Shown here piece after piece: positions 1 through 64,000 of a stretch of DNA of 64,000 nucleotides. The translations under genes and the position numbers were made by a program. Below the pieces are notes generated by a model that was given only the letters and a program-made list of their open reading frames with translations, was not told the DNA's origin and ran no database searches. Source of the stretch: Fangia hongkongensis FSC776 = DSM 21703 (GTDB lineage: Bacteria > Pseudomonadota > Gammaproteobacteria > Francisellales > Francisellaceae); NCBI RefSeq assembly GCF_000379445.1, contig NZ_KB902271.1, positions 62,001-126,000 of the forward strand, read 5' to 3'. Within the stretch, counting starts at the first letter, position 1. Each line of letters starts with the position of its first letter.

Positions 1-279
1 AGAGTCAGGGTTTCTCACTGCACTTGTTGTTGTTAATGTATAATTTTGTAAGGTTTCACGATAGTGTTCCGGCCTTTTTTCTATATTAGCAAGAGTGTCA
101 CTTAACGCACTATCTGTTTTGGCTCGCTGTCGTATTTCTTGGCGAATTTCGCCATTTTGATTGTAAAATACATCATGAATAGTAGGCTCTACTTCACCTA
201 TATCCGCATCAAAATTAATATAACTTAGCTCACTTAATACCGCCGCATCTCGATCAGTTACTTGTCTAGCACTACTCAT
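1..279 (-). CDS. partial protein, possibly lipase-like (5' end only)
   Basis: This is the first 93 codons of a minus-strand gene that runs off the left edge. The ATG (277-279) shares one base with the TAA of the upstream gene, forming TAATG, so the two are translationally coupled. The N-terminus has no signal peptide. Its opening (VTDRDAAVLSELSYINFD) resembles the start of Mbeg1/DUF2974-like and class 3 lipase-like hydrolases, where a D-A-x-L-x-E-L-S-Y pattern is common, but the catalytic part lies outside the window. The function is therefore a weak inference. Coupling to a single-pass membrane protein would fit a secreted effector with its partner, but nothing here proves that. Confidence 0.6.
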   Translation of the reverse strand, partial: MSSARQVTDRDAAVLSELSYINFDADIGEVEPTIHDVFYNQNGEIRQEIRQRAKTDSALSDTLANIEKRPEHYRETLQNYTLTTTSAVRNPDS

Positions 280-1244
280 TATACACGCTCCCGCTTATCT
301 TTAGATTGCTCTTTATTTTTCTGCTGTAATACTTCTTCTTTAGGGTAAAACCAAGTAATAAACTGGGCAATATCTTGAGGTGAGTGAATCTTATCGATAT
401 CATCATAACGAACAAAGCCATATTCATTGGCCTTTGGATTGTTAGGGTCCTTTTTCATTCGCCTTGCATCAATATTAAGATCGGCGATTCGCGCTTTTTT
501 ATACTGATGCCATAATGCCTGAGTTAACTGCCCAGCTAGCTGATTAATATCCCTGCCCGGTAAGTAGTAAAATGAATACTCAATATTGATATCAGAAAAA
601 CCCTTTTTCTTGAGCATTTGTATCAAATCATAGGTTTGCACTTCCATTCTCTTAAGCGATTGCTGTGTTAATGGAAAATTAAAAGCAACATCAACGCCAA
701 TTTTTAAATGCTTACCATATTCTCTCACCCAGTCATTTAATGACAGTCGCCTGCTGTGAAGTGCATACAAGGCATCTTCATTACCAAAGACAGTACCAGA
801 GCCGACCCCAACAACACCATGCTCTGGGCTAATTCTCTCCATATAAGGTTGAATCATCGCCCACGCCTGAATGCTGATTTGTTTACGCAAATATCCATCC
901 ACCATCCGCTTACTATGAGGCCCTGACAGCATCACATTAAAAACAAATTGTGGCTTTCCTTTTGGGTAGGCTCCATATTGATATATATTTGCCTCGCTCG
1001 CATAACGCCCTGATCCTGACTTAATTTCAAAATCCTTGTTATATTTCTCCTTCAGTAATTGTTGTGCATACACTCCTACTTTTGCAATTTGATACTTTTC
1101 ATAACATCTCCAAATACTCACCAGCAGTAGTATAAATACAATAACAGCAACAATACTTAACAGGGTTATCCACGCCTTGGCTTTTTTGCGCTGCAAAATA
1201 ATCCGTTTTTGCGCTTGCTCGTCACTTAGATCCTTTTCACTCAT
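279..1244 (-). CDS. hypothetical single-pass membrane protein
   Basis: I do not recognise this 321-residue protein. Residues 1-24 are polar and rich in K, Q and R. One strong membrane segment follows at about 25-46 (WITLLSIVAVIVFILLLVSI), and the rest is a soluble domain that should lie in the periplasm (positive-inside rule). The stretch LLKEKYNKDFEIKSGSG just after the membrane segment resembles the opening of small bacterial lipoprotein/immunity-like families, which is only a hint. It precedes and overlaps by one base the partial lipase-like gene, so they form an operon. Upstream, 1263-1286 carries a 7-bp dyad (TATTGAT/ATCAATA, 10-nt spacer) where a promoter or operator would be expected. 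Confidence 0.65.
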   Translation of the reverse strand: MSEKDLSDEQAQKRIILQRKKAKAWITLLSIVAVIVFILLLVSIWRCYEKYQIAKVGVYAQQLLKEKYNKDFEIKSGSGRYASEANIYQYGAYPKGKPQFVFNVMLSGPHSKRMVDGYLRKQISIQAWAMIQPYMERISPEHGVVGVGSGTVFGNEDALYALHSRRLSLNDWVREYGKHLKIGVDVAFNFPLTQQSLKRMEVQTYDLIQMLKKKGFSDINIEYSFYYLPGRDINQLAGQLTQALWHQYKKARIADLNIDARRMKKDPNNPKANEYGFVRYDDIDKIHSPQDIAQFITWFYPKEEVLQQKNKEQSKDKRERV

Positions 1245-1303
1245 CGCTCAATCACTTTATTCTATTGATTACATAAGCTATCAATACATTAATAGCTGCC
1301 CCG

Positions 1304-1330
1304 CATGGTTAGTTTTATTCTCTAACCATG
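1304..1330. repeat. 9-bp perfect inverted repeat between miaA and the 321-residue gene
   Basis: CATGGTTAG (1304-1312) and CTAACCATG (1322-1330) are perfect complements separated by 9 nt. The element lies in the 144-bp gap after miaA. No T-run follows on either strand, so it is not a standard intrinsic terminator. It may be an RNA-processing hairpin or a protein-binding site. Confidence 0.6.
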
Positions 1331-1388
1331 TAAGTCTAGCTCAAAAGATAAAAGAGTGAAAAACAGACAAAAAACAGTGCTTTTACTG

Positions 1389-2327
1389 TTACATTTTAGT
1401 CCATCTATTAATCCATGATTTGATGGCACTTAACTTTGAAGCATCACTTAAATTTGCATCCATATAATCACATGAATAAGGCCAATTACGAATCCATGTC
1501 AACTGCCTTTTTGCAAGCTGTCTTGTTGCAACAATGCTCTTATAAACAAAATCATCATAGCTAATATCACCTTGAAGATATTGCCATGCTTGACGATAAC
1601 CAACTGAGCGCATTGATGGTAAATCAACATCCATTTTATCATGCTGAAAAAGTGCCTCTACTTCTTCTAGAAAACCCATTTTCAGCATTTGCTGAAAGCG
1701 CATTTCAATTTTTTTATGTAGCTTGGCTCTATCCTCTGGCACAAATGCCATCACCTTCAAGCTCTCGCCTATACCGCCTTTTTTTTGCTCTGTTGCAATA
1801 AGCTCGGAATAGGCCTTATTTGCACTTAAAGTAATTTCAAGCGCACGCTGCACACGCTGAGTATCCGTTGCAGATAAACTCGTTGCACTAGTGGGATCTT
1901 TCTCCTTTAGTAGTTGATAACTTTCACTAAGTGATTGCTCACGCACCTTTTTTCGTATTACCGGGTCAACTTCAGGCAAAGAAGATATTCCTTCAACCAG
2001 CCCCTTTAGATAAAGCATCGTCCCGCCAACAAAAAGGACATTTTTCCCCTGTTGCCAAATAGCATCAATCAGTACTTTCGCATCGTCGATAAAACGGCTA
2101 ACTGAATAACTCTCCCATGGCTCAATAATATCAATTAAATGATGCTTGACTCCTTCTTGCTCTTCAATGCTTGGTTTGGCTGTACCAATATCCATTCTTT
2201 TATAAACAAGGGCTGAATCAACGCTAATAATCTCAGCATTAAGACACTTCGCAAGTTCAATAGATACGCTGGTTTTTCCTGCTGCTGTGGGACCTGTTAT
2301 TGCAAATATTGGCTGTGATTTAGCCAT
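1389..2327 (-). CDS. miaA: tRNA dimethylallyltransferase MiaA
   Basis: MiaA transfers a dimethylallyl group to N6 of A37 in tRNAs that read UNN codons. The 312-residue product has the P-loop GPTAAGKTS near its N-terminus, the DSALVYKRMDIGTAKP substrate-binding motif and the family's TRQLAKRQLTW region near the C-terminus. I chose the ATG at 2327 (MAKSQPIFAITG) rather than the longer in-frame opening at 2393, because the extra 22 residues are not MiaA-like and lie inside ppiD. With this start the gene overlaps the ppiD stop (2320) by 8 bp, which implies translational coupling. The usual gammaproteobacterial neighbour hfq does not follow. Confidence 0.95.
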   Translation of the reverse strand: MAKSQPIFAITGPTAAGKTSVSIELAKCLNAEIISVDSALVYKRMDIGTAKPSIEEQEGVKHHLIDIIEPWESYSVSRFIDDAKVLIDAIWQQGKNVLFVGGTMLYLKGLVEGISSLPEVDPVIRKKVREQSLSESYQLLKEKDPTSATSLSATDTQRVQRALEITLSANKAYSELIATEQKKGGIGESLKVMAFVPEDRAKLHKKIEMRFQQMLKMGFLEEVEALFQHDKMDVDLPSMRSVGYRQAWQYLQGDISYDDFVYKSIVATRQLAKRQLTWIRNWPYSCDYMDANLSDASKLSAIKSWINRWTKM

Positions 2328-4059
2328 TTGTTTGCAAAATGTGTTGATTAATCTCAACTGGAATTTCATGGTGAAGCGCCTGAACATAATCATTTGCTTC
2401 TATGGTGGCATAGTTATTTTGAAGTGCTTGAGTATTTTGATTGCTAGGTTTACCTTTAATGACTTTTGTCAGTGAAAATACCCAAAACGCCTCTTTATCG
2501 CGAACCACTTCATATTGCCCTTTTGGCGCTTTAAACACAGCCGTTAAAATCGCCTCTGGCAAATTATCATCCCGTGAAATGGTTTTATTCTGTCCTTTTG
2601 ATAAACCAGATGGTGTTTTATCAGCGTTAAGCTCATCTTTAACTTGCTGAGCTTCCTTTTTAGCAAGTGCAAGTGACTGCTCTACAACATAGGCTTTTTT
2701 AACTTTCTCTTTGACATCCGCAAAAGCCAACGTATGCGCTGGATTAATGTTATCAACGCGATAAATAATACCCGAGCTTTGTCCCTGCGTTACAAAACCT
2801 TGCTTCTTATCATGTTCAAAAATACTCTGTTGTAACTTCGCATTGCCTTCAACACCATAACTACTGTCGCCCATTGAAAAAGCTTTTGATTTTTCTACTT
2901 TAAGCTTATTGTCACTCACCACCTGCTTAAACTGGGTGTTATTCATGCTTGTCAGCACCTCATTAAACTTCTCACGTGCAGCACGATTCGCTAAAATCTT
3001 ACGAACAACAGGGCTTGCCTCCTCTAAACTCATCGGTTTTGGTGCACTAATGGTTTTTAGCACCACATACTCATTCTCAGTCAACTCTTTAACAGGAGAA
3101 GCCTTAGTGAGTTGAAATAAAATAAAATCACTATAACTTTTAGCATCTTGAGCTGTTATATTTTGAATGGGCTTTTCTGTCAGCTCTTTTTTCTGCGCTG
3201 GTGATAAAAGCTCACCTTTTTCAAGTGCTGTAACGATAGCGTCTTTATCTTTTGCCTCTTTTTTAATTGTCACAACCACACCTGAGCGCATTTCTGCTGT
3301 TGTAAGAAACGCTTTATTCTGATTGTAATAACTTTGAATGTCTGCCGTTGTTACTTTATCTGGCTGAGCAAACTGCGTGCTTGCCAATGAGACATAAGAG
3401 ATTACAGCCGACTCAGGTACATGATAATGCTCTTTATGGGACAGATAATATGCTTTTAACGCTTTATCACTGACATCAACATTTTTCTTATAGTCTTTTG
3501 CATCAAATGTGTAATAGTGTATAACACGCTTTTGCTTTTCTAATGCAATATAAGCAGTTTGCTCAGCTGGCAGCACAAAGCCACTTCCAATAACCGGATT
3601 TAAAATACTGGATGTTAAAAGGTTACTTGCAATCATAGATTTAATTGCACCAGCGCCACCATAATATTGCGCAATTTCATCAAACTTTTTCGCCGAGTAT
3701 TTACCATTATCCTGAAAAGCTGGATTCGCAAATATTGCACTACTTACGGCACCTTGTGTAATACTAACACCTGATTTTTTCGCATCTTGCTGCAATAATG
3801 CCTGATCAACGAGCTGGTTTAATGTTTTTTTCGCTAATGCTTTTTGATCGCCACCTGAAGCACTTGTATTTTGCTGTAGCATCTGGCGATAACTATTCTC
3901 AGAAATCTGTGCATCACCAACTTTAGCTACCGCTTGTGGAGAAACACCGCCTGAAACAAAAAAATAACTAATTCCGGTTAACACAAAAACGGCACCAACA
4001 ACAATGATGATAATCCAAGTAACCCAGCCTTTAAATTTGTCATTAATTGATTGCAACAT
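2320..4059 (-). CDS. ppiD: PpiD-like periplasmic peptidyl-prolyl isomerase / chaperone
   Basis: This 579-residue protein has the PpiD layout: a short cytoplasmic start, one membrane anchor at about 14-33 (WIIIIVVGAVFVLTGISYFF), a SurA/PpiD-type chaperone region and a central parvulin-like segment. The family helps outer-membrane and periplasmic proteins fold after they leave the Sec translocon. The position after hupB and lon matches the conserved lon-hupB-ppiD order. An A+G-rich AGAAGG stretch lies upstream of the ATG. The parvulin region is divergent, as in E. coli PpiD, so isomerase activity may be weak. The 3' end overlaps miaA by 8 bp. Confidence 0.9.
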   Translation of the reverse strand: MLQSINDKFKGWVTWIIIIVVGAVFVLTGISYFFVSGGVSPQAVAKVGDAQISENSYRQMLQQNTSASGGDQKALAKKTLNQLVDQALLQQDAKKSGVSITQGAVSSAIFANPAFQDNGKYSAKKFDEIAQYYGGAGAIKSMIASNLLTSSILNPVIGSGFVLPAEQTAYIALEKQKRVIHYYTFDAKDYKKNVDVSDKALKAYYLSHKEHYHVPESAVISYVSLASTQFAQPDKVTTADIQSYYNQNKAFLTTAEMRSGVVVTIKKEAKDKDAIVTALEKGELLSPAQKKELTEKPIQNITAQDAKSYSDFILFQLTKASPVKELTENEYVVLKTISAPKPMSLEEASPVVRKILANRAAREKFNEVLTSMNNTQFKQVVSDNKLKVEKSKAFSMGDSSYGVEGNAKLQQSIFEHDKKQGFVTQGQSSGIIYRVDNINPAHTLAFADVKEKVKKAYVVEQSLALAKKEAQQVKDELNADKTPSGLSKGQNKTISRDDNLPEAILTAVFKAPKGQYEVVRDKEAFWVFSLTKVIKGKPSNQNTQALQNNYATIEANDYVQALHHEIPVEINQHILQTNG

Positions 4060-4203
4060 AATATAGAAAAAACCTTCTAAGCTTATTTATCAATCTAGCT
4101 TACTACGCTTATAAATCACAGCGGCCATTATAAGCCTGCCAGTGTCAGTGTAATAACCCAGAAAATATCTTTATTTACGATTGGTATATTATCATGCCAA
4201 TGC

Positions 4204-4231
4204 AAAAAAGGCATGCTCCGCATGCCTTTAA
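4204..4231 (-). terminator. intrinsic terminator after hupB
   Basis: Read on the minus strand, a stem AAAGGCATGC / GCATGCCTTT with loop GGA is followed by a T-run. It lies about 57 bp past the hupB stop and separates hupB from ppiD. Confidence 0.88.
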
Positions 4232-4287
4232 TGTTTATTATTCTTTCAACTTAGAAGCCTAGCTAAAGCTAAGCTTACAATAGATGC

Positions 4288-4560
4288 TTAGTTTACAGCA
4301 TCTTTAAGTAATTTACCTGCTTTAAACGCTGGCGACTTAGATGCTTTAATTTTCATCTTCTCACCAGTTTTTGGGTTACGTCCATCACGTGCAGCTCTTT
4401 CACGAACTTGAAATGAACCGAAACCAACAAGCGTTACAGTGTCACCTTTTTTAAGTGCATTTGTAATTGCATCAATTGCAGCATCCAAGGCGCGATGAGC
4501 GACCTCTTTTTTGACATCAGCATCTTTTGCAATCGCATTAACTAATTCACTCTTATTCAC
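4288..4560 (-). CDS. hupB: DNA-binding protein HU
   Basis: This 90-residue protein is a histone-like HU subunit, which bends and compacts DNA as a dimer. It is full length, opens with [16 protein letters not shown] and has the family signature [21 protein letters not shown] at about 46-66, which forms the DNA-gripping arm. The start codon is GTG (4558-4560), preceded by an AGAGGAAAAGG ribosome-binding region. A strong promoter at 4630-4658 and a terminator at 4204-4231 make it an independent transcription unit inside the lon-ppiD cluster, which suits an abundant nucleoid protein. Confidence 0.97.
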
Positions 4561-4629
4561 AAGCCTTTTCCTCTTTCGTTAGTTGATAAAACATTACCCA
4601 AACCCAGCTAAGCCAAGTTGTTACGCTAA

Positions 4630-4658
4630 TTTATAGCAAGCGATTAAAGGCACGTCAA
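4630..4658 (-). promoter_or_regulatory. sigma-70-type promoter of hupB
   Basis: On the minus strand a -35 TTGACG (4653-4658) and a -10 TATAAA (4630-4635) are separated by exactly 17 bp. Both boxes match consensus at five of six positions. The predicted start site lies about 60 nt upstream of the hupB GTG. Confidence 0.8.
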
Positions 4659-4689
4659 CTCGATTGATTGCGAATTTACAGTTTTTTCA

Positions 4690-7092
4690 TCAATTCTGCA
4701 CAAAAAGCGCTCTAGATAAGACTTCATCGATGGTTTTTACTGGAATAATCGCCAATCCCTCTTTGACATTATCTGGAATTTCTTGCAGATCTTTTTCGTT
4801 GTCTTTTGGAATAAGCACTGTAGTAATTCCACCTCGAAGTGCCGCAAGAAGCTTCTCTTTTAAGCCACCAATTGGAAGCACATCACCTCTTAGTGTAATC
4901 TCACCTGTCATCGCAACTTCTTTACGCACAGGTTTGCCACTCATTGCAGAGAGCATCGCTGTACACATCGCAATACCTGCACTTGGGCCATCTTTTGGTG
5001 TTGCACCTTCAGGCACATGGATATGGAAATCATGATGATCATAAAAATCATCCTTCACGCCAAACTCTTTTGCCTTAGTACGCACAACGGTCATCGCCGC
5101 GTGAATGGACTCCTCCATCACTTCACCAAGCTTACCTGTTGTTTTGAGTTTACCTTTACCGCTCACCGCAACTGCCTCAATTGTCAGCAAATCACCGCCC
5201 ACTTCAGTCCAAGCAAGTCCTGTGACTTGACCAACGGCATTTTGCTCTTGCGCCAAACCATAGTCATAGCGCTTCACACCAAGATAATCATTTAGATTTT
5301 TACTGGTGATACGAACCGCCTTGGCTTTTGTTTTTTTCGTCGTTGATGATTTGTCCTTCTTATTTGTCAGCAATATTTTCTTAACTGTCTTTCTGCAAAG
5401 TTTATTGATCTCCTGCTGCAAGCGTCTCACCCCAGCTTCACGCGTGTAATAGCGGATAATATCCATAATAACCGCTTTATCTATTGTGATTTCACTCTCT
5501 TTTAGACCGTTATCTTTTATTGCTTTTGGAACAAGATAATTCAGTGCAATATTCATCTTTTCATCTTCGGTGTAACCGGAAAGATAAATAATTTCCATAC
5601 GATCACGAAGTGCATCTGGAATGTTTAAACTATTGGCAGTTGCCACAAACATTACATCTGAAAGATCATAATCTACCTCAAGGTAGTGATCATTGAATGT
5701 ATTATTTTGCTCTGGATCTAATACCTCAAGCATAGCAGAAGCCGGATCGCCTCTAAAATCTGCCGACATTTTATCGATTTCGTCCAGAAGAAATAATGGA
5801 TTATTAACACCTGCCTTGGTAATTTTTTGCATAATTTGCCCAGGCAGTGCACCAATATAGGTACGTCTATGTCCACGAATTTCTGCTTCATCTTTGACAC
5901 CACCTAGCGCCATTCGGACATATTTTCTTCCAGTTGCGCGCGCAATTGATTGTCCCAGTGAGGTTTTTCCCACACCCGGCGGGCCCACCAAACATAAAAT
6001 CGGGCCTTTTATTTTTTTCATCCTTTGCTGAACCGCTAAATACTCAACAATCCGCTCTTTGACCTTTTCCAAACCAAAGTGATCCTCATCAAGCACTTTC
6101 TCCGCCTGCAAAAGATCTTTTTTCACACGTGTTTTCTTTGTCCATGGTAAATTCACAAGCGTTTCAACATAATTGCGTGAAACATTTGCCTCAGCAGAAG
6201 ATGGCGGCATTGATTTGAGCTTTTTAAGTTCGCCATAAGCCTTCTCTGTTGCCTCTTTCGACATTTTAGCTTGATCAACTTTTTCTTTTAACAAATCCTG
6301 CTCTTGTGCATCATCAATATCGCCTAGCTCTTTATAAATAGCTTTGATCTGCTCATTGAGATAATATTCACGTTGATTTTTCTCAACTTGAGACTTCACT
6401 CGATCTTTAATATTCTTCTCAAGCTCCAGAACATCAATTTCAGCCATTAATAATTGCAGCAAATAAGAAGCTCTATCTTTGATATTTTCAAATGCCAACA
6501 CCTTTTGTTTCTTATCAACTGCTGCTTGAATTTGCGCGGCAATCGTATCAATTAAACGCCCAAGGTGTGTGTCTGACATAATGGACGAAAGCACTTCTTT
6601 TGAAATTTGCCCACTCATCTCAGCAAGGTTTTTAAAGCTTGAAAGCAGCGCTTTAATAAAACCTTTCTCGTCTGATTGTGACAGCTCATCTTTACTCTTA
6701 AGGAGGTGTAGTTGTGCTGCAATAAACGCCATATCATCATGATATTCTTGCACTTTAGCTCTTTGCACACCCTCTACCAGCACCTTAAATGTCCCATCAG
6801 GTAACTTCATTAATTGCAGAATTTTGGCATAGGTTCCAATATTGTATAAATCTTTTGCCACAGGGTTATCAATGCTGTCTGAGGTTTGTGTAACCAATAA
6901 AATCTTCTGTTTGGTTGCATGCGCCTCATTAATTGCTGCAATTGATTTTTCTCTACCAACAAATAACGGAACTGCCATATAGGGATAAACCACAATATCA
7001 CGAAGAGGGACAACAGGAACCAACTCATTAATTTCTGTCATTTCTTCTACATTTGTATGCATTTGATCCTCAACTGTTATCTCTTTACTCAT
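4690..7092 (-). CDS. lon: ATP-dependent protease Lon
   Basis: Lon degrades misfolded and short-lived regulatory proteins in the cytoplasm. The 800-residue product has the N-terminal substrate-binding domain ([20 protein letters not shown] near the start), a coiled-coil middle, an AAA+ module with Walker [10 protein letters not shown] and Walker [11 protein letters not shown], and a C-terminal Ser-Lys protease domain with the catalytic serine in [11 protein letters not shown]. The ATG at 7092 is preferred over an in-frame opening at 7152, because the extra 20 residues are not Lon-like and are encoded inside clpX. The start overlaps the clpX end by 8 bp, so the two genes are translationally coupled. 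Lysine-rich residues ([17 protein letters not shown]) form an unusual linker insert between the AAA+ and protease parts. Confidence 0.97.
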
Positions 7093-8392
7093 TAGATGCC
7101 AACCTAAATTCTGCCTGATCCTGTAAAATAACAAGTGGCTGATTTTTACCATTAATCACATCCGCATCGACAACCACTTTCTCAACATTGTCAATAGATG
7201 GCGCCTCAAACATAACATCTAATAATGCATTTTCTAAAATCGAGCGCAGGCCTCTGGCACCTGTCTTTCTCTTTATTGCCTGATGTGCCGCCGCTTTAAT
7301 TGCATCGTCAGTGAACTCAACTTTCACCTCTTCAATTTCAAAAAGCTTGGTATATTGCTTAATAAGTGCATTTTTAGGCTCGGTTAAAATTCGCATTAGG
7401 GCATCTTCATCGAGCTCTTCTAAAATAGCCATAACCGGCAAACGACCAATCAGCTCAGGAATAAGCCCAAATTTAACCAAATCCTCAGGTTCTGCTTGTA
7501 GCATTAAACGGTTATGAACGGCTGGATCATCACTACTGAAAACTTGCGCGCCAAAACCAATGCCCGATTTTTCAGTTCTTTGTTGAATCACCGACTCAAT
7601 GCCTGCAAAAGCACCACCACAGATAAAGAGAATATTGGTTGTATCAACCTGCTCTAAATCTTGTTGCGGGTGTTTGCGCCCTCCTTTTGGTGGCACAGAG
7701 GCTACTGTACCCTCAATCAGTTTTAAAAGCGCTTGTTGCACCCCTTCACCAGAGACATCTCGTGTGATTGATGGATTCTCAGATTTACGTGCGATCTTAT
7801 CAATCTCATCGATATAGATAATCCCTCTTTGAGCGCGCTTAACATCATAATCTGCATTTTGAAGTAGCTTTTGGATAACATTTTCCACATCTTCACCAAC
7901 ATAGCCAGCTTCAGTTAAAGTTGTTGCATCTGCTATGGCAAATGGAACATCTAACATCTTAGCCAGTGTCTGCGCTAAAAGCGTTTTCCCTGAACCGGTT
8001 GGACCCAAAAGCAAGATGTTACTTTTAGACAATGAAACATCATCGCCATTACTGTCTTTTGGATTGAAGATACGTTTATAATGGTTATATACAGCAACAG
8101 CAAGCACCTTTTTAGGGGTGTTCTGACCAATTACATATTGATCTAGGTGTGCTTTAATCTCCATTGGCTTTGGCAACTCTTTAGGCTCTTTGCCAAAAGC
8201 ATCTTCACCTGCCTCTTTGATGTCTTGTTCAATAATTCCTTCACATAAATCAACACATTCATTACAAATATAAACAGAAGGCCCAGCAATCAGTTTTTTG
8301 ACTTCATGCTGCGACTTACCACAAAAAGAGCAATAAAGGGTTTTATTCGATCCAGAATCACTCCCCCCATCGCCTCTTCTTTTTCTTGGCAT
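7085..8392 (-). CDS. clpX: ClpX, ATP-dependent unfoldase subunit of ClpXP
   Basis: ClpX unfolds tagged substrates and feeds them to ClpP. The 435-residue protein has the N-terminal four-cysteine zinc-binding domain (CSFCGKS ... CNECVDLC), Walker [13 protein letters not shown], Walker [11 protein letters not shown] and the IGFG loop that docks on ClpP. The ATG at 8392 is chosen because GAGG lies 8 nt upstream and the protein then opens [10 protein letters not shown], as in the family. A longer ATG at 8434 would add 14 non-conserved residues across this ribosome-binding site. It follows clpP by about 110 bp and overlaps lon by 8 bp. Confidence 0.97.
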
Positions 8393-8502
8393 AGAAATTA
8401 CCTCATTTTGTATATCATATTTATCAAAACTCAACTATAGATGAGAGTAAAATTGTGCTTTTCAAGCAAAATAAGTAAAAGAGCTTCTCTTCATCGATAT
8501 TA

Positions 8503-9111
8503 TTAAGATTTAGCAATACCGGCTCTTGTCTCAATCACTTCATCAATCAAGCCATAGGTTTTTGCCTCTTCGGCCATCATGAAGTTATCTCTGTCTGTAT
8601 CTTGAACCATCTGCTCATAGCTTTTTCCAGTATGACTTGCAAGCACCTGATTTAAGCGCTCTTTAATTCTAAGCATGTTTCGCGCATGGATTTCAACATC
8701 CGATGCCTGACCTCTAAAGCCACCTAATGGCTGGTGAATCATAATCTGAGAATGCGGTAAACTATAGCGTTTACCTTTTGTGCCAGCGGCCAGTAAAACC
8801 GCGCCCATACTTGCAGCAAGACCAATGCAAATTGTGCTTACATTTGGCTTAATGAACTGCATAGTGTCATACACACCCATTCCTGCTGTGACTGAACCGC
8901 CCGGAGAGTTGATATAAAAATAAATATCTTTATCTGGGTTTTCTGACTCCAAAAATAAAAGCTGTGCAATGACAAGATTAGCCGAAGTGTCATTCACCTC
9001 ACCATTTAAAAAAATAATACGTTCTTTTAACAATCTTGAGTAAATATCAAATGATCGCTCACCGCGAGAAGTTTGCTCAATTACCATTGGCACTAAATTA
9101 TTTGTTATCAT
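8503..9111 (-). CDS. clpP: ClpP, proteolytic subunit of ClpXP
   Basis: This 202-residue serine peptidase forms the tetradecameric chamber of ClpXP. The catalytic triad is visible as Ser101 (GLAASMGAV), His126 ([11 protein letters not shown]) and Asp175 (DTDRDNF). The short N-terminal segment before [19 protein letters not shown] matches the usual propeptide. AAAGGTGG precedes the ATG. It lies upstream of clpX and downstream of tig, but a terminator after tig separates it from that gene. Confidence 0.97.
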
Positions 9112-9201
9112 CTATTCCACCTTTATGTCTATCTATTAACCTACACTGTCAATAGGCTGTGCTTCTTCTATTTTCTTTGCTTTTCTCATGCATTAAAAAC
9201 C

Positions 9202-9224
9202 AAAAAAAGCCACGATTGTGGCTT
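9202..9224 (-). terminator. intrinsic terminator after tig
   Basis: On the minus strand AAGCCAC-AATC-GTGGCTT is followed by a run of Ts. It lies about 50 bp past the tig stop and separates tig from clpP, so ClpP levels need either read-through or a separate promoter in the 90 bp that remain. Confidence 0.8.
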
Positions 9225-9273
9225 ATAGTGTAATTTGAATATAATGAGATTACTAGTGTTTTAGCCGCGCTAA

Positions 9274-10590
9274 TTACATCATTGGTTGCTGTGGCATTGT
9301 GTTTCTAATTAAATCGAAGAAATCTTCTTTTTCATCTTCAACTTTAGCCTGATCACACACCCAGTCAACAAGCTTATTCTCAATGACAACCGCTTTAATA
9401 TTGTCAAATTCTTTTTTGTCTTTTTTAACATGTGTGCGTACTTCATCAGCATCTTCATAAACAGAAGCCATCTCTTCAATCATCGCATCGATTGAAGCTT
9501 CATCCGCTTCAAATTTTTGCTGATCTACAATTGCATTGATAATTAGACCAAGCTTCACATCATGTTTTGCTTTTTCTTCAAAAATATTATCAGGAATATC
9601 TTCTGCCTTAAGCTTAGCATTAGCACCGCCCATGCGCTTTAAAAGATCATTTTTAGCACGATCGATTTCTCTTTTTACTAACGCTTTTGGCACTTCAACT
9701 TCAATCGCTTTTACCAAACCATCAAACACTTGTGATTTAACCTTGCGCTGTGTGGCAGCTTTAAGCTCACGCGCCATATTCTGTTTGATTTCAGTATAAA
9801 ACTCTTCTTCGCCGCCTTTGATACCAAATTTCTCAACGAACTCAGCATCGATCTCAGGCAAACTTGCTTCTTTGATATCTTTAACAATAATATCAAACTC
9901 AGCTTCTTTACCCTTTAGCTCTTCATTTTGATAATCTTCAGGGAAAGTCACTGTAATCGTTTTCTCTTGGTCTTTTTTCATGCCAACGATTCCCTCTTCA
10001 AAACCAGGGATCATTTGACCTGAGCCAATGGTTACCTCAGAGGCATCAGCAGAGCCACCTTCAAAAACTTCACCATCAACACGACCGACAAAATCAATCG
10101 TCACTTTGTCTTCTTCTTTGACTTCACGATCAACTTCATTCCACGTAGCCAACTGCTTGCGAAGATTTGCAATCATTTTCTCATGTTCTTTCTCACCAAG
10201 CTCAACAACTGGTTTTTTCACTTCAATCGTGTCTAATTTCTCAATAGCAATCTCTGGGAAAAGCTCAACATCAACATTGAACTTAAGCTCTTTACCTTCT
10301 TCATTTTGAACAATCTCAACTTCCACACCAGCTGCGTTTAGTTTTTCATCTTCAATTGCTTTTGCATATTTCGCTGGTAAAACATCACCAAGCACTTCAA
10401 AGCGAACTTGCTCACCGTATTTTTTCTTAATAACACCAGCTGGCACCTTGCCCGGTCTAAAACCATCAACACGTGCAGTCTTTGCAATTTTTTTAATGCG
10501 CTTAGACACTTCCTGATCAACTTCACTTGCAGGAATCTCAACATTTAAAATGCAGTGAATACCTTCTTTTTTCTCAACTGATACTTGCAT
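9274..10590 (-). CDS. tig: trigger factor, ribosome-bound chaperone
   Basis: Trigger factor meets nascent chains at the ribosome exit. The 438-residue product has the N-terminal ribosome-binding domain with the signature GFRPGKVPAGVIKKKYG at about 44-60, a central FKBP-like PPIase domain (KVTIDFVGRVDGEVFEGGSA at about 162-181) and a helical C-terminal chaperone domain. The ATG is preceded by AAGGATAA. It leads the tig-clpP-clpX-lon order found across gammaproteobacteria and is closed by its own terminator at 9202-9224. Confidence 0.97.
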   Translation of the reverse strand: MQVSVEKKEGIHCILNVEIPASEVDQEVSKRIKKIAKTARVDGFRPGKVPAGVIKKKYGEQVRFEVLGDVLPAKYAKAIEDEKLNAAGVEVEIVQNEEGKELKFNVDVELFPEIAIEKLDTIEVKKPVVELGEKEHEKMIANLRKQLATWNEVDREVKEEDKVTIDFVGRVDGEVFEGGSADASEVTIGSGQMIPGFEEGIVGMKKDQEKTITVTFPEDYQNEELKGKEAEFDIIVKDIKEASLPEIDAEFVEKFGIKGGEEEFYTEIKQNMARELKAATQRKVKSQVFDGLVKAIEVEVPKALVKREIDRAKNDLLKRMGGANAKLKAEDIPDNIFEEKAKHDVKLGLIINAIVDQQKFEADEASIDAMIEEMASVYEDADEVRTHVKKDKKEFDNIKAVVIENKLVDWVCDQAKVEDEKEDFFDLIRNTMPQQPMM

Positions 10591-10743
10591 TATTTATCCT
10601 TAGTTTTACTTATGAAATCATCACTTTTCGCCAGCAGGTGTTAAATCATCAACCTGACTTTACATATAGGCAATAAGCTGTAATTTTTAGCACACGAGTG
10701 TATAATTTGCACGGGCAATTGTCCAGTTGTTTTACTGATTGTT

Positions 10744-12156
10744 TTATTCAGCTGGTTTAAGCTTTTGTAAAACAGCTTCAATCATCTGATATGCATCGCT
10801 TCTTTGCGACTGCTTGATGCCATTAAACATAATGCAAAAAATATAACGCTCTTTTTTTACTGGAAGATAATAACCACATAGAGAAGTTGCGGTTGATGCA
10901 GTACCTGTTTTTGCATACACTTTCGCTTTAAGCGCGAGCAATCTATTTTTTAAAGTGCCAGAAATACCAGCAACTGGAAGCGCATTAAAGAAATCTTTTT
11001 CAGTTTTTTGCCCCTGCATTTTAAATAAAAGATCAGATAGAAAATGTGCTGAGATTAAATCTTGCTCTGATGCGCCGGCGCCATCTTCAAACTGCATTGT
11101 TGCTAGATTAATATCAAGTTTTGCCTTAAGAATCTCTGTGATGGCTTTTTTCCCACTGGCAAACGTGCCAATACCATAATAATGCTGCCCCAACGTTTTC
11201 ATCAGCACTTGTGCATAAAAGTTATCTGAAATATTAAGCATATGCTTCACAAGCGCACTTAATGTGGCAGAATCATGACGCCCTAAATAGGTTAACCCAC
11301 TAGGCAAACCAGTAGTTTTAACCACCTTATTTGCAACTTTAATCTTGAGAGTTGATAGAGTCTTAGAGACACTTTTTTGCATATAAGCACCAGGATCCTG
11401 TATAGCAAAATAAAACTTATAACTCTCTCGCGCCGGCAAACAACCTGACAAGATCAGCTGATTATCTTTAGTCACATTAGCATTAAATTGACAATATTGC
11501 AGCGCCTTTTGATCCGCAGCCCTAAGGTGGCTTATAACTTTCTCATTTTCATTAAGCACAACAAATTGTTTGCTTTTTTGCTGTAAAGTGACAGGGAAAG
11601 CATTTTCATTTAAATTAAAAGCCGTTACCGGTGCATTGTAATAAAAATACGCTCCACTTTGACTCACATCAATTGGATAAGCTCTGCCAGAAAAGACGCG
11701 ATCAACAAGATAAATATCACCTTTAATCTCCGTGATCCCTTCTTTTTGAAGCTGCATTAATAATTGCACTAAATCTTGCGTAGTTAAACTTGGGTCGCCA
11801 CTAAAATCAATATATAAATTATTAATCACATGCTTTGAGAGCCTTTTGTCAAAATAGAGCGTGGTTTTAAAGCGATAATCACTGCCAAGATAAAGAAGCG
11901 CTGCTGCTGCAGTGACAAGTTTAAACACACTTCCCGGTTGAAAGGTTTTATCCTCATGATAGAACAGTATCTTTTTACCATTTTTTGCATCGATAATCCG
12001 AAGCGCAACGGAGGTGTTTGTTAGCTGGTACGCGGCTAAGCTTTTTTCAATATCATCACGACTCAGCGCGCCATAAGCACTCCCCACTGAAAGCATTGAA
12101 AACAGCAACAAGAAGCATACAGACACACAGCAAAAATAATGATTACTTTTCATCAC
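10744..12156 (-). CDS. dacB: D-alanyl-D-alanine carboxypeptidase/endopeptidase (PBP4 family)
   Basis: This 470-residue periplasmic enzyme trims or cleaves peptidoglycan peptides. It has a signal peptide ending near SVGSAYGA (about residue 30). All three penicillin-binding motifs are present: SxxK as Ser76-Val-Phe-Lys79 (QPGSVFKLVT), SxN in NISDNFYAQ and KTG in YAKTGTAS. The long insert between SxxK and SxN is typical of class C PBP4. A second Met codon follows the first directly, so the start could be one codon later. It stands after the HEPN gene, with a 133-bp gap that holds an 11-bp inverted repeat. Confidence 0.93.
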   Translation of the reverse strand: MMKSNHYFCCVSVCFLLLFSMLSVGSAYGALSRDDIEKSLAAYQLTNTSVALRIIDAKNGKKILFYHEDKTFQPGSVFKLVTAAAALLYLGSDYRFKTTLYFDKRLSKHVINNLYIDFSGDPSLTTQDLVQLLMQLQKEGITEIKGDIYLVDRVFSGRAYPIDVSQSGAYFYYNAPVTAFNLNENAFPVTLQQKSKQFVVLNENEKVISHLRAADQKALQYCQFNANVTKDNQLILSGCLPARESYKFYFAIQDPGAYMQKSVSKTLSTLKIKVANKVVKTTGLPSGLTYLGRHDSATLSALVKHMLNISDNFYAQVLMKTLGQHYYGIGTFASGKKAITEILKAKLDINLATMQFEDGAGASEQDLISAHFLSDLLFKMQGQKTEKDFFNALPVAGISGTLKNRLLALKAKVYAKTGTASTATSLCGYYLPVKKERYIFCIMFNGIKQSQRSDAYQMIEAVLQKLKPAE

Positions 12157-12210
12157 AATTCATCCACCTAGTTAATTCCCAATTTATCTGCTAACCGACA
12201 AATAGTCCTT

Positions 12211-12277
12211 TCATAAAATAAGTAGGTTAACAGGTTTATATCCATATGACAGCGCTAATATCAGCTTTATTTTATGA
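12211..12277. repeat. 11-bp perfect inverted repeat, 45-bp spacer
   Basis: TCATAAAATAA (12211-12221) and TTATTTTATGA (12267-12277) are perfect complements flanking 45 bp in the gap between the HEPN gene and dacB. There is no terminator T-run at a suitable place. It could be an operator, a recombination scar or a remnant of the element that brought the HEPN gene. Confidence 0.6.
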
Positions 12278-12289
12278 GCGCACCCCTCT

Positions 12290-13612
12290 CTACCTACTGG
12301 ATCCACCCAATATCACACTGTCCCATTTTATATCACGAAAGCAATCTCTCAATCTTAGCATATAAAGTCTTTCCGCATAGCTAAAACAGCTTTGCATTAA
12401 GGACTTCAAATCATTATTACCTTTTAGCTTCATGCGACCCGTATGAACTATATCAGACCTATATTTATATAGTTTTTTTAGCTGGTTATAAATCCTTTCC
12501 CTACTCTCATAATTACTCCCCAATAACCACGCTCCTCGTGAGCGAAATTTACTTGTTGGAGAGTCACTGCCATCACTTTTATCACTCAATATCATTTCTA
12601 ACGCTATACAAAGCTCAAGTAAACAGTTCTGAATATCCTCTAATTTATCGGAAAATATGGTCTTTGCTTTGCAAAGCCGTTGCACTCCGATCCTATATCT
12701 AATGATTTTATCGTTCTCCGATATTCCGAAACCCTTTATTTTATTAAAATCGCCCCATATTTTTTTTAGAGCTTCGACCTGTTCACTTGATAACACGGGA
12801 TTAACAATAACTCTAGGGGACGGCATAAAAAAACCACTTCCAGACTTAGCTCCACCAAAACAAAAAGGAGTCTCACTTGAGTACGAGCTATGAAACTTAC
12901 TTATAGCAACAACATTCTTAACCACATTTAAAAGCAAGCCTAAATCTGCCAAATCATTCCATACCTTCTCGGCACCAGCCTCTAATTTTTTATTTTCCAC
13001 TGTTGCCCATTTAGTTTCAACGGGCATATTATCCACATAGTCATGCATAGAGTATTTCAGCATTTGAACCTTTTTTACAATAGCACAGCATTCTTTAGGC
13101 AATTGAGGGCTTATCAAACCATCCACTCTATGACGTAACAAATATTCTTTTACATTGCAATCCACCATGTTTTCTATGGGTTTAATTGTGAATTCGTCAT
13201 CCAAAGAAATATCTTCATTAACTGTAACCCCAACCAGCCAAAGAGCAACTTCTACATTTATATAAGGGTCTTCACTTAAATATTTATCAAGCTTTTGATT
13301 TGCTAGCAATACTCCTTCTTCGCGAGACACCCCACCTAAATTCACCATCTGTAAATACCACTTTTTTATTGAATTCAAATCAAAGCGCCTACTACCACCC
13401 AAAGTTTTGAGCAATTGCCCATTAACTTTACTTGTTTTACCTTCCCAGTCATATCTAGATAAAGTATCAGCTATCATGCCATTAGTAGGTTGAGAATCTA
13501 ATGCATCTTGGTAAAGCCTCTCCAAACGACATTCATAGTCATCATTAACGATGTGCCTATTAATGTATGTTTTTTCAATATTAATATTCCCCAGATTTGA
13601 TTTACACACCAT
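12290..13612 (-). CDS. Apea-like HEPN domain protein, putative RNase/defence gene
   Basis: This 440-residue protein has no enzyme family I can name over its first 300 residues. Its C-terminal part looks like the Apea-like HEPN domain, with the Rx4H motif Arg385-Ser-Asp-Ile-Val-His390 in a helix preceded by LLELCIALEMIL. HEPN domains with Rx4-6H are usually metal-independent RNases used in phage defence or toxin systems. I chose the ATG at 13612, which has AGAGGA 8-9 nt upstream; a TTG at 13633 is also in frame. A promoter-like pair at 13648-13676 would drive it alone. It sits between xerD and dacB with no visible antitoxin partner, which suggests a laterally acquired single gene. RNase activity is inference. 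Confidence 0.7.
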   Translation of the reverse strand: MVCKSNLGNINIEKTYINRHIVNDDYECRLERLYQDALDSQPTNGMIADTLSRYDWEGKTSKVNGQLLKTLGGSRRFDLNSIKKWYLQMVNLGGVSREEGVLLANQKLDKYLSEDPYINVEVALWLVGVTVNEDISLDDEFTIKPIENMVDCNVKEYLLRHRVDGLISPQLPKECCAIVKKVQMLKYSMHDYVDNMPVETKWATVENKKLEAGAEKVWNDLADLGLLLNVVKNVVAISKFHSSYSSETPFCFGGAKSGSGFFMPSPRVIVNPVLSSEQVEALKKIWGDFNKIKGFGISENDKIIRYRIGVQRLCKAKTIFSDKLEDIQNCLLELCIALEMILSDKSDGSDSPTSKFRSRGAWLLGSNYESRERIYNQLKKLYKYRSDIVHTGRMKLKGNNDLKSLMQSCFSYAERLYMLRLRDCFRDIKWDSVILGGSSR

Positions 13613-13647
13613 AGCTACTTCCTCTAACTTCAACTCCTATCTAAGTC

Positions 13648-13676
13648 ATCCTAAATTCCCTACTTAAGACAGTCAA
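13648..13676 (-). promoter_or_regulatory. candidate promoter of the HEPN gene
   Basis: On the minus strand TTGACT (13671-13676) and TAGGAT (13648-13653) are 17 bp apart. The -35 box overlaps the end of xerD. A transcript would start about 30 nt before the ATG at 13612 and include its GAGG ribosome-binding site. Confidence 0.5.
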
Positions 13677-14563
13677 GCACGGGGATGATGCTTATTAAAA
13701 AGTTGCTGGAGCCGCACTTGTGAAATATGCGTGTAAATTGTAGTGGTTGAAACACTGCTATGTCCAAGCAACATTTGTACAGAGCGAAGATCTGCCCCAT
13801 GATTAAGAAGATGTGTGGCAAATGCATGCCTTAGCGTGTGTGGAGAGATATCTTTACGAATACCGACCTCACCCACATAATGCTTAATACGGTGCCAAAA
13901 ACTTTGCCTTGTAATGCCTTTACGGTGCTGACTGACAAATACTTTTTCCTCTTTCAACCCTGAAAGCCAGTCTTTTCTTGTGGTGTCCAAATACTGTATG
14001 AGATACTCCAGCGCATATTCACCCATTGGCACAAGCCGCTCTTTTGAGCCTTTTCCCATCACTCTCACAATGCCTTGGCGCAAATTGACATCATTTAACT
14101 CAAGTGAGACAAGCTCTGTTACACGAAGCCCCGTTGCATATAAAAGCTCAAGCATCGCCTTGTCTCGAAGGCCAATATCTGTAGAAATATCTGGCGCATC
14201 GAGAAGCCTTGATACTTCAGTTTCATCAAGATCTTTTGGTAGTGATTTTACCATTTTAGGCAACACAAGACGCTTAGCGGGATTATCTGACACTTTGGCT
14301 TTATCCACGCCCCATTGGTAGAACTTACGCAGCGTAGAGATAACCCTAGCATTAGAGCGTGAGCTATAGTTTTTCTGTACACGAGAGGCAATAAATCGCT
14401 GCATCAGATCAAGATCAGCTGACCAACAATTTTTGTCATTTAGAAAGTTGAGATAGTGTGATAAGTCCGTTTTATAGGAAGAAAGCGTATTTTGGCTCAA
14501 GCCTTCAGCAAGCCATAAATCCTCTAAAAAGTCATCGACAACGTCCGTATTTGCCGAGCACAT
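13673..14563 (-). CDS. xerD: site-specific tyrosine recombinase XerD
   Basis: XerD works with XerC at the dif site to resolve chromosome dimers. The 296-residue protein has the N-terminal SAM-like core-binding domain and a C-terminal catalytic domain with Arg in ATGLRVTELV, the H-x-x-R box in SPHTLRHAFATHLLNHGADL, the GHSSVSTT loop and the nucleophile Tyr277 in TTIYTHIS. The length and the HGADLR box fit XerD rather than an integrase. It begins 6 bp after rplS, so it is probably co-transcribed with the ribosomal cluster. XerC is possible; I prefer XerD on overall resemblance. Confidence 0.9.
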   Translation of the reverse strand: MCSANTDVVDDFLEDLWLAEGLSQNTLSSYKTDLSHYLNFLNDKNCWSADLDLMQRFIASRVQKNYSSRSNARVISTLRKFYQWGVDKAKVSDNPAKRLVLPKMVKSLPKDLDETEVSRLLDAPDISTDIGLRDKAMLELLYATGLRVTELVSLELNDVNLRQGIVRVMGKGSKERLVPMGEYALEYLIQYLDTTRKDWLSGLKEEKVFVSQHRKGITRQSFWHRIKHYVGEVGIRKDISPHTLRHAFATHLLNHGADLRSVQMLLGHSSVSTTTIYTHISQVRLQQLFNKHHPRA

Positions 14564-14569
14564 AAAGCG

Positions 14570-14917
14570 TTATACTTTTTCTCTAATTCTCGCCGCTTTA
14601 CCAGTACGTCCACGCATATAGTAAAGTTTTGCACGACGAACTCTTGCACGTCTTTCAACAACAACACTCTCAATGATCGGGCTATGTGTTTGGAAAGTAC
14701 GTTCAACACCTTCACCTGAAGACATTTTTCTCACTGTAAATGCAGAATTAATCCCGCGGTTTTTAATTGCTAAAACAAAGCCTTTAAACGCCTGAACACG
14801 AGACTTATTTCCTTCTTTTACCCATACATTAACAGTAACAGAGTCACCTGGGGCAAAATCTGGAATGTCGCTACGCAACTGTGCATTTTCAACCATTTCT
14901 AAATATTTATTTTTCAT
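14570..14917 (-). CDS. rplS: 50S ribosomal protein L19
   Basis: L19 lies at the interface of the 30S and 50S subunits. The 115-residue product matches the family across its length ([66 protein letters not shown]). I chose the ATG at 14917 ([10 protein letters not shown]), with GGAG 6 nt upstream; the TTG at 14923 would be too close to that site. It is the last of the rpsP-rimM-trmD-rplS order and is followed by xerD after 6 bp. Confidence 0.97.
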
Positions 14918-14950
14918 TTTCAACTCCTACGTTGTGCATTCTCTATCATT

Positions 14951-15703
14951 TTATTTATTTTCATCATCAAGATCGTGTTTAATCTTGTCGATAATTTTTT
15001 TATCGCTGTCCGATAGACATAGGCACTCAATCAAATCTTTGCGTCTCAAATAAGTACGTTCAAGCTTTTGTTTGTGACGCCATGCTTCAATCTTTTTATG
15101 ATCTCCAGATAACAGCACTTGAGGCACTGCATCACCATCATCCAGCATCTGAGGTCTGGTATAATGTGGACAGTCTAAAAGACCATCATAAAAAGAGTCT
15201 TCAACCGCTGAGTTTTCATCGTTTAGAACACCGGGCAACAAGCGGACAATACTATCCATCAACACCATTGCCGGCAGCTCTCCACCGCTTAAAACATAAT
15301 CGCCAATTGAAATTTCTTCATCAACATAACGCTCAATCAATCGCTCATCAACACCCTCATAGCGTCCACAAAGCAAGATCAAAGCATCTTCTTTGGAAAG
15401 TCGTTTTGCAGTTTCCTGCGTTAACGGTTTTCCTTGGGGCGACAAGTATACAACCTTAGCGTCTTTTGTTAAAGTTTTTTTTGCATCAACAATCGCCTTT
15501 TGTAATGGCTCATACATCATTACCATCCCAGGCCCACCACCAAAGGGGCGATCATCAATACTTTGATAGCGATTTTGAGCATACGCTCTTGGATTCATCA
15601 CGGTTATGTCAGCAACTTTATTTTTAATTGCCCGAGCACAAACGCCATCTTGCTGAAAAGCCTGAAACATGTCAGGAAATATACTAATCACTTTAAACTG
15701 CAT
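14951..15703 (-). CDS. trmD: tRNA (guanine-N1)-methyltransferase TrmD
   Basis: TrmD methylates G37 of tRNAs and so prevents +1 frameshifting. The 250-residue SPOUT-fold protein has the knot motifs [26 protein letters not shown] and [16 protein letters not shown], plus the opening [18 protein letters not shown]. It lies 8 bp after rimM and 33 bp before rplS in the conserved operon. Confidence 0.97.
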
Positions 15704-15711
15704 TTTAAGCC

Positions 15712-16230
15712 TCAGACATAATCGTACTGCCAGCGCGTTAAAACCTCACGCTTATTAAAATCGACATCAATGACATAATCCTCAACAAATGGAATGAGGT
15801 ATTCTTTTTTATCTGCCTGACACAAAAGCACTTCGTTTGCACCGGTTTCAATGATGTCTTTAACCACACCAAAAGATTGCCCTTTTTCATTCACGACATC
15901 AAGTCCGATTAAATCACTCCAGTAAAACTCATCTTCTGTTAGCTGAGGGAGTGCTTCTCTTGGAACACCAATCAGTGAATTAGTGAAAAGCGCTGCATCT
16001 TCTTTTGTATGAACACCATCAAATTGAATAAGAAGTTTATCCCCTAAACGTGTCACTTTTTCATTCTCAAGCAACACCCACTTATTAGATCGATGTCTTT
16101 GGATAAACCATTTCCCATAAGAAAGCGCCGTCTCAACAGAGTCAGATAATACATAGAGCTTAAGCTCACCTTTTAGTCGATAAGGCGCACCCACTTTGGC
16201 AACGGTAATCATCGTTTCTTGTTTAGGCAT
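15712..16230 (-). CDS. rimM: ribosome maturation factor RimM
   Basis: RimM helps process the 3' domain of 16S rRNA and binds S19. The protein has an N-terminal RimM barrel ([21 protein letters not shown]) and a C-terminal PRC barrel ([44 protein letters not shown]). I prefer the ATG at 16230 ([10 protein letters not shown]), which has GGATG at a workable distance. An ATG at 16257 is in frame but sits directly behind the T-run of the rpsP terminator and has no ribosome-binding site. Confidence 0.92.
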
Positions 16231-16263
16231 TTTATCATCCAGCGTCATTGCAATCATCTAAAG

Positions 16264-16299
16264 AAAAAAGCCCCAGTGTCTTCTTTAGACACTGAGGCT
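16264..16299 (-). terminator. intrinsic terminator/attenuator between rpsP and rimM
   Basis: On the minus strand GCCTCAGTGTC pairs with GACACTGGGGC (one G-U pair) around a 7-nt loop and is followed by TTTTTT. It lies directly after rpsP and just before rimM, so rimM, trmD and rplS are read through a partial terminator or from another promoter. Confidence 0.9.
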
Positions 16300-16320
16300 C
16301 ACATCTACTTAAAGTTCTGA

Positions 16321-16602
16321 TTATTCAGAAGCTTCTGCAGTTTCTACAACTTCTTTTTGCTCTTTACGTGCAGCTTTTACTAAAGAGGTTACACGATCAG
16401 ACATTTTAGCGCCAGTGCCAACCCAGTAGTCAACACGGTCTAAATCGATACGAACACGCTCTTCGTGCTCTTTTGCTAATGGGTTAAAAAAGCCGATTCT
16501 TTCGATAGGACGACCATCACGCGCTTTACGGCTATCTGTTACCACGATACGATAAAATGGACGCTTCTTAGCACCACCTCTTGACATACGAATTACAACC
16601 AT
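16321..16602 (-). CDS. rpsP: 30S ribosomal protein S16
   Basis: S16 is an early-assembly protein of the 30S subunit. The 93-residue product matches the family ([43 protein letters not shown]) and has a short acidic tail. GGAG stands 8 nt before the ATG. It opens the ribosome/tRNA operon and is followed by a strong intrinsic terminator. The gene is divergent from sthA. Confidence 0.97.
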
Positions 16603-16773
16603 TGATATTTCTCCAAATGTTTATTTTATTTATTGTTGCTCTAGAATTTGCTCACAAACAAGTCCAATAGGTTGACAAAACTCATTTGATACAAAAACGT
16701 CGCACATTTTACACACATACAAAGAAATATGCCAGCCATTTCAAAAGGAAAGTATTAAATTGCTTTGCTAGCT

Positions 16774-16802
16774 TTCACAAAAAACGTGCGCTGTGCTACA
16801 AT
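16774..16802 (+). promoter_or_regulatory. sigma-70-type promoter of sthA
   Basis: TTCACA (16774-16779) and TACAAT (16797-16802) are 17 bp apart, each with five of six consensus bases. Transcription would start near 16809, about 25 nt before the first ATG of sthA. Confidence 0.75.
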
Positions 16803-16833
16803 TCCCATCAATTTAAAATCCCATCATGGGTAA

Positions 16834-18225
16834 ATGCAGGCACTAAACTATATGCAATATGATTATGACCTTATCGTTATTGGCAGCGGACCGGCAGGGG
16901 AAGGTGCGGCCATTAAAGCTGCTAAAGAAGGCTTAAGCGTCGCGATTGTTGAAGCGAATGATATTGGGGGCAATTGCACACACCAAGGAACTATTCCAAG
17001 TAAAGCACTTCGCCATGCAGTATCACACTTCTCTTTTCATGAAAAATATCATGACTATTCTTACCCACAAATGCTTGAAAATGCAGCACACGTTATCCAT
17101 CAACAAACAGACCTTAAAATTGGGTTTTATAAGCGCAACCAAGTGGACATTCTTCATGGTTTTGCAAGCTTCACTGACCCACATACTTTATGTATACAAC
17201 GTGAAACAGAACATGAAACGCTAAAAGAAACCTACCATGCGCGCTATTTTGTTATCGCCACAGGCTCAAGGCCCTATCATCCAAAAGATATTGACTTTTC
17301 TCACCCAAGAATCTTGGACAGTGACAGCGTGCTTATGCTTAAAGATAACCCAAGCTCTATTACCATCTATGGCGCAGGCGTGATTGGCTGCGAATATGCC
17401 TCTATTTTCCGCACACTTAAAATACGCGTGAATCTGATCAACAATAGAGAGCGCTTATTATCTTTTCTTGATAATGAAATCATTGATGCTTTAAGTTATC
17501 ACTTTCGCGAGCAAGGCATTCGCACAAGGCATAATGAATATTATGAAAGCATCGTCGCTGACAATGATGGCGTTACAATGAAGTTAAAGTCCAACAAAGT
17601 TATCAAGTCAGATTATCTTCTTTATGCACAAGGGCGTACAGGCAACACAGACAAACTAGGGCTCAAAAGCATTGGCATCGAGCCAAATATTCGTGGCTCT
17701 ATTGAAGTTAACGAGCACTATCAAACGCTCAAACACCCACATATCTATGCTGCAGGCGATGTGGTTGGCCACCCCTCTTTAGCTTCAGCCGCCTTTGACC
17801 AAGGACGCTTTGCTGCCACACATATCAGTACAGGAAAGTGTGATGCACACCTCATTAAAGATATTCCAACTGGTATCTACACACTGCCTGAGATCAGCTC
17901 AGTTGGCAAAACTGAACAAGAGCTTACAAATGAGAAAGTGCCTTATGAAGTTGGGCACGCCTTTTTTAAAGACCTTGCCAGAGCGCAAATATCAGGCAAA
18001 ACAACCGGCATGCTAAAGATTATTTTTCATCGTGACACGCTTAAGATTTTAGGCATTCACTGTTTTGGCAGCCAAGCATCTGAGATTATCCACATCGGGC
18101 AGGCAATCATGTCACAAAAAGGCAAAGCCAATAGTTTAATGTATTTTATTAATACCACATTCAACTACCCAACAATGGCTGAAGGTTATCGCGTTGCCGC
18201 ACTCAATGGACTTAATCGGTTATAA
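16834..18225 (+). CDS. sthA: soluble pyridine nucleotide transhydrogenase
   Basis: SthA is a flavoprotein that moves reducing equivalents between NADPH and NAD+. The 463-residue protein has the FAD motif [17 protein letters not shown], the NAD(P) motif [15 protein letters not shown], the second FAD motif [10 protein letters not shown] and the dimerisation domain of the disulphide reductase family. The position of the second redox cysteine is Thr ([17 protein letters not shown]), which separates SthA from true disulphide reductases such as Lpd. An in-frame ATG at 16852 ([11 protein letters not shown]) matches the family start more closely and may be the real one. Confidence 0.93.
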
Positions 18226-18228
18226 ATA

Positions 18229-19260
18229 TCATTTCGAGCGCGTATCTATGGTCACACTGGCAGATGCGCCCACTCTAAATTGAGGCACTTTTTTGATCTC
18301 TTTTGGATCAATAATAACCTTCACTGGAAAACGCTGTGTTACTTTAACCCAGTTGCCAGAGGCATTCTCTGGTGGTAGAAGCGAGAAAACACTGCCACTA
18401 CCGCTACTAATACTTTCAACAACTCCATGGAGTGTGACATTTGGATACATATCCAACACAACCTCTGCACTTTGACCGGCCTTCATGCGCTCCATCTGAG
18501 TCTCTTTATAATTAGCATCCACCCAGAAGCCTGTGTTACTAACCAATACAAAAAGGCTCTGATTCTGATTGATCATCGACCCGGGGCGCAAAGAAAAATT
18601 GGTAATATAACCAGAAGTTGGTGCATATATTTTGGTGTAACTTAAGTTGAGCTTAGCTGTCTCTACTTGAGACTTTTCAGCCTCAATTTTAGATGCCTGT
18701 AACACCAGTTGACGCTTTTGTTGTGAAATACTCGCTTTCGCTGCATTTACAGATGCCACTGCGACATTATAATCCCCAAGCGCTTCATCACCACTTTCTT
18801 TTGAGGACATATTCTGGGCAACAAGCTTTGAGATACGCTTTTGTTTTTGTCTGGCGACAAACTCTTGCGCCTCTGCTTCTTTAAGCTTCGCTTCTTCAAG
18901 CCTAATAGAGTCTTCAATTGCCTGAATCTGTTGCTCGGCCAGTGCTAAATTTGCTTTGGCTTCCTGCAATGCATACTCAAAACTTTGAGGCTCTATTGTC
19001 AAAAGAAGCTGCCCCTTTTTAACTGCTTGATTATCTTCAACATAAATCTTATCAACCTTGCCTGTTACCTGCGCTGAAATATAAACGGTGTTTGCATTAA
19101 CATAGGCATCTTCAGTAGATGGGTAGATTTCCGTGTACTTCACATAGATATAAAAGCCAATAATACAAAGGACAACCACGGCAAGAACAGTCGCATATTT
19201 AATCCAGCCTTTGCTCTTTTTTACTTCTTGCTCGCCTTGAGTTTCATTTTCACTTGTCAT
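18229..19260 (-). CDS. EmrA/HlyD-family efflux adaptor protein
   Basis: This 343-residue periplasmic adaptor has a cytoplasmic tail, one membrane anchor at about 21-43, a barrel/lipoyl half (YPSTEDAYVNANTVYISAQVTGKV), a long coiled-coil hairpin (about 95-200) and the second lipoyl half (IYAPTSGYITNFSLRPGSMI). This layout is that of EmrA-type adaptors that link an MFS or other inner-membrane pump to an outer-membrane channel. No EmrB-like pump or TolC-like channel adjoins it. It starts 22 bp after the stop of era and ends 3 bp from the convergent sthA, so its partner must be elsewhere. Confidence 0.85.
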   Translation of the reverse strand: MTSENETQGEQEVKKSKGWIKYATVLAVVVLCIIGFYIYVKYTEIYPSTEDAYVNANTVYISAQVTGKVDKIYVEDNQAVKKGQLLLTIEPQSFEYALQEAKANLALAEQQIQAIEDSIRLEEAKLKEAEAQEFVARQKQKRISKLVAQNMSSKESGDEALGDYNVAVASVNAAKASISQQKRQLVLQASKIEAEKSQVETAKLNLSYTKIYAPTSGYITNFSLRPGSMINQNQSLFVLVSNTGFWVDANYKETQMERMKAGQSAEVVLDMYPNVTLHGVVESISSGSGSVFSLLPPENASGNWVKVTQRFPVKVIIDPKEIKKVPQFRVGASASVTIDTRSK

Positions 19261-19282
19261 ACATATCTCTTTTTATTCGTCC

Positions 19283-20182
19283 CTACAAATTTGAGTCATA
19301 ACCTAATGATCGAAGTGCGCGCTCATCATCAGACCAATTTTCTTTGACTTTCACCCATAACTGTAAAAACACTTTCCTATCAAGCATTGATTCCATGTCT
19401 TGTCTAGCATCTGTACCAATTTTTTTAAGCTTTGAGCCCTTTGAACCAATAATCATTGCCTTTTGCCCTTTTCGCTCAACTAAAATTGTAGCATGGATTT
19501 CCATCAAGTTTTTTCCCTCATCAAACTTGCATTTATCAATTTCAACAGTTAGCTGATAAGGGACTTCCTGCCCCATGGTTCGCATCAACTTCTCACGAAT
19601 AATCTCAGCAATAATAAAGCGCTCAGTTCTATCTGTTACTTGATCTGTTCCAAAGAAAAAATAGTCACTCTGTGGTAAGTACTCTGCGATTTTACTCTCT
19701 AGTTTATCAATGTAGTGCCCCTGCTTTGCCGAGATAAGAAAGCTTGCAGCAAAGTGGTATTTCTCTAATATCTCCTTTTCAAAAACAAGCGCATCATGGC
19801 GTTTTTTAAGCTGATCGACTTTATTCACAACCAAAATAACTGGCACTTTTGCTTGCGCGATTTTTTCAAGCACCCATGCATCAGTTGAAGTCCATTTCCC
19901 CACTTCAACAACAAACAAAATCACATCAACATCCTGAATAACGCTTCCTGCTTCCTTATTCATAAAGCGGTTAATCGCCTTTGGCTCATCTTGATGCAAC
20001 CCCGGCGTATCAACATAAATATATTGAATATTATTCTCTGTTTTAATTCCGGTGATTTGATGGCGTGTTGTTTGTGGTTTTCGACTGGTAATACTCACCT
20101 TGTATCTCAAAATATGATTGAGCAAGGTTGATTTACCAACATTTGGGCGGCCAATAATGGCAATATAGCCACATTTTTTCAT
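19283..20182 (-). CDS. era: GTPase Era
   Basis: Era binds the 3' end of 16S rRNA and is needed for 30S maturation. The 299-residue protein has the GTPase boxes GRPNVGKSTLLN (G1), DTPG (G3) and NKVD (G4) and a C-terminal KH domain (IIGSKGSKLKKIGTDARQDM). Unusually it does not follow rnc; it stands between the aminotransferase and the EmrA-like adaptor gene. Confidence 0.96.
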   Translation of the reverse strand: MKKCGYIAIIGRPNVGKSTLLNHILRYKVSITSRKPQTTRHQITGIKTENNIQYIYVDTPGLHQDEPKAINRFMNKEAGSVIQDVDVILFVVEVGKWTSTDAWVLEKIAQAKVPVILVVNKVDQLKKRHDALVFEKEILEKYHFAASFLISAKQGHYIDKLESKIAEYLPQSDYFFFGTDQVTDRTERFIIAEIIREKLMRTMGQEVPYQLTVEIDKCKFDEGKNLMEIHATILVERKGQKAMIIGSKGSKLKKIGTDARQDMESMLDRKVFLQLWVKVKENWSDDERALRSLGYDSNL

Positions 20183-20241
20183 GTGTTACTCACATTAATA
20201 AGACGATGCTGTAATGCAACACATTGTATGTGGATTTCAGA

Positions 20242-21438
20242 TTATTGTCGAATAAAATCAATCAGTCGTGTGATTGCTTCATCTAACACGGAAATATCAT
20301 CGGCGCAGCTTAGTCTTAAATAACCAGAAGCACCAAAGGCAGAACCCGGCATCACGGCAAGGTGTTTTTCTTCCAGCAGTTTTAAGCAAAACTCAAGATC
20401 ACTCTCAAATCCAAGTGTTTTAATGATCTTGTCTACATAAGGAAAAAGATAAAAAGTTGAATGCGCTTCAACACAACTAATCTCTTTAATTTCGCTCAGA
20501 CGCTTATAGGTAAAATCAACACGCTTTTGATATAAATCAATAGCAGGCTTAAGCGCTTGATGATCAATATCAAATGCTGGAATTGCCGCATATTGGGAGA
20601 TGGAAGAGGCGCAAGATAATGATTGTGACTGAAACTTTCTCATTGCATTGGTAATATCCTCAGGCCCAATAGTATAACCAATACGCCAACCTGCCATTGA
20701 ATAGCTCTTAGAAACCCCATTAACGATGACATAACGATCTTTTAAATCAGGCGCCACATCCAACAAAGTAAGCGGTTTTTCACCCCAATAAAGCATGTCA
20801 TAAATATCATCACTGATAATCCACATATCGGGATTGGCTCTTGCTAGCTCTGCTAACATCAAAAGCGTTTGGCGTGTATAAACGCTCCCAGTTGGATTAT
20901 GTGGAATATTCAGCACCAATGCTTTGGTCTTGTTATTGATTGCTGATAAAAGCTTCTCCCTTTCTGGTTGAAAGCCATTAATATGCGTTGTCTCCACCGC
21001 AACAGGAACACCATCACTCAGCTTAATCATATCCGGATAGGATGTCCAAAACGGGGAGAAAAATATTACTTCATCTTCTGGGTTTAAGATCGTACTAAAG
21101 ACATTGTGAAGGCTATGTTTGGCGCCCGTTGTTATACAGATTTCACTGCGTGAAAAAGCCATATCATAATCACGTTGATAACGACGGATAATGGCATCTT
21201 TAAGTGGCAAAACCCCATCGACAGGTGTGTACATTGTCTTATTTTCATGAATTGCCTGAATAGCTGCTTCCTTGACACTTTCAGGAGAGTTAAAACCCGG
21301 TTCACCAACTGCTAAGGAAATAACATCTGTTGCCCCTTCATTTATTAACTTTGCAGCGCGTGCAGACATTTCTGCGGCTTTAGACCCAGAAACATTATTA
21401 ATACGATTACTTAAACGATGACTCACTAAACTACCCAC
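20242..21438 (-). CDS. PLP-dependent class I/II aminotransferase (aspartate aminotransferase-like)
   Basis: This 398-residue cytoplasmic enzyme has the fold-type I aminotransferase pattern. It shows a GEPGFNSP motif near the start, TGAKHSL in the cofactor site, HNPTGSVYT, and the PLP-binding lysine in VSKSYSMAGWRIGYTIG. A conserved Arg lies in GYLRLSCADD near the C-terminus. It resembles the AspC/ArAT family that uses dicarboxylic amino acids; the exact substrate cannot be read from sequence. The start codon at 21438 is GTG; a GTG at 21426 is an alternative. It ends 59 bp before era. Confidence 0.88.
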   Translation of the reverse strand: MGSLVSHRLSNRINNVSGSKAAEMSARAAKLINEGATDVISLAVGEPGFNSPESVKEAAIQAIHENKTMYTPVDGVLPLKDAIIRRYQRDYDMAFSRSEICITTGAKHSLHNVFSTILNPEDEVIFFSPFWTSYPDMIKLSDGVPVAVETTHINGFQPEREKLLSAINNKTKALVLNIPHNPTGSVYTRQTLLMLAELARANPDMWIISDDIYDMLYWGEKPLTLLDVAPDLKDRYVIVNGVSKSYSMAGWRIGYTIGPEDITNAMRKFQSQSLSCASSISQYAAIPAFDIDHQALKPAIDLYQKRVDFTYKRLSEIKEISCVEAHSTFYLFPYVDKIIKTLGFESDLEFCLKLLEEKHLAVMPGSAFGASGYLRLSCADDISVLDEAITRLIDFIRQ

Positions 21439-21494
21439 TGTAAATATGATGTTCTTATCATAACCTGAGTATCAAGGCAAAATCCAGCTGTAAA

Positions 21495-22694
21495 CTAGCG
21501 TCTTTTATTCTCTTCACTTTTTGAGTCTTGGAATAAAGCTGAAACTGGCATAGCCATCAGCTGTTTTAACGTCAAACGCATCCCAGATAAGCCTTTAAAT
21601 TTATCTTCATCCAAGCTTAAAAAAGCCCCCATATCAGCATAACACTCAGACACACTTAGCCTCTCAAGGTTAGAGATCAATAAATAATGCCCATTCATCT
21701 GAATGATATAATTATACTTTTCTAGCTGGTTAAGCATCTTCTGTAGCCCAAGTGTACTCATATCCACCTTTGCTGATAATGCTAAAAGCGATACTCTTTT
21801 TTTATTTAATTCGGCAACATATAGTAGCTTTAACAGCTCAAGATAATGCTCAAATCGAGGCTCTTTTATACCTGTTTTTTGCTGGTGCGTTACACTGAGC
21901 GCCTTAACTGCAACCGCCCCCAGTAAAAACATCTGCCAAACGAGCCCTACCCATAATATAAAAAGTGGGATAATGGCAAGTGTTCCATAGAGCATCTCAT
22001 AGGTCGGCAAATAAACAACATAAGCTGAGAAGATTTTTTTTGCCAAATCAAACACCACAGCCATTAACAGCCCACCCAAAAGTGCATGAAAAAAACGCAC
22101 ACGCGTATAGGGCAAAACTTGATAAATAAAACTAAAAGCGATCCAGTTAAAAATAAATGGCAACAGTGCCAACAAAGAAACATAGCCGCCAAAGCTGTGG
22201 CCAAACCAGTGTAATGATGCTATGTATGAGCTAAGTGCTAAACTGGCTCCAACTAAGATAGGACCCAGTGTTAAAACTGCCCAATAAAGTAGAATTGCTT
22301 GGACAAGCGGACGCTGCTTTTTAACATACCATATCCCATTTAATACTTTTTCCATTGAACGAATCATCATAATGCTGATAATGAACAGCACGACCACTGC
22401 CGTCACAGGCAAACCGACTCTATTATGTAAGAATATCTGCAAATATTTACTGATTGCTTCACTGGCGCTTGGGATAAAATTTTGCACAATAAACTCTTGG
22501 AACTCCGACTGCAAATCTTTAAATGCCGGCAGCATACTCAAAATGGACAATGACACCATTAAAAGTGGCACCACTGCAAAAAGGCTGCTTAGCGCTAATG
22601 CTGAAGCTTTATTAAAGCACCCTTGATAAAAATATTCTCTAAACACCCATACCCAATAGGTTGAAAATCTTTTAATATGTTTCCTATATTGCAT
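21495..22694 (-). CDS. yihY: YihY/BrkB family inner-membrane protein
   Basis: This 399-residue protein belongs to the YihY/UPF0761 family of six-pass membrane proteins with unclear function (once mis-described as ribonuclease BN). Hydrophobic segments lie at about 31-55, 95-111, 130-152, 168-195, 200-222 and 233-260. The C-terminal 120 residues form a cytoplasmic tail with a winged-helix-like look (VSLLALSAKVDMSTLGLQKMLNQLEKYNYI), which suggests DNA or protein binding. It diverges from wrbA with only 23 bp between the two start codons. Confidence 0.88.
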   Translation of the reverse strand: MQYRKHIKRFSTYWVWVFREYFYQGCFNKASALALSSLFAVVPLLMVSLSILSMLPAFKDLQSEFQEFIVQNFIPSASEAISKYLQIFLHNRVGLPVTAVVVLFIISIMMIRSMEKVLNGIWYVKKQRPLVQAILLYWAVLTLGPILVGASLALSSYIASLHWFGHSFGGYVSLLALLPFIFNWIAFSFIYQVLPYTRVRFFHALLGGLLMAVVFDLAKKIFSAYVVYLPTYEMLYGTLAIIPLFILWVGLVWQMFLLGAVAVKALSVTHQQKTGIKEPRFEHYLELLKLLYVAELNKKRVSLLALSAKVDMSTLGLQKMLNQLEKYNYIIQMNGHYLLISNLERLSVSECYADMGAFLSLDEDKFKGLSGMRLTLKQLMAMPVSALFQDSKSEENKRR

Positions 22695-22696
22695 AA

Positions 22697-23326
<630 letters not shown>

Positions 23327-23343
23327 CAGAGAAACAAAGGCGC

Positions 23344-23361
23344 TTGTTAGCAGCTTAACAA
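23344..23361. repeat. dyad TTGTTA-N6-TAACAA upstream of the fusion gene
   Basis: TTGTTA (23344-23349) and TAACAA (23356-23361) form a perfect 6-bp dyad. It ends 3 bp before the candidate -35 box of the fusion gene, so it may be an operator. It is less likely to be a wrbA terminator, because no long T-run follows. Confidence 0.5.
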
Positions 23362-23364
23362 AAT

Positions 23365-23394
23365 TTGACTTCTTATAAATTTTAGCGCTAAGAT
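23365..23394 (+). promoter_or_regulatory. candidate promoter of the E1-lipoyl-KASIII fusion gene
   Basis: TTGACT (23365-23370) and TAAGAT (23389-23394) are 18 bp apart in the 118-bp gap after wrbA. AAGGA follows 9 nt before the ATG at 23445. Confidence 0.5.
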
Positions 23395-23444
23395 ACGCCC
23401 CATAGCGACTTTTGTAATGACAAGACAACTAAGGAACGTCTTCA

Positions 23445-26400
23445 ATGACATCATCAAACCAAAAACGGTTAGCTTCTTTAATTAACTGTTATCGGAACAT
23501 GTATCGCATTCGCGTAATTGATAACACTGAATCTGAGATGGTCAATAGCGGAAAAGCCAACTTTCTTGCCTCATCAGCAGGTCACGAAGGTGCTGCTATT
23601 TTTGCGGAGCATTTCACACAAGAGGACTGGCTACATTGCCACTACCGAGACAAACCACTTATGCACGCTCGTGGCATCAAACCTGTCATGTTCTTTTACA
23701 GCTCTTTATGCAAAGCTGAAGGCGTTTCAAACGGGCGCCAAATGGTTATCGGCATGAGTGAGCGCGCACTGAATATTGTCAGCATCATCACCCCAGTTGG
23801 AAACCAAGCCCTTCCAGCAACAGGTATTGCTCACAGCATCAAAAACGCCCCTTCCAAGCCCATCGTCTATTGTGGAATGGGAGATGGAACAACCCAACAA
23901 GGTGAGGTATTGGAAGCTTTTGCTGAAGCGAAGCGTCATAACTTACCTGTATTATTTGTCATCCAAGATAACAATCAAGCCATCTCAACTCGCACAAAGG
24001 GAAAAACATTTTACTCATTGCCGGATGGATCTGAGCCCACTGAATTCATGGGCATTCCTATCACACATCTAGATGGCACAAAGCCATTTGAAAGTTATGA
24101 TGAAGTGGGTGAGATCATCGATACTATGCGTAAAGACAAAGCCCCACAGATTATTATTTTAAAAACAGTGCGTCTGAACAGCCATTCCAATGCTGATGAT
24201 CATAGAATCTATCGAAGCGCTGATGAGCTTGAGACAATCAAAAAAGAAGACCCTCTAATTCATGCGCGACACTATTTACTAGATCAAGGTGTCGCAGAAT
24301 CTGAACTTAGTGAAATTGAAAAAGCCTGTGAGCAAGAAGTCTCTAAAGCAGCTGAGTTGTCTTTACAAGGCTCTACGCCTGAAGCCTCTTTTGATGCTGA
24401 GAAGCCACTACCTTCACACCTTTTACCAACGGCATCTGAGTACCGTGGAGATTTCTCTGCTGAAACTCGCCTTGGAATGGGTGCTGCCATGCGTGAAGTC
24501 TTCAGACATCGTTTACAAAGTGACGATAAAGTCTATTTATTAGGGGAAGACATTGAAGATGAAAAAGGCGATGTTTTTGGCGTTACTAAAGGCTTATCCA
24601 CACAGTTCCCAGGGCGTGTGGTCAATAGCCCTCTTGCTGAGGCAACCATTGTTGGCGTATGTTCAGGAATGGCATTAACAGGAAAACGCCCTGTCGCCTT
24701 TATCCAGTTTGCCGATTTTATGCCACCAGCTTATAATCAAATTTTCACAGAACTTGCTACAATGCATTGGCGCTCAAATGGCGATTGGGACTGCCCGGTG
24801 ATTGTGTTTGCAGCTTGCGGTGGATATCGCCCAGGACTTGGTCCTTTTCATGCGCAAACTAACGAAGGAACTTATGCGCATATCCCGGGACTTGATGTCT
24901 ATATGCCATCTAATGCTGCTGATGCCGCAGGCATGTTAAATGCGGCATTTGAGTCAAACCGACCAAGTATTTTTCTATACCCTAAAAAGCTTCTTAATAA
25001 TGCAAGTGTTGAAGAGACAACCTCAAGTGATATTGATAAACAGCTTGTGCCTGTTGGAAAGGCAAGAATAGCAAAACCGGGAAGTGATATCACACTTGTC
25101 GGCTGGGGAAATACCGTTTCCTTGTGTCATGAAGTATCAGAGACACTTGAATCTGTCGGCATTGATGCTGAGATTATCGATATGCGCACCATTAAGCCAT
25201 ATGATCTACAAACCGTCCTCTCCTCGGCAGAAAAAACAAAACATCTCATTGTGACTCACGAAGATAATATGACTTGTGGCCTTGGTGGGGATATTATTGC
25301 ATCTGTTGTTGAACATGCAAAAAGCACTATCAAAGCCAAACGCGTCACACGAGCAGACACGTATGTCCCATGCAACTTTGACAATCAAATGGAAGTACTG
25401 CCTTCTTTTGAAAGACTCCTTGGCGCAGCAGCAGATATGCTTGATTTGACCCTTGAGTGGGAAGTAATACAAAACACAGATAGCGGCAGCTATAATGTTG
25501 AAGTCATTGGTGCAAGCCCATCAGATGAAAGTGTTCTCATTACTGATTTATATGTGAATGTTGGCGATACTGTTAAGGTGGGTGATAAGCTTGTCGATTT
25601 AGAGGCAAGTAAGTCAGTTGGTGAGATTCTTTCACCCAGTAATGGTACAGTTGAAGAGATTTACGTTGAAGAGTCAGAACGTGTAACGGTCGGAGATAAT
25701 CTTCTAAAGCTTCGCCTACCTGAAGGCGCAAGCAATGTTCAAAAAGTCAAAAAACGCCCGATTTTGAAACGTAAAGTGCAAAAAGAACAGCTTGATAAAG
25801 CACGTCAAAAAGGCGGGGTATACCCTGTTGGCATTATGACACCAAGCTTTAAAACTGGCTCTAAATGTGTCACCAATGAGATGCTACTTCAGAATTTTCC
25901 AGATCACAGCAGCAGCGATATTATTGATCGAACCGGTATTGAAAAGCGCTATTGGTTAGATGAGAATGAGAATATTTTGGACTTGACAGCAAATGTCGCC
26001 ATCGATGCGCTCAATAAAGCAAATTTAACGCTTGCTGACATTGATCAGGTGATCTGTGCAACGTCTAGCCCTGATCAGTACCTCTCTCCCTCTATGGCAT
26101 GTTTAGTCCTTGAGAAGCTCTATCATAGCTATGGTGAACGAGCAATTCCTGCTTATGATATTAACGCTGCCTGTAGCGGCTATATTTATGCCCTACAGAA
26201 TGCTCGTGATTACCTGCAAACCAGACCAAATAAGCGTGTGCTAGTTATCACCTCTGAGTACATGAGTAAACGCACAGATGTGACTGATTTTGACACTGCA
26301 TTTCTATTTGCCGATGCAGCTACGGCAACGATTGTTAATGGTAATGACCATCAAGATCAAAGCTGTGCTGTAATCGATGAGATTTCACTGACAGCGAATG

Positions 26401-26789
26401 CTGAGAATGGCGATATATTAAGCATTCCAACAAAAGAGGGCGAATATATACGCCTTGAAGGGCAAAAGCTCTTTAGCTTTGCCGTTAAAACCATGTCAAT
26501 GATTATGCATAAATGTTGTCAGCAAAGTAATATTGCGCTTAATAGTGTTGACTTGGTTATCCCACATCAGGCAAATCAAAGAATATCTAATGCAGTTGAA
26601 AGGCGCCTTAAAATGCAAGCGGGTACACTTTATAGCAATATTGCAAATTATGGCAACACCTCTTCTTGCACTATTCCGATTGCCTTAGGAGAAACACTTG
26701 ATGCACAAAAGAAAGATAACACAGTTGCACTTTGCGCATTTGGCTCTGGTTTCACCGCAGCTGCTGCACTATTAACAATGTTGAAATAA
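23445..26789 (+). CDS. fused 2-oxoacid dehydrogenase E1 alpha/beta - lipoyl - KAS III enzyme
   Basis: This 1114-residue chain joins four complete modules. Residues about 1-310 are an E1-alpha domain of the branched-chain type, with the thiamine diphosphate motif G146-D147-G148 ... N176-N177. Residues about 340-670 are E1-beta (GEDIEDEKGDVFGVTKGL, GPFHAQTNEGTYAHIPGLDV). Residues about 684-755 are one lipoyl domain with the acceptor Lys723 in EASKSVGE. Residues about 792-1114 are a FabH-like ketosynthase with triad Cys910, His1041 and Asn1071 (NAACSG, PHQANQRI, NYGNTSS), spaced 131 and 30 residues apart, much as in E. coli FabH. There is no E2 acyltransferase domain. The inferred role is to decarboxylate a 2-oxo acid, load the acyl group on the internal lipoyl arm and prime a fatty-acid or polyketide chain. 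An AAGGA site precedes the ATG. Confidence 0.9.
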   Translation: MTSSNQKRLASLINCYRNMYRIRVIDNTESEMVNSGKANFLASSAGHEGAAIFAEHFTQEDWLHCHYRDKPLMHARGIKPVMFFYSSLCKAEGVSNGRQMVIGMSERALNIVSIITPVGNQALPATGIAHSIKNAPSKPIVYCGMGDGTTQQGEVLEAFAEAKRHNLPVLFVIQDNNQAISTRTKGKTFYSLPDGSEPTEFMGIPITHLDGTKPFESYDEVGEIIDTMRKDKAPQIIILKTVRLNSHSNADDHRIYRSADELETIKKEDPLIHARHYLLDQGVAESELSEIEKACEQEVSKAAELSLQGSTPEASFDAEKPLPSHLLPTASEYRGDFSAETRLGMGAAMREVFRHRLQSDDKVYLLGEDIEDEKGDVFGVTKGLSTQFPGRVVNSPLAEATIVGVCSGMALTGKRPVAFIQFADFMPPAYNQIFTELATMHWRSNGDWDCPVIVFAACGGYRPGLGPFHAQTNEGTYAHIPGLDVYMPSNAADAAGMLNAAFESNRPSIFLYPKKLLNNASVEETTSSDIDKQLVPVGKARIAKPGSDITLVGWGNTVSLCHEVSETLESVGIDAEIIDMRTIKPYDLQTVLSSAEKTKHLIVTHEDNMTCGLGGDIIASVVEHAKSTIKAKRVTRADTYVPCNFDNQMEVLPSFERLLGAAADMLDLTLEWEVIQNTDSGSYNVEVIGASPSDESVLITDLYVNVGDTVKVGDKLVDLEASKSVGEILSPSNGTVEEIYVEESERVTVGDNLLKLRLPEGASNVQKVKKRPILKRKVQKEQLDKARQKGGVYPVGIMTPSFKTGSKCVTNEMLLQNFPDHSSSDIIDRTGIEKRYWLDENENILDLTANVAIDALNKANLTLADIDQVICATSSPDQYLSPSMACLVLEKLYHSYGERAIPAYDINAACSGYIYALQNARDYLQTRPNKRVLVITSEYMSKRTDVTDFDTAFLFADAATATIVNGNDHQDQSCAVIDEISLTANAENGDILSIPTKEGEYIRLEGQKLFSFAVKTMSMIMHKCCQQSNIALNSVDLVIPHQANQRISNAVERRLKMQAGTLYSNIANYGNTSSCTIPIALGETLDAQKKDNTVALCAFGSGFTAAAALLTMLK

Positions 26790-27000
26790 ATATAATACCT
26801 ATAGTTTTTAGTGTTTTTACACACACTTCATTGCTATTGAGGCAAAAATTCGCTATTAATGCTTCAAGTATAAGGTACGTGTCTTATTAACTGCTGAATT
26901 GACAACATACTCAAGCAAACATTCTTTTGTGAGTGAGTATTCCCTCTTAAAGCAGTTATACAAATATAAAAAGATTGAGAACAATTTAAGATATAGCAGA

Positions 27001-29307
27001 ATGAGTAAAAATTTAGTAATTGTAGAATCACCCGCAAAATCAAAAACCATTAAAAAGTATCTTGGTAATGATTTTGAAATCCTTGCCTCCTATGGGCATG
27101 TCAGAGATTTAGAACCCAAAGAAGCTTCAGTAGATGTTGAAAATCACTTCAAAATGAAATATCAACTGATCGATAGAAACAAACGCCATGTCGATGCAAT
27201 CAAAAAAGCAGCAAAAACTGCTGAATCTATTTATCTTGCAACGGATCCAGATAGAGAAGGCGAAGCCATTTCATGGCATATTTATGAGCTTTTGAAAAAT
27301 GCCAGACTGCTAAAGGATAAAACTGTCCACAGGATTGCTTTTAATGAAATCACAAAATCAGCTGTCACTGAGGCTGTGGCGCATCCAAGAGAGCTTGCCA
27401 TGGAGCTTGTTAATGCACAACAAGCAAGGCGTGCACTTGATTTTTTAGTTGGGTTTAAACTTTCACCTTTATTGTGGAAGAAAGTCAGACGAGGACTTTC
27501 TGCAGGACGTGTACAGTCCCCTGCTCTTCGTATGATTGTTGAGCGTGAGCTCGAAATTGAAGCCTTTGAAGTCAAAGAGTATTGGGGTATTAGTGCTGAG
27601 CTACAAAAAAAGCGTAAGTTCTTTGCTAAACTCACCGAATATAACCAGCAAAAACTTGAGCAGTTCTCTTTGATTAATGATGCTCAAGCTAATGATGCAC
27701 TTGAAACCATTAAACAGGCTGCAAATGGCAGCCTTATCGTTGACAGCATTGTTAAAAAGCAAAAAAGAAGAAATCCAGCAGCACCTTTTATCACCTCCAC
27801 CTTACAACAGGATGCCGCAAGAAAGCTTGGTTTCACCACGAAAAAAACCATGATGCTTGCCCAGCAGCTCTATGAGGGAATTGACCTTGGCAAAGAAGGC
27901 TCTGTTGGTCTTATTACCTATATGCGTACTGACTCTACAAACCTCTCTCAAGATGCGGTTAATGAGATACGAATGTTTATTACTGAGAGCTATGGCAGTG
28001 AGTCTTTACCGTCCAAACCTCGTGTATACAAAACAAAAAATCAAAATGCTCAAGAGGCGCATGAGGCTATTCGTCCCACATCTGCCTTTAGAAAACCAGA
28101 TGAGATAAAATCTGCTTTAACTCAAGATCAATATAAGCTATATGCTCTTATCTGGAAGCGTGCTGTCGCCTGCCAGATGATTCATGCTGTGTTAAATACC
28201 GTTGCCATCGAGCTTGTTACTGAGAACCGTGCTCACCGCTTTAAAGCCACAGGATCCGTAATTCATAAACCTGGATTTTTAAGTGTTTATCAAGAGGCAA
28301 AAGATGAAGATGCCGAAGCGACAGATGAAGGAACCATTTTGCCTGAAGTCAAAGAAGGTGAAAAAATCACCGTCAATGATATCACAGCCAAACAACACTT
28401 TACTGAGCCACCACCGCGCTACAGTGAAGCCTCTTTAGTCAAGGCACTAGAAGAGCACGGCATCGGTCGACCTTCCACTTATGCAACCATTATTTCCACA
28501 CTTCAGCAACGTGAATATGTTGAAGTAGATAAAAAACGCTTTAAACCAACTGACGTTGGTCGCGTGGTAAATGGCTTTTTAACCAATTACTTTAAAAAAT
28601 ATGTTGAATATAGCTTTACAGCCAACCTTGAAGATGAGCTTGATAATATCGCTGAGGGAAAATTGGAATGGGTGCCTGTATTAGAAGAGTTTTGGCAGCC
28701 TTTTATCAAACAAATTACCGATATTGACGCCAACGTGAAAAAAAGCGATGTCACGCAAGAGGCTTTAGATGAAGACTGCCCAGAGTGCGGACATAAGCTC
28801 TCTATTCGCTTGGGCAGAACAGGACGCTTTATTGGTTGCACGAACTACCCTGAGTGTAAATATACAAGAGCGCTAACAAAAGATGGTGAAGAGCCTCAAG
28901 AGAAAAAAGCCGAGCCGGAAATCGTGCCTGATAGAAAATGCCCTTCTTGTGAATCTGATCTTTTAATTAAACAGGGACGCTATGGCAAATTTATTGGCTG
29001 CTCGAACTATCCTAATTGTAAACACATGGAACCACTTGAAAAGCCAAAAGATACAGGTATTCAATGTCCAAAGTGTAAGAAAAATAACTTTGTTGAGAAA
29101 AAATCTCGTAAAGGTAAAGTGTTCTACGCCTGCGCCGGTTTCCCTAAATGCAAAAACTCATTTTGGTATCCGCCTATTGAAGAGGAATGCCCAAAATGTC
29201 ACTCGCCTATACTATTGCACAAAACAACGAAAAAAGATGGCGAACAAAAAGTGTGTCCAAATGAAGAATGTGATTATGTTCTAAATATTGAGAGCAACCC
29301 TTCTTAA
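27001..29307 (+). CDS. topA: DNA topoisomerase I
   Basis: TopA relaxes negative supercoils in DNA. The 768-residue protein opens with the TOPRIM domain (VIVESPAKSKTIKKYLG, then DPDREGEAISWH) and has the catalytic tyrosine in GLITYMRTDSTNLS. Four C-terminal zinc ribbons follow from about residue 590, each with paired CxxC-type motifs (CPECGH, CPSCES, CPKCKK, CPKCHS). I chose the ATG at 27001, where the protein starts MSKNLVIVESP. An in-frame ATG at 26899 would add 34 residues with no family match. The gene ends directly against the convergent gene at 29308. Confidence 0.95.
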   Translation: MSKNLVIVESPAKSKTIKKYLGNDFEILASYGHVRDLEPKEASVDVENHFKMKYQLIDRNKRHVDAIKKAAKTAESIYLATDPDREGEAISWHIYELLKNARLLKDKTVHRIAFNEITKSAVTEAVAHPRELAMELVNAQQARRALDFLVGFKLSPLLWKKVRRGLSAGRVQSPALRMIVERELEIEAFEVKEYWGISAELQKKRKFFAKLTEYNQQKLEQFSLINDAQANDALETIKQAANGSLIVDSIVKKQKRRNPAAPFITSTLQQDAARKLGFTTKKTMMLAQQLYEGIDLGKEGSVGLITYMRTDSTNLSQDAVNEIRMFITESYGSESLPSKPRVYKTKNQNAQEAHEAIRPTSAFRKPDEIKSALTQDQYKLYALIWKRAVACQMIHAVLNTVAIELVTENRAHRFKATGSVIHKPGFLSVYQEAKDEDAEATDEGTILPEVKEGEKITVNDITAKQHFTEPPPRYSEASLVKALEEHGIGRPSTYATIISTLQQREYVEVDKKRFKPTDVGRVVNGFLTNYFKKYVEYSFTANLEDELDNIAEGKLEWVPVLEEFWQPFIKQITDIDANVKKSDVTQEALDEDCPECGHKLSIRLGRTGRFIGCTNYPECKYTRALTKDGEEPQEKKAEPEIVPDRKCPSCESDLLIKQGRYGKFIGCSNYPNCKHMEPLEKPKDTGIQCPKCKKNNFVEKKSRKGKVFYACAGFPKCKNSFWYPPIEEECPKCHSPILLHKTTKKDGEQKVCPNEECDYVLNIESNPS

Positions 29308-29691
29308 TTATTTAGAGTGAGCAAGACTTTTTTTATTTTGATAGTTTATTGCGATCATACTGCACAGGGTTCCAATAATAATTAACACTCCTGCGCCGGT
29401 TGAAAGAAAAAAGATACAAATCACACCAATAATAAACTCAGCAACTAAGATACGATATAAATGGTGATGCTTAAATGTCATTAGACTCAGTATCACCATG
29501 ATAATGCCACAGACAAATAGGGTCATTTCATAAATCAACATTGGCTCTTGAGGTATTCCAACTGTATTATATGTTACTTTATAGCCAATTAAAGATGAGC
29601 CAAAAAAGACGCTTATTGATAGCACAAATAACCATATCCCACCAATCAGGCATAAAATAGCACCTATTACTTTATAGATATTGTTCTTCAT
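29308..29691 (-). CDS. small four-pass membrane protein downstream of the PQQ dehydrogenase
   Basis: This 127-residue protein has about four hydrophobic segments (VIGAILCLIGGIWLFVLSIS, MTLFVCGIIMVILSLMTF, ILVAEFIIGVICIFFL, AGVLIIIGTLCSMIAINY) and no recognised domain. The ATG at 29691 is chosen because AAGGG lies about 8 nt upstream; a GTG at 29700 overlaps the stop of the dehydrogenase gene as GTGA. Its place next to a quinoprotein that lacks the usual membrane domain suggests a membrane partner, perhaps for quinone access. This is inference from position and topology. Confidence 0.75.
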   Translation of the reverse strand: MKNNIYKVIGAILCLIGGIWLFVLSISVFFGSSLIGYKVTYNTVGIPQEPMLIYEMTLFVCGIIMVILSLMTFKHHHLYRILVAEFIIGVICIFFLSTGAGVLIIIGTLCSMIAINYQNKKSLAHSK

Positions 29692-29696
29692 ATTAT

Positions 29697-31610
29697 TCAC
29701 CCTTTTTCTATTTCTTCTGGCAACCTAAAGGCAATGACCTCATCACTTACCCGTGGCGTTAGAATGCTATTTCCGCCCACAACAAAAACAACATATTGTC
29801 TATTTTTATATTCATAAATAGCAGGAATCGCTACAGCTGGCGCAGATACATCATGCTGCCAAAGCACATCTCCTGTTTTAAGATCTAGTGCCCTGACTCT
29901 AGAGTCCATAGATCCACCGATAAATATAAGCCCTGATGCCGTGATAACAGGCCCTCCAATAGTAATAGAACCCCAAGATTTAGGCATATAAAACCCCCAT
30001 TTTTGTACTTGCCCAAAAGGCTTTCTCCATAGGAGTTTTCCCGTGTTCAATTGATAGGCTGATATTGTTCCATAAGGTGGATTCCAACAAGGCATCCCTA
30101 AAGGATTTAAAAAGGCCGTGAGCTGCATTCCATAAGGCGAGCCTGTCATTGGAAAGTAGCCACCTGAAGCTTCGTTTGTCTTACCCGAGCGCTCAAGTAA
30201 ATGATATTGTTTTCGAGGGATAAGCTTGTATATTTGCGCCAAAGACGAACTGTTGACAACAAAGACACCTGAATTAGGGTCAACTGCACCACCTCCCCAC
30301 TCTACACCACCTGCAGTAGCAGGATAAACTAAGGTTCCCTTTTCGCTTGGCGGCGTAAATCGCCCTTGATATTCAAGTGTTTTCAATTTCCTTGAACAAT
30401 AACCAAAACTCACAATATCGGCAAGTTTTGAAATCCCCGGAAAACTACCTGAGGTGGGAAGAGGATAAGGCACAAATGGCTGAGTTGGCGCAGCTTTCTC
30501 CCCATGTGCATTAGACACTGGAACTTTTTTTTCAATAATAGGGTAAATAGGCTCTCCTGTATAACGATTTAAAACATATAAAAAACCTTGTTTACTTGTT
30601 TGGACTAATGCTGGGATTACTCTGCCATCTATCGTTAAATCAACTAAAGTAGGGGCTGAATTGGTATCATAATCCCACAGATCATGATGGACAAGCTGAT
30701 AAGACCAGATAACTTTACCTGTATAGATATTCAAAGCAGTCACTGATGTTGCCAAGGGAATGCTCTCTAATCGATTTCCACCCCAAAAATTAGGGCTTGG
30801 TGAGCTCACAGGAAGATATAAAATACCTGCTTTTGGGTCGATGGACATACTTGCCCATACATTTGCCGTTCCTGTCTTTACACTAACATCATGAGGGATA
30901 GAGTAAAAAGTCCATACGAGTTTACCTGTTCTGGCATCTACGGCAAAAACAGTACCTGTTGGATCAACAGCTCTTGCCCAATCTTTTCCAGCCCAGCCAA
31001 TAATAATGAGATTTTTATATACAGTGGGTGGCTGTAAAAGTGATAAAGGCCATAGCTTTTTATGGTTATTCCACTGGTTGACATCAAGCATGCCATGATT
31101 AGCAAAATCTTGACATAACTTACCCGTATCAGCATCTACAGCGTATAGTTTACCTGTCATCGTACCAATATAGACTCTCTTTTGGCACGCTTTATTTGGT
31201 TGTCTATGCTCTGCCTGCCAATAAGCAACGCCTCTGTTTTTTAAATCTGGCTGGGTTAATGCTTTCAAACTTGCATGCGGATTAAAAACCCATATCACCT
31301 TCCCCGTTTCTGGGTCAAGAGCGAAAATACGATAAAAAGGCGTCCCAATATAAAGCATATTATTGGCAAAAATAGGCGTGGCAGACCAAACGGTTTGCGG
31401 CACTCCTTTCTCTCCTGTCGATACATCTGATGTATGCATTTTCCATGCAACTTCTAGCCCACGCACATTCTCTGGCGTGATTTGTTTAAGCTCTGAGTAT
31501 TTTTGTGCTTTTAAATCACCATTAAATGTATTCCATAACGTCTCATTACTCGCTAATCCAAGTTGAATAAGAGTACAGAGCATTAATGAGGTCATCTTTA
31601 TCCATTTCAC
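29697..31610 (-). CDS. PQQ-dependent glucose-dehydrogenase-like quinoprotein
   Basis: This 637-residue periplasmic enzyme is close to the catalytic part of membrane-bound glucose dehydrogenase (Gcd). It has the eight-bladed propeller W motifs (ALDPETGKVIWVFNP, ALDLKTGDVLWQHD), the segment VHHDLWDYDTNSAPTLVDLT and PTQPFVPYPLP. Gcd proteins normally start with a five-pass membrane domain of about 150 residues. That domain is absent here; instead there is a short signal peptide (LMLCTLIQLGLASNE). The substrate may be a sugar or another alcohol. The start is GTG (31608-31610) with GGAGAG before it. It is flanked by two small membrane-protein genes in the same direction, probably one operon. No pqq synthesis genes are in the window. 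Confidence 0.88.
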   Translation of the reverse strand: MKWIKMTSLMLCTLIQLGLASNETLWNTFNGDLKAQKYSELKQITPENVRGLEVAWKMHTSDVSTGEKGVPQTVWSATPIFANNMLYIGTPFYRIFALDPETGKVIWVFNPHASLKALTQPDLKNRGVAYWQAEHRQPNKACQKRVYIGTMTGKLYAVDADTGKLCQDFANHGMLDVNQWNNHKKLWPLSLLQPPTVYKNLIIIGWAGKDWARAVDPTGTVFAVDARTGKLVWTFYSIPHDVSVKTGTANVWASMSIDPKAGILYLPVSSPSPNFWGGNRLESIPLATSVTALNIYTGKVIWSYQLVHHDLWDYDTNSAPTLVDLTIDGRVIPALVQTSKQGFLYVLNRYTGEPIYPIIEKKVPVSNAHGEKAAPTQPFVPYPLPTSGSFPGISKLADIVSFGYCSRKLKTLEYQGRFTPPSEKGTLVYPATAGGVEWGGGAVDPNSGVFVVNSSSLAQIYKLIPRKQYHLLERSGKTNEASGGYFPMTGSPYGMQLTAFLNPLGMPCWNPPYGTISAYQLNTGKLLWRKPFGQVQKWGFYMPKSWGSITIGGPVITASGLIFIGGSMDSRVRALDLKTGDVLWQHDVSAPAVAIPAIYEYKNRQYVVFVVGGNSILTPRVSDEVIAFRLPEEIEKG

Positions 31611-31625
31611 GCTATCTCTCCCTAA

Positions 31626-31994
31626 TTACTTCGTCAAAACCTGTATTAACCATCCAATAATTGCAATCATACTAAGTACAAGCAAGATCTTAGCCTCCAA
31701 GAGGTACGTTGCAAACAACACCCCTAAAAGTAAAATAATGCTAATAATATAGATAACTACCCTCTCCCATCTTGCATGAAGGTGCCTAAAAAGATAACAG
31801 AGCACTCCAAGTAAAAATAAAATAACGGCACTTATCAAGACCAAACGCATACCTGCAGTATGATTGATTGGACTATCGATCGAAAGATAATCATATAACC
31901 CAAGAAAAAAGACAATCAATGACATGATTGACATAATAACTATGCCAAACATTTTCTTTTGTGCTACTCCTCTATATGTTTGTGACCCATCCAT
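31626..31994 (-). CDS. small four-pass membrane protein upstream of the PQQ dehydrogenase
   Basis: This 122-residue protein has four hydrophobic stretches (MFGIVIMSIMSLIVFFLGLY, MRLVLISAVILFLLGVLCYL, VVIYIISIILLLGVLFATYL, ILLVLSMIAIIGWLIQVL). It shows no domain I can name. It leads the three-gene unit with the quinoprotein, 15 bp upstream of that gene. Its size and topology fit a detached counterpart of the Gcd membrane domain, but I see no diagnostic residues. Confidence 0.75.
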   Translation of the reverse strand: MDGSQTYRGVAQKKMFGIVIMSIMSLIVFFLGLYDYLSIDSPINHTAGMRLVLISAVILFLLGVLCYLFRHLHARWERVVIYIISIILLLGVLFATYLLEAKILLVLSMIAIIGWLIQVLTK

Positions 31995-32062
31995 TTTTAT
32001 ATCCTTACTGACTGATATTTGATAGTAAGGATAGTCAATTTGAACTATTCAGGAGGGAAATA

Positions 32063-32767
32063 TCACATAAAACTTGCAATCAAGCCTAAAATTCCACCGA
32101 AGACACCGCCCCAAATAACAAGCCAACCTAGGTGTTTACGGATCATCTCTTGAATGATTTTTTTCACCATCTCTGGTGTCAGTTCATCTAAACGATTATC
32201 AATCATCACTTCAACTTTATCACTGATAATTTTACTATCGAAAGACTGTAAAATAGCGGTAATATTCTCCTGCATTTCAGGTTTGGATAGCATCTCTTCA
32301 AATGCTTTTGACATTTTCTCTTTGAAGCTTTCTCTCATCGGCTCAATTGCTTCTTTGCCCCCAAGAAATGATTGAATCATGCCGCCAAAGCTACTGGCCA
32401 TAATTGTCTCCACAAATCGATCAAATAAAAGATCATAGTCAATAAGCTTTGCGATTTTGCTTTGCAATATCTTTGGATCAAATTCAAATGATTTTAACAG
32501 AAACTTTTCAATTTGATCATGATGAAAAAACTGCTTGATAATCATATTCTTAATAGCACGTTTAAATGATTCAAACTGCTTTGGAATAATACCAGAGCCA
32601 TAAATAAATGGAATTTTATCAAAGAGCATAATGATCGCAAGCCAGTTAGTAATTGCCCCTGAAAGCGCATAAAACCCTATAGATTTAATATGTTCTTCTG
32701 CAAAAACAATACCAATAAGACTAACAATTAATGCAATTAAATTTGTGACTGAACTTTTATTTATCAT
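32063..32767 (-). CDS. DUF445 family membrane protein
   Basis: This 234-residue protein matches the layout of the DUF445/YheB family. An N-terminal hydrophobic segment (about 8-23) precedes the motif FYALSGAITNWLAIIMLFDKIPFIYGSGIIPKQF, a cytoplasmic or periplasmic helical region follows, and a C-terminal membrane segment (GWLVIWGGVFGGILGLIASF) closes the protein. The biochemical role of this family is not known. It diverges from accD, with the accD promoter in the gap. Confidence 0.8.
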   Translation of the reverse strand: MINKSSVTNLIALIVSLIGIVFAEEHIKSIGFYALSGAITNWLAIIMLFDKIPFIYGSGIIPKQFESFKRAIKNMIIKQFFHHDQIEKFLLKSFEFDPKILQSKIAKLIDYDLLFDRFVETIMASSFGGMIQSFLGGKEAIEPMRESFKEKMSKAFEEMLSKPEMQENITAILQSFDSKIISDKVEVMIDNRLDELTPEMVKKIIQEMIRKHLGWLVIWGGVFGGILGLIASFM

Positions 32768-32866
32768 CCGTTATACACTATAGTTTCAAAAGCCAACATG
32801 ATAAAAAAAATGACTCACAAGGACAAGTTTTATGCTAAAGAAAATCAGCTCATACAATCAAGATAG

Positions 32867-32894
32867 TTGCATCATCGCTTAGTCACTATATAAT
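32867..32894 (+). promoter_or_regulatory. promoter of accD-folC-tsaE
   Basis: TTGCAT (32867-32872) and a perfect TATAAT (32889-32894) are 16 bp apart. The -10 box overlaps the upstream in-frame ATG at 32893, so that codon cannot be on a transcript from this promoter. This supports the conserved AccD start at 32935. Confidence 0.7.
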
Positions 32895-32934
32895 GGACGA
32901 TTATCCTGATAATATGAATGACCCTGAAAAACAG

Positions 32935-33822
32935 ATGAGTTGGCTGACAAAAATTATTCCGCAACTACGCTCAGATTCTGAGAGAAAAGAGTTGCCAGAA
33001 GGCGTTTGGCATAAGTGTCCTGAATGTAGTTCGATTTTATATTTGCCTGATTTATTAGAAAACCTAATGGTCTGCAGCAACTGTAACCACCATATGCGCA
33101 TCAGTGCGCGTAAACGTGCGCAGATGTTTTTTGACAAAGACAGTGCAACCGAGCACTTCACAGAAATCAAACCTAAAGATATTCTAAAGTTTAAAGATAC
33201 AAAATCATATAAAGACCGCCTGTCACAAGCACAGAAGAAAACAAAAGAAAACGATGCACTTTTGGTATTTGACGGCACAATTGTTGGCACACCTGTTGTC
33301 AGCGCTATTTTTGATTTTACCTTTCTTGGTGGTTCTATGGGATCTGTTGTTGGCGAGAAGTTTGTCCGCGCAGTGAATCTTGCCATTGAAAAGCGTCTAC
33401 CACTTATTTGTTTTACTGCAAGCGGTGGTGCGAGAATGCAAGAGTCTCTTTTTTCTCTGATGCAAATGGCAAAAACAAGTGCAGCTCTTGCTAAGCTTGC
33501 TGAGCATAAACTTCCTTACATCGTGGTTTTAACAGACCCGACAACAGGTGGTGTGTCCGCCTCACTTGCCATGCTAGGAGATATTCACATTGCTGAGCCA
33601 AATGCCTTAATTGGATTTGCAGGTCCGCGCGTCATTGAGCAAACTGTTCGCGAGAAGCTTCCTGAAGGCTTTCAGAGAAGTGAATTTTTGGTTGAAAAAG
33701 GGATGGTTGATATGATTGTCTCAAGAGCGGATCTTCCAAGTGAAATCTCAAGGCTTATCACTAAGTTAATACATACAAAGCCAGATCAAAAGATTATAAG
33801 CGACAACAGTGATGTTGCCTAA
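32935..33822 (+). CDS. accD: acetyl-CoA carboxylase carboxyltransferase subunit beta
   Basis: AccD and AccA form the carboxyltransferase that makes malonyl-CoA, the first step of fatty acid synthesis. The 295-residue product has the N-terminal zinc ribbon (CPECSS ... CSNCNH), then the crotonase-like core with [26 protein letters not shown] and [12 protein letters not shown]. The ATG at 32935 ([11 protein letters not shown]) matches the family start. The ATG at 32893 lies in the promoter -10 box, and one at 32914 is possible. It overlaps folC by 11 bp, the conserved accD-folC order. Confidence 0.95.
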
Positions 33823-35032
33823 ATGTGAGGCGTTAATAAATCACATTATTTCTAAAAATTACCCACAATGCCAATTTGAGGATATTGGAAAGTTTGCCTC
33901 TTTGCTGAAGCTTTCTTACCGTCCAAACATTATCACTATCACCGGCACAAATGGAAAGGGCTCTACCCTTTTTGCCTTAGCGCACTTTTTCGCTCACAAT
34001 AAAATCTCTTTTATCGCACACAGCTCTCCACATTTTAATGCATTTAATGAGCGTATTAATGATAATGGTATAGCCATATCTGATGAAAGACTTTTCTTAA
34101 TCTTACAAACGATTGACCATGCGGCAGACGCGCTGCAAGTTCGATTAAATTACTATCAGATTGGCTTTTTATGTGCTCTTTGTCAAACCGAGAGCAAAAA
34201 GCCTAAATGGCTGATTCTAGAAGTGGGAATTGGCGGCAGAGTTGATCCTGCTAATTATTTTGATGCTGATATTGCTATTATCACATATGTAGGGCTTGAT
34301 CATATGGAAATTCTAGGTAACAGTATTGAACAAATCGCTTGGGATAAGGTGCATATTGCAAGAGCTGATAAGCCCATTATTATTGGGGAAGACTTGCCAT
34401 CTAATGCCTATCAATATCTTCTTGACATTAATGCTCATATTATCCATGCCAAAAGTAGACCATCTCACAGTATAAGCACGCTTCCTCCGACCTCGCTTAA
34501 CTGTGCATTAAGTGCAATAGAGTTTATCCAAAAAAATACATCTGATTCTTACCACATACCTGAAGATCTCTTTCAGCTAGAGATCCCTGGGCGCTGCCAA
34601 CACATTCAAACAAGTCCTCATATCTTTGTTGATGTGGCGCATAATCCTGATGCTGTTAGCTTTATGTTAAAGAAACTTGCGCCCTATATACAAAATGCCG
34701 CATGTGTTTTTGCGCTATTTGCTGCGCAAACCACTAAAGATATTCACACTATTTACACACTTGCCAATAAAGTTGTTGATAAATGGCTGATTGCAGATTT
34801 ACATGATACTGATCCGCGATTTAAAAATATCCAAAACGCTCGCATTTTACCAACTGATAACAATATAGAACACGTCGACTCTTTTGATGATGCTTATCAA
34901 AAGCTATTTGCAAAAATTAAAGAAAATGACCTTGTTATTGTTTTTGGTTCTTTTACACTAGCAAGTAAGTTTATCCACAAACACCAAAATATTAATCTAA
35001 CTAATGACAACCACAGCTTATCATGCCAATAA
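33812..35032 (+). CDS. folC: bifunctional dihydrofolate synthase / folylpolyglutamate synthase
   Basis: FolC adds glutamate to dihydropteroate and to folates. The 406-residue Mur-ligase-fold protein has the P-loop [47 protein letters not shown] and DVAHNPDA, the family motifs in order. The ATG at 33812 overlaps the accD stop; a GTG at 33809 is one codon upstream. tsaE starts within its last 29 bases, so accD, folC and tsaE form a coupled operon. Confidence 0.94.
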
Positions 35033-35426
35033 TGAACAACGAATGCTAGCGCTTGGCAAAAAGCTTGCCGATAAACTCTCACCCAAAGATATCATCTATC
35101 TTCATGGCAACCTTGGTGCCGGCAAAACCACTTTGGTGAAAGGAATTTTGCGCGCAATTGGCTTTACAGGCAATGTCAAGAGCCCAACTTATACCTTAGT
35201 GGAAAACTATTTTATTTCGCCACTTGAGTTGTACCATTTTGACTTATATCGCTTGGCAGATCCCGAGGAGCTTGAATGGATGGGAATTCGTGACTACTTT
35301 GAGCATGATGCCATTTCGCTAATTGAATGGCCAGAGAAAGGCCAAGGGATACTCCCCTCCCCAACCAAGGAAATTTATATTGAATATTACAATAAAGGAC
35401 GTAAAATAACACTCTTTGAACATTAA
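35004..35426 (+). CDS. tsaE: tRNA t6A biosynthesis ATPase TsaE
   Basis: TsaE is the ATPase that helps TsaB and TsaD make threonylcarbamoyl-adenosine at A37 of ANN-decoding tRNAs. The 140-residue protein has the P-loop [16 protein letters not shown], the [10 protein letters not shown] switch and the [15 protein letters not shown] motif. Its start lies inside folC (29-bp overlap), so translation is likely coupled. tsaB and tsaD are not in the window. Confidence 0.94.
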
Positions 35427-35437
35427 GAGTACATAAT

Positions 35438-36352
35438 ATGATACAGGCAGCAGTTATCCTACTTGCACTTATTTTAGGATATTTCATTGATATTCGTGCG
35501 CTTTCAAATCGTATTATTAATCACATTCTCTCGATTGTTATCGGCGCCATTATTTTTGTTATGGGCTATAACTTTGGTGCACTTGCCACTGAAATCCAAC
35601 ATGAGCTAAGCTCATTGATGCTCATCACCATGAGCTATATTGTTGCACTTTTAATTATTAATGGCTTTGCTATTTGGCTTTTTTTCACATTGAAACCAAA
35701 ATATAAACTCCTTGCTGATGCGCATCTACATAGCAAAAAAAGTCCGTTAAAACCAGTCATCCAGAGCTGCAAATATCTGTTGTATCTGGTCATTGGCGCC
35801 TTTTTGGGTATTTATTTCGGCGTAAAACTCAACAATATCAGCCTTATCATTGATGGCATATTAATCATTACTCTTTTTATTATTGGCATGCAAATGCGCC
35901 GTGAAGGACATTCTTTAACCCAGCTGCTTAAGAACAAAACTGGCATTATTGTTGCTTGCATTTTGATTATCAGCTCACTGGTAACAGGGCTTATTCTTGG
36001 CCTTATTTTTCAAATATCAATTCCACATGCCCTTATGATTACAAGCGGCTTTGGATGGTATAGCTTATCAAGTATCTTAAATGCGCAGCTGATTAATGCG
36101 CACTATGGGACGATTACATTTTTTATCGACTTCTCACGCGAAATTCTTGCAATCCTGCTGATTCCAACCTTTGCTAAACGCTTTGGTGTTGAACTATTAG
36201 GATATAGCGGAGCGACTGCGATGGACTTTACTTTGCCAGTTATTAAAGACAATATCGGCATGCATGCTGTCCCAGTTGCGATTAGCTCTGGCTTTATTCT
36301 CACCATTGCCACACCTATTTTAATTCCTATCATTAATCTATTTGCCCATTAA
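35438..36352 (+). CDS. lysO: LysO-family lysine exporter (DUF340)
   Basis: This 304-residue inner-membrane protein has eight to ten hydrophobic segments and the LysO/YbjE pattern, with an N-terminal half ([19 protein letters not shown]) and a C-terminal core that includes [22 protein letters not shown] and [25 protein letters not shown]. coli LysO exports lysine and toxic lysine analogues. It starts 11 bp after tsaE and may be read with the accD operon. Substrate is assigned by family only. Confidence 0.85.
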
Positions 36353-36420
36353 GCTTTAATTTTTACTTATCTCTCGGTAAAATTTTATTATCTTATTTAC
36401 CCAGAGTTTTAGATATAACT

Positions 36421-36777
36421 ATGAGCAACGAAAAGCCAATTGAAGAGAAAGCCCAAAAACTTGGGATTAATAATATAAAACGCCATATTTTCCTGTGCTG
36501 TGATCAGACTAAAGATAAATGCTGCAATAGAGAAGCCTCTCTTATTTCATGGAATTATCTTAAAAACAGGCTCTCTGAGCTTAAGCTTTCTCAATCAGGT
36601 GAGATTTACCGTACAAAAGCAAATTGCCTGAGAGTTTGCCAAAAAGGTCCTATTGCTGTTGTATACCCAGAGGGTGTTTGGTATCACTCGTGCACACCTG
36701 AGGTGTTAGAGAGCATTATTCAAGAGCACCTGATTAAAGGAAAAGTTCTCAAGGAATATCAAATCACCTGCGTTTAA
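36421..36777 (+). CDS. thioredoxin-like [2Fe-2S] ferredoxin
   Basis: This 118-residue protein has the thioredoxin-fold ferredoxin pattern: [14 protein letters not shown] near the start and [24 protein letters not shown] later, with cysteines placed to bind a [2Fe-2S] cluster. Stand-alone members of this family occur widely in gammaproteobacteria, and their electron partner is not known. It follows lysO and overlaps the convergent MFS gene by 14 bp at the stop codons. Confidence 0.9.
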
Positions 36778-37930
36778 AGCAGCTCATTATAAGCGTAATT
36801 AGCACACTACCAATCACAGTCACCCATAAACCCAGTAACATAAAATCATATACGTCCCATGCTAAATGCGCCTGAATAAATGTCCAAACTGAAACGCCAA
36901 AAGTAACAGTAAATGAAACAGCAGCGGCAGCACTACCATGCCCTCTTTCAATATAAAGCATTGCTGAACCCGTTGATAAAGGAGCAATATAACCAGCACA
37001 AAAACTTAAAAGAATCAGCGCAATACTGAGATAAAGTGCGCTATAAGGCAATGTGCTAAACAAAACAGCAAAAATAACAAATAGAGCTAACAATATAAAC
37101 CTGTAAACTATGCGGTGGGCAACTTCTGTCATTCTGCGATAACTTAAAATACCCAATATATAAAAAAGCGTAATCAAACATAAAACAATATTAAATGCTA
37201 CTGCCGTCATATTAAGTGTGCCTTGCAACAACCCACTGGCATTGGCCATTATAATTTGAATATAAAATGAAAATACAAAAACAAGCATGATAAGATTAAT
37301 TGCATAGCCTCTAGCTGAAAAAATGTACGCAAAATTCTTAATGATTGTATTAAGTTTAATGAGCTTTTGAGAACTTTTGTCATACAATAAAACGCCTCTG
37401 CAACTAATGAGCAAAGCAAGCTCAATAACAGCCATAGCAATATAAGCTAATCGCCAGCTTTCAGTGGCTAAAGTTCGCGCCATAAGTGAGCTTAGAAGTG
37501 GCGCCACCACAATACATATTGATAAAAGAGAATATGATTTTTTCATTTGTAACGCATTTATCGCGTGCCGTGAAACAAATGAACGCGCAATGGATGCATA
37601 AGGACCTGTGCCAATTCCCATCAATATAAAGCCAAGATAAAGCATCCCTAAATTTTGTGCTAAAGAAACGATAACAAGACCAATGATAGAAATCACCTGA
37701 ACCACATTTAAAACTTTTGAAGCGCCAATCACATCCGAGGCACTCGCTAAAATAATTGCCGAGATACTGTATATCATAAAAAGTGCACTGATCGCTGATA
37801 ATACTGCACTATGACTAAGTGACAAGTGGCGCGCTACATCAGAAGTTAAAGACAACGAAAGTGTTAAAGTCATATAACCGACCAATGTTAATATATTCGC
37901 TGTAAAATTAATTACGCTTACTTTTCTCAT
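36764..37930 (-). CDS. MFS transporter, drug-efflux type (Bcr/CflA-like)
   Basis: This 388-residue protein has about twelve membrane segments in the major facilitator layout. The opening ([20 protein letters not shown]), a first-loop segment ([16 protein letters not shown]) and a well-marked [19 protein letters not shown] in the fourth/fifth segment region resemble Bcr/CflA-type exporters. The substrate cannot be told. The gene is monocistronic and convergent with the ferredoxin gene. Confidence 0.82.
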
Positions 37931-38072
37931 AAATATTTTGTATCCAAAGAATATCTATCTACATTCTAGCAAAAAAGGCTGCTTGTAAATTAGCTAACTG
38001 CTACTACTCCCCTTGCAATCTTCTCAGGTTTTCCCCTACACTAATGATCAGCTTATTCCTAAGGAGAACCTT

Positions 38073-39233
38073 ATGCAAATCTACACCCATTTTGATGCAG
38101 GTAGTATTGAAGTTGTTTCAATAGAAAATCACCATGCAAAGCTGAATATTCGCCAAGATACCCACTCTGATTTTTTACAATGGTTTTACTTTCAGGTAAA
38201 TCTGAAAACACTCAATAGCTGCACTTTCAGTATTCATAATGCAGGAAAAACCAGTTATCCAAAGGGATGGTTTAACTATCGCCCATGCATCTCTTATGAT
38301 CGAAAAAACTGGAAGCGTCTTGATTCAGCGAATTTTAATGGAGAAGCGTTGGAGTTTACACTAACCCCCGAAGATCAACAGTTTTACCTTGCTTATTTCA
38401 CCCCTTTTAGTTATGAGCAACATCTTGATTTGATCGCTAAAGCACAAGCTTACCAACATGTTACCCATCATGTTTTAGGACAAACAACACAAGGGCGAAA
38501 CATTGATCTATTACACATTTCAAAGACAGATAAGCCTAAGAAAAAAATCTGGATTATTGCGCGCCAACATCCAGGTGAAACCATGGCTGAGTGGTTCATC
38601 AAAGGTGTCGTGGAAAAGCTTAGTCAAACGGTCGAGCCAGAAATAAATACTCTCTTAAAGACTTCCGCTTTTTATATTGTACCAAATATGAATGTTGATG
38701 GCGCTCATTTAGGTAATTTACGCGTTAATGCCAAAGGGGTTAATCTTAACCGTGAATGGTTAAGCCCAAGCATTGAAAAAAGCCCTGAGGTCTTTTATGT
38801 ACTTGAAAAGATCAAAGAGACAGGTGTTGATTTATTCTTAGATATTCACGGTGACGAGGAAATTCCTTATAACTTTATTAGCGCAAGTGAAGGGATCCCA
38901 AACCTGAGCAATGAAATCTTTAATGCGGAACAACAGTTTATCCACAACCTTTTAAAGACCAGTAACGAATTCCAACGAGAGCATGGCTATGCGATTGATG
39001 AAAAAGGCAAGGCTGATCTTAGTATGGCATCCAACTATATCTCCAACGCCTTTTTATGTCCATCGATGACTATTGAAATGCCTTTTAAAGATAATGACAA
39101 TGCGCCAAATGCGATAACAGGCTGGTCAGCAGAGCGCTCAGCACAATTTGGCCAAGATACATTAAAGGCTATTTACCAGTTATACAAAACTGACTTAGAA
39201 AGTCACTCTCGGACCCACGATCAAATCATCTAA
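38073..39233 (+). CDS. M14-family zinc carboxypeptidase (cytosolic carboxypeptidase type)
   Basis: This 386-residue cytoplasmic protein has an N-terminal beta-sandwich typical of cytosolic carboxypeptidases (about 1-125), then the M14 peptidase domain. Zinc ligands are likely His and Glu in ARQHPGETMAEWF and His in LDIHGDEEIPYNF; the general base Glu is in TIEMPFK. Substrate-binding NVDGAHLGNLRVNAKGVNLNREW is present. I chose the ATG at 38073, because AAGGAG lies 7 nt upstream; the in-frame opening at 38013 is not supported. Bacterial members are poorly studied. The 3' end overlaps the convergent lipoprotein gene by 39 bp. Confidence 0.88.
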   Translation: MQIYTHFDAGSIEVVSIENHHAKLNIRQDTHSDFLQWFYFQVNLKTLNSCTFSIHNAGKTSYPKGWFNYRPCISYDRKNWKRLDSANFNGEALEFTLTPEDQQFYLAYFTPFSYEQHLDLIAKAQAYQHVTHHVLGQTTQGRNIDLLHISKTDKPKKKIWIIARQHPGETMAEWFIKGVVEKLSQTVEPEINTLLKTSAFYIVPNMNVDGAHLGNLRVNAKGVNLNREWLSPSIEKSPEVFYVLEKIKETGVDLFLDIHGDEEIPYNFISASEGIPNLSNEIFNAEQQFIHNLLKTSNEFQREHGYAIDEKGKADLSMASNYISNAFLCPSMTIEMPFKDNDNAPNAITGWSAERSAQFGQDTLKAIYQLYKTDLESHSRTHDQII

Positions 39234-39773
39234 GCTCTGAAGTGGACCCAATGGACGAATCTCATCAACATAGGCTTTTCTTTTTGGCTCTCCAGACCAA
39301 AGTTTATACACTACTGTCTCATCTTGAATAATAAACACAGCTTGAAATGCCCACCCTTGTTTTAATACTTCTCGACGAAAGCCTGTTAAATCTAAAAATG
39401 CATTGCCAATACGCTTCTCATAGTCATAATCAACATTAACAACATAGGCATGACATCGCTTGAACACACTTAAACACTCAGCAACGGCATCAGGAACATT
39501 TTTCCCTGTGCTTAATGGGTCAAAGCGAATACGAATATCTAGGTAACTGTCAATTTTGACATTATTAGCAACATATGGATCAAAGCCAAGCTGCTTGAGT
39601 TCACTCACTGTCGTTTTATATGGTGCAACCTTATTATAGCTTTGTTGAATCGCATTAAATGATGCCCAATTATCTGTACGTTCTGTTGTTTTGGAAGGCA
39701 ATAAGAAACTGCATCCAACAAGAAAGCCTGCTATGCTAAGGATGGTAGTGCAATAACACAAAGAACGTATCAT
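39195..39773 (-). CDS. hypothetical lipoprotein
   Basis: This 192-residue protein has a lipoprotein signal with lipobox LVGCS at about residues 18-22 (numbered from MIRSLCYC). The rest is soluble, with the motifs YNKVAPYKTTVSELKQLGFDP and NVDYDYEKRIGNAFLDLTGFRRE, and I do not recognise the family. AGGTGA precedes the ATG at 39773; the GTG at 39782 is too near this site. The last 39 bp overlap the carboxypeptidase gene on the other strand. Confidence 0.8.
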   Translation of the reverse strand: MIRSLCYCTTILSIAGFLVGCSFLLPSKTTERTDNWASFNAIQQSYNKVAPYKTTVSELKQLGFDPYVANNVKIDSYLDIRIRFDPLSTGKNVPDAVAECLSVFKRCHAYVVNVDYDYEKRIGNAFLDLTGFRREVLKQGWAFQAVFIIQDETVVYKLWSGEPKRKAYVDEIRPLGPLQSLDDLIVGPRVTF

Positions 39774-39983
39774 TAAGCTCACCTATTTATACCTTTGCTA
39801 CTAGTATAGAGTGCGATTGTTGTTTTGCCATAAACCTCAAATCACCCAATAATCGAAGCATTTAAATTTCAGCTAAACATGGATCATAAAGCGCATAAAT
39901 ATCAACTAATTCAATACTTTCGGCTTGTAAAAATAAAACTCTATACTATGCTCCAAATGAGCATAAACAAAAGGAGAGAGACT

Positions 39984-40832
39984 TTGAAAAATGGAAAAAT
40001 TGCACTTGCGACCTTAATACTACTGGGCGCAAGCGGACAGTCATTTGCAGTAGAAGGCGCAAGCGCCTCTTCATCAGCAGCATTAACCTCTAATGTATCT
40101 GAAAAAGGCAAAAAAGCCTCTTCAGATTATTTCTTTACAATGGACTATCTTAAAATGGCTACCCTTCCAGGCTTTAGTATGGGAGCACCCGCCGGGATGG
40201 TTCCATCATGGGGTGTTGCATTTGCTTCATTTGGTGGCATTACAAACAGCCCCTCTGATTATCGTACAGATGGTAGCGCTTCAGTTGGTTTTGGTATCGG
40301 GGATGCTAAGAAAAATGTTGGCGGTGCTGTTAGCCTAGGAATAGGAAGTATTAACCCAACAGATGGCGGCTCCTTTAATCGAGGCAATATTGGCCTTTCT
40401 CTTGGTCATTTCTTCACAAAAACACTAACAAGTGTGGCAGTCGGTGGACAGAGCTTAGGTGGCTGGAATGCTGGCGGATCAAGCGCTGTTGATCCTTCCT
40501 ACTATGCTGCTGTAACCCAAATTCTTCCCAATAATATTGCCCCTGTCATTGTCAACGCAGGGATCGGAACCAACTCGTATTTCTTCTTGCGAAGCACCAA
40601 AAAACCAACAACTCATATTGCACCATTTGGGTCAGTTGCTGTATATGTTTTACCACAAGTCAGCTTAATTGCTGATTATACATCTGGTGTTGCTTCAGCG
40701 GGGGCCTCTATCGTTCCAGTAGCTGCATGGCCAATTACTGTGAATGTCGGTGCTTGGGATGTTTTCAAATACGCACCAAACCATGACAGAATTTCACTGT
40801 CAGGCTCTGTTGCCTATGCCTATGTATTTTAA
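39984..40832 (+). CDS. predicted outer-membrane beta-barrel protein (TTG start)
   Basis: This 282-residue protein has a signal peptide (MKNGKIALATLILLGASGQSFA) followed by a Gly/Ser/Ala-rich body with alternating hydrophobic residues and a C-terminal aromatic (SGSVAYAYVF), the usual mark of an outer-membrane beta-barrel. The start codon is TTG at 39984, with AAGGAGAG about 6 nt upstream. An in-frame ATG at 39879 has no ribosome-binding site and would put 35 charged residues before the signal peptide. A TATACT box at 39942-39947 may belong to its promoter. It stands before a Ser/Gly-rich secreted gene, 32 bp apart. The function is unknown. Confidence 0.75.
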   Translation: MKNGKIALATLILLGASGQSFAVEGASASSSAALTSNVSEKGKKASSDYFFTMDYLKMATLPGFSMGAPAGMVPSWGVAFASFGGITNSPSDYRTDGSASVGFGIGDAKKNVGGAVSLGIGSINPTDGGSFNRGNIGLSLGHFFTKTLTSVAVGGQSLGGWNAGGSSAVDPSYYAAVTQILPNNIAPVIVNAGIGTNSYFFLRSTKKPTTHIAPFGSVAVYVLPQVSLIADYTSGVASAGASIVPVAAWPITVNVGAWDVFKYAPNHDRISLSGSVAYAYVF

Positions 40833-40864
40833 TCATTTCAAATTTTAAAAGGTGGATAATAGAA

Positions 40865-41188
40865 ATGGAAACACTCATTAGAAAAAGTTACAAACAATCA
40901 GCAAAGCTCTTGGCTATCTTTTTTATTTTGCTAGCACCAATATCTCTTAGCATTTCACTAACACATGCTGCCACGACAGGTTCATCAAGTAGTGATGATA
41001 GTAGTGATAGTGGTGGTAGTAGCGATGGTGGCGGATCTTCTGGCGGCTCTGGAGGCGGCGGTATTGGCGCGTCATTTGCTGCAGCAATCACTGGCGCCGC
41101 TGGATCAAGCAGTTCAGCATCTACTTCGGCTGCCTCAACTACCACCGCTGAGGTGACAACCAATACACCTTATACTTATCGAGGCTAA
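40865..41188 (+). CDS. secreted Ser/Gly-rich low-complexity protein
   Basis: This 107-residue protein has a signal peptide ending near LTHAATTG (about residue 36) and a mature part made almost wholly of Ser, Gly, Asp, Ala and Thr (GGSSDGGGSSGGSGGGGIGA and similar). The sequence suggests a disordered surface or periplasmic protein. AAGGTGG precedes the ATG. It follows the predicted barrel gene after 32 bp, so the two may be one unit. No family is recognised. Confidence 0.7.
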   Translation: METLIRKSYKQSAKLLAIFFILLAPISLSISLTHAATTGSSSSDDSSDSGGSSDGGGSSGGSGGGGIGASFAAAITGAAGSSSSASTSAASTTTAEVTTNTPYTYRG

Positions 41189-41286
41189 TACATTAATCTG
41201 GTAATACTTTTTTCTTCTTTTCCCTTCAGCGCACAGCATGATACAATTGAGTGCATACCAAAGCTAATACTGATTACTATTCAATA

Positions 41287-41517
41287 ATGAAAAATGAGGA
41301 TATCGATAAGCAATCTCAAATGTCGCATCTGGAGTTGTTTAAATTAAATGGCGCCAAAGCGGCAATGCGATCGCTTATTTTTATTTTAATCTTTGCGCTT
41401 TTTCTTTATGCGATAACTGGTGATATTCTCTCCCCTGAGCTTGCCGTTATCTTTTTTCTGATCGACGCAAGTATTAATACTTTCAAACACAAATGGTTCA
41501 AAAACTTAAGAAAATAA
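41287..41517 (+). CDS. small two-pass membrane protein
   Basis: This 76-residue protein has two hydrophobic segments (AAMRSLIFILIFALFLYAIT and LAVIFFLIDASINTF) and a basic C-terminus. The start is uncertain: ATG 41287 is given, while GTG 41251 and ATG 41320 are in frame and none has a clear ribosome-binding site. A TACAAT box lies at about 41242. No family is recognised. Confidence 0.55.
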   Translation: MKNEDIDKQSQMSHLELFKLNGAKAAMRSLIFILIFALFLYAITGDILSPELAVIFFLIDASINTFKHKWFKNLRK

Positions 41518-41568
41518 TGCTCCAAATAGTTGGCTGCATATAGGACAGCCTCACTGGAATATTCAGGT

Positions 41569-42984
41569 CTATTTTTTCTTTTTCGGCGCGTAGATATCTG
41601 TTGCAGTTCCTTCGTATACTTCCGTTGCCATTGCCAGCGTTTCAGATAATGTTGGATGTGGGTGAATCGTCAAAGAGATATCTTCTGCATCACAACCCAT
41701 TTCAATTGCCAAAGAAGCTTCAGCAATAAGCTCTCCGGCATTTGGTCCAACAATTCCAGCACCAATGATCACATGATTCTCATCATACAATACTTTTGTC
41801 ATGCCTTCATTTCTACCAATACTTAACGAGCGACCACTCGCTGCCCAAGGGAAAACACCCTTGTCATATTTAATGCCTTGTTCTTTTGCTTCTTTCTCAG
41901 TTACTCCAACCCATGCAACTTCAGGGTCAGTGTAAGCAACAGATGGAATACATTTAGGTTCAAAATAATGTTTCATACCAGAGATCACCTCAGCAGCAAC
42001 ACGACCCTCTGGTACAGCTTTATGTGCAAGCATTGGCTGACCAATCACATCTCCTATCGCATAAATATGTGGCACATTGGTGCGAAGCTGTTTATCCACA
42101 GATATAAAGCCACGCTCATCGACATTAACACCTGCTTTTTCAGCATCAACCAAGTTACCATTAGGCGCACGTCCAACTGCCAATAAAATGCGATCAAATT
42201 TCTCAGGCTTATCAGTGGCTTTAGCGCCTTCCATAGAGACATAAAGACCATCATCTTTCGCTTCAACTTTGGTCACTTTTGTTTTCAGACGAATATCATA
42301 GCGCTTAGACATCATCTTCTCATATGGCTTAACAATGTCTTTATCTGCAGCACCCATCAGTTGATCTAAAAACTCAACAACCGTAATATCAGAGCCAAGC
42401 TCACTATATACTTGCGCCATCTCAAGACCAATAATACCGCCACCAATAACAAGCATTTTTTTCGGCACTTCTTTCATTTCAAGCGCACCGGTTGAATCAA
42501 TGATCCTTGGATCTTGTGGAATAAATGGTAGCTCTATAGAACGAGAACCTACCGCGATAATTGCATTGTCAAAACCAACTGTTTTAACACCCTCTTTTGT
42601 TTCAACTGCAATTTCATTTGGGGAAGTGAATTTGCCATACCCCTTAACAATTTCAACCTTACGCTGTTTGGCAAGCCCTTTAAGCCCCATCGTCAATTGC
42701 TTAACGATATTGTCCTTATAGCCCAAAATTTTATCTTTATTGTATGCAAAATTATCAAAGCTAATTAAGCCATCCTTTTCTAAATGGCGCGCTTCATTAA
42801 TGACTTTTGCAACATGTAAAAGCGCTTTTGATGGGATACAGCCCACATTCAAACACACCCCTCCAATTGTGTCATACTTTTCAATAAGCACAACCTTCTT
42901 GCCCAAATCTGCCGCACGAAATGCAGCACTATAACCGCCAGGACCACTTCCTAGCACAACAACTTCAGCTTGAATATCACTCAC
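41569..42984 (-). CDS. lpd: dihydrolipoamide dehydrogenase (E3)
   Basis: Lpd re-oxidises dihydrolipoyl groups of 2-oxoacid dehydrogenases and passes electrons to NAD+. The 471-residue flavoprotein has the FAD motif VLGSGPGGYSAAFRAADLG, the redox pair in GGVCLNVGCIPSKALLH, the NAD motif VIGGGIIGLEMAQVYSELG and the catalytic His-x-His-Pro (IHPHPTLSE). There is no N-terminal lipoyl domain. It ends the aceE-aceF-lpd operon, 15 bp after aceF. It could also serve the lipoyl domain of the fusion enzyme at 23445-26789. Confidence 0.96.
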   Translation of the reverse strand: MSDIQAEVVVLGSGPGGYSAAFRAADLGKKVVLIEKYDTIGGVCLNVGCIPSKALLHVAKVINEARHLEKDGLISFDNFAYNKDKILGYKDNIVKQLTMGLKGLAKQRKVEIVKGYGKFTSPNEIAVETKEGVKTVGFDNAIIAVGSRSIELPFIPQDPRIIDSTGALEMKEVPKKMLVIGGGIIGLEMAQVYSELGSDITVVEFLDQLMGAADKDIVKPYEKMMSKRYDIRLKTKVTKVEAKDDGLYVSMEGAKATDKPEKFDRILLAVGRAPNGNLVDAEKAGVNVDERGFISVDKQLRTNVPHIYAIGDVIGQPMLAHKAVPEGRVAAEVISGMKHYFEPKCIPSVAYTDPEVAWVGVTEKEAKEQGIKYDKGVFPWAASGRSLSIGRNEGMTKVLYDENHVIIGAGIVGPNAGELIAEASLAIEMGCDAEDISLTIHPHPTLSETLAMATEVYEGTATDIYAPKKKK

Positions 42985-42999
42985 TTTTAATTCCTCTAT

Positions 43000-44583
43000 T
43001 TATAATAAAATTTCTCTTAAATCGCTCAAAATTGCACAGTATTTTGTTAAAAATTGTGCAGCCAACGCGCCATCAATGACTCTGTGATCAGTTGACAATG
43101 AAAGTGGCAACATTGTTTTTGGCTCAAACTCTTTTCCATTCCACACTGGCTTCACTGCAGCTTTAGAAACGCCCATAATCGCCACCTCTGGCATATTAAT
43201 AATTGGGGTAAATGCTGTTGTACCCAATATGCCTAAGCTTGATATTGTAAAAGTTGCCCCTTGCATATCAGCAGGTTTTAACTTTCCTTCTCTTGCTTTT
43301 TTCACTAAATCCATAATTTCTCGTGAAATCTCAAAAATACCCTTTTGATCTGCATCCTTAATAACAGGAACAACAAGCCCTTTTGGCGTATCAGCAGCAA
43401 AACCAATATTATAATATTTCTTAATAATCAAACTTTCACCATCATTTGATAATGAACTGTTAAAGCGAGGGTAGTGCTGAAGTGCTGACGCTGCGGCTTT
43501 AATTAAAAATGACAGCGGTGTAATTTTCACACCTTGCTTTTCTGCATAGGCTTTTTTTGCTTTTCTAAATGCTTCTAGATCAGTAATATCCGCATCATCA
43601 TAGAAAGTAACATGTGGAATTTTCACCCAGTTACGCGCAAGGTTTTTTGCACTTAGCTTATTAATTCTCGATAAGCTTTCTGTTTCAATTTCACCAAATT
43701 TAGCAAAATCAACCACTGGATCTGGTAACAAATCCAAACCTGCACCTGCGCCCCCAACTTGACCACTTTGCACTTGGGTCACTGCTTTTTTAATATAGGA
43801 CTCACAGTCTTCTTTCGTAATACGCCCTTTTCTACCGCTGGCAGAAACACGCGATAAATCAACACCTAAAATACGCGCCAAACGCCTTACAGCTGGAGAT
43901 GCGTGTGCTTTAGTATTATCTATAACTTGACTCTCTGCTACAGCTACCGGCTGCTCTACTTTAGCCTCTGGCAGTTTTATTTCTTCCACCTTAGGCAGAG
44001 CCTCTTGAGTTGTCATATGAGAAGCATCAGCACCATTAACAGCTAAAGTTAAAACCAAAGAGCCTTGAGAAACCTTATCTCCCACTTTAATTGCAATTGC
44101 TGTCACTTTGCCATCTTTTGGTGATGGAATTTCCATCGATGCTTTATCTGTCTCAAGTGTTGCCAATGAGTCTTCTTCTTTCACCTCATCGCCCACACTT
44201 ACATTGAGCTCAATTACATCTACATCTTTATAATCACCGATATCAGGAACAGTTACCTCATAAGATGCTTGGCTTGTGCTTTTATCCGCACTTATCTCTT
44301 TTGTCTCATCCAAAGGCGCACTATTTGTGCCTTGTGCTTGCTTAGTAGCTGTTTCAACCTGCAAAATCACTGAACCTTCTGAGACTTTATCGCCTTCTTT
44401 AACTAAAATTTCCTTCACAACACCGTCAAATGGTGCAGGAACTTCCATTGATGCTTTATCTGTTTCAAGCGTGATTAATGAATCTTCTTCTTTAACTTCA
44501 TCGCCCACACTTACATTGACTTCAATTACATCAACCTCTTTATAGTCACCAATATCTGGAACTGTTACTTGTTGTAATGCCAT
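43000..44583 (-). CDS. aceF: pyruvate dehydrogenase E2, dihydrolipoyl acetyltransferase
   Basis: AceF forms the core of the pyruvate dehydrogenase complex and transfers acetyl groups to CoA. The 527-residue protein has two lipoyl domains with acceptor lysines at Lys43 and Lys147 (ETDKAS in both), a peripheral subunit-binding domain at about 230-265 (SPAVRRLARILGVDL) and a C-terminal acyltransferase with the active-site His in TDHRVIDGALAAQF. The lipoyl modules are nearly the same in DNA, 312 bp apart. E. coli has three lipoyl domains, so two is a shorter form. It lies between aceE and lpd. Confidence 0.96.
   Translation of the reverse strand: MALQQVTVPDIGDYKEVDVIEVNVSVGDEVKEEDSLITLETDKASMEVPAPFDGVVKEILVKEGDKVSEGSVILQVETATKQAQGTNSAPLDETKEISADKSTSQASYEVTVPDIGDYKDVDVIELNVSVGDEVKEEDSLATLETDKASMEIPSPKDGKVTAIAIKVGDKVSQGSLVLTLAVNGADASHMTTQEALPKVEEIKLPEAKVEQPVAVAESQVIDNTKAHASPAVRRLARILGVDLSRVSASGRKGRITKEDCESYIKKAVTQVQSGQVGGAGAGLDLLPDPVVDFAKFGEIETESLSRINKLSAKNLARNWVKIPHVTFYDDADITDLEAFRKAKKAYAEKQGVKITPLSFLIKAAASALQHYPRFNSSLSNDGESLIIKKYYNIGFAADTPKGLVVPVIKDADQKGIFEISREIMDLVKKAREGKLKPADMQGATFTISSLGILGTTAFTPIINMPEVAIMGVSKAAVKPVWNGKEFEPKTMLPLSLSTDHRVIDGALAAQFLTKYCAILSDLREILL
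44131..44571. repeat. tandem duplication of the lipoyl-domain coding segment in aceF
   Basis: The segment from about 44131 to 44252 is repeated at about 44443 to 44564, an offset of 312 bp (104 codons). Most bases are identical, including several silent positions, so the two copies are recent or kept alike by gene conversion. Confidence 0.8.
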
Positions 44584-44605
44584 TTATTTTCTTCCTCTGT
44601 CTCAA

Positions 44606-47287
44606 TTAATGGTAGGCCGGATCAGTGCGATCGCTGTCAATATTGTACTGTTTCGCTGCTTTACTCAACACTGATTTAGTAATAACCCCTTCTTTGAAAA
44701 GTGCACTTAATGCCGCAAATGCAACATAGTAGCGATCTACCTCAAAGAAACGGCGAAGGTTCTCTCTTGAGTCTGATCTGCCATAACCGTCTGTCCCAAG
44801 GGTTACATAATTCTCTGGCATAAACTCACGCAACTGCTCAGTATATAACTTAATATAATCCGTAGAGACAACCACAGGACCTGTATGACCTTTTAGACAT
44901 TTTTCGATATGCGTCACTTTTGCTTTTTTCTCAGGGTTCAACAGGTTCCAGCGCGCAACTTTTCGACCATCGCGATAAAGCTCATTGGCACTTGTCATGC
45001 TCCAAATATCACTGGTAACGCCAAAGTCTTTTTCAAGCATTTCACTTGCAGCTTCAACCTCACGCAAAATAGTTCCTGAGCCCATTAGCTGTACATGTTT
45101 TTTCGCATCCGGCTTTTTCGCGCCTTTCAGCAAATAAAGGCCTTTAATAATATCTTCTTCAACCCCTTTTGGCATTGCACCATGAGCATAGTTCTCATTC
45201 ATTAATGTAATATAATAAAAGACCTGCTCTCCTTCAACATACATCCGTCTCATTCCATCCCAAAGAATAACACCTAGCTCATAGGCATAGGTTGGGTCAT
45301 AAGAGATACAAGATGGAATTAACCCTGCCTGAATATGACTATGACCATCTTCATGCTGCAAGCCTTCACCATTTAGAGTTGTACGACCTGCTGTACCACC
45401 TAGCAAGAAGCCTTTTGCATGAGAGTCACCTGCAGCCCAAGCCAGATCGCCAATTCGTTGAAAACCAAACATTGAATAGTAGATATAAAAAGGAATCATT
45501 GGCACACGATGCACGCTATAGGAAGTTGCTGCTGCAAGCCATGAGCAAAATCCACCTGCCTCATTAATCCCATCTTGGATAATCTGCCCATCTTTAGATT
45601 CTTTATAGTACATCACTTGCTTTTTATCTTCAGGGATATACTGCTGACCACGATGATTGTAGATTCCAAGCTGACGGAATAAGCCTTCCATTCCGAAAGT
45701 GCGTGACTCATCAACTGTCACAGGCACCAAACGATCTTTTAGCTCTTTATGACGCGTTAAATTAACAAACATTCTAACAAAGGCTGTTGTGGTAGAGAAT
45801 TCCCTCTCACCACTTGACTCTAAAAATGCTTTAGCAAAATCAGTATAACTTGGAATTGGCAAAGCTTCATTGTTTTCAAAGCGCGCAGGAGCATAACCAC
45901 CTAGATCTTGGCGTTTTTGATGTAGATAGCTATCTTCTTTTGAGCCTTCTTCAAAACGAATCAGCTTCATTTCTTCCACTTCTTGATCCGTTGCTGGCAC
46001 ATCAAAACGATCGCGAATATACGTTAAGGCTTCGGTGTTTAACTTCTTGACATTATGCGCGATGTTTTTAGATTCGCCCCACTCACCAAGACCATAACCT
46101 TTCACTGTCAAAGGCAATATCAATGTTGGCTTACCAGTATCATTGTTTGTTGCTCTTTGATAAGCTGCATAAACTTTAATCGGATCATGACCACCTCTTA
46201 ATAAATTTTGCACATCTTCATCTGAAAAGCCACTTCCAAGTGCTTCAAGTTCAGGGTCGCCGCCAAAAATTGTCTGGCGTAAATCATTACCACCATGAGA
46301 GCGTGCAAACTGCATTTGCCCATCATTCATTTCAGCCAGACGTTTTTGTAACTTGCCATTTATATCTTTTGCGAATAGTGGCTCCCAGTTACTTCCCCAA
46401 AGCACTTTAATGACATTCCATCCAGCACCTTCAAACATAGCTGCAAATTCTTCAACAATCTTACCATTACCATCAACCAAACCATCTAAACGCTGTAAGT
46501 TACAGTTAATGACAAAAATTAAATTGTCTAAACCTTCTCTTGCAGCACGGTTAATGGCGCCCAAAGACTCAGGTTCATCCATCTCGCCATCACCACAAAA
46601 TGCCCAAACCTTGCGCTTGGAAGTATCTGCAAGTTTGCGCGCTTCAAGGTATTTCATAAAGCGTGCTTGATAGATCGCCTGTAATGGTCCAAGTCCCATT
46701 GAAACCGTTGGAAACTGCCAGTAATTTGGTTGCAAATAAGGGTGCGGATAAGAGGATAAGCCTTTCTCACCATTAAATGCTTGTTGTCTGAAATTAGTTA
46801 GCTGCTCTTCTGTCAGTCTACCTTCGAGATAAGAACGTGCATATATGACAGGTGTCGTATGACCTTGATAAAAAACCAAATCTCCAGCTTCTTGATTATT
46901 TGGCGCATTGAAAAAATGGTTAAAACCCACTTCATAAAGTGTCATGATCGAGGCACCAGAGCCAATATGTCCACCTAAAGAGCCATCTTTTTTATTGGCC
47001 TTTGCCACCATTACGGCAGCATTCCAACGATTTAGGTTTTCTATTTTCTTTTCAATTTCTAAATCACCAGGATATGCCGGCTGATCAGACGGTAAAATTG
47101 TATTCATAAAACGCACAGCCTTTGGCGCACCATAAGCACTCTCAAGACCAACTTTTCCTGCTTGGTCAAATAACTTTGTTAGCAAGAACTCCGCACGCTC
47201 TTTGCCTTCACGCTCCACTACATCCTCAAAGGCTTCCAGCCACTCTTGAGTTTCTGTAGTATCAATATCCTGAAGATACTTTGACAT
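44606..47287 (-). CDS. aceE: pyruvate dehydrogenase E1 component (homodimeric)
   Basis: AceE decarboxylates pyruvate on thiamine diphosphate and loads acetyl groups on AceF. The 893-residue protein has the homodimeric E1 layout, with HIGSGASIMTLYEVGFNHFF, the cofactor motif FCGDGEMDEPESLGAI ... NCNLQRLDG and the C-terminal transketolase part. I chose the ATG at 47287 (MSKYLQDIDT), with GGAGG 5 nt upstream; the in-frame opening at 47299 overlaps that site. A TATAAT at 47331-47336 on the same strand is a likely -10 box, with no clear -35. No PdhR-like regulator gene adjoins the operon. Confidence 0.96.
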   Translation of the reverse strand: MSKYLQDIDTTETQEWLEAFEDVVEREGKERAEFLLTKLFDQAGKVGLESAYGAPKAVRFMNTILPSDQPAYPGDLEIEKKIENLNRWNAAVMVAKANKKDGSLGGHIGSGASIMTLYEVGFNHFFNAPNNQEAGDLVFYQGHTTPVIYARSYLEGRLTEEQLTNFRQQAFNGEKGLSSYPHPYLQPNYWQFPTVSMGLGPLQAIYQARFMKYLEARKLADTSKRKVWAFCGDGEMDEPESLGAINRAAREGLDNLIFVINCNLQRLDGLVDGNGKIVEEFAAMFEGAGWNVIKVLWGSNWEPLFAKDINGKLQKRLAEMNDGQMQFARSHGGNDLRQTIFGGDPELEALGSGFSDEDVQNLLRGGHDPIKVYAAYQRATNNDTGKPTLILPLTVKGYGLGEWGESKNIAHNVKKLNTEALTYIRDRFDVPATDQEVEEMKLIRFEEGSKEDSYLHQKRQDLGGYAPARFENNEALPIPSYTDFAKAFLESSGEREFSTTTAFVRMFVNLTRHKELKDRLVPVTVDESRTFGMEGLFRQLGIYNHRGQQYIPEDKKQVMYYKESKDGQIIQDGINEAGGFCSWLAAATSYSVHRVPMIPFYIYYSMFGFQRIGDLAWAAGDSHAKGFLLGGTAGRTTLNGEGLQHEDGHSHIQAGLIPSCISYDPTYAYELGVILWDGMRRMYVEGEQVFYYITLMNENYAHGAMPKGVEEDIIKGLYLLKGAKKPDAKKHVQLMGSGTILREVEAASEMLEKDFGVTSDIWSMTSANELYRDGRKVARWNLLNPEKKAKVTHIEKCLKGHTGPVVVSTDYIKLYTEQLREFMPENYVTLGTDGYGRSDSRENLRRFFEVDRYYVAFAALSALFKEGVITKSVLSKAAKQYNIDSDRTDPAYH

Positions 47288-47505
47288 TATCGCCTCCAAT
47301 TGACGCTACTTTTGAAATAAAAACGGCTTAATTATAAACACAGAAGCTTGGAAAATACAGTACACTAGCAGCATTTTAGTTTAGAGTATCGATTAACAGC
47401 TATTTATAATGGCTGTTTTGCTTCTCGCTTCTTGAACAGATTTACTTTTTTGGTAAATTAAGCTATTTTCTGTTGCTATCGATAAAATTTAAAAACACTC
47501 TATCT

Positions 47506-48309
47506 ATGTCCTATTTTATTTATGATGCGTTCCAAGCAATTTCTGTCCACGGACAAGATGCAAAAAACTATCTTCAGGGTCAGCTAACCAATGATGTGAA
47601 TAAACTCAGCTTTGATTCACCACTACAACTAACTGCCTTATGTAACCAAAAAGGGCGTATTATCGCACTTTTTTTTCTCTATTATGTCAGTGATGACAAT
47701 TTCATTTTGACCTTACCAAAGAACCTCACTGAACAGGCGATTACGGCCTTAAGAAAATATGCCGTTTTTTCAAAGGTAAGCTTTGATGCTACTGATAACT
47801 ATCAGCTTGTATTTCAACAAGGTAATCCTCTAACATCACAGGCTCAAAATCCGCCAACCTTATATCAACATTGCATCCTTTCCAATGATGCAATAGCACA
47901 TATACAAAAAGATGCTCATCCTATAAGTTTTGAAGAGGTGATGTATCAGAATATTCTGCAAAAGCTTCCTCTTATTGATATTTTTAACAGTGAAAAGTTT
48001 TTACCCGCAGAGCTTAATTTAGATGAACTTAAAGCAGTCTCTTATGAAAAGGGATGCTTTATGGGACAAGAGATTATTGCACGCATGAAATATAGAGGGA
48101 ACCTTAAAAAATCACTGTATGCGATTTCAATTAAACCAAAACTTGAAATTACTGATGATTTATATGATATCCATGGTAAAAAAGTGGCTGATATTGTCAA
48201 CCATAGCGCTATTGAGGATACAAATTACGTTTTGGGAATATTTAATAATGCCATTACGCCAGAGAGCATCGAGCTTTCTAATGAAGGTTTAATTCGTATT
48301 CTTTCTTAA
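47506..48309 (+). CDS. ygfZ: folate-binding Fe-S cluster repair protein YgfZ
   Basis: YgfZ is a GcvT-like protein that uses folate to help keep certain Fe-S enzymes active. The 267-residue product has the diagnostic motif KGCFMGQEIIARMKYRG (K-G-C-x-x-G-Q-E) and the N-terminal YLQGQLTNDV segment. The ATG at 47506 (MSYFIYDAF) is chosen; a TTG at 47473 is in frame but unlikely. rep starts 2 bp after the stop. It diverges from aceE. Confidence 0.92.
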   Translation: MSYFIYDAFQAISVHGQDAKNYLQGQLTNDVNKLSFDSPLQLTALCNQKGRIIALFFLYYVSDDNFILTLPKNLTEQAITALRKYAVFSKVSFDATDNYQLVFQQGNPLTSQAQNPPTLYQHCILSNDAIAHIQKDAHPISFEEVMYQNILQKLPLIDIFNSEKFLPAELNLDELKAVSYEKGCFMGQEIIARMKYRGNLKKSLYAISIKPKLEITDDLYDIHGKKVADIVNHSAIEDTNYVLGIFNNAITPESIELSNEGLIRILS

Positions 48310-48311
48310 AC

Positions 48312-50312
48312 ATGATGCTAAATGAACAACAACAAAGTGCTGTGCGCTCAATTGATGGTCCTCTTTTGGTGCTTGCAGGAGCAGGAAGCGGTAAAACGCG
48401 CGTTATTACTGAGAAGATTGGCTATCTTATCAAAACCTGCGGCATAAAAGCCTCACATATTCTTGCCGTTACTTTTACCAATAAAGCGGCTAAAGAAATG
48501 AAAGAGCGCGTCCTAAGTACATTAGATAAAGATGAAAAGCGTGGTCTTCACATCTCAACTTTTCACACACTTGGGCTCACTATAATCAAAAAGCATTTCC
48601 AACTATTAGGATACAAACAAAATTTCACCTTATTTGATGAGCAAGATAGTGTCACACTGATTCATGAAATCGCCTATGAAGCCTTTCAGTCCACAAAGCA
48701 AATTGCTTATGATATTAAGCAACAAATATCGCTGTGGAAAAACAGCTTACAGCACCCCCATGAGATTCACCTTGAAGAGGCAGATAGCTCAAAAAGGCAG
48801 GCTTATGAGGTATATGTACAATATCAAAAATACTTAAAAGCCTATAATGCACTTGACTTTGATGATCTAATATTCATTCCTGTGAGCTTATTAAAACAAA
48901 ATGCTGAAGTTAGAGAGTATTGGCAAAATCGTTTCCATTATATTTTGATTGATGAGTACCAAGACACCAATGAAAGCCAGTATCAACTGTTGCAGCTTTT
49001 AACAGGGAAAAGGCAAAAATTCACAGTGGTTGGAGATGATGATCAGTCTATTTATGCTTGGCGTGGGGCAAGACCAGAGAATCTTTCCATCTTACATCAA
49101 GACTATCCAAATTTGCGTATTATTAAGCTTGAGCAAAACTACCGATCAAGCGGACGCATTTTACACACAGCCAATACCCTTATTGAGAAAAACCCCCATC
49201 TATTTACTAAGAAGCTTTGGTCTTCTCATCATTACGGCAAGGAAATACGAGTTATTCAAGCCAAAAGCGAGGATGATGAAGCACAGCGTATTGCAAGTGA
49301 TATTATTACCCACAGAATTCACCACAAAACAAGCTACAAAGATTATGCTATTCTTGTCAGGGGTAATCATCAGTCTTTTCTGCTAGAGCGCTATCTTCAA
49401 TTATATAAAATTCCTTATGAGATCAGTGGTGGCAGCTCTTTTTTTGCTAAAACTGAAATCAAAGATGCTTTGGCCTATTTTAAACTTATCATCAACCCAG
49501 AAGATGATCGGGCATTTTTGCGTATTATTAACACGCCAAGGCGCGAGATTGGCGCTGCCACATTGGAAAAATTAGGCGGATATGCAAATATGCGTGACAT
49601 TCCACTTTTTGAAGCTATTAATGACATTGCTTTGGCATCGCATGTATCACCTCAGGCCTATCAAAAGCTGCAACAATTTAGTGCTTTTATTTCACGTTAT
49701 CGCCAGAAAATAGAACAAAAAAACAACCTGCAAGAAAATCTAACCGCCCTTTTTGAAGATATCAACTATGAGACATGGCTAATTGATAATACAAGCTCTC
49801 TTGCTCAAGCACAAAGGCGATATGAGAACATTTGTGAGCTGATAGGCTGGATTTGCAATAGAGAAACAGAGACTGAGTTTGATTTTGCTCAGAGTATTAA
49901 TCGCATGCTTCTTTTAGATGTTATTGACCGAGAGGAAGAAAAAGAGAAAAATGACAAAGTGCAAATATTAACCATTCATGCTTCCAAGGGGCTTGAATAT
50001 CCTTATGTTTATCTCATTGGTTGTGAAGAAGGCATTTTACCGCATCAGCAAAGCATTGAAGATGGCACAATTGAGGAAGAAAGACGCCTTGTCTACGTTG
50101 CAATTACCCGTGCTAAGATTGAGCTAACACTCAGTTTAACCAGTACACGAAAGAAGTTTAATGAAAAAACAAATACCACACCTAGCCGTTTTCTCGCTGA
50201 ACTGCCAGAAGACGACCTTATCTGGCAAGGAAAAGCAGAATCCTCTCAGGAACAAAGAAAATCACTTGCCAAGTCGAATATTGCCCTACTTAAATCACGA
50301 TTTAACAGTTAG
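48312..50312 (+). CDS. rep: ATP-dependent DNA helicase Rep
   Basis: Rep is a 3'-5' superfamily 1 helicase that helps forks pass bound proteins. The 666-residue protein has Walker A LAGAGSGKTRVITEKI, motif II DEYQDTNESQ, motif III DDDQSIYAWRGARPEN, motif IV-type EQNYRSSGRI and the C-terminal VAITRAKIELTLS. The opening (MMLNEQQQSAVRSIDGPLLVLAGAG) and the short length favour Rep over UvrD or PcrA. It starts 2 bp after ygfZ and overlaps the convergent hexosaminidase gene by 18 bp. Confidence 0.94.
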   Translation: MMLNEQQQSAVRSIDGPLLVLAGAGSGKTRVITEKIGYLIKTCGIKASHILAVTFTNKAAKEMKERVLSTLDKDEKRGLHISTFHTLGLTIIKKHFQLLGYKQNFTLFDEQDSVTLIHEIAYEAFQSTKQIAYDIKQQISLWKNSLQHPHEIHLEEADSSKRQAYEVYVQYQKYLKAYNALDFDDLIFIPVSLLKQNAEVREYWQNRFHYILIDEYQDTNESQYQLLQLLTGKRQKFTVVGDDDQSIYAWRGARPENLSILHQDYPNLRIIKLEQNYRSSGRILHTANTLIEKNPHLFTKKLWSSHHYGKEIRVIQAKSEDDEAQRIASDIITHRIHHKTSYKDYAILVRGNHQSFLLERYLQLYKIPYEISGGSSFFAKTEIKDALAYFKLIINPEDDRAFLRIINTPRREIGAATLEKLGGYANMRDIPLFEAINDIALASHVSPQAYQKLQQFSAFISRYRQKIEQKNNLQENLTALFEDINYETWLIDNTSSLAQAQRRYENICELIGWICNRETETEFDFAQSINRMLLLDVIDREEEKEKNDKVQILTIHASKGLEYPYVYLIGCEEGILPHQQSIEDGTIEEERRLVYVAITRAKIELTLSLTSTRKKFNEKTNTTPSRFLAELPEDDLIWQGKAESSQEQRKSLAKSNIALLKSRFNS

Positions 50313-52688
50313 CTTACTCGGCACTTCTCTACTAATACCATATGGCATTCCTCTATACATAATGCCTAATGTTTTATTTAAATAACCCAAGACACCACTT
50401 TGATCTTTAATACCTAAACGCATTGCCAATGATTGCCAATTAGGTTTGCCATATTGCGTTGTTTGTGAGAAAGAAGACCACGCAGCTTCAGACAAACCCA
50501 GCATTTTAGGGAAAGCTTTATATTCTAACGAGCGCCCATTGACTATATTCTCACTCCAAAGCGTCCCTTCTAGACCAAGGATATTATTTCGATATTGCAT
50601 AGAAAACGTATCAATTGTCTTTTTTGCTATTATCGCACTACTTAAAGCGGCTTCAGTATCTAAAAAACTCCCAGCCCAGTATAAACCTGGCTCCCAAGCA
50701 TCAGGCGTATAGGTTAAATCAAAATATAAATGATCTGCATAGGCCAAGACGGTTGGATAATTATGCTCAGCTAAAACTTGTGCATGCGCAACACCAACAT
50801 TGGATGGATCCCACACCCATACATGGGCAGTTTTAGCTGAAGGCAAAGCATACGCCCCAATATCACCATAATCCATTTGCACAAACTGCTGCCAACCTGA
50901 AAGCTTGATCTTTGGGTTTGCCTTTTGTAAAGCCTTGAAAAACTGATGTGATCGGTCAAGTGCTGTCAAGCTCCCGATGCAGCTGGCATCATTTGACCAA
51001 GCATCTTTAGAAACCTCATCCCCGCCAACACTCACTTCATTTTGTGCATATACCGTTGTTTGATCCTGAAAAAGCGCCCCAATGTCCACGATAATTTTAT
51101 TTATTTTGCGCGTAAATTGTTGTGCCTGTGCCGTGGATTTCTCATATAAGCAGACAGGAATCACATCATTATAGTAACCTTGCACACTAATATATTGGCT
51201 AGCATCAAGTGGATTAATAAAAATATTCGCCATTGCATGCACTAATGCTCTTGCATGCCCTGGCAGATCAACCTCAGGAATAATTGTGATTTTATGTTGA
51301 TTTGCATAACGAATAAGTGATTTGATTTCTCTTTGTGAATAGTATGAGCCATACTTTGTTGTTGCATTTGGAAAGCGCCTTTCTAGTATATGTTTATCTT
51401 CATCAAACTGATCACGATTCGTTAGATCTAAATTTGCCTGCAAAAACATTGAGGGTGGATTTGTGCTCTTTGAATAAAATCCTCTGTATGCAGCTTTCTT
51501 AATAATCTCTCCACTTATAGAAGGCAACTCTAAACGCCATGCCTCATCATCTGAAAAATGGATATGAAGCGTGTTAAGCTTAAGCGCTGCCATCACTCTA
51601 ATAAGCTTTTTCAACTCATCCAGATTAAAGTAATGTCTTGCCACATCAACTAAAAGTCCACGGTATTTCATCTCAGGGGCATCTTGTATTTGAAAGCTTG
51701 GCAATACCCGATGATGAAGATAGATAAGCTGGCGCAAACTTTGAAGTGCATAAAAAACACCCGTATCTGTTTGCGCACTAATTGTTATTCCCTTTGCGTT
51801 CACTGACAATATATAGCCTTCAGGGTTTGGAACACGATTTTTTAAGACTTTGTTGATTTTGAGATAATAAGCAGCTTTTTTATTACTGGTCAAATCTATT
51901 TTTAAAATACGTTTGATTAAATGTCTATTTAGCTCTTGATCAAAATCATTACGATAATAAAAAGTGTGCTCTAATACTAATTGCTCTTTTGCATTATAAT
52001 GCACTAATGTTTTTGGGGAGGGAATCAAGCCTAATGCATCTATATCATCGTTATCAGAAATGGGTTGGGAATTGTGCCAATTTTGCTTTATGTGCTCCTT
52101 GGTCGCACGTGAGACCTCTTCTTGATTATATCCCCCAATATGGCTCCAGTTTTTTCTATCACCATATGCACTAAGCGGTAGATTAATAGTTTTTATTTTA
52201 CTCGTGCTGTTATCTACTATAAAAAAAGACTGCGGCATTGAGTTAATATTCTTTGGTGCCCACTGATTATTATCAACAAGCTCAATACGATAGTAATGAC
52301 CAGTTTTAAGTGGAAACTCATCCACAGGTTTAAGCACATTGGTATAACCATCACCATAAATCTCCTCCATGCCTTCTTTCACATAGACAAGCTGTGCTGT
52401 CTTTTTCGTCTGCATATCTTGGATACGCATGTTAAGATTTGGGTTAATATCTGTACCTGTCGCAGTCACGCTAAGTGCATTAAATGTTCGAGGCATGTAA
52501 AACCCAATCGACCAATTTGTTAACGCTTTAGCGCCACGCTTAACTTTGAAATCGATTAAGGTGTCAAAAGTTAGTCCATTCGATGAAGTCACCTTCGTTT
52601 GAACCTTGTAAATTTTGATGCTAGCAAAGGCGGTCATTGAACATAACAAACCTAGTACTATTAGCACCGTTCGCAAATATGCTTTCAT
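50295..52688 (-). CDS. secreted GH20 beta-N-acetylhexosaminidase (chitobiase)
   Basis: This 797-residue enzyme removes terminal N-acetylhexosamine, most likely from chitin fragments. A signal peptide (VLIVLGLLCSMTAFA) is followed by a carbohydrate-binding N-domain (SNGLTFDTLIDFKVKRGAKAL), a GH20b domain and the catalytic barrel that begins MKYRGLLVDVARHYFN. The catalytic Asp-Glu pair is Asp557-Glu558 in SVGGDEVSKDAW. The W-rich end (EGTLWSENI) completes the sugar pocket. No other chitin genes adjoin. Role in environmental glycan use or host glycan trimming is inference. Confidence 0.93.
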   Translation of the reverse strand: MKAYLRTVLIVLGLLCSMTAFASIKIYKVQTKVTSSNGLTFDTLIDFKVKRGAKALTNWSIGFYMPRTFNALSVTATGTDINPNLNMRIQDMQTKKTAQLVYVKEGMEEIYGDGYTNVLKPVDEFPLKTGHYYRIELVDNNQWAPKNINSMPQSFFIVDNSTSKIKTINLPLSAYGDRKNWSHIGGYNQEEVSRATKEHIKQNWHNSQPISDNDDIDALGLIPSPKTLVHYNAKEQLVLEHTFYYRNDFDQELNRHLIKRILKIDLTSNKKAAYYLKINKVLKNRVPNPEGYILSVNAKGITISAQTDTGVFYALQSLRQLIYLHHRVLPSFQIQDAPEMKYRGLLVDVARHYFNLDELKKLIRVMAALKLNTLHIHFSDDEAWRLELPSISGEIIKKAAYRGFYSKSTNPPSMFLQANLDLTNRDQFDEDKHILERRFPNATTKYGSYYSQREIKSLIRYANQHKITIIPEVDLPGHARALVHAMANIFINPLDASQYISVQGYYNDVIPVCLYEKSTAQAQQFTRKINKIIVDIGALFQDQTTVYAQNEVSVGGDEVSKDAWSNDASCIGSLTALDRSHQFFKALQKANPKIKLSGWQQFVQMDYGDIGAYALPSAKTAHVWVWDPSNVGVAHAQVLAEHNYPTVLAYADHLYFDLTYTPDAWEPGLYWAGSFLDTEAALSSAIIAKKTIDTFSMQYRNNILGLEGTLWSENIVNGRSLEYKAFPKMLGLSEAAWSSFSQTTQYGKPNWQSLAMRLGIKDQSGVLGYLNKTLGIMYRGMPYGISREVPSKLTVKS

Positions 52689-52795
52689 CCTACATCTCTC
52701 TACAATAAAACAATCTCAAAAGGCATTATATCCACTTATCAATCACCATAAAATTCAATATATGCGCTTTTTACTATGAGGATATTAAAAAAAAG

Positions 52796-52821
52796 TTCAC
52801 AATGTTTTAATGTTTTGTGAA
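52796..52821. repeat. inverted repeat TTCACAA-N12-TTGTGAA
   Basis: Perfect 7-bp half-sites (52796-52802 and 52815-52821) lie about 110 bp upstream of the hexosaminidase start, in the 392-bp gap between two divergent units. It is a candidate regulator site. Confidence 0.5.
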
Positions 52822-52917
52822 GCCAGCAGACTTCCAAATTGTACTAAATTGAAACGGCTGTTAAGCAAAGTTTGCTCTATTGGTAGTAGATTTTACGGCA
52901 AAACTCAGTAAAATGAA

Positions 52918-52948
52918 CGTTTGTTCTGAAAATAAAACAGTACAAACG
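52918..52948. other. hairpin element in the 392-bp gap before dsbB
   Basis: CGTTTGT (52918-52924) pairs with ACAAACG (52942-52948). Inside it, after a T-T mismatch, CTG pairs with CAG around a 9-nt A-rich loop. No T-run follows. It could be part of an RNA leader or an operator. Confidence 0.5.
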
Positions 52949-52969
52949 ATAAGTTGAGGTTAGCACTCT

Positions 52970-53029
52970 ATGAAAGAACACGATTTAATTTTAGCAATTA
53001 GTTATATGCCTATGGCGTCGAAGTCGTGA
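52970..53029 (+). CDS. possible 19-residue peptide upstream of the dsbB-RND operon
   Basis: An ATG at 52970, preceded by GAGG about 10 nt upstream, opens a 19-codon frame (MKEHDLILAISYMPMASKS) that ends at 53029 just inside the palindrome. It could be a leader peptide, an sRNA-encoded peptide or chance. Evidence is limited to the ribosome-binding site and position. Confidence 0.3.
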   Translation: MKEHDLILAISYMPMASKS

Positions 53030-53053
53030 CTTCAGGCGAATATACACTATAAT
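53020..53053 (+). promoter_or_regulatory. promoter with palindromic operator before dsbB-RND operon
   Basis: TATAAT (53048-53053) has a -35-like GTGACT (53026-53031) 16 bp upstream. The palindrome GAAGTC-GT-GACTTC (53020-53033) covers this -35 box, as expected for a repressor site. Transcription would start near 53060, shortly before dsbB. Confidence 0.6.
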
Positions 53054-53080
53054 GAAATTGCTTATTAATAACCCAGAAGA

Positions 53081-53635
53081 TTGAATACCGTGCCGATAGG
53101 ATTTGCTCATAGAAAGCTGCATTTAGCTGGTTTTGCTGTTTGCTGCATTGTTATTATTGCTATTGTTATCTTAGAGACAATGGGAGCCAAACCCTGCCCA
53201 ATGTGCCTGCTTCAACAGTTCTTTCTGCTTATTGTCACGGTGCTATCACTGATTGCACTTATTCACAAAGGCTCTGTGGGCACCACCAGAGTCTACAGCT
53301 TCTTGCTTGGCATCTTTGCACTTATTGCAGCACTTATTGCTTTAAAGCAGCTTTGGATGCAAATGCACCCTGCCACTTATGCTGGGAGCTGTCAGGCTGA
53401 TGTTGATATCTTATTTCAAAATCTGCCACTTTTTTCATTTATCCAAACTTTGTTCTCAGGCTCAGCAGATTGTGCTAATGTCGACTGGCAGCTGTTTGGA
53501 ATAAGCCTTGCTGGCTATGGATTTATTTTCTTCATAGTATTTAGTACGGTTCACTTTTATCAGTTTTTATTTTATAACTCATCTTCAAAAAATAATATTC
53601 AAAAAACCAAGGATAACCAAAGGGACAACATATGA
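53081..53635 (+). CDS. dsbB: DsbB-family disulphide bond formation protein
   Basis: DsbB re-oxidises DsbA and passes electrons to quinone. The 184-residue protein has four membrane segments, the first redox pair Cys39-Cys42 (AKPCPMCLLQQ) and the second pair Cys104 and Cys131 (YAGSCQAD ... SADCANVDW), which match the DsbB periplasmic loop pair. The start is TTG at 53081 as listed; GTG at 53090 (MPIGFAHRK) is equally likely. It overlaps the next gene by 4 bp (ATGA), so it is translationally coupled to an RND efflux pump, an uncommon neighbour for dsbB. Confidence 0.88.
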   Translation: MNTVPIGFAHRKLHLAGFAVCCIVIIAIVILETMGAKPCPMCLLQQFFLLIVTVLSLIALIHKGSVGTTRVYSFLLGIFALIAALIALKQLWMQMHPATYAGSCQADVDILFQNLPLFSFIQTLFSGSADCANVDWQLFGISLAGYGFIFFIVFSTVHFYQFLFYNSSSKNNIQKTKDNQRDNI

Positions 53636-54843
53636 CTGATCAAATACAAAAACCCTCAAGAAAAAAGCTTATTATCGCTTTTGCAGTAGTGATTATCGCA
53701 CTTTTGATAATTTTTGGGGGCATTTTTGGCTTTGCCCACATGGTAAACAGCAAAAAAGAAGAGGCCATGAAAACATGGAAGATGCAGCCTGCTGAAGTAA
53801 CAGCAACAACAGCAAAATCAGTCAATTGGAACCCAAGCATTAAGGCTACCGGTCAAGCAGTTGCCATTCAAAGTGTGAATGTAACCACCCAATCAGCAGG
53901 TGGCTTAATTGACTCTATCTCATTTGAATCAGGTCAAATGGTTAAAAAAGGCCAAGTTCTCTTTACTCTTGATACGTCACAATTAAAAGCACAGCTCGCA
54001 CAAGCAAAGGCACAATTGCAACTATCTAAAATCACCTATGATCGAAACAAAGAGTTGATCAAACAAAATGCTGTTTCTGAACAAACGCTTGATCAGTCAA
54101 AGGCAACTTATGATTCAGATTTAGCGAGCGTGCAATCTATTGAGGCAGATATTAACTTCAATATTATTCGTGCACCATTTGATGGCAAAATAGGGATTAG
54201 ACAAATCAGTCTTGGTCAGTTCTTCCAAGCAGGAAATAGCGCTGCAACTCTCACAATGATTTCCCCTATTTACATCAACTTCCCTGTTCCACAAAATCAA
54301 ATGGATCAAATTCACATCGGTGGAAAAATCAAATTTACAAGTGATGCCTATCCTGGCAAAACTTTTGAGGCAAAAATTACAGCAATTAACTCTGAAGTAT
54401 CAAGTAACAACTTGGCGCTTAATGTACAAGCTACTTATGATAATAAAGATAAAAAAGCCATGATTTATCCGGGCATGTTCTTAGATGTCAGCGTTGTGCT
54501 TCCTGCCATGCCAAACACGATCATCCTACCACGAAATGCCATTAACTATACCTTATATGGTGAGACAGTTGCGGTTTTAAATCCTGTGATGAAAAATGGC
54601 AAACCAGTTATGGCTGAATACAGTGCATTTAAAGATGGCTCTGTTCAAATGGTTTCAACTGGTAAAGCACAATACACAGTTAAATTGCAGCCAGTACAAA
54701 CAACAGCAACTGATGACAATCAAGTCATTGTCCACAAAGGAATAAAAGCAGGTCAGCTGGTTGCTACTTCTGGACAAAACAAACTACAAAATGATGACCC
54801 AGCAGTTGTTAACAATGAATTTAACTTCAAGAATAACCCATAG
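53632..54843 (+). CDS. RND efflux periplasmic adaptor subunit
   Basis: This 403-residue membrane-fusion protein has one N-terminal membrane anchor (IIAFAVVIIALLIIFGGIFGF), a lipoyl half (GGLIDSISFESGQMVKKGQVLF), a coiled-coil hairpin (about 120-170), the second lipoyl half (IIRAPFDGKIGIRQISLGQF) and barrel and membrane-proximal domains. It links the following RND pump to an outer-membrane channel. The ATG overlaps the dsbB stop as ATGA, and the pump gene begins 11 bp after its stop. No outer-membrane channel gene is in the operon. Confidence 0.93.
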   Translation: MTDQIQKPSRKKLIIAFAVVIIALLIIFGGIFGFAHMVNSKKEEAMKTWKMQPAEVTATTAKSVNWNPSIKATGQAVAIQSVNVTTQSAGGLIDSISFESGQMVKKGQVLFTLDTSQLKAQLAQAKAQLQLSKITYDRNKELIKQNAVSEQTLDQSKATYDSDLASVQSIEADINFNIIRAPFDGKIGIRQISLGQFFQAGNSAATLTMISPIYINFPVPQNQMDQIHIGGKIKFTSDAYPGKTFEAKITAINSEVSSNNLALNVQATYDNKDKKAMIYPGMFLDVSVVLPAMPNTIILPRNAINYTLYGETVAVLNPVMKNGKPVMAEYSAFKDGSVQMVSTGKAQYTVKLQPVQTTATDDNQVIVHKGIKAGQLVATSGQNKLQNDDPAVVNNEFNFKNNP

Positions 54844-54854
54844 GATTTGAGCTT

Positions 54855-57800
54855 ATGCATTTTATTGATATCTTCATTAAACGGCCGGTACTTTCAACCG
54901 TCATAAGCTTGCTTATCCTTGTGGCAGGGATCGGAACGGCATTGACTTTGCAAGTACGCCAGTATCCGTACATGAATAATGCGACTATTACAGTCACCAC
55001 ATCTTACCCAGGGGCTAACCCAAGTGTTATCCAAGGCTTTGTAACCACGCCTATTGAGCAATCTGTAGGTAGTGCAGATGGCATAGATTACATGACATCA
55101 CAAAGTGCACTTGGAACCAGTACCATTACGGTTAACGTTAAGCTTGGCTCAGATCCAAACAATGTTCTTAGCCAAGTAGTGCAAAAAGTAAATGCTGTAT
55201 TAAACCAGCTGCCAAAAGCAGCCGAATCCCCTGCCATCACTATGGAATCAGGAAACTCATTCCCTTCACTGATTTTAAGTTTCACCAGTGATGATTTAAA
55301 TGAGCAGCAAATTACAGCCTATATCAAAAACCAGCTTACACCAAAGCTTCAATCACTAGGCGGCATCTCAAACATTATTATTTGGGGGCAAAAGCCTTAT
55401 GCCATGCGTGTTTGGTTAAACTATGACAAAATGGCCAAACTGGGTGTTTCACCTGATGATATTGCTAATGCTCTGCAATCCAATAGTTTGATTGCAGCCG
55501 GTGGACAAATTAAAGGACCTTATTTTAACATCACCCTAAACCCAACCACTAACCTTGAAACCGCTCAACAGTATGGCTCGCTTGTTGTTAAAAATGCTGA
55601 CGGGCATCAAATTTACCTTCGTGATGTTGCCAAAGTTGAACTTGGCGCACAGAACTATACATCCAATGTAAGCTTTAATGGTAAAGAAGGGGTATTTGCA
55701 GGTGTGGTGGCGGCATCTGATGCCAACGTATTAACAGTTGTTCAAAAGATTCTAGATCAAATGCCAGAGATTCGTGAAGGCCTCCCAAGCGGTATGATCA
55801 TGAATACAGTGTATAACAACACCACTTATATTAATGCCTCTATTGTAGATGTCGTTAAAACATTAATTGAAGCGGTTATTATTGTGACCGTGGTGTTATT
55901 TTTATTTATTGGTTCATTACGCTCTGTGATTATTCCGATTGTCGCCATTCCGCTATCGATGATCGGCGCATTTTTCCTGATGTTCTTAATGGGCTTTTCA
56001 ATCAACCTGTTAACGCTCTTATCGATGGTGCTTGCCATTGGTCTTGTTGTCGATGATGCCATTGTTGTTTTAGAGAATATCTACCGGCATATTGAAGAGG
56101 GACTCTCTCCTTTTAAAGCAGCTGTCCAAGGGGCAAGGGAAATTGCTAATCCTGTAATTTTAATGACCTTAACCTTGGTTGCGGTATATCTTCCAATCGG
56201 GATGATGGGCGGACTGACAGGTATTCTATTTACTGAGTTTGCTTATACATTGGCAGGTGCCGTTGTGATCTCTGGGATCGTTGCCTATACTTTCTCACCA
56301 ATGCTATGCTCTAAAGTGTTATCACACTCTATTACAGAAGCCAAAACAGTTAAGTTTATCGATGCTTTATTTGAGCGCTTAAAAAATGGATATGATAAAG
56401 CACTTCATCATATCATGCAGGTTCGTGTTGTAATCATCCTCTTTGCTGTTGTTGTATTGGCAAGTTGTTACTTCCTATTAATCGGTACAAAATCTGAGCT
56501 CTCACCAGTTGAAGATCAGGCCTTTATTGGAATTCAAGGGACAGCACCATCTCCTGCTAATATTCATTATTTAAACACATTCACACCTTCTATTTACAAA
56601 GAAATGGATAGTATGCCGGGCAAGGAGTCTGCCTTTGTGGTAAATGGTTATCCACAATCCAATAACACATTTGGTGGACTGGTGTTAAAGCCTTGGGATG
56701 ATCGAAGCAAAACACAGATGGAAATCAAGCCACTATTGCAAAACAAACTAAATAGTGTTGCTGGAACACAGGTTTACACCTTTGAAATGCCATCGCTACC
56801 GGGCATTCCATTTGGACCGCCAGTGCAATATGTTGTCCAATCCATTGGTAGCTATCAAGGCATCAACGATGTCGCAAATAACCTTATTCATAAAATGATG
56901 ACAAGTGGTTTGTTTGTCTTTGCACAAAGCGATTTAAAATTTGATAACCCGCAAATGATGGTTAAAATTGATCGCTCTAAAGCTGCAGCGTTAGGTATTA
57001 GCATGCAACAAATTGCAAACACCTTAGGTTATGCTTATTCTGGAGGTTATGTGAATTACTTCAGTCTTCTAGGCTATAGTTATCAGGTTATCCCAGAGCT
57101 TCAAGACAGCATGAAACTCACTAAGGAGCAATTAGGGCAAATTCAAATTCAAGCGTCCAATGGCACCTTGGTTCCATTATCAGCTATTGTCACATTTGAT
57201 ACCCAAAGTGTACCACTCAGTTTAAATAGATTCCAACAGCTAAACTCAGCCACCATCTCAGCTGTCCCATCCCCGGGTGTCAGTCAAGGTCAGGCAGTTG
57301 ATTACCTACAAGGTTTATCTAAAACTGAACTGCCAAAAGGCTACACGCATGAGTACTCTGGCTCAGCAAGACAGTTCTTGGAAAATTCAAACCAAATGGT
57401 GATTGCATTTATTTTTGCCATTATTGTTATTTTCCTAATGCTTGCAGCACAGTTTGAAAGCTTCCGTGATCCACTGATTATTCTGATCAGTGTTCCAATG
57501 TCGATTTGTGGTGCACTGATTCCGCTTTATATTGGTCAGCTCTTTAACTTTGGTTATGCTTCGATTAATATCTATACACAAGTGGGACTTGTTACCCTGA
57601 TTGGGCTGATCAGCAAACACGGGATTTTGATTACTGAGTTTGCCAATAAATTGCAAGAAGAGGGCTACAGTAAAGTTGATGCTGTATTGAAATCAGCAAG
57701 CCTACGTCTTCGCCCTATTTTGATGACAACCGCCGCAATGGTCGTTGGGGTTCTACCACTTGTTTATGCAACGGGCGCCGGCGCGGTATCTCGCCAGTCA

Positions 57801-57968
57801 ATCGGTATTGTTATTGCATCAGGGATGACCATCGGTACACTCTTCACCCTCTTTGTTGTCCCTGTTGTCTATAGCTACCTTGCTAAAGATAGAAGCAAAT
57901 TGATCGCAAGATGGAAAGAAGAAGATAAGATGATTGCAGAGATTAATAAATCTCATTCACTTGAATAA
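54855..57968 (+). CDS. RND multidrug efflux pump, inner-membrane permease
   Basis: This 1037-residue pump of the AcrB/MexB superfamily uses proton flow to export compounds. It opens [21 protein letters not shown], has twelve membrane segments in two sets, two large periplasmic porter regions, and the proton-relay acidic pair in MVLAIGLVVDDAIVVLENIYRHIEEGL. The second half has the usual lysine region (LIGLISKHGILITEFANKLQEEG). It follows its adaptor and shares the promoter before dsbB. Substrate range cannot be read. The likely TolC partner lies elsewhere. Confidence 0.95.
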   Translation: MHFIDIFIKRPVLSTVISLLILVAGIGTALTLQVRQYPYMNNATITVTTSYPGANPSVIQGFVTTPIEQSVGSADGIDYMTSQSALGTSTITVNVKLGSDPNNVLSQVVQKVNAVLNQLPKAAESPAITMESGNSFPSLILSFTSDDLNEQQITAYIKNQLTPKLQSLGGISNIIIWGQKPYAMRVWLNYDKMAKLGVSPDDIANALQSNSLIAAGGQIKGPYFNITLNPTTNLETAQQYGSLVVKNADGHQIYLRDVAKVELGAQNYTSNVSFNGKEGVFAGVVAASDANVLTVVQKILDQMPEIREGLPSGMIMNTVYNNTTYINASIVDVVKTLIEAVIIVTVVLFLFIGSLRSVIIPIVAIPLSMIGAFFLMFLMGFSINLLTLLSMVLAIGLVVDDAIVVLENIYRHIEEGLSPFKAAVQGAREIANPVILMTLTLVAVYLPIGMMGGLTGILFTEFAYTLAGAVVISGIVAYTFSPMLCSKVLSHSITEAKTVKFIDALFERLKNGYDKALHHIMQVRVVIILFAVVVLASCYFLLIGTKSELSPVEDQAFIGIQGTAPSPANIHYLNTFTPSIYKEMDSMPGKESAFVVNGYPQSNNTFGGLVLKPWDDRSKTQMEIKPLLQNKLNSVAGTQVYTFEMPSLPGIPFGPPVQYVVQSIGSYQGINDVANNLIHKMMTSGLFVFAQSDLKFDNPQMMVKIDRSKAAALGISMQQIANTLGYAYSGGYVNYFSLLGYSYQVIPELQDSMKLTKEQLGQIQIQASNGTLVPLSAIVTFDTQSVPLSLNRFQQLNSATISAVPSPGVSQGQAVDYLQGLSKTELPKGYTHEYSGSARQFLENSNQMVIAFIFAIIVIFLMLAAQFESFRDPLIILISVPMSICGALIPLYIGQLFNFGYASINIYTQVGLVTLIGLISKHGILITEFANKLQEEGYSKVDAVLKSASLRLRPILMTTAAMVVGVLPLVYATGAGAVSRQSIGIVIASGMTIGTLFTLFVVPVVYSYLAKDRSKLIARWKEEDKMIAEINKSHSLE

Positions 57969-58030
57969 GACAACCTATCGCATCTACTATACTTCTTTCT
58001 AATTACATTTAGTCAGGAGGATTTTCTAAC

Positions 58031-58864
58031 CTACAAAGATAATGAAGAATGTATCGATGTTCTAATAACAGAGTGTAAATACTGAATTTTCTCATGCAAT
58101 TCTTCTTTATGCCTACAGCCCAACTTTTCCTTTAAGGCGGCTAGAACCCCCTCAACTGTGCGAACGGATAAATAAGCATGATGGCAAATTTCCTTAGGCT
58201 TATATAGCCCACTATAGATGAGCTTAAAAACCTTAAGCTCTGAACGCCCTAAATTTAACTGCTTTGTAATTGCGCTATCAAAGTTATATTGATATGAATT
58301 TTCAATATCTCGCATATTAATACACTGACTTATCTCATGCATATCTTGATAATATCTATCTTGAGATATCCTCTGGTATAAGTCATTCAATCCACGATCT
58401 ACAGCATGCTTCTGAGTTAACAAACACTCAACAGCACTTCTGTTTGGCAACTCTGTCAACAGGGAGATAATTCCACCATCAAGCTGATAACGTTGATAGC
58501 TCCATGGATGCAAATTTTTTCCCTTAGCATTATTAAGTAAGCTTAAAAACACATCATTTTTTTCAAGTTTCTCATTTGATTCTAGGTAATGATAGACATC
58601 AGCATCAAACGTATTTTGAGGTAGTTTCAACATTGCATTATAGTTAAAATATGGCAAGTTATTATAGATTAGGGAGTACGCCCATATCTCTGCTGTATCT
58701 CCACCTTTTAAGACAGCATATAATATTTCACCTGACGGTTTGTATACCAAAATACCAAGGGCACCATTGTAGGAAATAGCTTTTAATGCTTGATCTAAAT
58801 AAGTATTTAAACTTTTAATTTTCTTCGTATCAATTGCATGATGGATATATTCTATTTTATGCAT
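58031..58864 (-). CDS. LuxR-family transcription regulator (orphan)
   Basis: This 277-residue protein has a C-terminal LuxR-type helix-turn-helix at about 205-265 (LGRSELKVFKLIYSGLYKPK, then LSVRTVEGVLAALKEKLGC). The first 200 residues form a domain I do not recognise; it is neither a response-regulator receiver nor clearly an autoinducer-binding domain. The gene converges on the RND operon (62 bp apart), so it could regulate that pump, but no direct evidence shows this. A probable histidine-kinase remnant lies upstream on the same strand. Confidence 0.82.
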   Translation of the reverse strand: MHKIEYIHHAIDTKKIKSLNTYLDQALKAISYNGALGILVYKPSGEILYAVLKGGDTAEIWAYSLIYNNLPYFNYNAMLKLPQNTFDADVYHYLESNEKLEKNDVFLSLLNNAKGKNLHPWSYQRYQLDGGIISLLTELPNRSAVECLLTQKHAVDRGLNDLYQRISQDRYYQDMHEISQCINMRDIENSYQYNFDSAITKQLNLGRSELKVFKLIYSGLYKPKEICHHAYLSVRTVEGVLAALKEKLGCRHKEELHEKIQYLHSVIRTSIHSSLSL

Positions 58865-59055
58865 TGTTATTATTCAGCTTATTTGATATTTTATCATTGT
58901 CCAACCCTAACTCTGTAATCTCTGCCTATACAAAATCAAGAAAAGAACAAATAATAATCAAAAATACCTTTCTATGTTAACCTATTTTGACTTTATTTTG
59001 AACAATATGGTGATTTAACCGAAATCGCGTTAGAGATACCTTAACCTCCAAAACG

Positions 59056-59190
59056 CTATTTTATCTTCCATACAATATATACCCCAAAACCAGTTGGCTC
59101 GAGATTACTGAGTTTTACAGATCCACCGGTTTGATGCACTGGTGTTTTTAATCCGCCATTTGATATCAGCGATGACTGCTTTATAAAAGG
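59056..59190 (-). pseudogene. possible C-terminal remnant of a histidine kinase
   Basis: The minus-strand frame that ends at the TAG at 59056 reads VHQTGGSVKLSNLEPTGFGV and then YIVWKIK. This matches the end of a histidine-kinase ATPase domain, where V-x-x-x-G-G-x-x-x-L-S-N-x-x-P-x-G-x-x-V-x-I is common. The preceding SNGGLKTP looks like a G2 box (GGLGL) with a deletion. No upstream catalytic part remains before the permease gene. The rest of the 389-bp gap (58865-59253) shows no gene I can support. Confidence 0.45.
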
Positions 59191-59253
59191 ACATAATGAT
59201 AACTGCCTACTATAAGTGCTCACTGATAGTTTATACATCTATAATAATTATCG

Positions 59254-60420
59254 CTAAAACGGCTGAGAAATTCCTAACAGGTTCAATATCTGAGCCACAA
59301 TAACAAGTGCGCCCAAGGTTAAAGCATAATAGTTTTTAAATGGGCTTTTCTCTGATTTATCTAAATACACTGGGGTAAATACAAAAATGACCACAGCAAA
59401 AATAGCTGCGTATTGAAGTGCGAGGATAAACCCTTTTGGATAAAACACCGTAAAAACAAATGGTGGAATAAAGGTTAATAAAAATCCAATGACTTTATTC
59501 ATCTGATAACCAAAACGGCTACAGGTATCTTTAATATAATGATAAAGCGATAGCCCCACACAAATAAAGGATGTGATAATAGATATATTGATAAAGACCG
59601 ACAAGAAGGTGTTTATCCACGCGCTTTGGGTTGCCACTTTCACTTCAGCCATAAAGCTATTTAAGGTATTGCCTGCCTGAAATATCGACTCATAACTGTG
59701 CGCGCCTGTCTGTGGCAAAATCGCCAAACACACTGCCACCCAAATAAGATAAATGACAAGCACCATTAAGCTGCCGATAAGGACACTTTTTCTTACAGCT
59801 TTCACATCCCCTTTTTGATACTCATACAGCACAGGGATAATATTTTGAAAACCAAATGATGGCAAAAGCGTTGGCCATGCAAAAATAAGTGCATAGAGCG
59901 ATAATGGACCATGAATGAAATTCGCCCATTTTAAACAAACCAGCATACTAATCACGCACAAGGCATAAAAGATCAACTTGAGTGATACAAAAGAGCGATT
60001 GACATAATCACTTAACTTTGCACTTAAAATAACTAAACCAAAGATTAAAATAAAGACAATTGCATCAATAGACACACTTACATGTTGCGCGGCAGCCACA
60101 AGGCTTACTAATGCTGCTCCTTGTGTTGTATAAGCAGCCATCAGTGCATATAACAAAAGCAGATACACAATAGTAAAGATGATTTGCAGGCTTATCGGCA
60201 TATGAGATTTAATCAAAGTAGTATAATTCACCCCAAGTGGATATTTCTCACAAACACGAATAAGCTTAAGACCTGTAACATACATCACAGACCAAGATAA
60301 TATAATCAAAATCACCGATGCCCATAAGCCACTTGCTGCGGTAATTAAAGGCAGCGATAACATCCCTGCACCAATGGTTGTTCCCACGACTAAAAAGGCG
60401 CCGCCAAGGGATTTTTGCAT
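59254..60420 (-). CDS. aromatic amino acid permease (HAAAP family)
   Basis: This 388-residue inner-membrane transporter has about eleven membrane segments and the HAAAP opening (MQKSLGGAFLVVGTTIGAGMLSLPLITA), as in TyrP and Mtr. It likely imports tryptophan or tyrosine with protons. The ATG at 60420 is preferred, because GGAGAG lies just upstream; the long in-frame opening at 60522 is not supported by any similarity. It diverges from the Tim44-like gene. Confidence 0.9.
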   Translation of the reverse strand: MQKSLGGAFLVVGTTIGAGMLSLPLITAASGLWASVILIILSWSVMYVTGLKLIRVCEKYPLGVNYTTLIKSHMPISLQIIFTIVYLLLLYALMAAYTTQGAALVSLVAAAQHVSVSIDAIVFILIFGLVILSAKLSDYVNRSFVSLKLIFYALCVISMLVCLKWANFIHGPLSLYALIFAWPTLLPSFGFQNIIPVLYEYQKGDVKAVRKSVLIGSLMVLVIYLIWVAVCLAILPQTGAHSYESIFQAGNTLNSFMAEVKVATQSAWINTFLSVFINISIITSFICVGLSLYHYIKDTCSRFGYQMNKVIGFLLTFIPPFVFTVFYPKGFILALQYAAIFAVVIFVFTPVYLDKSEKSPFKNYYALTLGALVIVAQILNLLGISQPF

Positions 60421-60567
60421 GTTTCTCTCCAAAGATAAATATAAACAATGTAACGATACACAAATACAATCTATCTGCCAAGTAATAAATGTTTTGTTGT
60501 TGGTATCTATAGCAAATTTCAACTATCATGTCAGCGACAACAATAACCGAATATACAGGCAGGGACT

Positions 60568-61419
60568 ATGTTACAACACTTGAATTTAAAAAGACTTCTT
60601 GTGATTTTTTCACTTTTATTTTTAGCTTTTTCAAGCTTTCAAATTGCTGAGGCAAAGCGTTTTGGCGGTGGCTCAAGCCATGGCTATTCGCGCTCAGCGG
60701 CACCTGCAAAAAACACAAACTCTACCGCTGCCAACCAAACCCAGAAAAAAGGCGGCTTTGGCATGCTTGGCGGAATTTTGGCGGCACTTGGTTTAGGCGC
60801 GCTTTTTGCTTGGCTGTTTAGCGCTCAAGGAATGACTGGACTTATTATTGTCCTTTTAATTCTTGCAGCTCTCGTTTTTATGTTCAGACGAAGTAAATTA
60901 GCACAACAGATGCAACAAAATCATATGAACTCACAACAAGCTTCAGCGCAAAACACACGAGAAGAGAGTCATCAATCTCAAAGTGCATTTACACAACATG
61001 CAAATACACTAGAGGCAACAGCCGCAGAAAACACAAGTGTAGGGATCCAAGATGGTAAATTGCCTGATGGCACACCAGAGTCTGTTTTTAATCATCAGGC
61101 ATTAAACTTATTCAATCAGCTTCAATCGCTGAATACACAAAGCGGGCTTGAAAAAATCAAAGGCTATTTAACTGAAGATTTATATGTCAGTGTTAAAGAT
61201 GATATTCATGAAAATACCGACATTGCTGAGTTTAAAGATTTAAACTCCAAGGTGATCTCTTGTGAAAAACAAGGCGATAGCTGGGTTGCCAGTGTGATGT
61301 TTATCGGACAGGTAAAAGAAGATAATACTAGCAATTGGGAAAGTTTTGAAGAAGTCTGGCACTTCACTCGCAAAGATCAAGAGCACTTATGGCAAGTTGC
61401 AGGTATTCAGCAGTTTTAG
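60568..61419 (+). CDS. Tim44-like domain membrane protein
   Basis: This 283-residue protein has a signal peptide or anchor (LLVIFSLLFLAFSSFQIAEA), a Gly/Ser/Asn-rich linker (KRFGGGSSHGYSRSAAPAKN), two further membrane segments (about 66-86 and 89-107) and a C-terminal Tim44-like domain (about 165-283, with LFNQLQSLNTQSGLEKIKGYLTEDLY and a final W-H-x-T-R pattern). Bacterial relatives are membrane proteins of unclear role. AGGG stands before the ATG. Confidence 0.85.
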   Translation: MLQHLNLKRLLVIFSLLFLAFSSFQIAEAKRFGGGSSHGYSRSAAPAKNTNSTAANQTQKKGGFGMLGGILAALGLGALFAWLFSAQGMTGLIIVLLILAALVFMFRRSKLAQQMQQNHMNSQQASAQNTREESHQSQSAFTQHANTLEATAAENTSVGIQDGKLPDGTPESVFNHQALNLFNQLQSLNTQSGLEKIKGYLTEDLYVSVKDDIHENTDIAEFKDLNSKVISCEKQGDSWVASVMFIGQVKEDNTSNWESFEEVWHFTRKDQEHLWQVAGIQQF

Positions 61420-61459
61420 TGATTTCATAACAACCTAACTTAACACGTATTCAGTACGC

Positions 61460-61488
61460 TTTTCAGTCAATATCTTCTTTTATATAAT
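61460..61488 (+). promoter_or_regulatory. promoter of the 61.5-kb lipoprotein gene
   Basis: TTTTCA (61460-61465) and TATAAT (61483-61488) are 17 bp apart. AGGAGAG follows just before the ATG at 61528. Confidence 0.65.
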
Positions 61489-61527
61489 TCCTCCTACATT
61501 TTTGTAACAAACCATTAGGAGAGTATA

Positions 61528-62445
61528 ATGAAAGATAAACTAGTAAATAGCATAAAAATTATTCCTGTATTAGTACCATTGTTGTTAGCGGCTTGTGGCA
61601 CTGGCTCCAATAGTGGGAACAACCCTCAGCCATCACACACAGAGACGTTATCATTTTCTAGCCAAAGCTCTCCTGAATATGCAAACATAACCAGCATGCA
61701 ATCACCAAGTGGCTTTATTGAAGTAATAGCGACACAAAGTCCAAATATTATGTTCAACATGCAAGCAATAAACTCAATAAGTTCTTTTACTATCTTATCT
61801 ATTGATGGTAGCGATGGCATTACCATTGATGAGGATCATTCAACCTGTCATACAGGTGATAAACTTTATACTGATGATAAATGTCGCATTTACTATATAA
61901 TCCACCGTAACAATAAAGCTACTATGGATCAACAAACTATTGATATCACCACCTCTGAGGGGCATTATCAGAAGACTATTCAAACCAAGTTTGTTAATAA
62001 ATGTGATCAAAATTTAGTCACCATCAATACAAATTCACCAGAAATTTTTACTTCTTTGAATAAGACGACCACATTAAATATAAACCCTAGTGACTTAAAC
62101 AGTCCAAGTGTCTTAATTGAGCGCAGCTTCTACGATGATTATATTAGCTCTACAAACCTGACTAAAGACTTACCTAGAAAACTAGTACAACCCTTGATAA
62201 ACGGCAAACGATCAAAAGATTGGTATTACAAAATTTCAAAATTAGATAATCTTAACGCAAATAGCGGGTTAACTATTTTCTGGCTTCAAGGAATGCTTGA
62301 TAAGCTACCTAATAGCACTTATGCAGCTGAACTTAAGCAACCTAGCAAAAAACCTGTGTTTATTGTTGAAGGGTCCAACTCAAAAAACCAGTATGGGGCA
62401 TACTATCCAAAGTTCAATATAATACAAACACCTAATAAACACTAG
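61528..62445 (+). CDS. hypothetical lipoprotein
   Basis: This 305-residue protein has a lipoprotein signal with lipobox LLAACG at about residues 19-24, then a polar, Ser/Asn/Thr-rich linker. I do not recognise the rest, which has few cysteines (about four) and a beta-rich look. It has its own promoter and an AGGAGAG ribosome-binding site. It shares the bases CTAG with the convergent uvrA, so each gene ends in TAG on its own strand at 62442-62445. Confidence 0.82.
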
Positions 62446-64000
62446 TCGAATAACATCGGCTTTAAAAACGCCCCTGTATAAGAGTCTTTACTCTTAGCAA
62501 TTTTCTCGGGGGCACCTTCAGCAATGATCTGACCACCACCATCTCCACCTTCTGGACCCAAATCGATAATCCAATCAGCTACTTTAATCACATCTAGGTT
62601 ATGCTCAATAATCACAATGCTATTTCCCTGTTCTCTTAAGCGCACAATGACATTTAATAGCTGCTGTATATCATGAAAATGTAAACCAGTTGTTGGCTCA
62701 TCGAGAATATATAATGTCTGCCCTGTTGCCGATTTTGACAGCTCTTTGGCAAGTTTCACCCTTTGTGCTTCCCCTCCTGACAAGGTCGTTGCATTTTGTC
62801 CAAGCGTAATATAAGACAGCCCTACATCCATTAAGGTTTGCAGGCGCTTTTTAATCTGCGGGACTGCATGAAAGAAAGACAAAGCCTCCTCGACACTCAT
62901 ATTAAGAACTTCAGAGATATTCTTATCTTTATAAGTCACCTCTAGCGTCTCTCGATTATAGCGCTTGCCTTGACAAACATCACATGGCACATAAACATCC
63001 GGCAAAAAGTGCATCTCTACCTTTAATACCCCATCTCCCTGACACGCCTCACAGCGCCCCCCTTTCACATTAAAGCTAAAGCGTCCCGGTTGATAGCCAC
63101 GAGAGCGTGCTTCGTTGGTTGCTGCAAAAAGCTCACGAATTGGAGTGAAAACGCCGGTATATGTTGCTGGGTTTGATCTTGGAGTACGCCCAATTGGGCT
63201 TTGATCAATATCAATCACCTTATCCAAATGCTCAAACCCTTTATATTTATCATATTTCTCAGGGGTTAATGAGTTATTTCTATTTAATAATTTTGCTGCC
63301 AAAGGATACAAGGTGCGATTGATTAAGGTTGACTTTCCTGAACCTGAAACACCAGTAATGCAGGTTAAAAGACCAAGTGGCAGTTTTAAATAAACATTTT
63401 TTAAATTATTCCCTGCGGCACCAATTACTTCAAGGAAGTGGCCTTTTTTAGGTTTTAAACGTTTAGCGCCTATGGTGATTTTCTCTTTTCCAGAGAGATA
63501 GTTTGCTGTCAGTGAACGTTGATTGTCTAAAATCTCACTTAAACGACCTTCAGCGACAATTTCACCACCATGCACCCCGGCCCCAGGCCCAATATCAATA
63601 ATATGATCTGCCTGTTTAATGGCATCTTCATCATGTTCAACGACAATAACCGTATTGCCTAAATCTCTTAAATGATGAAGGGTATCCAAGAGCTTTTGAT
63701 TATCTCGTTGATGTAAACCAATCGATGGCTCATCAAGGATATACATCACACCGACAAGGCCAGCTCCTATCTGACTTGCCAAACGAATTCGTTGTGCCTC
63801 ACCACCCGATAGCGTATCAGCTTGGCGAGATAGGTTTAAATAATCCAAGCCAACATTTACTAAAAACCCTAATCTTGAGAGAATCTCTTTTAACAAGCGC
63901 TCTGCAATGACCTTTTTTTGCCCTTTGAGCGAAAGTCCATCTAGCCACTTTACCGCATCTTTAATTGATAATGCGGTCAGATCTGCAATATTTTTATGAT
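62442..64000 (-). CDS. uvrA: excinuclease ABC subunit A, 3' part
   Basis: UvrA finds damaged DNA for nucleotide excision repair. The gene runs off the right edge, so only the C-terminal 518 codons are seen; the frame stays open to 64000. Two ABC signature motifs ([13 protein letters not shown] and [13 protein letters not shown]), the second Walker A ([12 protein letters not shown]) and the zinc finger (CEACQGDG ... CDVCQGK) are present. The family's C-terminal end is intact. The stop codon shares CTAG with the convergent lipoprotein gene. Confidence 0.96.

Follow-up and report, generated by a model that had tools for sequence, protein, structure and literature searches.

A single-chain E1 alpha-E1 beta-lipoyl-KAS III protein of Fangia hongkongensis as a candidate fatty-acid starter synthase without an E2 acyltransferase

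Introduction

The nearest described system to the gene presented here is, by its description, BkdABC of Photorhabdus, which is closely analogous in function but consists of separate proteins. According to excerpts of the relevant papers, BkdABC is said to yield a 5-methyl-3-oxohexanoyl thioester and leads to branched fatty acids when placed in E. coli, and a bkdABC mutant is without iso-fatty acids (PMC4578411, PMC4901931, PMC3838401, PMC8248439). The route of Bacillus, as far as an excerpt of its description goes, used the bkd operon together with fabH in E. coli (PMC6461809). Here we analyse a gene of Fangia hongkongensis FSC776 in which E1 alpha, E1 beta, a lipoyl-type carrier and a ketosynthase of the KAS III type form one chain (the fusion), found in a 64,000-nucleotide stretch of DNA that we call the window. 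The preliminary description of the window knew of no described enzyme with exactly this design, and within the literature searched this holds.

Results

The fusion gene and the features discussed below are collected in Table 1. That four modules lie in one intact frame, as first described, is confirmed by the frame itself and by the Pfam domains, including Transket_pyr (PF02779, 4.3e-28) and Transketolase_C (PF02780, 4.1e-29) in the E1 beta part and ACP_syn_III (aa 904-970, 3e-20) and ACP_syn_III_C (aa 1025-1111, 8.5e-23) in the KAS III part. The thiamine motif, the carrier lysine and the catalytic triad are likewise present: a family alignment of 25 rows shows no variation at Lys723, Cys910, His1041 or Asn1071, at the ThDP-motif residues Asp147 and Asn176, or at Glu399, His247 and His469, the last three of which presumably act in E1 by analogy with human BCKDH. 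The Pfam scan of the chain returned neither an E2 domain (PF00198) nor a PP-binding (ACP) domain. In a structure model of the fusion (mean pLDDT 80, pTM 0.62) the domains match FabH folds and E1 beta, with pyruvate dehydrogenase beta chains as the best E1 beta matches and branched-chain ones close behind; the arrangement of the domains is too uncertain for the reach from Lys723 to Cys910 to be read from it.

Table 1. Features of the fusion gene and of associated genes in the window (positions are those of the window)
Feature	Position	Strand	Evidence
Whole gene, E1 alpha-E1 beta-lipoyl-KAS III, 1114 aa, ATG start	23445..26789	+	intact single frame; full-length homologues
Shine-Dalgarno-like AAGGA upstream of ATG	23431..23435	+	sequence
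E1 alpha domain, aa 17-308, ThDP motif Asp147...Asn176	23493..24368	+	Pfam PF00676 (E1_dh), 3.5e-44
E1 beta domains, Transket_pyr aa 345-518 and Transketolase_C aa 538-648	24477..25388	+	Pfam
Lipoyl-type domain, aa 695-756	25527..25712	+	Pfam PF00364 (Biotin_lipoyl), 2.2e-12
Lys723, predicted lipoyl attachment	25611..25613	+	invariant, 25-row alignment
KAS III domain, about aa 795-1112	25827..26780	+	NF006829, 1.7e-78 over 804-1112, above cut-off
Asp825, aligned with E. coli FabH Trp32 (CoA contact)	25917..25919	+	alignment
Cys910, predicted acyl-accepting cysteine	26172..26174	+	alignment
Phe949, aligned with E. coli FabH Arg151	26289..26291	+	alignment
His1041	26565..26567	+	alignment
Asn1071, same as FabH	26655..26657	+	alignment
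Lpd, dihydrolipoyl dehydrogenase (E3)	41569..42984	-	TIGR01350, 499 bits, cut-off 408.8
AceF, pyruvate dehydrogenase E2, one of two genomic E2s	43000..44583	-	PF00198, adjoins AceE
AceE, homodimeric pyruvate dehydrogenase E1, accounts for AceF	44606..47299	-	TIGR00759, 1330 bits

Proteins of the same design, 46-76% identical, occur in Fastidiosibacteraceae, in bins of Neisseriaceae and Burkholderiales, and in Planctomycetota. A homologue search gave 29 loci, 26 of them with the full-length design, two cut by a contig end (L013, L031) and one with a distant E1 only (L034), and a family survey found the design in 12 other genomes (in G006 a contig end truncates it), nine of which, judged by identical scores, are the same genomes as loci of the 29-locus search. 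Because the design recurs in many assemblies, the fusion is not an assembly artefact, and the intact full-length homologues in two phyla dispose of the concern that two genes had been joined in error. The KAS part is missing from two homologues (G344 and one of the two copies in G010), so loss does occur elsewhere, a point in favour of an error or a decaying pseudogene; however, full-length homologues span many assemblies and both phyla, and dS exceeds dN in the six of ten region comparisons in which dS is estimable (for instance, dN 0.10 against dS 1.99 for E1 beta, with dS near saturation; in the other four dS is not estimable). We therefore give that explanation practically no credence, and for this copy assembly error, pseudogene and chance are ruled out by the many intact homologues. 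Among plasmids, 532 records gave a match, and in none does it extend over 80% of the fusion protein.

The host genome has two PF00198 E2 domains, SucB beside SucA and AceF beside AceE; both adjoin E1 genes of the oxoglutarate and pyruvate complexes, and no E2 in this genome is left over for the fusion. Matches to PF00676 in the host comprise SucA, the fusion and a weak one in a 626-aa frame that also gives a weak E1 beta-like match, so that the fusion is the sole E1 of the alpha/beta type found there. Across the family the fusion is present in 13 of 25 genomes and absent from 12, and the E2 count is two in 12 of the 13 genomes with it (one in the remaining genome, which is 84% complete) and two in all 12 without it; these counts indicate that the fusion brings no E2. 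In contrast, G028 has two separate E1 alpha/beta pairs with an E2 near each. G010 has an additional E1 alpha/beta pair and no third E2, hence an unmatched E1 is possible without the fusion. Six PF00198 matches are found in G402.

In the planctomycete sample, the nearest relatives without a KAS part consist of one chain each, with E2 occupying the KAS III slot, and in the tree the clade of KAS fusions joins these E1-lipoyl-E2 chains with support 97/96. Three of the five such chains (L097, L098, L100) were assigned by Pfam, L099 was judged from its C-terminal letters, and in L101 the E2 part lies in a different frame from the E1 part.

The KAS III fold and the Cys-His-Asn active site are present in the fusion according to Pfam, alignment and structure comparison; the broader NCBIfam KAS 3 model (NF006829) is passed, with 264 bits against a cut-off of 249, and the fabH model (TIGR00747) gives 230 bits, below its cut-off of 292. 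The positions of Cys112, His244, Arg249 and Asn274 (E. coli numbering) are retained in 37/37 fused KAS III and that of Lys214 in 0/37. At position 151, where the Arg of E. coli FabH is, we assume, a CoA contact, 35 of the 37 have Phe and two have Pro. The Trp32 position holds Asp in 30 and Glu in one of 31 fused KAS III, a set from which loci L035-L043 were excluded as duplicates, by their same scores, of genomes already counted; six further copies have Asp (five) or Gly (one), so that Trp is absent from all 37, and it is retained in 15/15 distinct standalone FabH controls. The controls are E. coli FabH and the top 14 among 23 standalone KAS III matches; these 14 come from genomes that carry either the fusion or its relative lacking the KAS part, the host's own FabH (listed twice, as ownFabH and S_L088) is counted once, and S_L081 is a partial frame of 256 aa. 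Trp32 is named among the CoA-binding residues of FabH in an excerpt of one study, along with Arg36, Phe213 and Asn247 (PMC9040583). Only part of the CoA site is altered, since the positions of the latter three are mostly retained (28/31, 30/31 and 30/31 fused copies, respectively, and all three in the window copy); they may serve any phosphopantetheine or lipoyl arm. Position 87 is Ser or Thr in 30/31 fused copies, which is not decisive because Thr also occurs in 3/15 controls. The changes at the Trp32 and Arg151 positions suggest that the fused KAS III may have given up CoA use, though with most other contacts retained they are no proof of it.

The same residues bear on two other explanations. 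An ordinary dehydrogenase and a CoA-using KAS III might merely share one chain, with AceF or SucB supplying acyl-CoA in trans: two E2s are available for this, the Arg36, Phe213 and Asn247 positions are mostly kept, and a fusion does not imply channelling. However, each E2 of the genome has its own E1, and the loss of Trp32 from every fused copy but no control makes this arrangement quite improbable. Alternatively, the KAS III part might be a substitute for E2 that performs acyl transfer alone (from lipoyl through Cys to ACP or CoA) without condensation, in the manner of CerJ and ChlB3, as its place in the E2 slot of the sister chains and its changed Trp32 and Arg151 positions would allow. In CerJ and ChlB3, as the accessible part of the source has it, Asp replaces the catalytic Asn and is paired with Cys-His (PMC9573744), whereas all 37 fused copies retain the Asn of FabH and the Arg249 position; we thus regard pure acyl transfer as distinctly improbable, and the fused KAS III would be expected to condense its acyl group with malonyl-ACP. 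The direct hand-over from the arm to the ketosynthase, bypassing E2 and acyl-CoA, that had been proposed for this gene therefore finds support at the level of sequence, because no E2 is left over, sister chains carry an E2 in the slot, and Trp32 is lost in the fused KAS III and not in the standalone controls; it is from this evidence that we infer the transfer.

As to the carrier, the presence of such a domain with an invariant lysine stands, and the label "lipoyl" is weaker than the preliminary description made it, as Pfam PF00364 spans biotinyl as well as lipoyl domains. The solved relatives (PDB) of the domain are E2 lipoyl and biotinyl domains alike. Biotin carriers show M-K-M around the attachment lysine; the context of Lys723 is E-A-S-K-S, i.e. 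S-K-S rather than D-K-A, and homologues L050, L096 and L117 have E-A-D-K-A. Because PF00364 covers both types, the label rests on these contexts and on the place of the domain after E1, by which Lys723 would carry a lipoyl group.

The best solved relative of E1 alpha is the Thermus branched-chain E1 alpha (1um9_A, 3.1e-36, 128 bits), followed by human BCKDH (96 bits) and Bacillus-type PDH (85 bits); the Pseudomonas branched-chain E1 alpha reaches 47 bits, below Bacillus-type PDH. A branched-chain 2-oxo acid is likely to be the substrate, and iso/anteiso priming is therefore favored. The same direct mechanism might instead use pyruvate or 2-oxobutyrate and prime straight or odd rather than branched chains, an alternative that overlaps with the preferred one in mechanism and differs by substrate alone. 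It is in line with the top solved match of E1 beta, which is labelled pyruvate dehydrogenase (1ik6, 193 bits, vs 187 for Pseudomonas BCKDH), and with the best NCBIfam model for E1 alpha, which is one for PDH (185 bits; cut-off 411). However, E1 alpha is nearest to the Thermus and human branched-chain E1, and the host already has PDH and a standard FabH, so that an acetyl version would be redundant; we consider this substrate rather unlikely. The literature searched yielded nothing useful on the fatty-acid composition of the host or its kin.

No neighbour indicative of a conserved operon is common to distant lineages among those listed for 22 loci. In the window, as in Facilibium (L007) and three loci of Cysteiniphilum, the gene after the fusion is topA; a wrbA homologue precedes the fusion in the window and Facilibium. 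Scans for promoter-like sites (15 vs 11.1 expected, sd 3.3) and terminator-like sites (5 vs 3.7 expected, sd 2.4) were uninformative.

Discussion

We regard it as probable that the fusion is a single-chain, E2-less and probably CoA-independent fatty-acid starter synthase that works by direct transfer from lipoyl to Cys. With thiamine diphosphate as cofactor, E1 alpha/beta would decarboxylate a 2-oxo acid and reductively acylate the lipoyl group on Lys723; the arm would then offer its acyl-dihydrolipoyl thioester to Cys910 of KAS III, a step replacing the transfer to CoA by E2, and KAS III would condense the acyl group with malonyl-ACP into a 3-ketoacyl-ACP that enters fatty acid synthesis. The arm would be reoxidised by Lpd, which is common to the pyruvate and oxoglutarate complexes and is likely the shared reoxidant here. 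Lipoylation, direct transfer, product, substrate and the role of Lpd are all deduced from sequence features. Lipoyl-to-carrier transfer has been published for tetrahydroisoquinoline pathways (QncN/QncL).

With somewhat more reserve, we lean towards seeing in these chains a new class of 2-oxo acid dehydrogenase, one where E2 has given way to a ketosynthase and keto acids prime fatty acids without acyl-CoA, and which by the same reading would span gamma- and betaproteobacterial lineages and Planctomycetota. If true, it would offer a one-gene, CoA-independent path by which keto acids derived from amino acids become fatty acid primers, and a natural precedent for replacing E2 by a condensing enzyme while keeping the lipoyl arm. 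The fusion is a single-gene candidate for branched fatty acid production in E. coli, and the missing FabH Trp32, usually replaced by Asp, may serve as a search signature for other KAS III domains that receive their acyl group from a tethered carrier.

Comparison with known systems

With 2-oxo acid dehydrogenase complexes the fusion shares an E1 of the ThDP-dependent alpha/beta type, and an E3 (Lpd) is available to it, but an E2 of its own is missing. The E1alpha-E1beta-lipoyl-E2 chains of Planctomycetota have an E1 part 40-42% identical to that of the fusion and the same domain order through lipoyl, and differ in ending with an E2 acyltransferase and no KAS III. In Streptomyces plasmid assembly lines (L115, L116), a fused E1 alpha/beta adjoins a megasynthase that starts with lipoyl-E2 followed by KS; there too, a condensing enzyme seems to be charged in cis by a 2-oxo acid dehydrogenase module, but the E2 domain is retained, two proteins are involved, the KS is of type I and carrier domains are present. 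E. coli-type FabH shares its fold, Cys-His-Asn and Arg249 with the fused KAS III, and differs from 37/37 fused copies at the Trp32 and Arg151 positions. Classical BCKDH (E1, E2, E3) with FabH of Bacillus performs, by the part of the source that describes it, the same chemistry, from 2-oxo acid through acyl primer to 3-ketoacyl-ACP (PMC6461809), but runs via E2 and free acyl-CoA, whereas for the fusion no dedicated E2 is found and Trp32 is absent. Photorhabdus BkdABC, compared by description only and from excerpts, resembles the proposed action of the fusion in uniting decarboxylation and condensation in one complex; it is encoded by three genes, and one of the products, BkdB, either is an ACP or contains one and needs a phosphopantetheinyl transferase, whereas the fusion is a single chain that carries a lipoyl-type domain and lacks an ACP domain.

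Frame, domain order and catalytic residues

The preliminary description had claimed an intact frame in which E1 alpha, E1 beta, lipoyl and KAS III modules follow one another, and our analysis confirmed both frame and order, with Pfam assigning E1_dh, two E1 beta domains, a biotin/lipoyl domain and both KAS III domains. Lys723, Cys910, His1041 and Asn1071 sit where they had been placed, and when 25 family members are aligned, neither these residues nor those of the thiamine motif vary. Confidence in the structure model is lower near residues 671-700 and 761-790, which flank the lipoyl domain, a pattern that fits flexible linkers on its two sides. Features with coordinates or locus assignments are collected in the table.

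Features of the fusion locus and of related loci
Feature	Locus or contig	Coordinates (strand)	Source
E1 alpha-E1 beta-lipoyl-KAS III fusion, 1114 aa	window	23445-26789 (+)	Fangia hongkongensis
Single-chain E1alpha-E1beta-lipoyl-E2	L097, L098, L099, L100, L101		Planctomycetota
Full fusion and KAS-less copy (793 aa)	L060	5173-11879	G010
Extra E1 alpha/beta pair	C1	131442-133391	G010
Homologue without KAS III	L048	1474-3819	G344
Microcompartment shell protein gene	L018	11310-11936	Planctomycete
Equivalent shell protein genes	L022, L027, L030, L032		Planctomycetes
E1 gene and megasynthase	L115	6930-16942	Streptomyces plasmid
E1 gene and megasynthase	L116	6951-16942	Streptomyces plasmid

E2 supply

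The further claim that the fusion has no E2 of its own holds across the host genome, whose two E2 catalytic domains belong to SucB, beside SucA, and to AceF, beside AceE in the window; apart from the fusion, no E1 of the alpha/beta type was found in this genome. The Lpd gene adjoins aceF and aceE within the window, and its product is predicted to serve reoxidation. In the family, carriers and non-carriers of the fusion have equal E2 counts (two E2s in 12 of the 13 carriers and in all 12 non-carriers). The genome G028 holds two ordinary E1 alpha/beta pairs with an E2 close to each, but G010 is a contrary case, with an extra pair and only two E2s. One or two E2 matches were found in 16 of the 17 genome entries reached via the fusion or a KAS-less relative, several of which repeat family genomes, the matches being counted without pairing to E1 partners; G402, a genome of 9.3 Mb, has six matches, two of them pieces in one frame. 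No operon common to the fusion loci was seen in the neighbourhood comparison, among the matches listed.

CoA-contact positions of the KAS III part

CoA contacts of FabH have been described at Trp32, Arg36, Phe212 and Asn246, with Arg36 and Arg248 as likely ACP contacts, in what is apparently Haemophilus numbering (PMC9040583). We aligned the fused KAS III parts with E. coli FabH, whose numbering is used below. The Trp32 position holds Asp in 30 and Glu in one of 31 fused copies, and position 151 holds Phe in 30 and Pro in one, counts that do not represent independent events because many of the rows are close relatives. Arg151 is a partner of Trp32 in CoA contact. Among 15 distinct standalone FabH proteins (E. 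coli and the best 14 of 23 standalone matches), Trp32 is present in all, and position 151 is Arg in 12, Lys in two and Thr in one. Six later fused copies have five Asp and one Gly (in an insertion) at the first position, and five Phe and one Pro at the second. The two copies with Pro, at L117 (G951) and L049 (G142), are those with Gly or Glu at the Trp32 position; at L049, Phe213 and Asn247 are missing as well.

The positions of Cys112, His244, Asn274 and Arg249 are kept in all 37 fused copies. As for the other named CoA contacts in the 31 copies, Arg36 is kept in 28, Phe213 in 30 and Asn247 in 30, while Lys214 is kept in none of the fused proteins. These patterns suggest that the outer, adenine-side CoA contacts were lost, and that contacts nearer the active site, which any thiol arm could use, were retained. 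The retained catalytic Asn argues against taking the fused KAS III for an enzyme that, in the manner of ChlB3 or CerJ, does no more than transfer acyl groups (PMC9573744).

Sister chains and a possible loading module

In five genomes of the Planctomycetota sample, the encoded chain continues from an E1 alpha/beta region of 40-42% identity into different C-terminal parts. Pfam found lipoyl and 2-oxoacid_dh (E2) domains in all three chains tested; a fourth has the same C-terminal letters as the E2 chains, and in the fifth, at L101, the E2 part lies in another frame. We know of no such single-chain design in the literature. At another planctomycete locus, L102, a stand-alone E1 alpha/beta adjoins a separate gene that is, by its letters, lipoyl-E2. 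In a midpoint-rooted maximum-likelihood tree of 47 E1 parts, the KAS clade (30 KAS rows and two without KAS) joined the five E2 rows at 97/96, a long-branch join according to the program's warning. The simplest reading would be that KAS III replaced E2, or E2 replaced KAS III, on a common E1-lipoyl chassis.

On two Streptomyces plasmids, an E1 gene (fused alpha/beta at L116, by Pfam) directly precedes a megasynthase that opens with lipoyl, E2 catalytic and KS domains and also carries PP-binding domains, apparently a module that loads a 2-oxo acid in line.

Distribution

The host genome (2.95 Mb, 37 contigs) is 100% complete. The closest named homologues, from Facilibium subflavum and Cysteiniphilum species, share 74-76% over the full length, followed by Thiotrichales isolates and Neisseriaceae and Burkholderiales bins at 58-63%, and Planctomycetota at 46-49%. 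Since sample thresholds were unequal, the counts are not prevalences: the fusion occurs in 13 of 25 genomes of its own family, in three of 369 in the class sample (the host counted, and one copy truncated where its contig ends; one further homologue lacks KAS), in two of 398 in the phylum sample (own included), in six of 200 in the order of the Neisseriaceae-labelled bin (centre included, two already counted elsewhere) and in two of 199 in the Planctomycetota sample (centre included). The 12 family genomes without it are all 12 of one genus, probably Francisella. Among the matches listed for 390 genomes of another gammaproteobacterial order, none exceeded 40% identity to an E1-lipoyl query that omitted the KAS part. 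Outside its own family, the fusion is rare in the genomes sampled.

In G010, a DJ-1/PfpI family gene separates the full fusion from a KAS-less copy arranged in tandem with it. In G344, whose homologue has E1 and lipoyl parts only, E2 was matched twice and KAS III once, the latter with Trp32 present. A bacterial microcompartment shell protein gene lies directly downstream of the fusion in five of eight planctomycete loci compared, among the matches listed; at L018 Pfam identifies two BMC stretches in the protein, and the other four genes are homologues of this one.

Substrate, mechanism and known systems

E1 alpha is closest to branched-chain E1 (Thermus 128 bits, human 96), then to Bacillus-type PDH (85), with only 47 bits to the Pseudomonas branched-chain protein. 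E1 beta is closest to 1ik6, labelled pyruvate dehydrogenase (193 bits), followed by branched-chain E1 of Pseudomonas (187) and Thermus (183) and by Bacillus-type PDH (169). The host also encodes two class IV aminotransferases, one of 317 aa, probably IlvE, and one of 620 aa that is a fusion. The predicted substrate is by preference a branched-chain 2-oxo acid.

Direct transfer of the acyl group from a predicted lipoyl arm on Lys723 to Cys910 of KAS III, bypassing E2 and acyl-CoA, is the best supported reading, predicted from sequence. No E1-lipoyl-KAS III protein was described in the literature searched, weak evidence of absence as most subscription papers lay outside it. The fusion combines known kinds of enzyme in what may be a new reaction path. 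Photorhabdus BkdABC, as described, follows the same logic, but with separate proteins and a different carrier.
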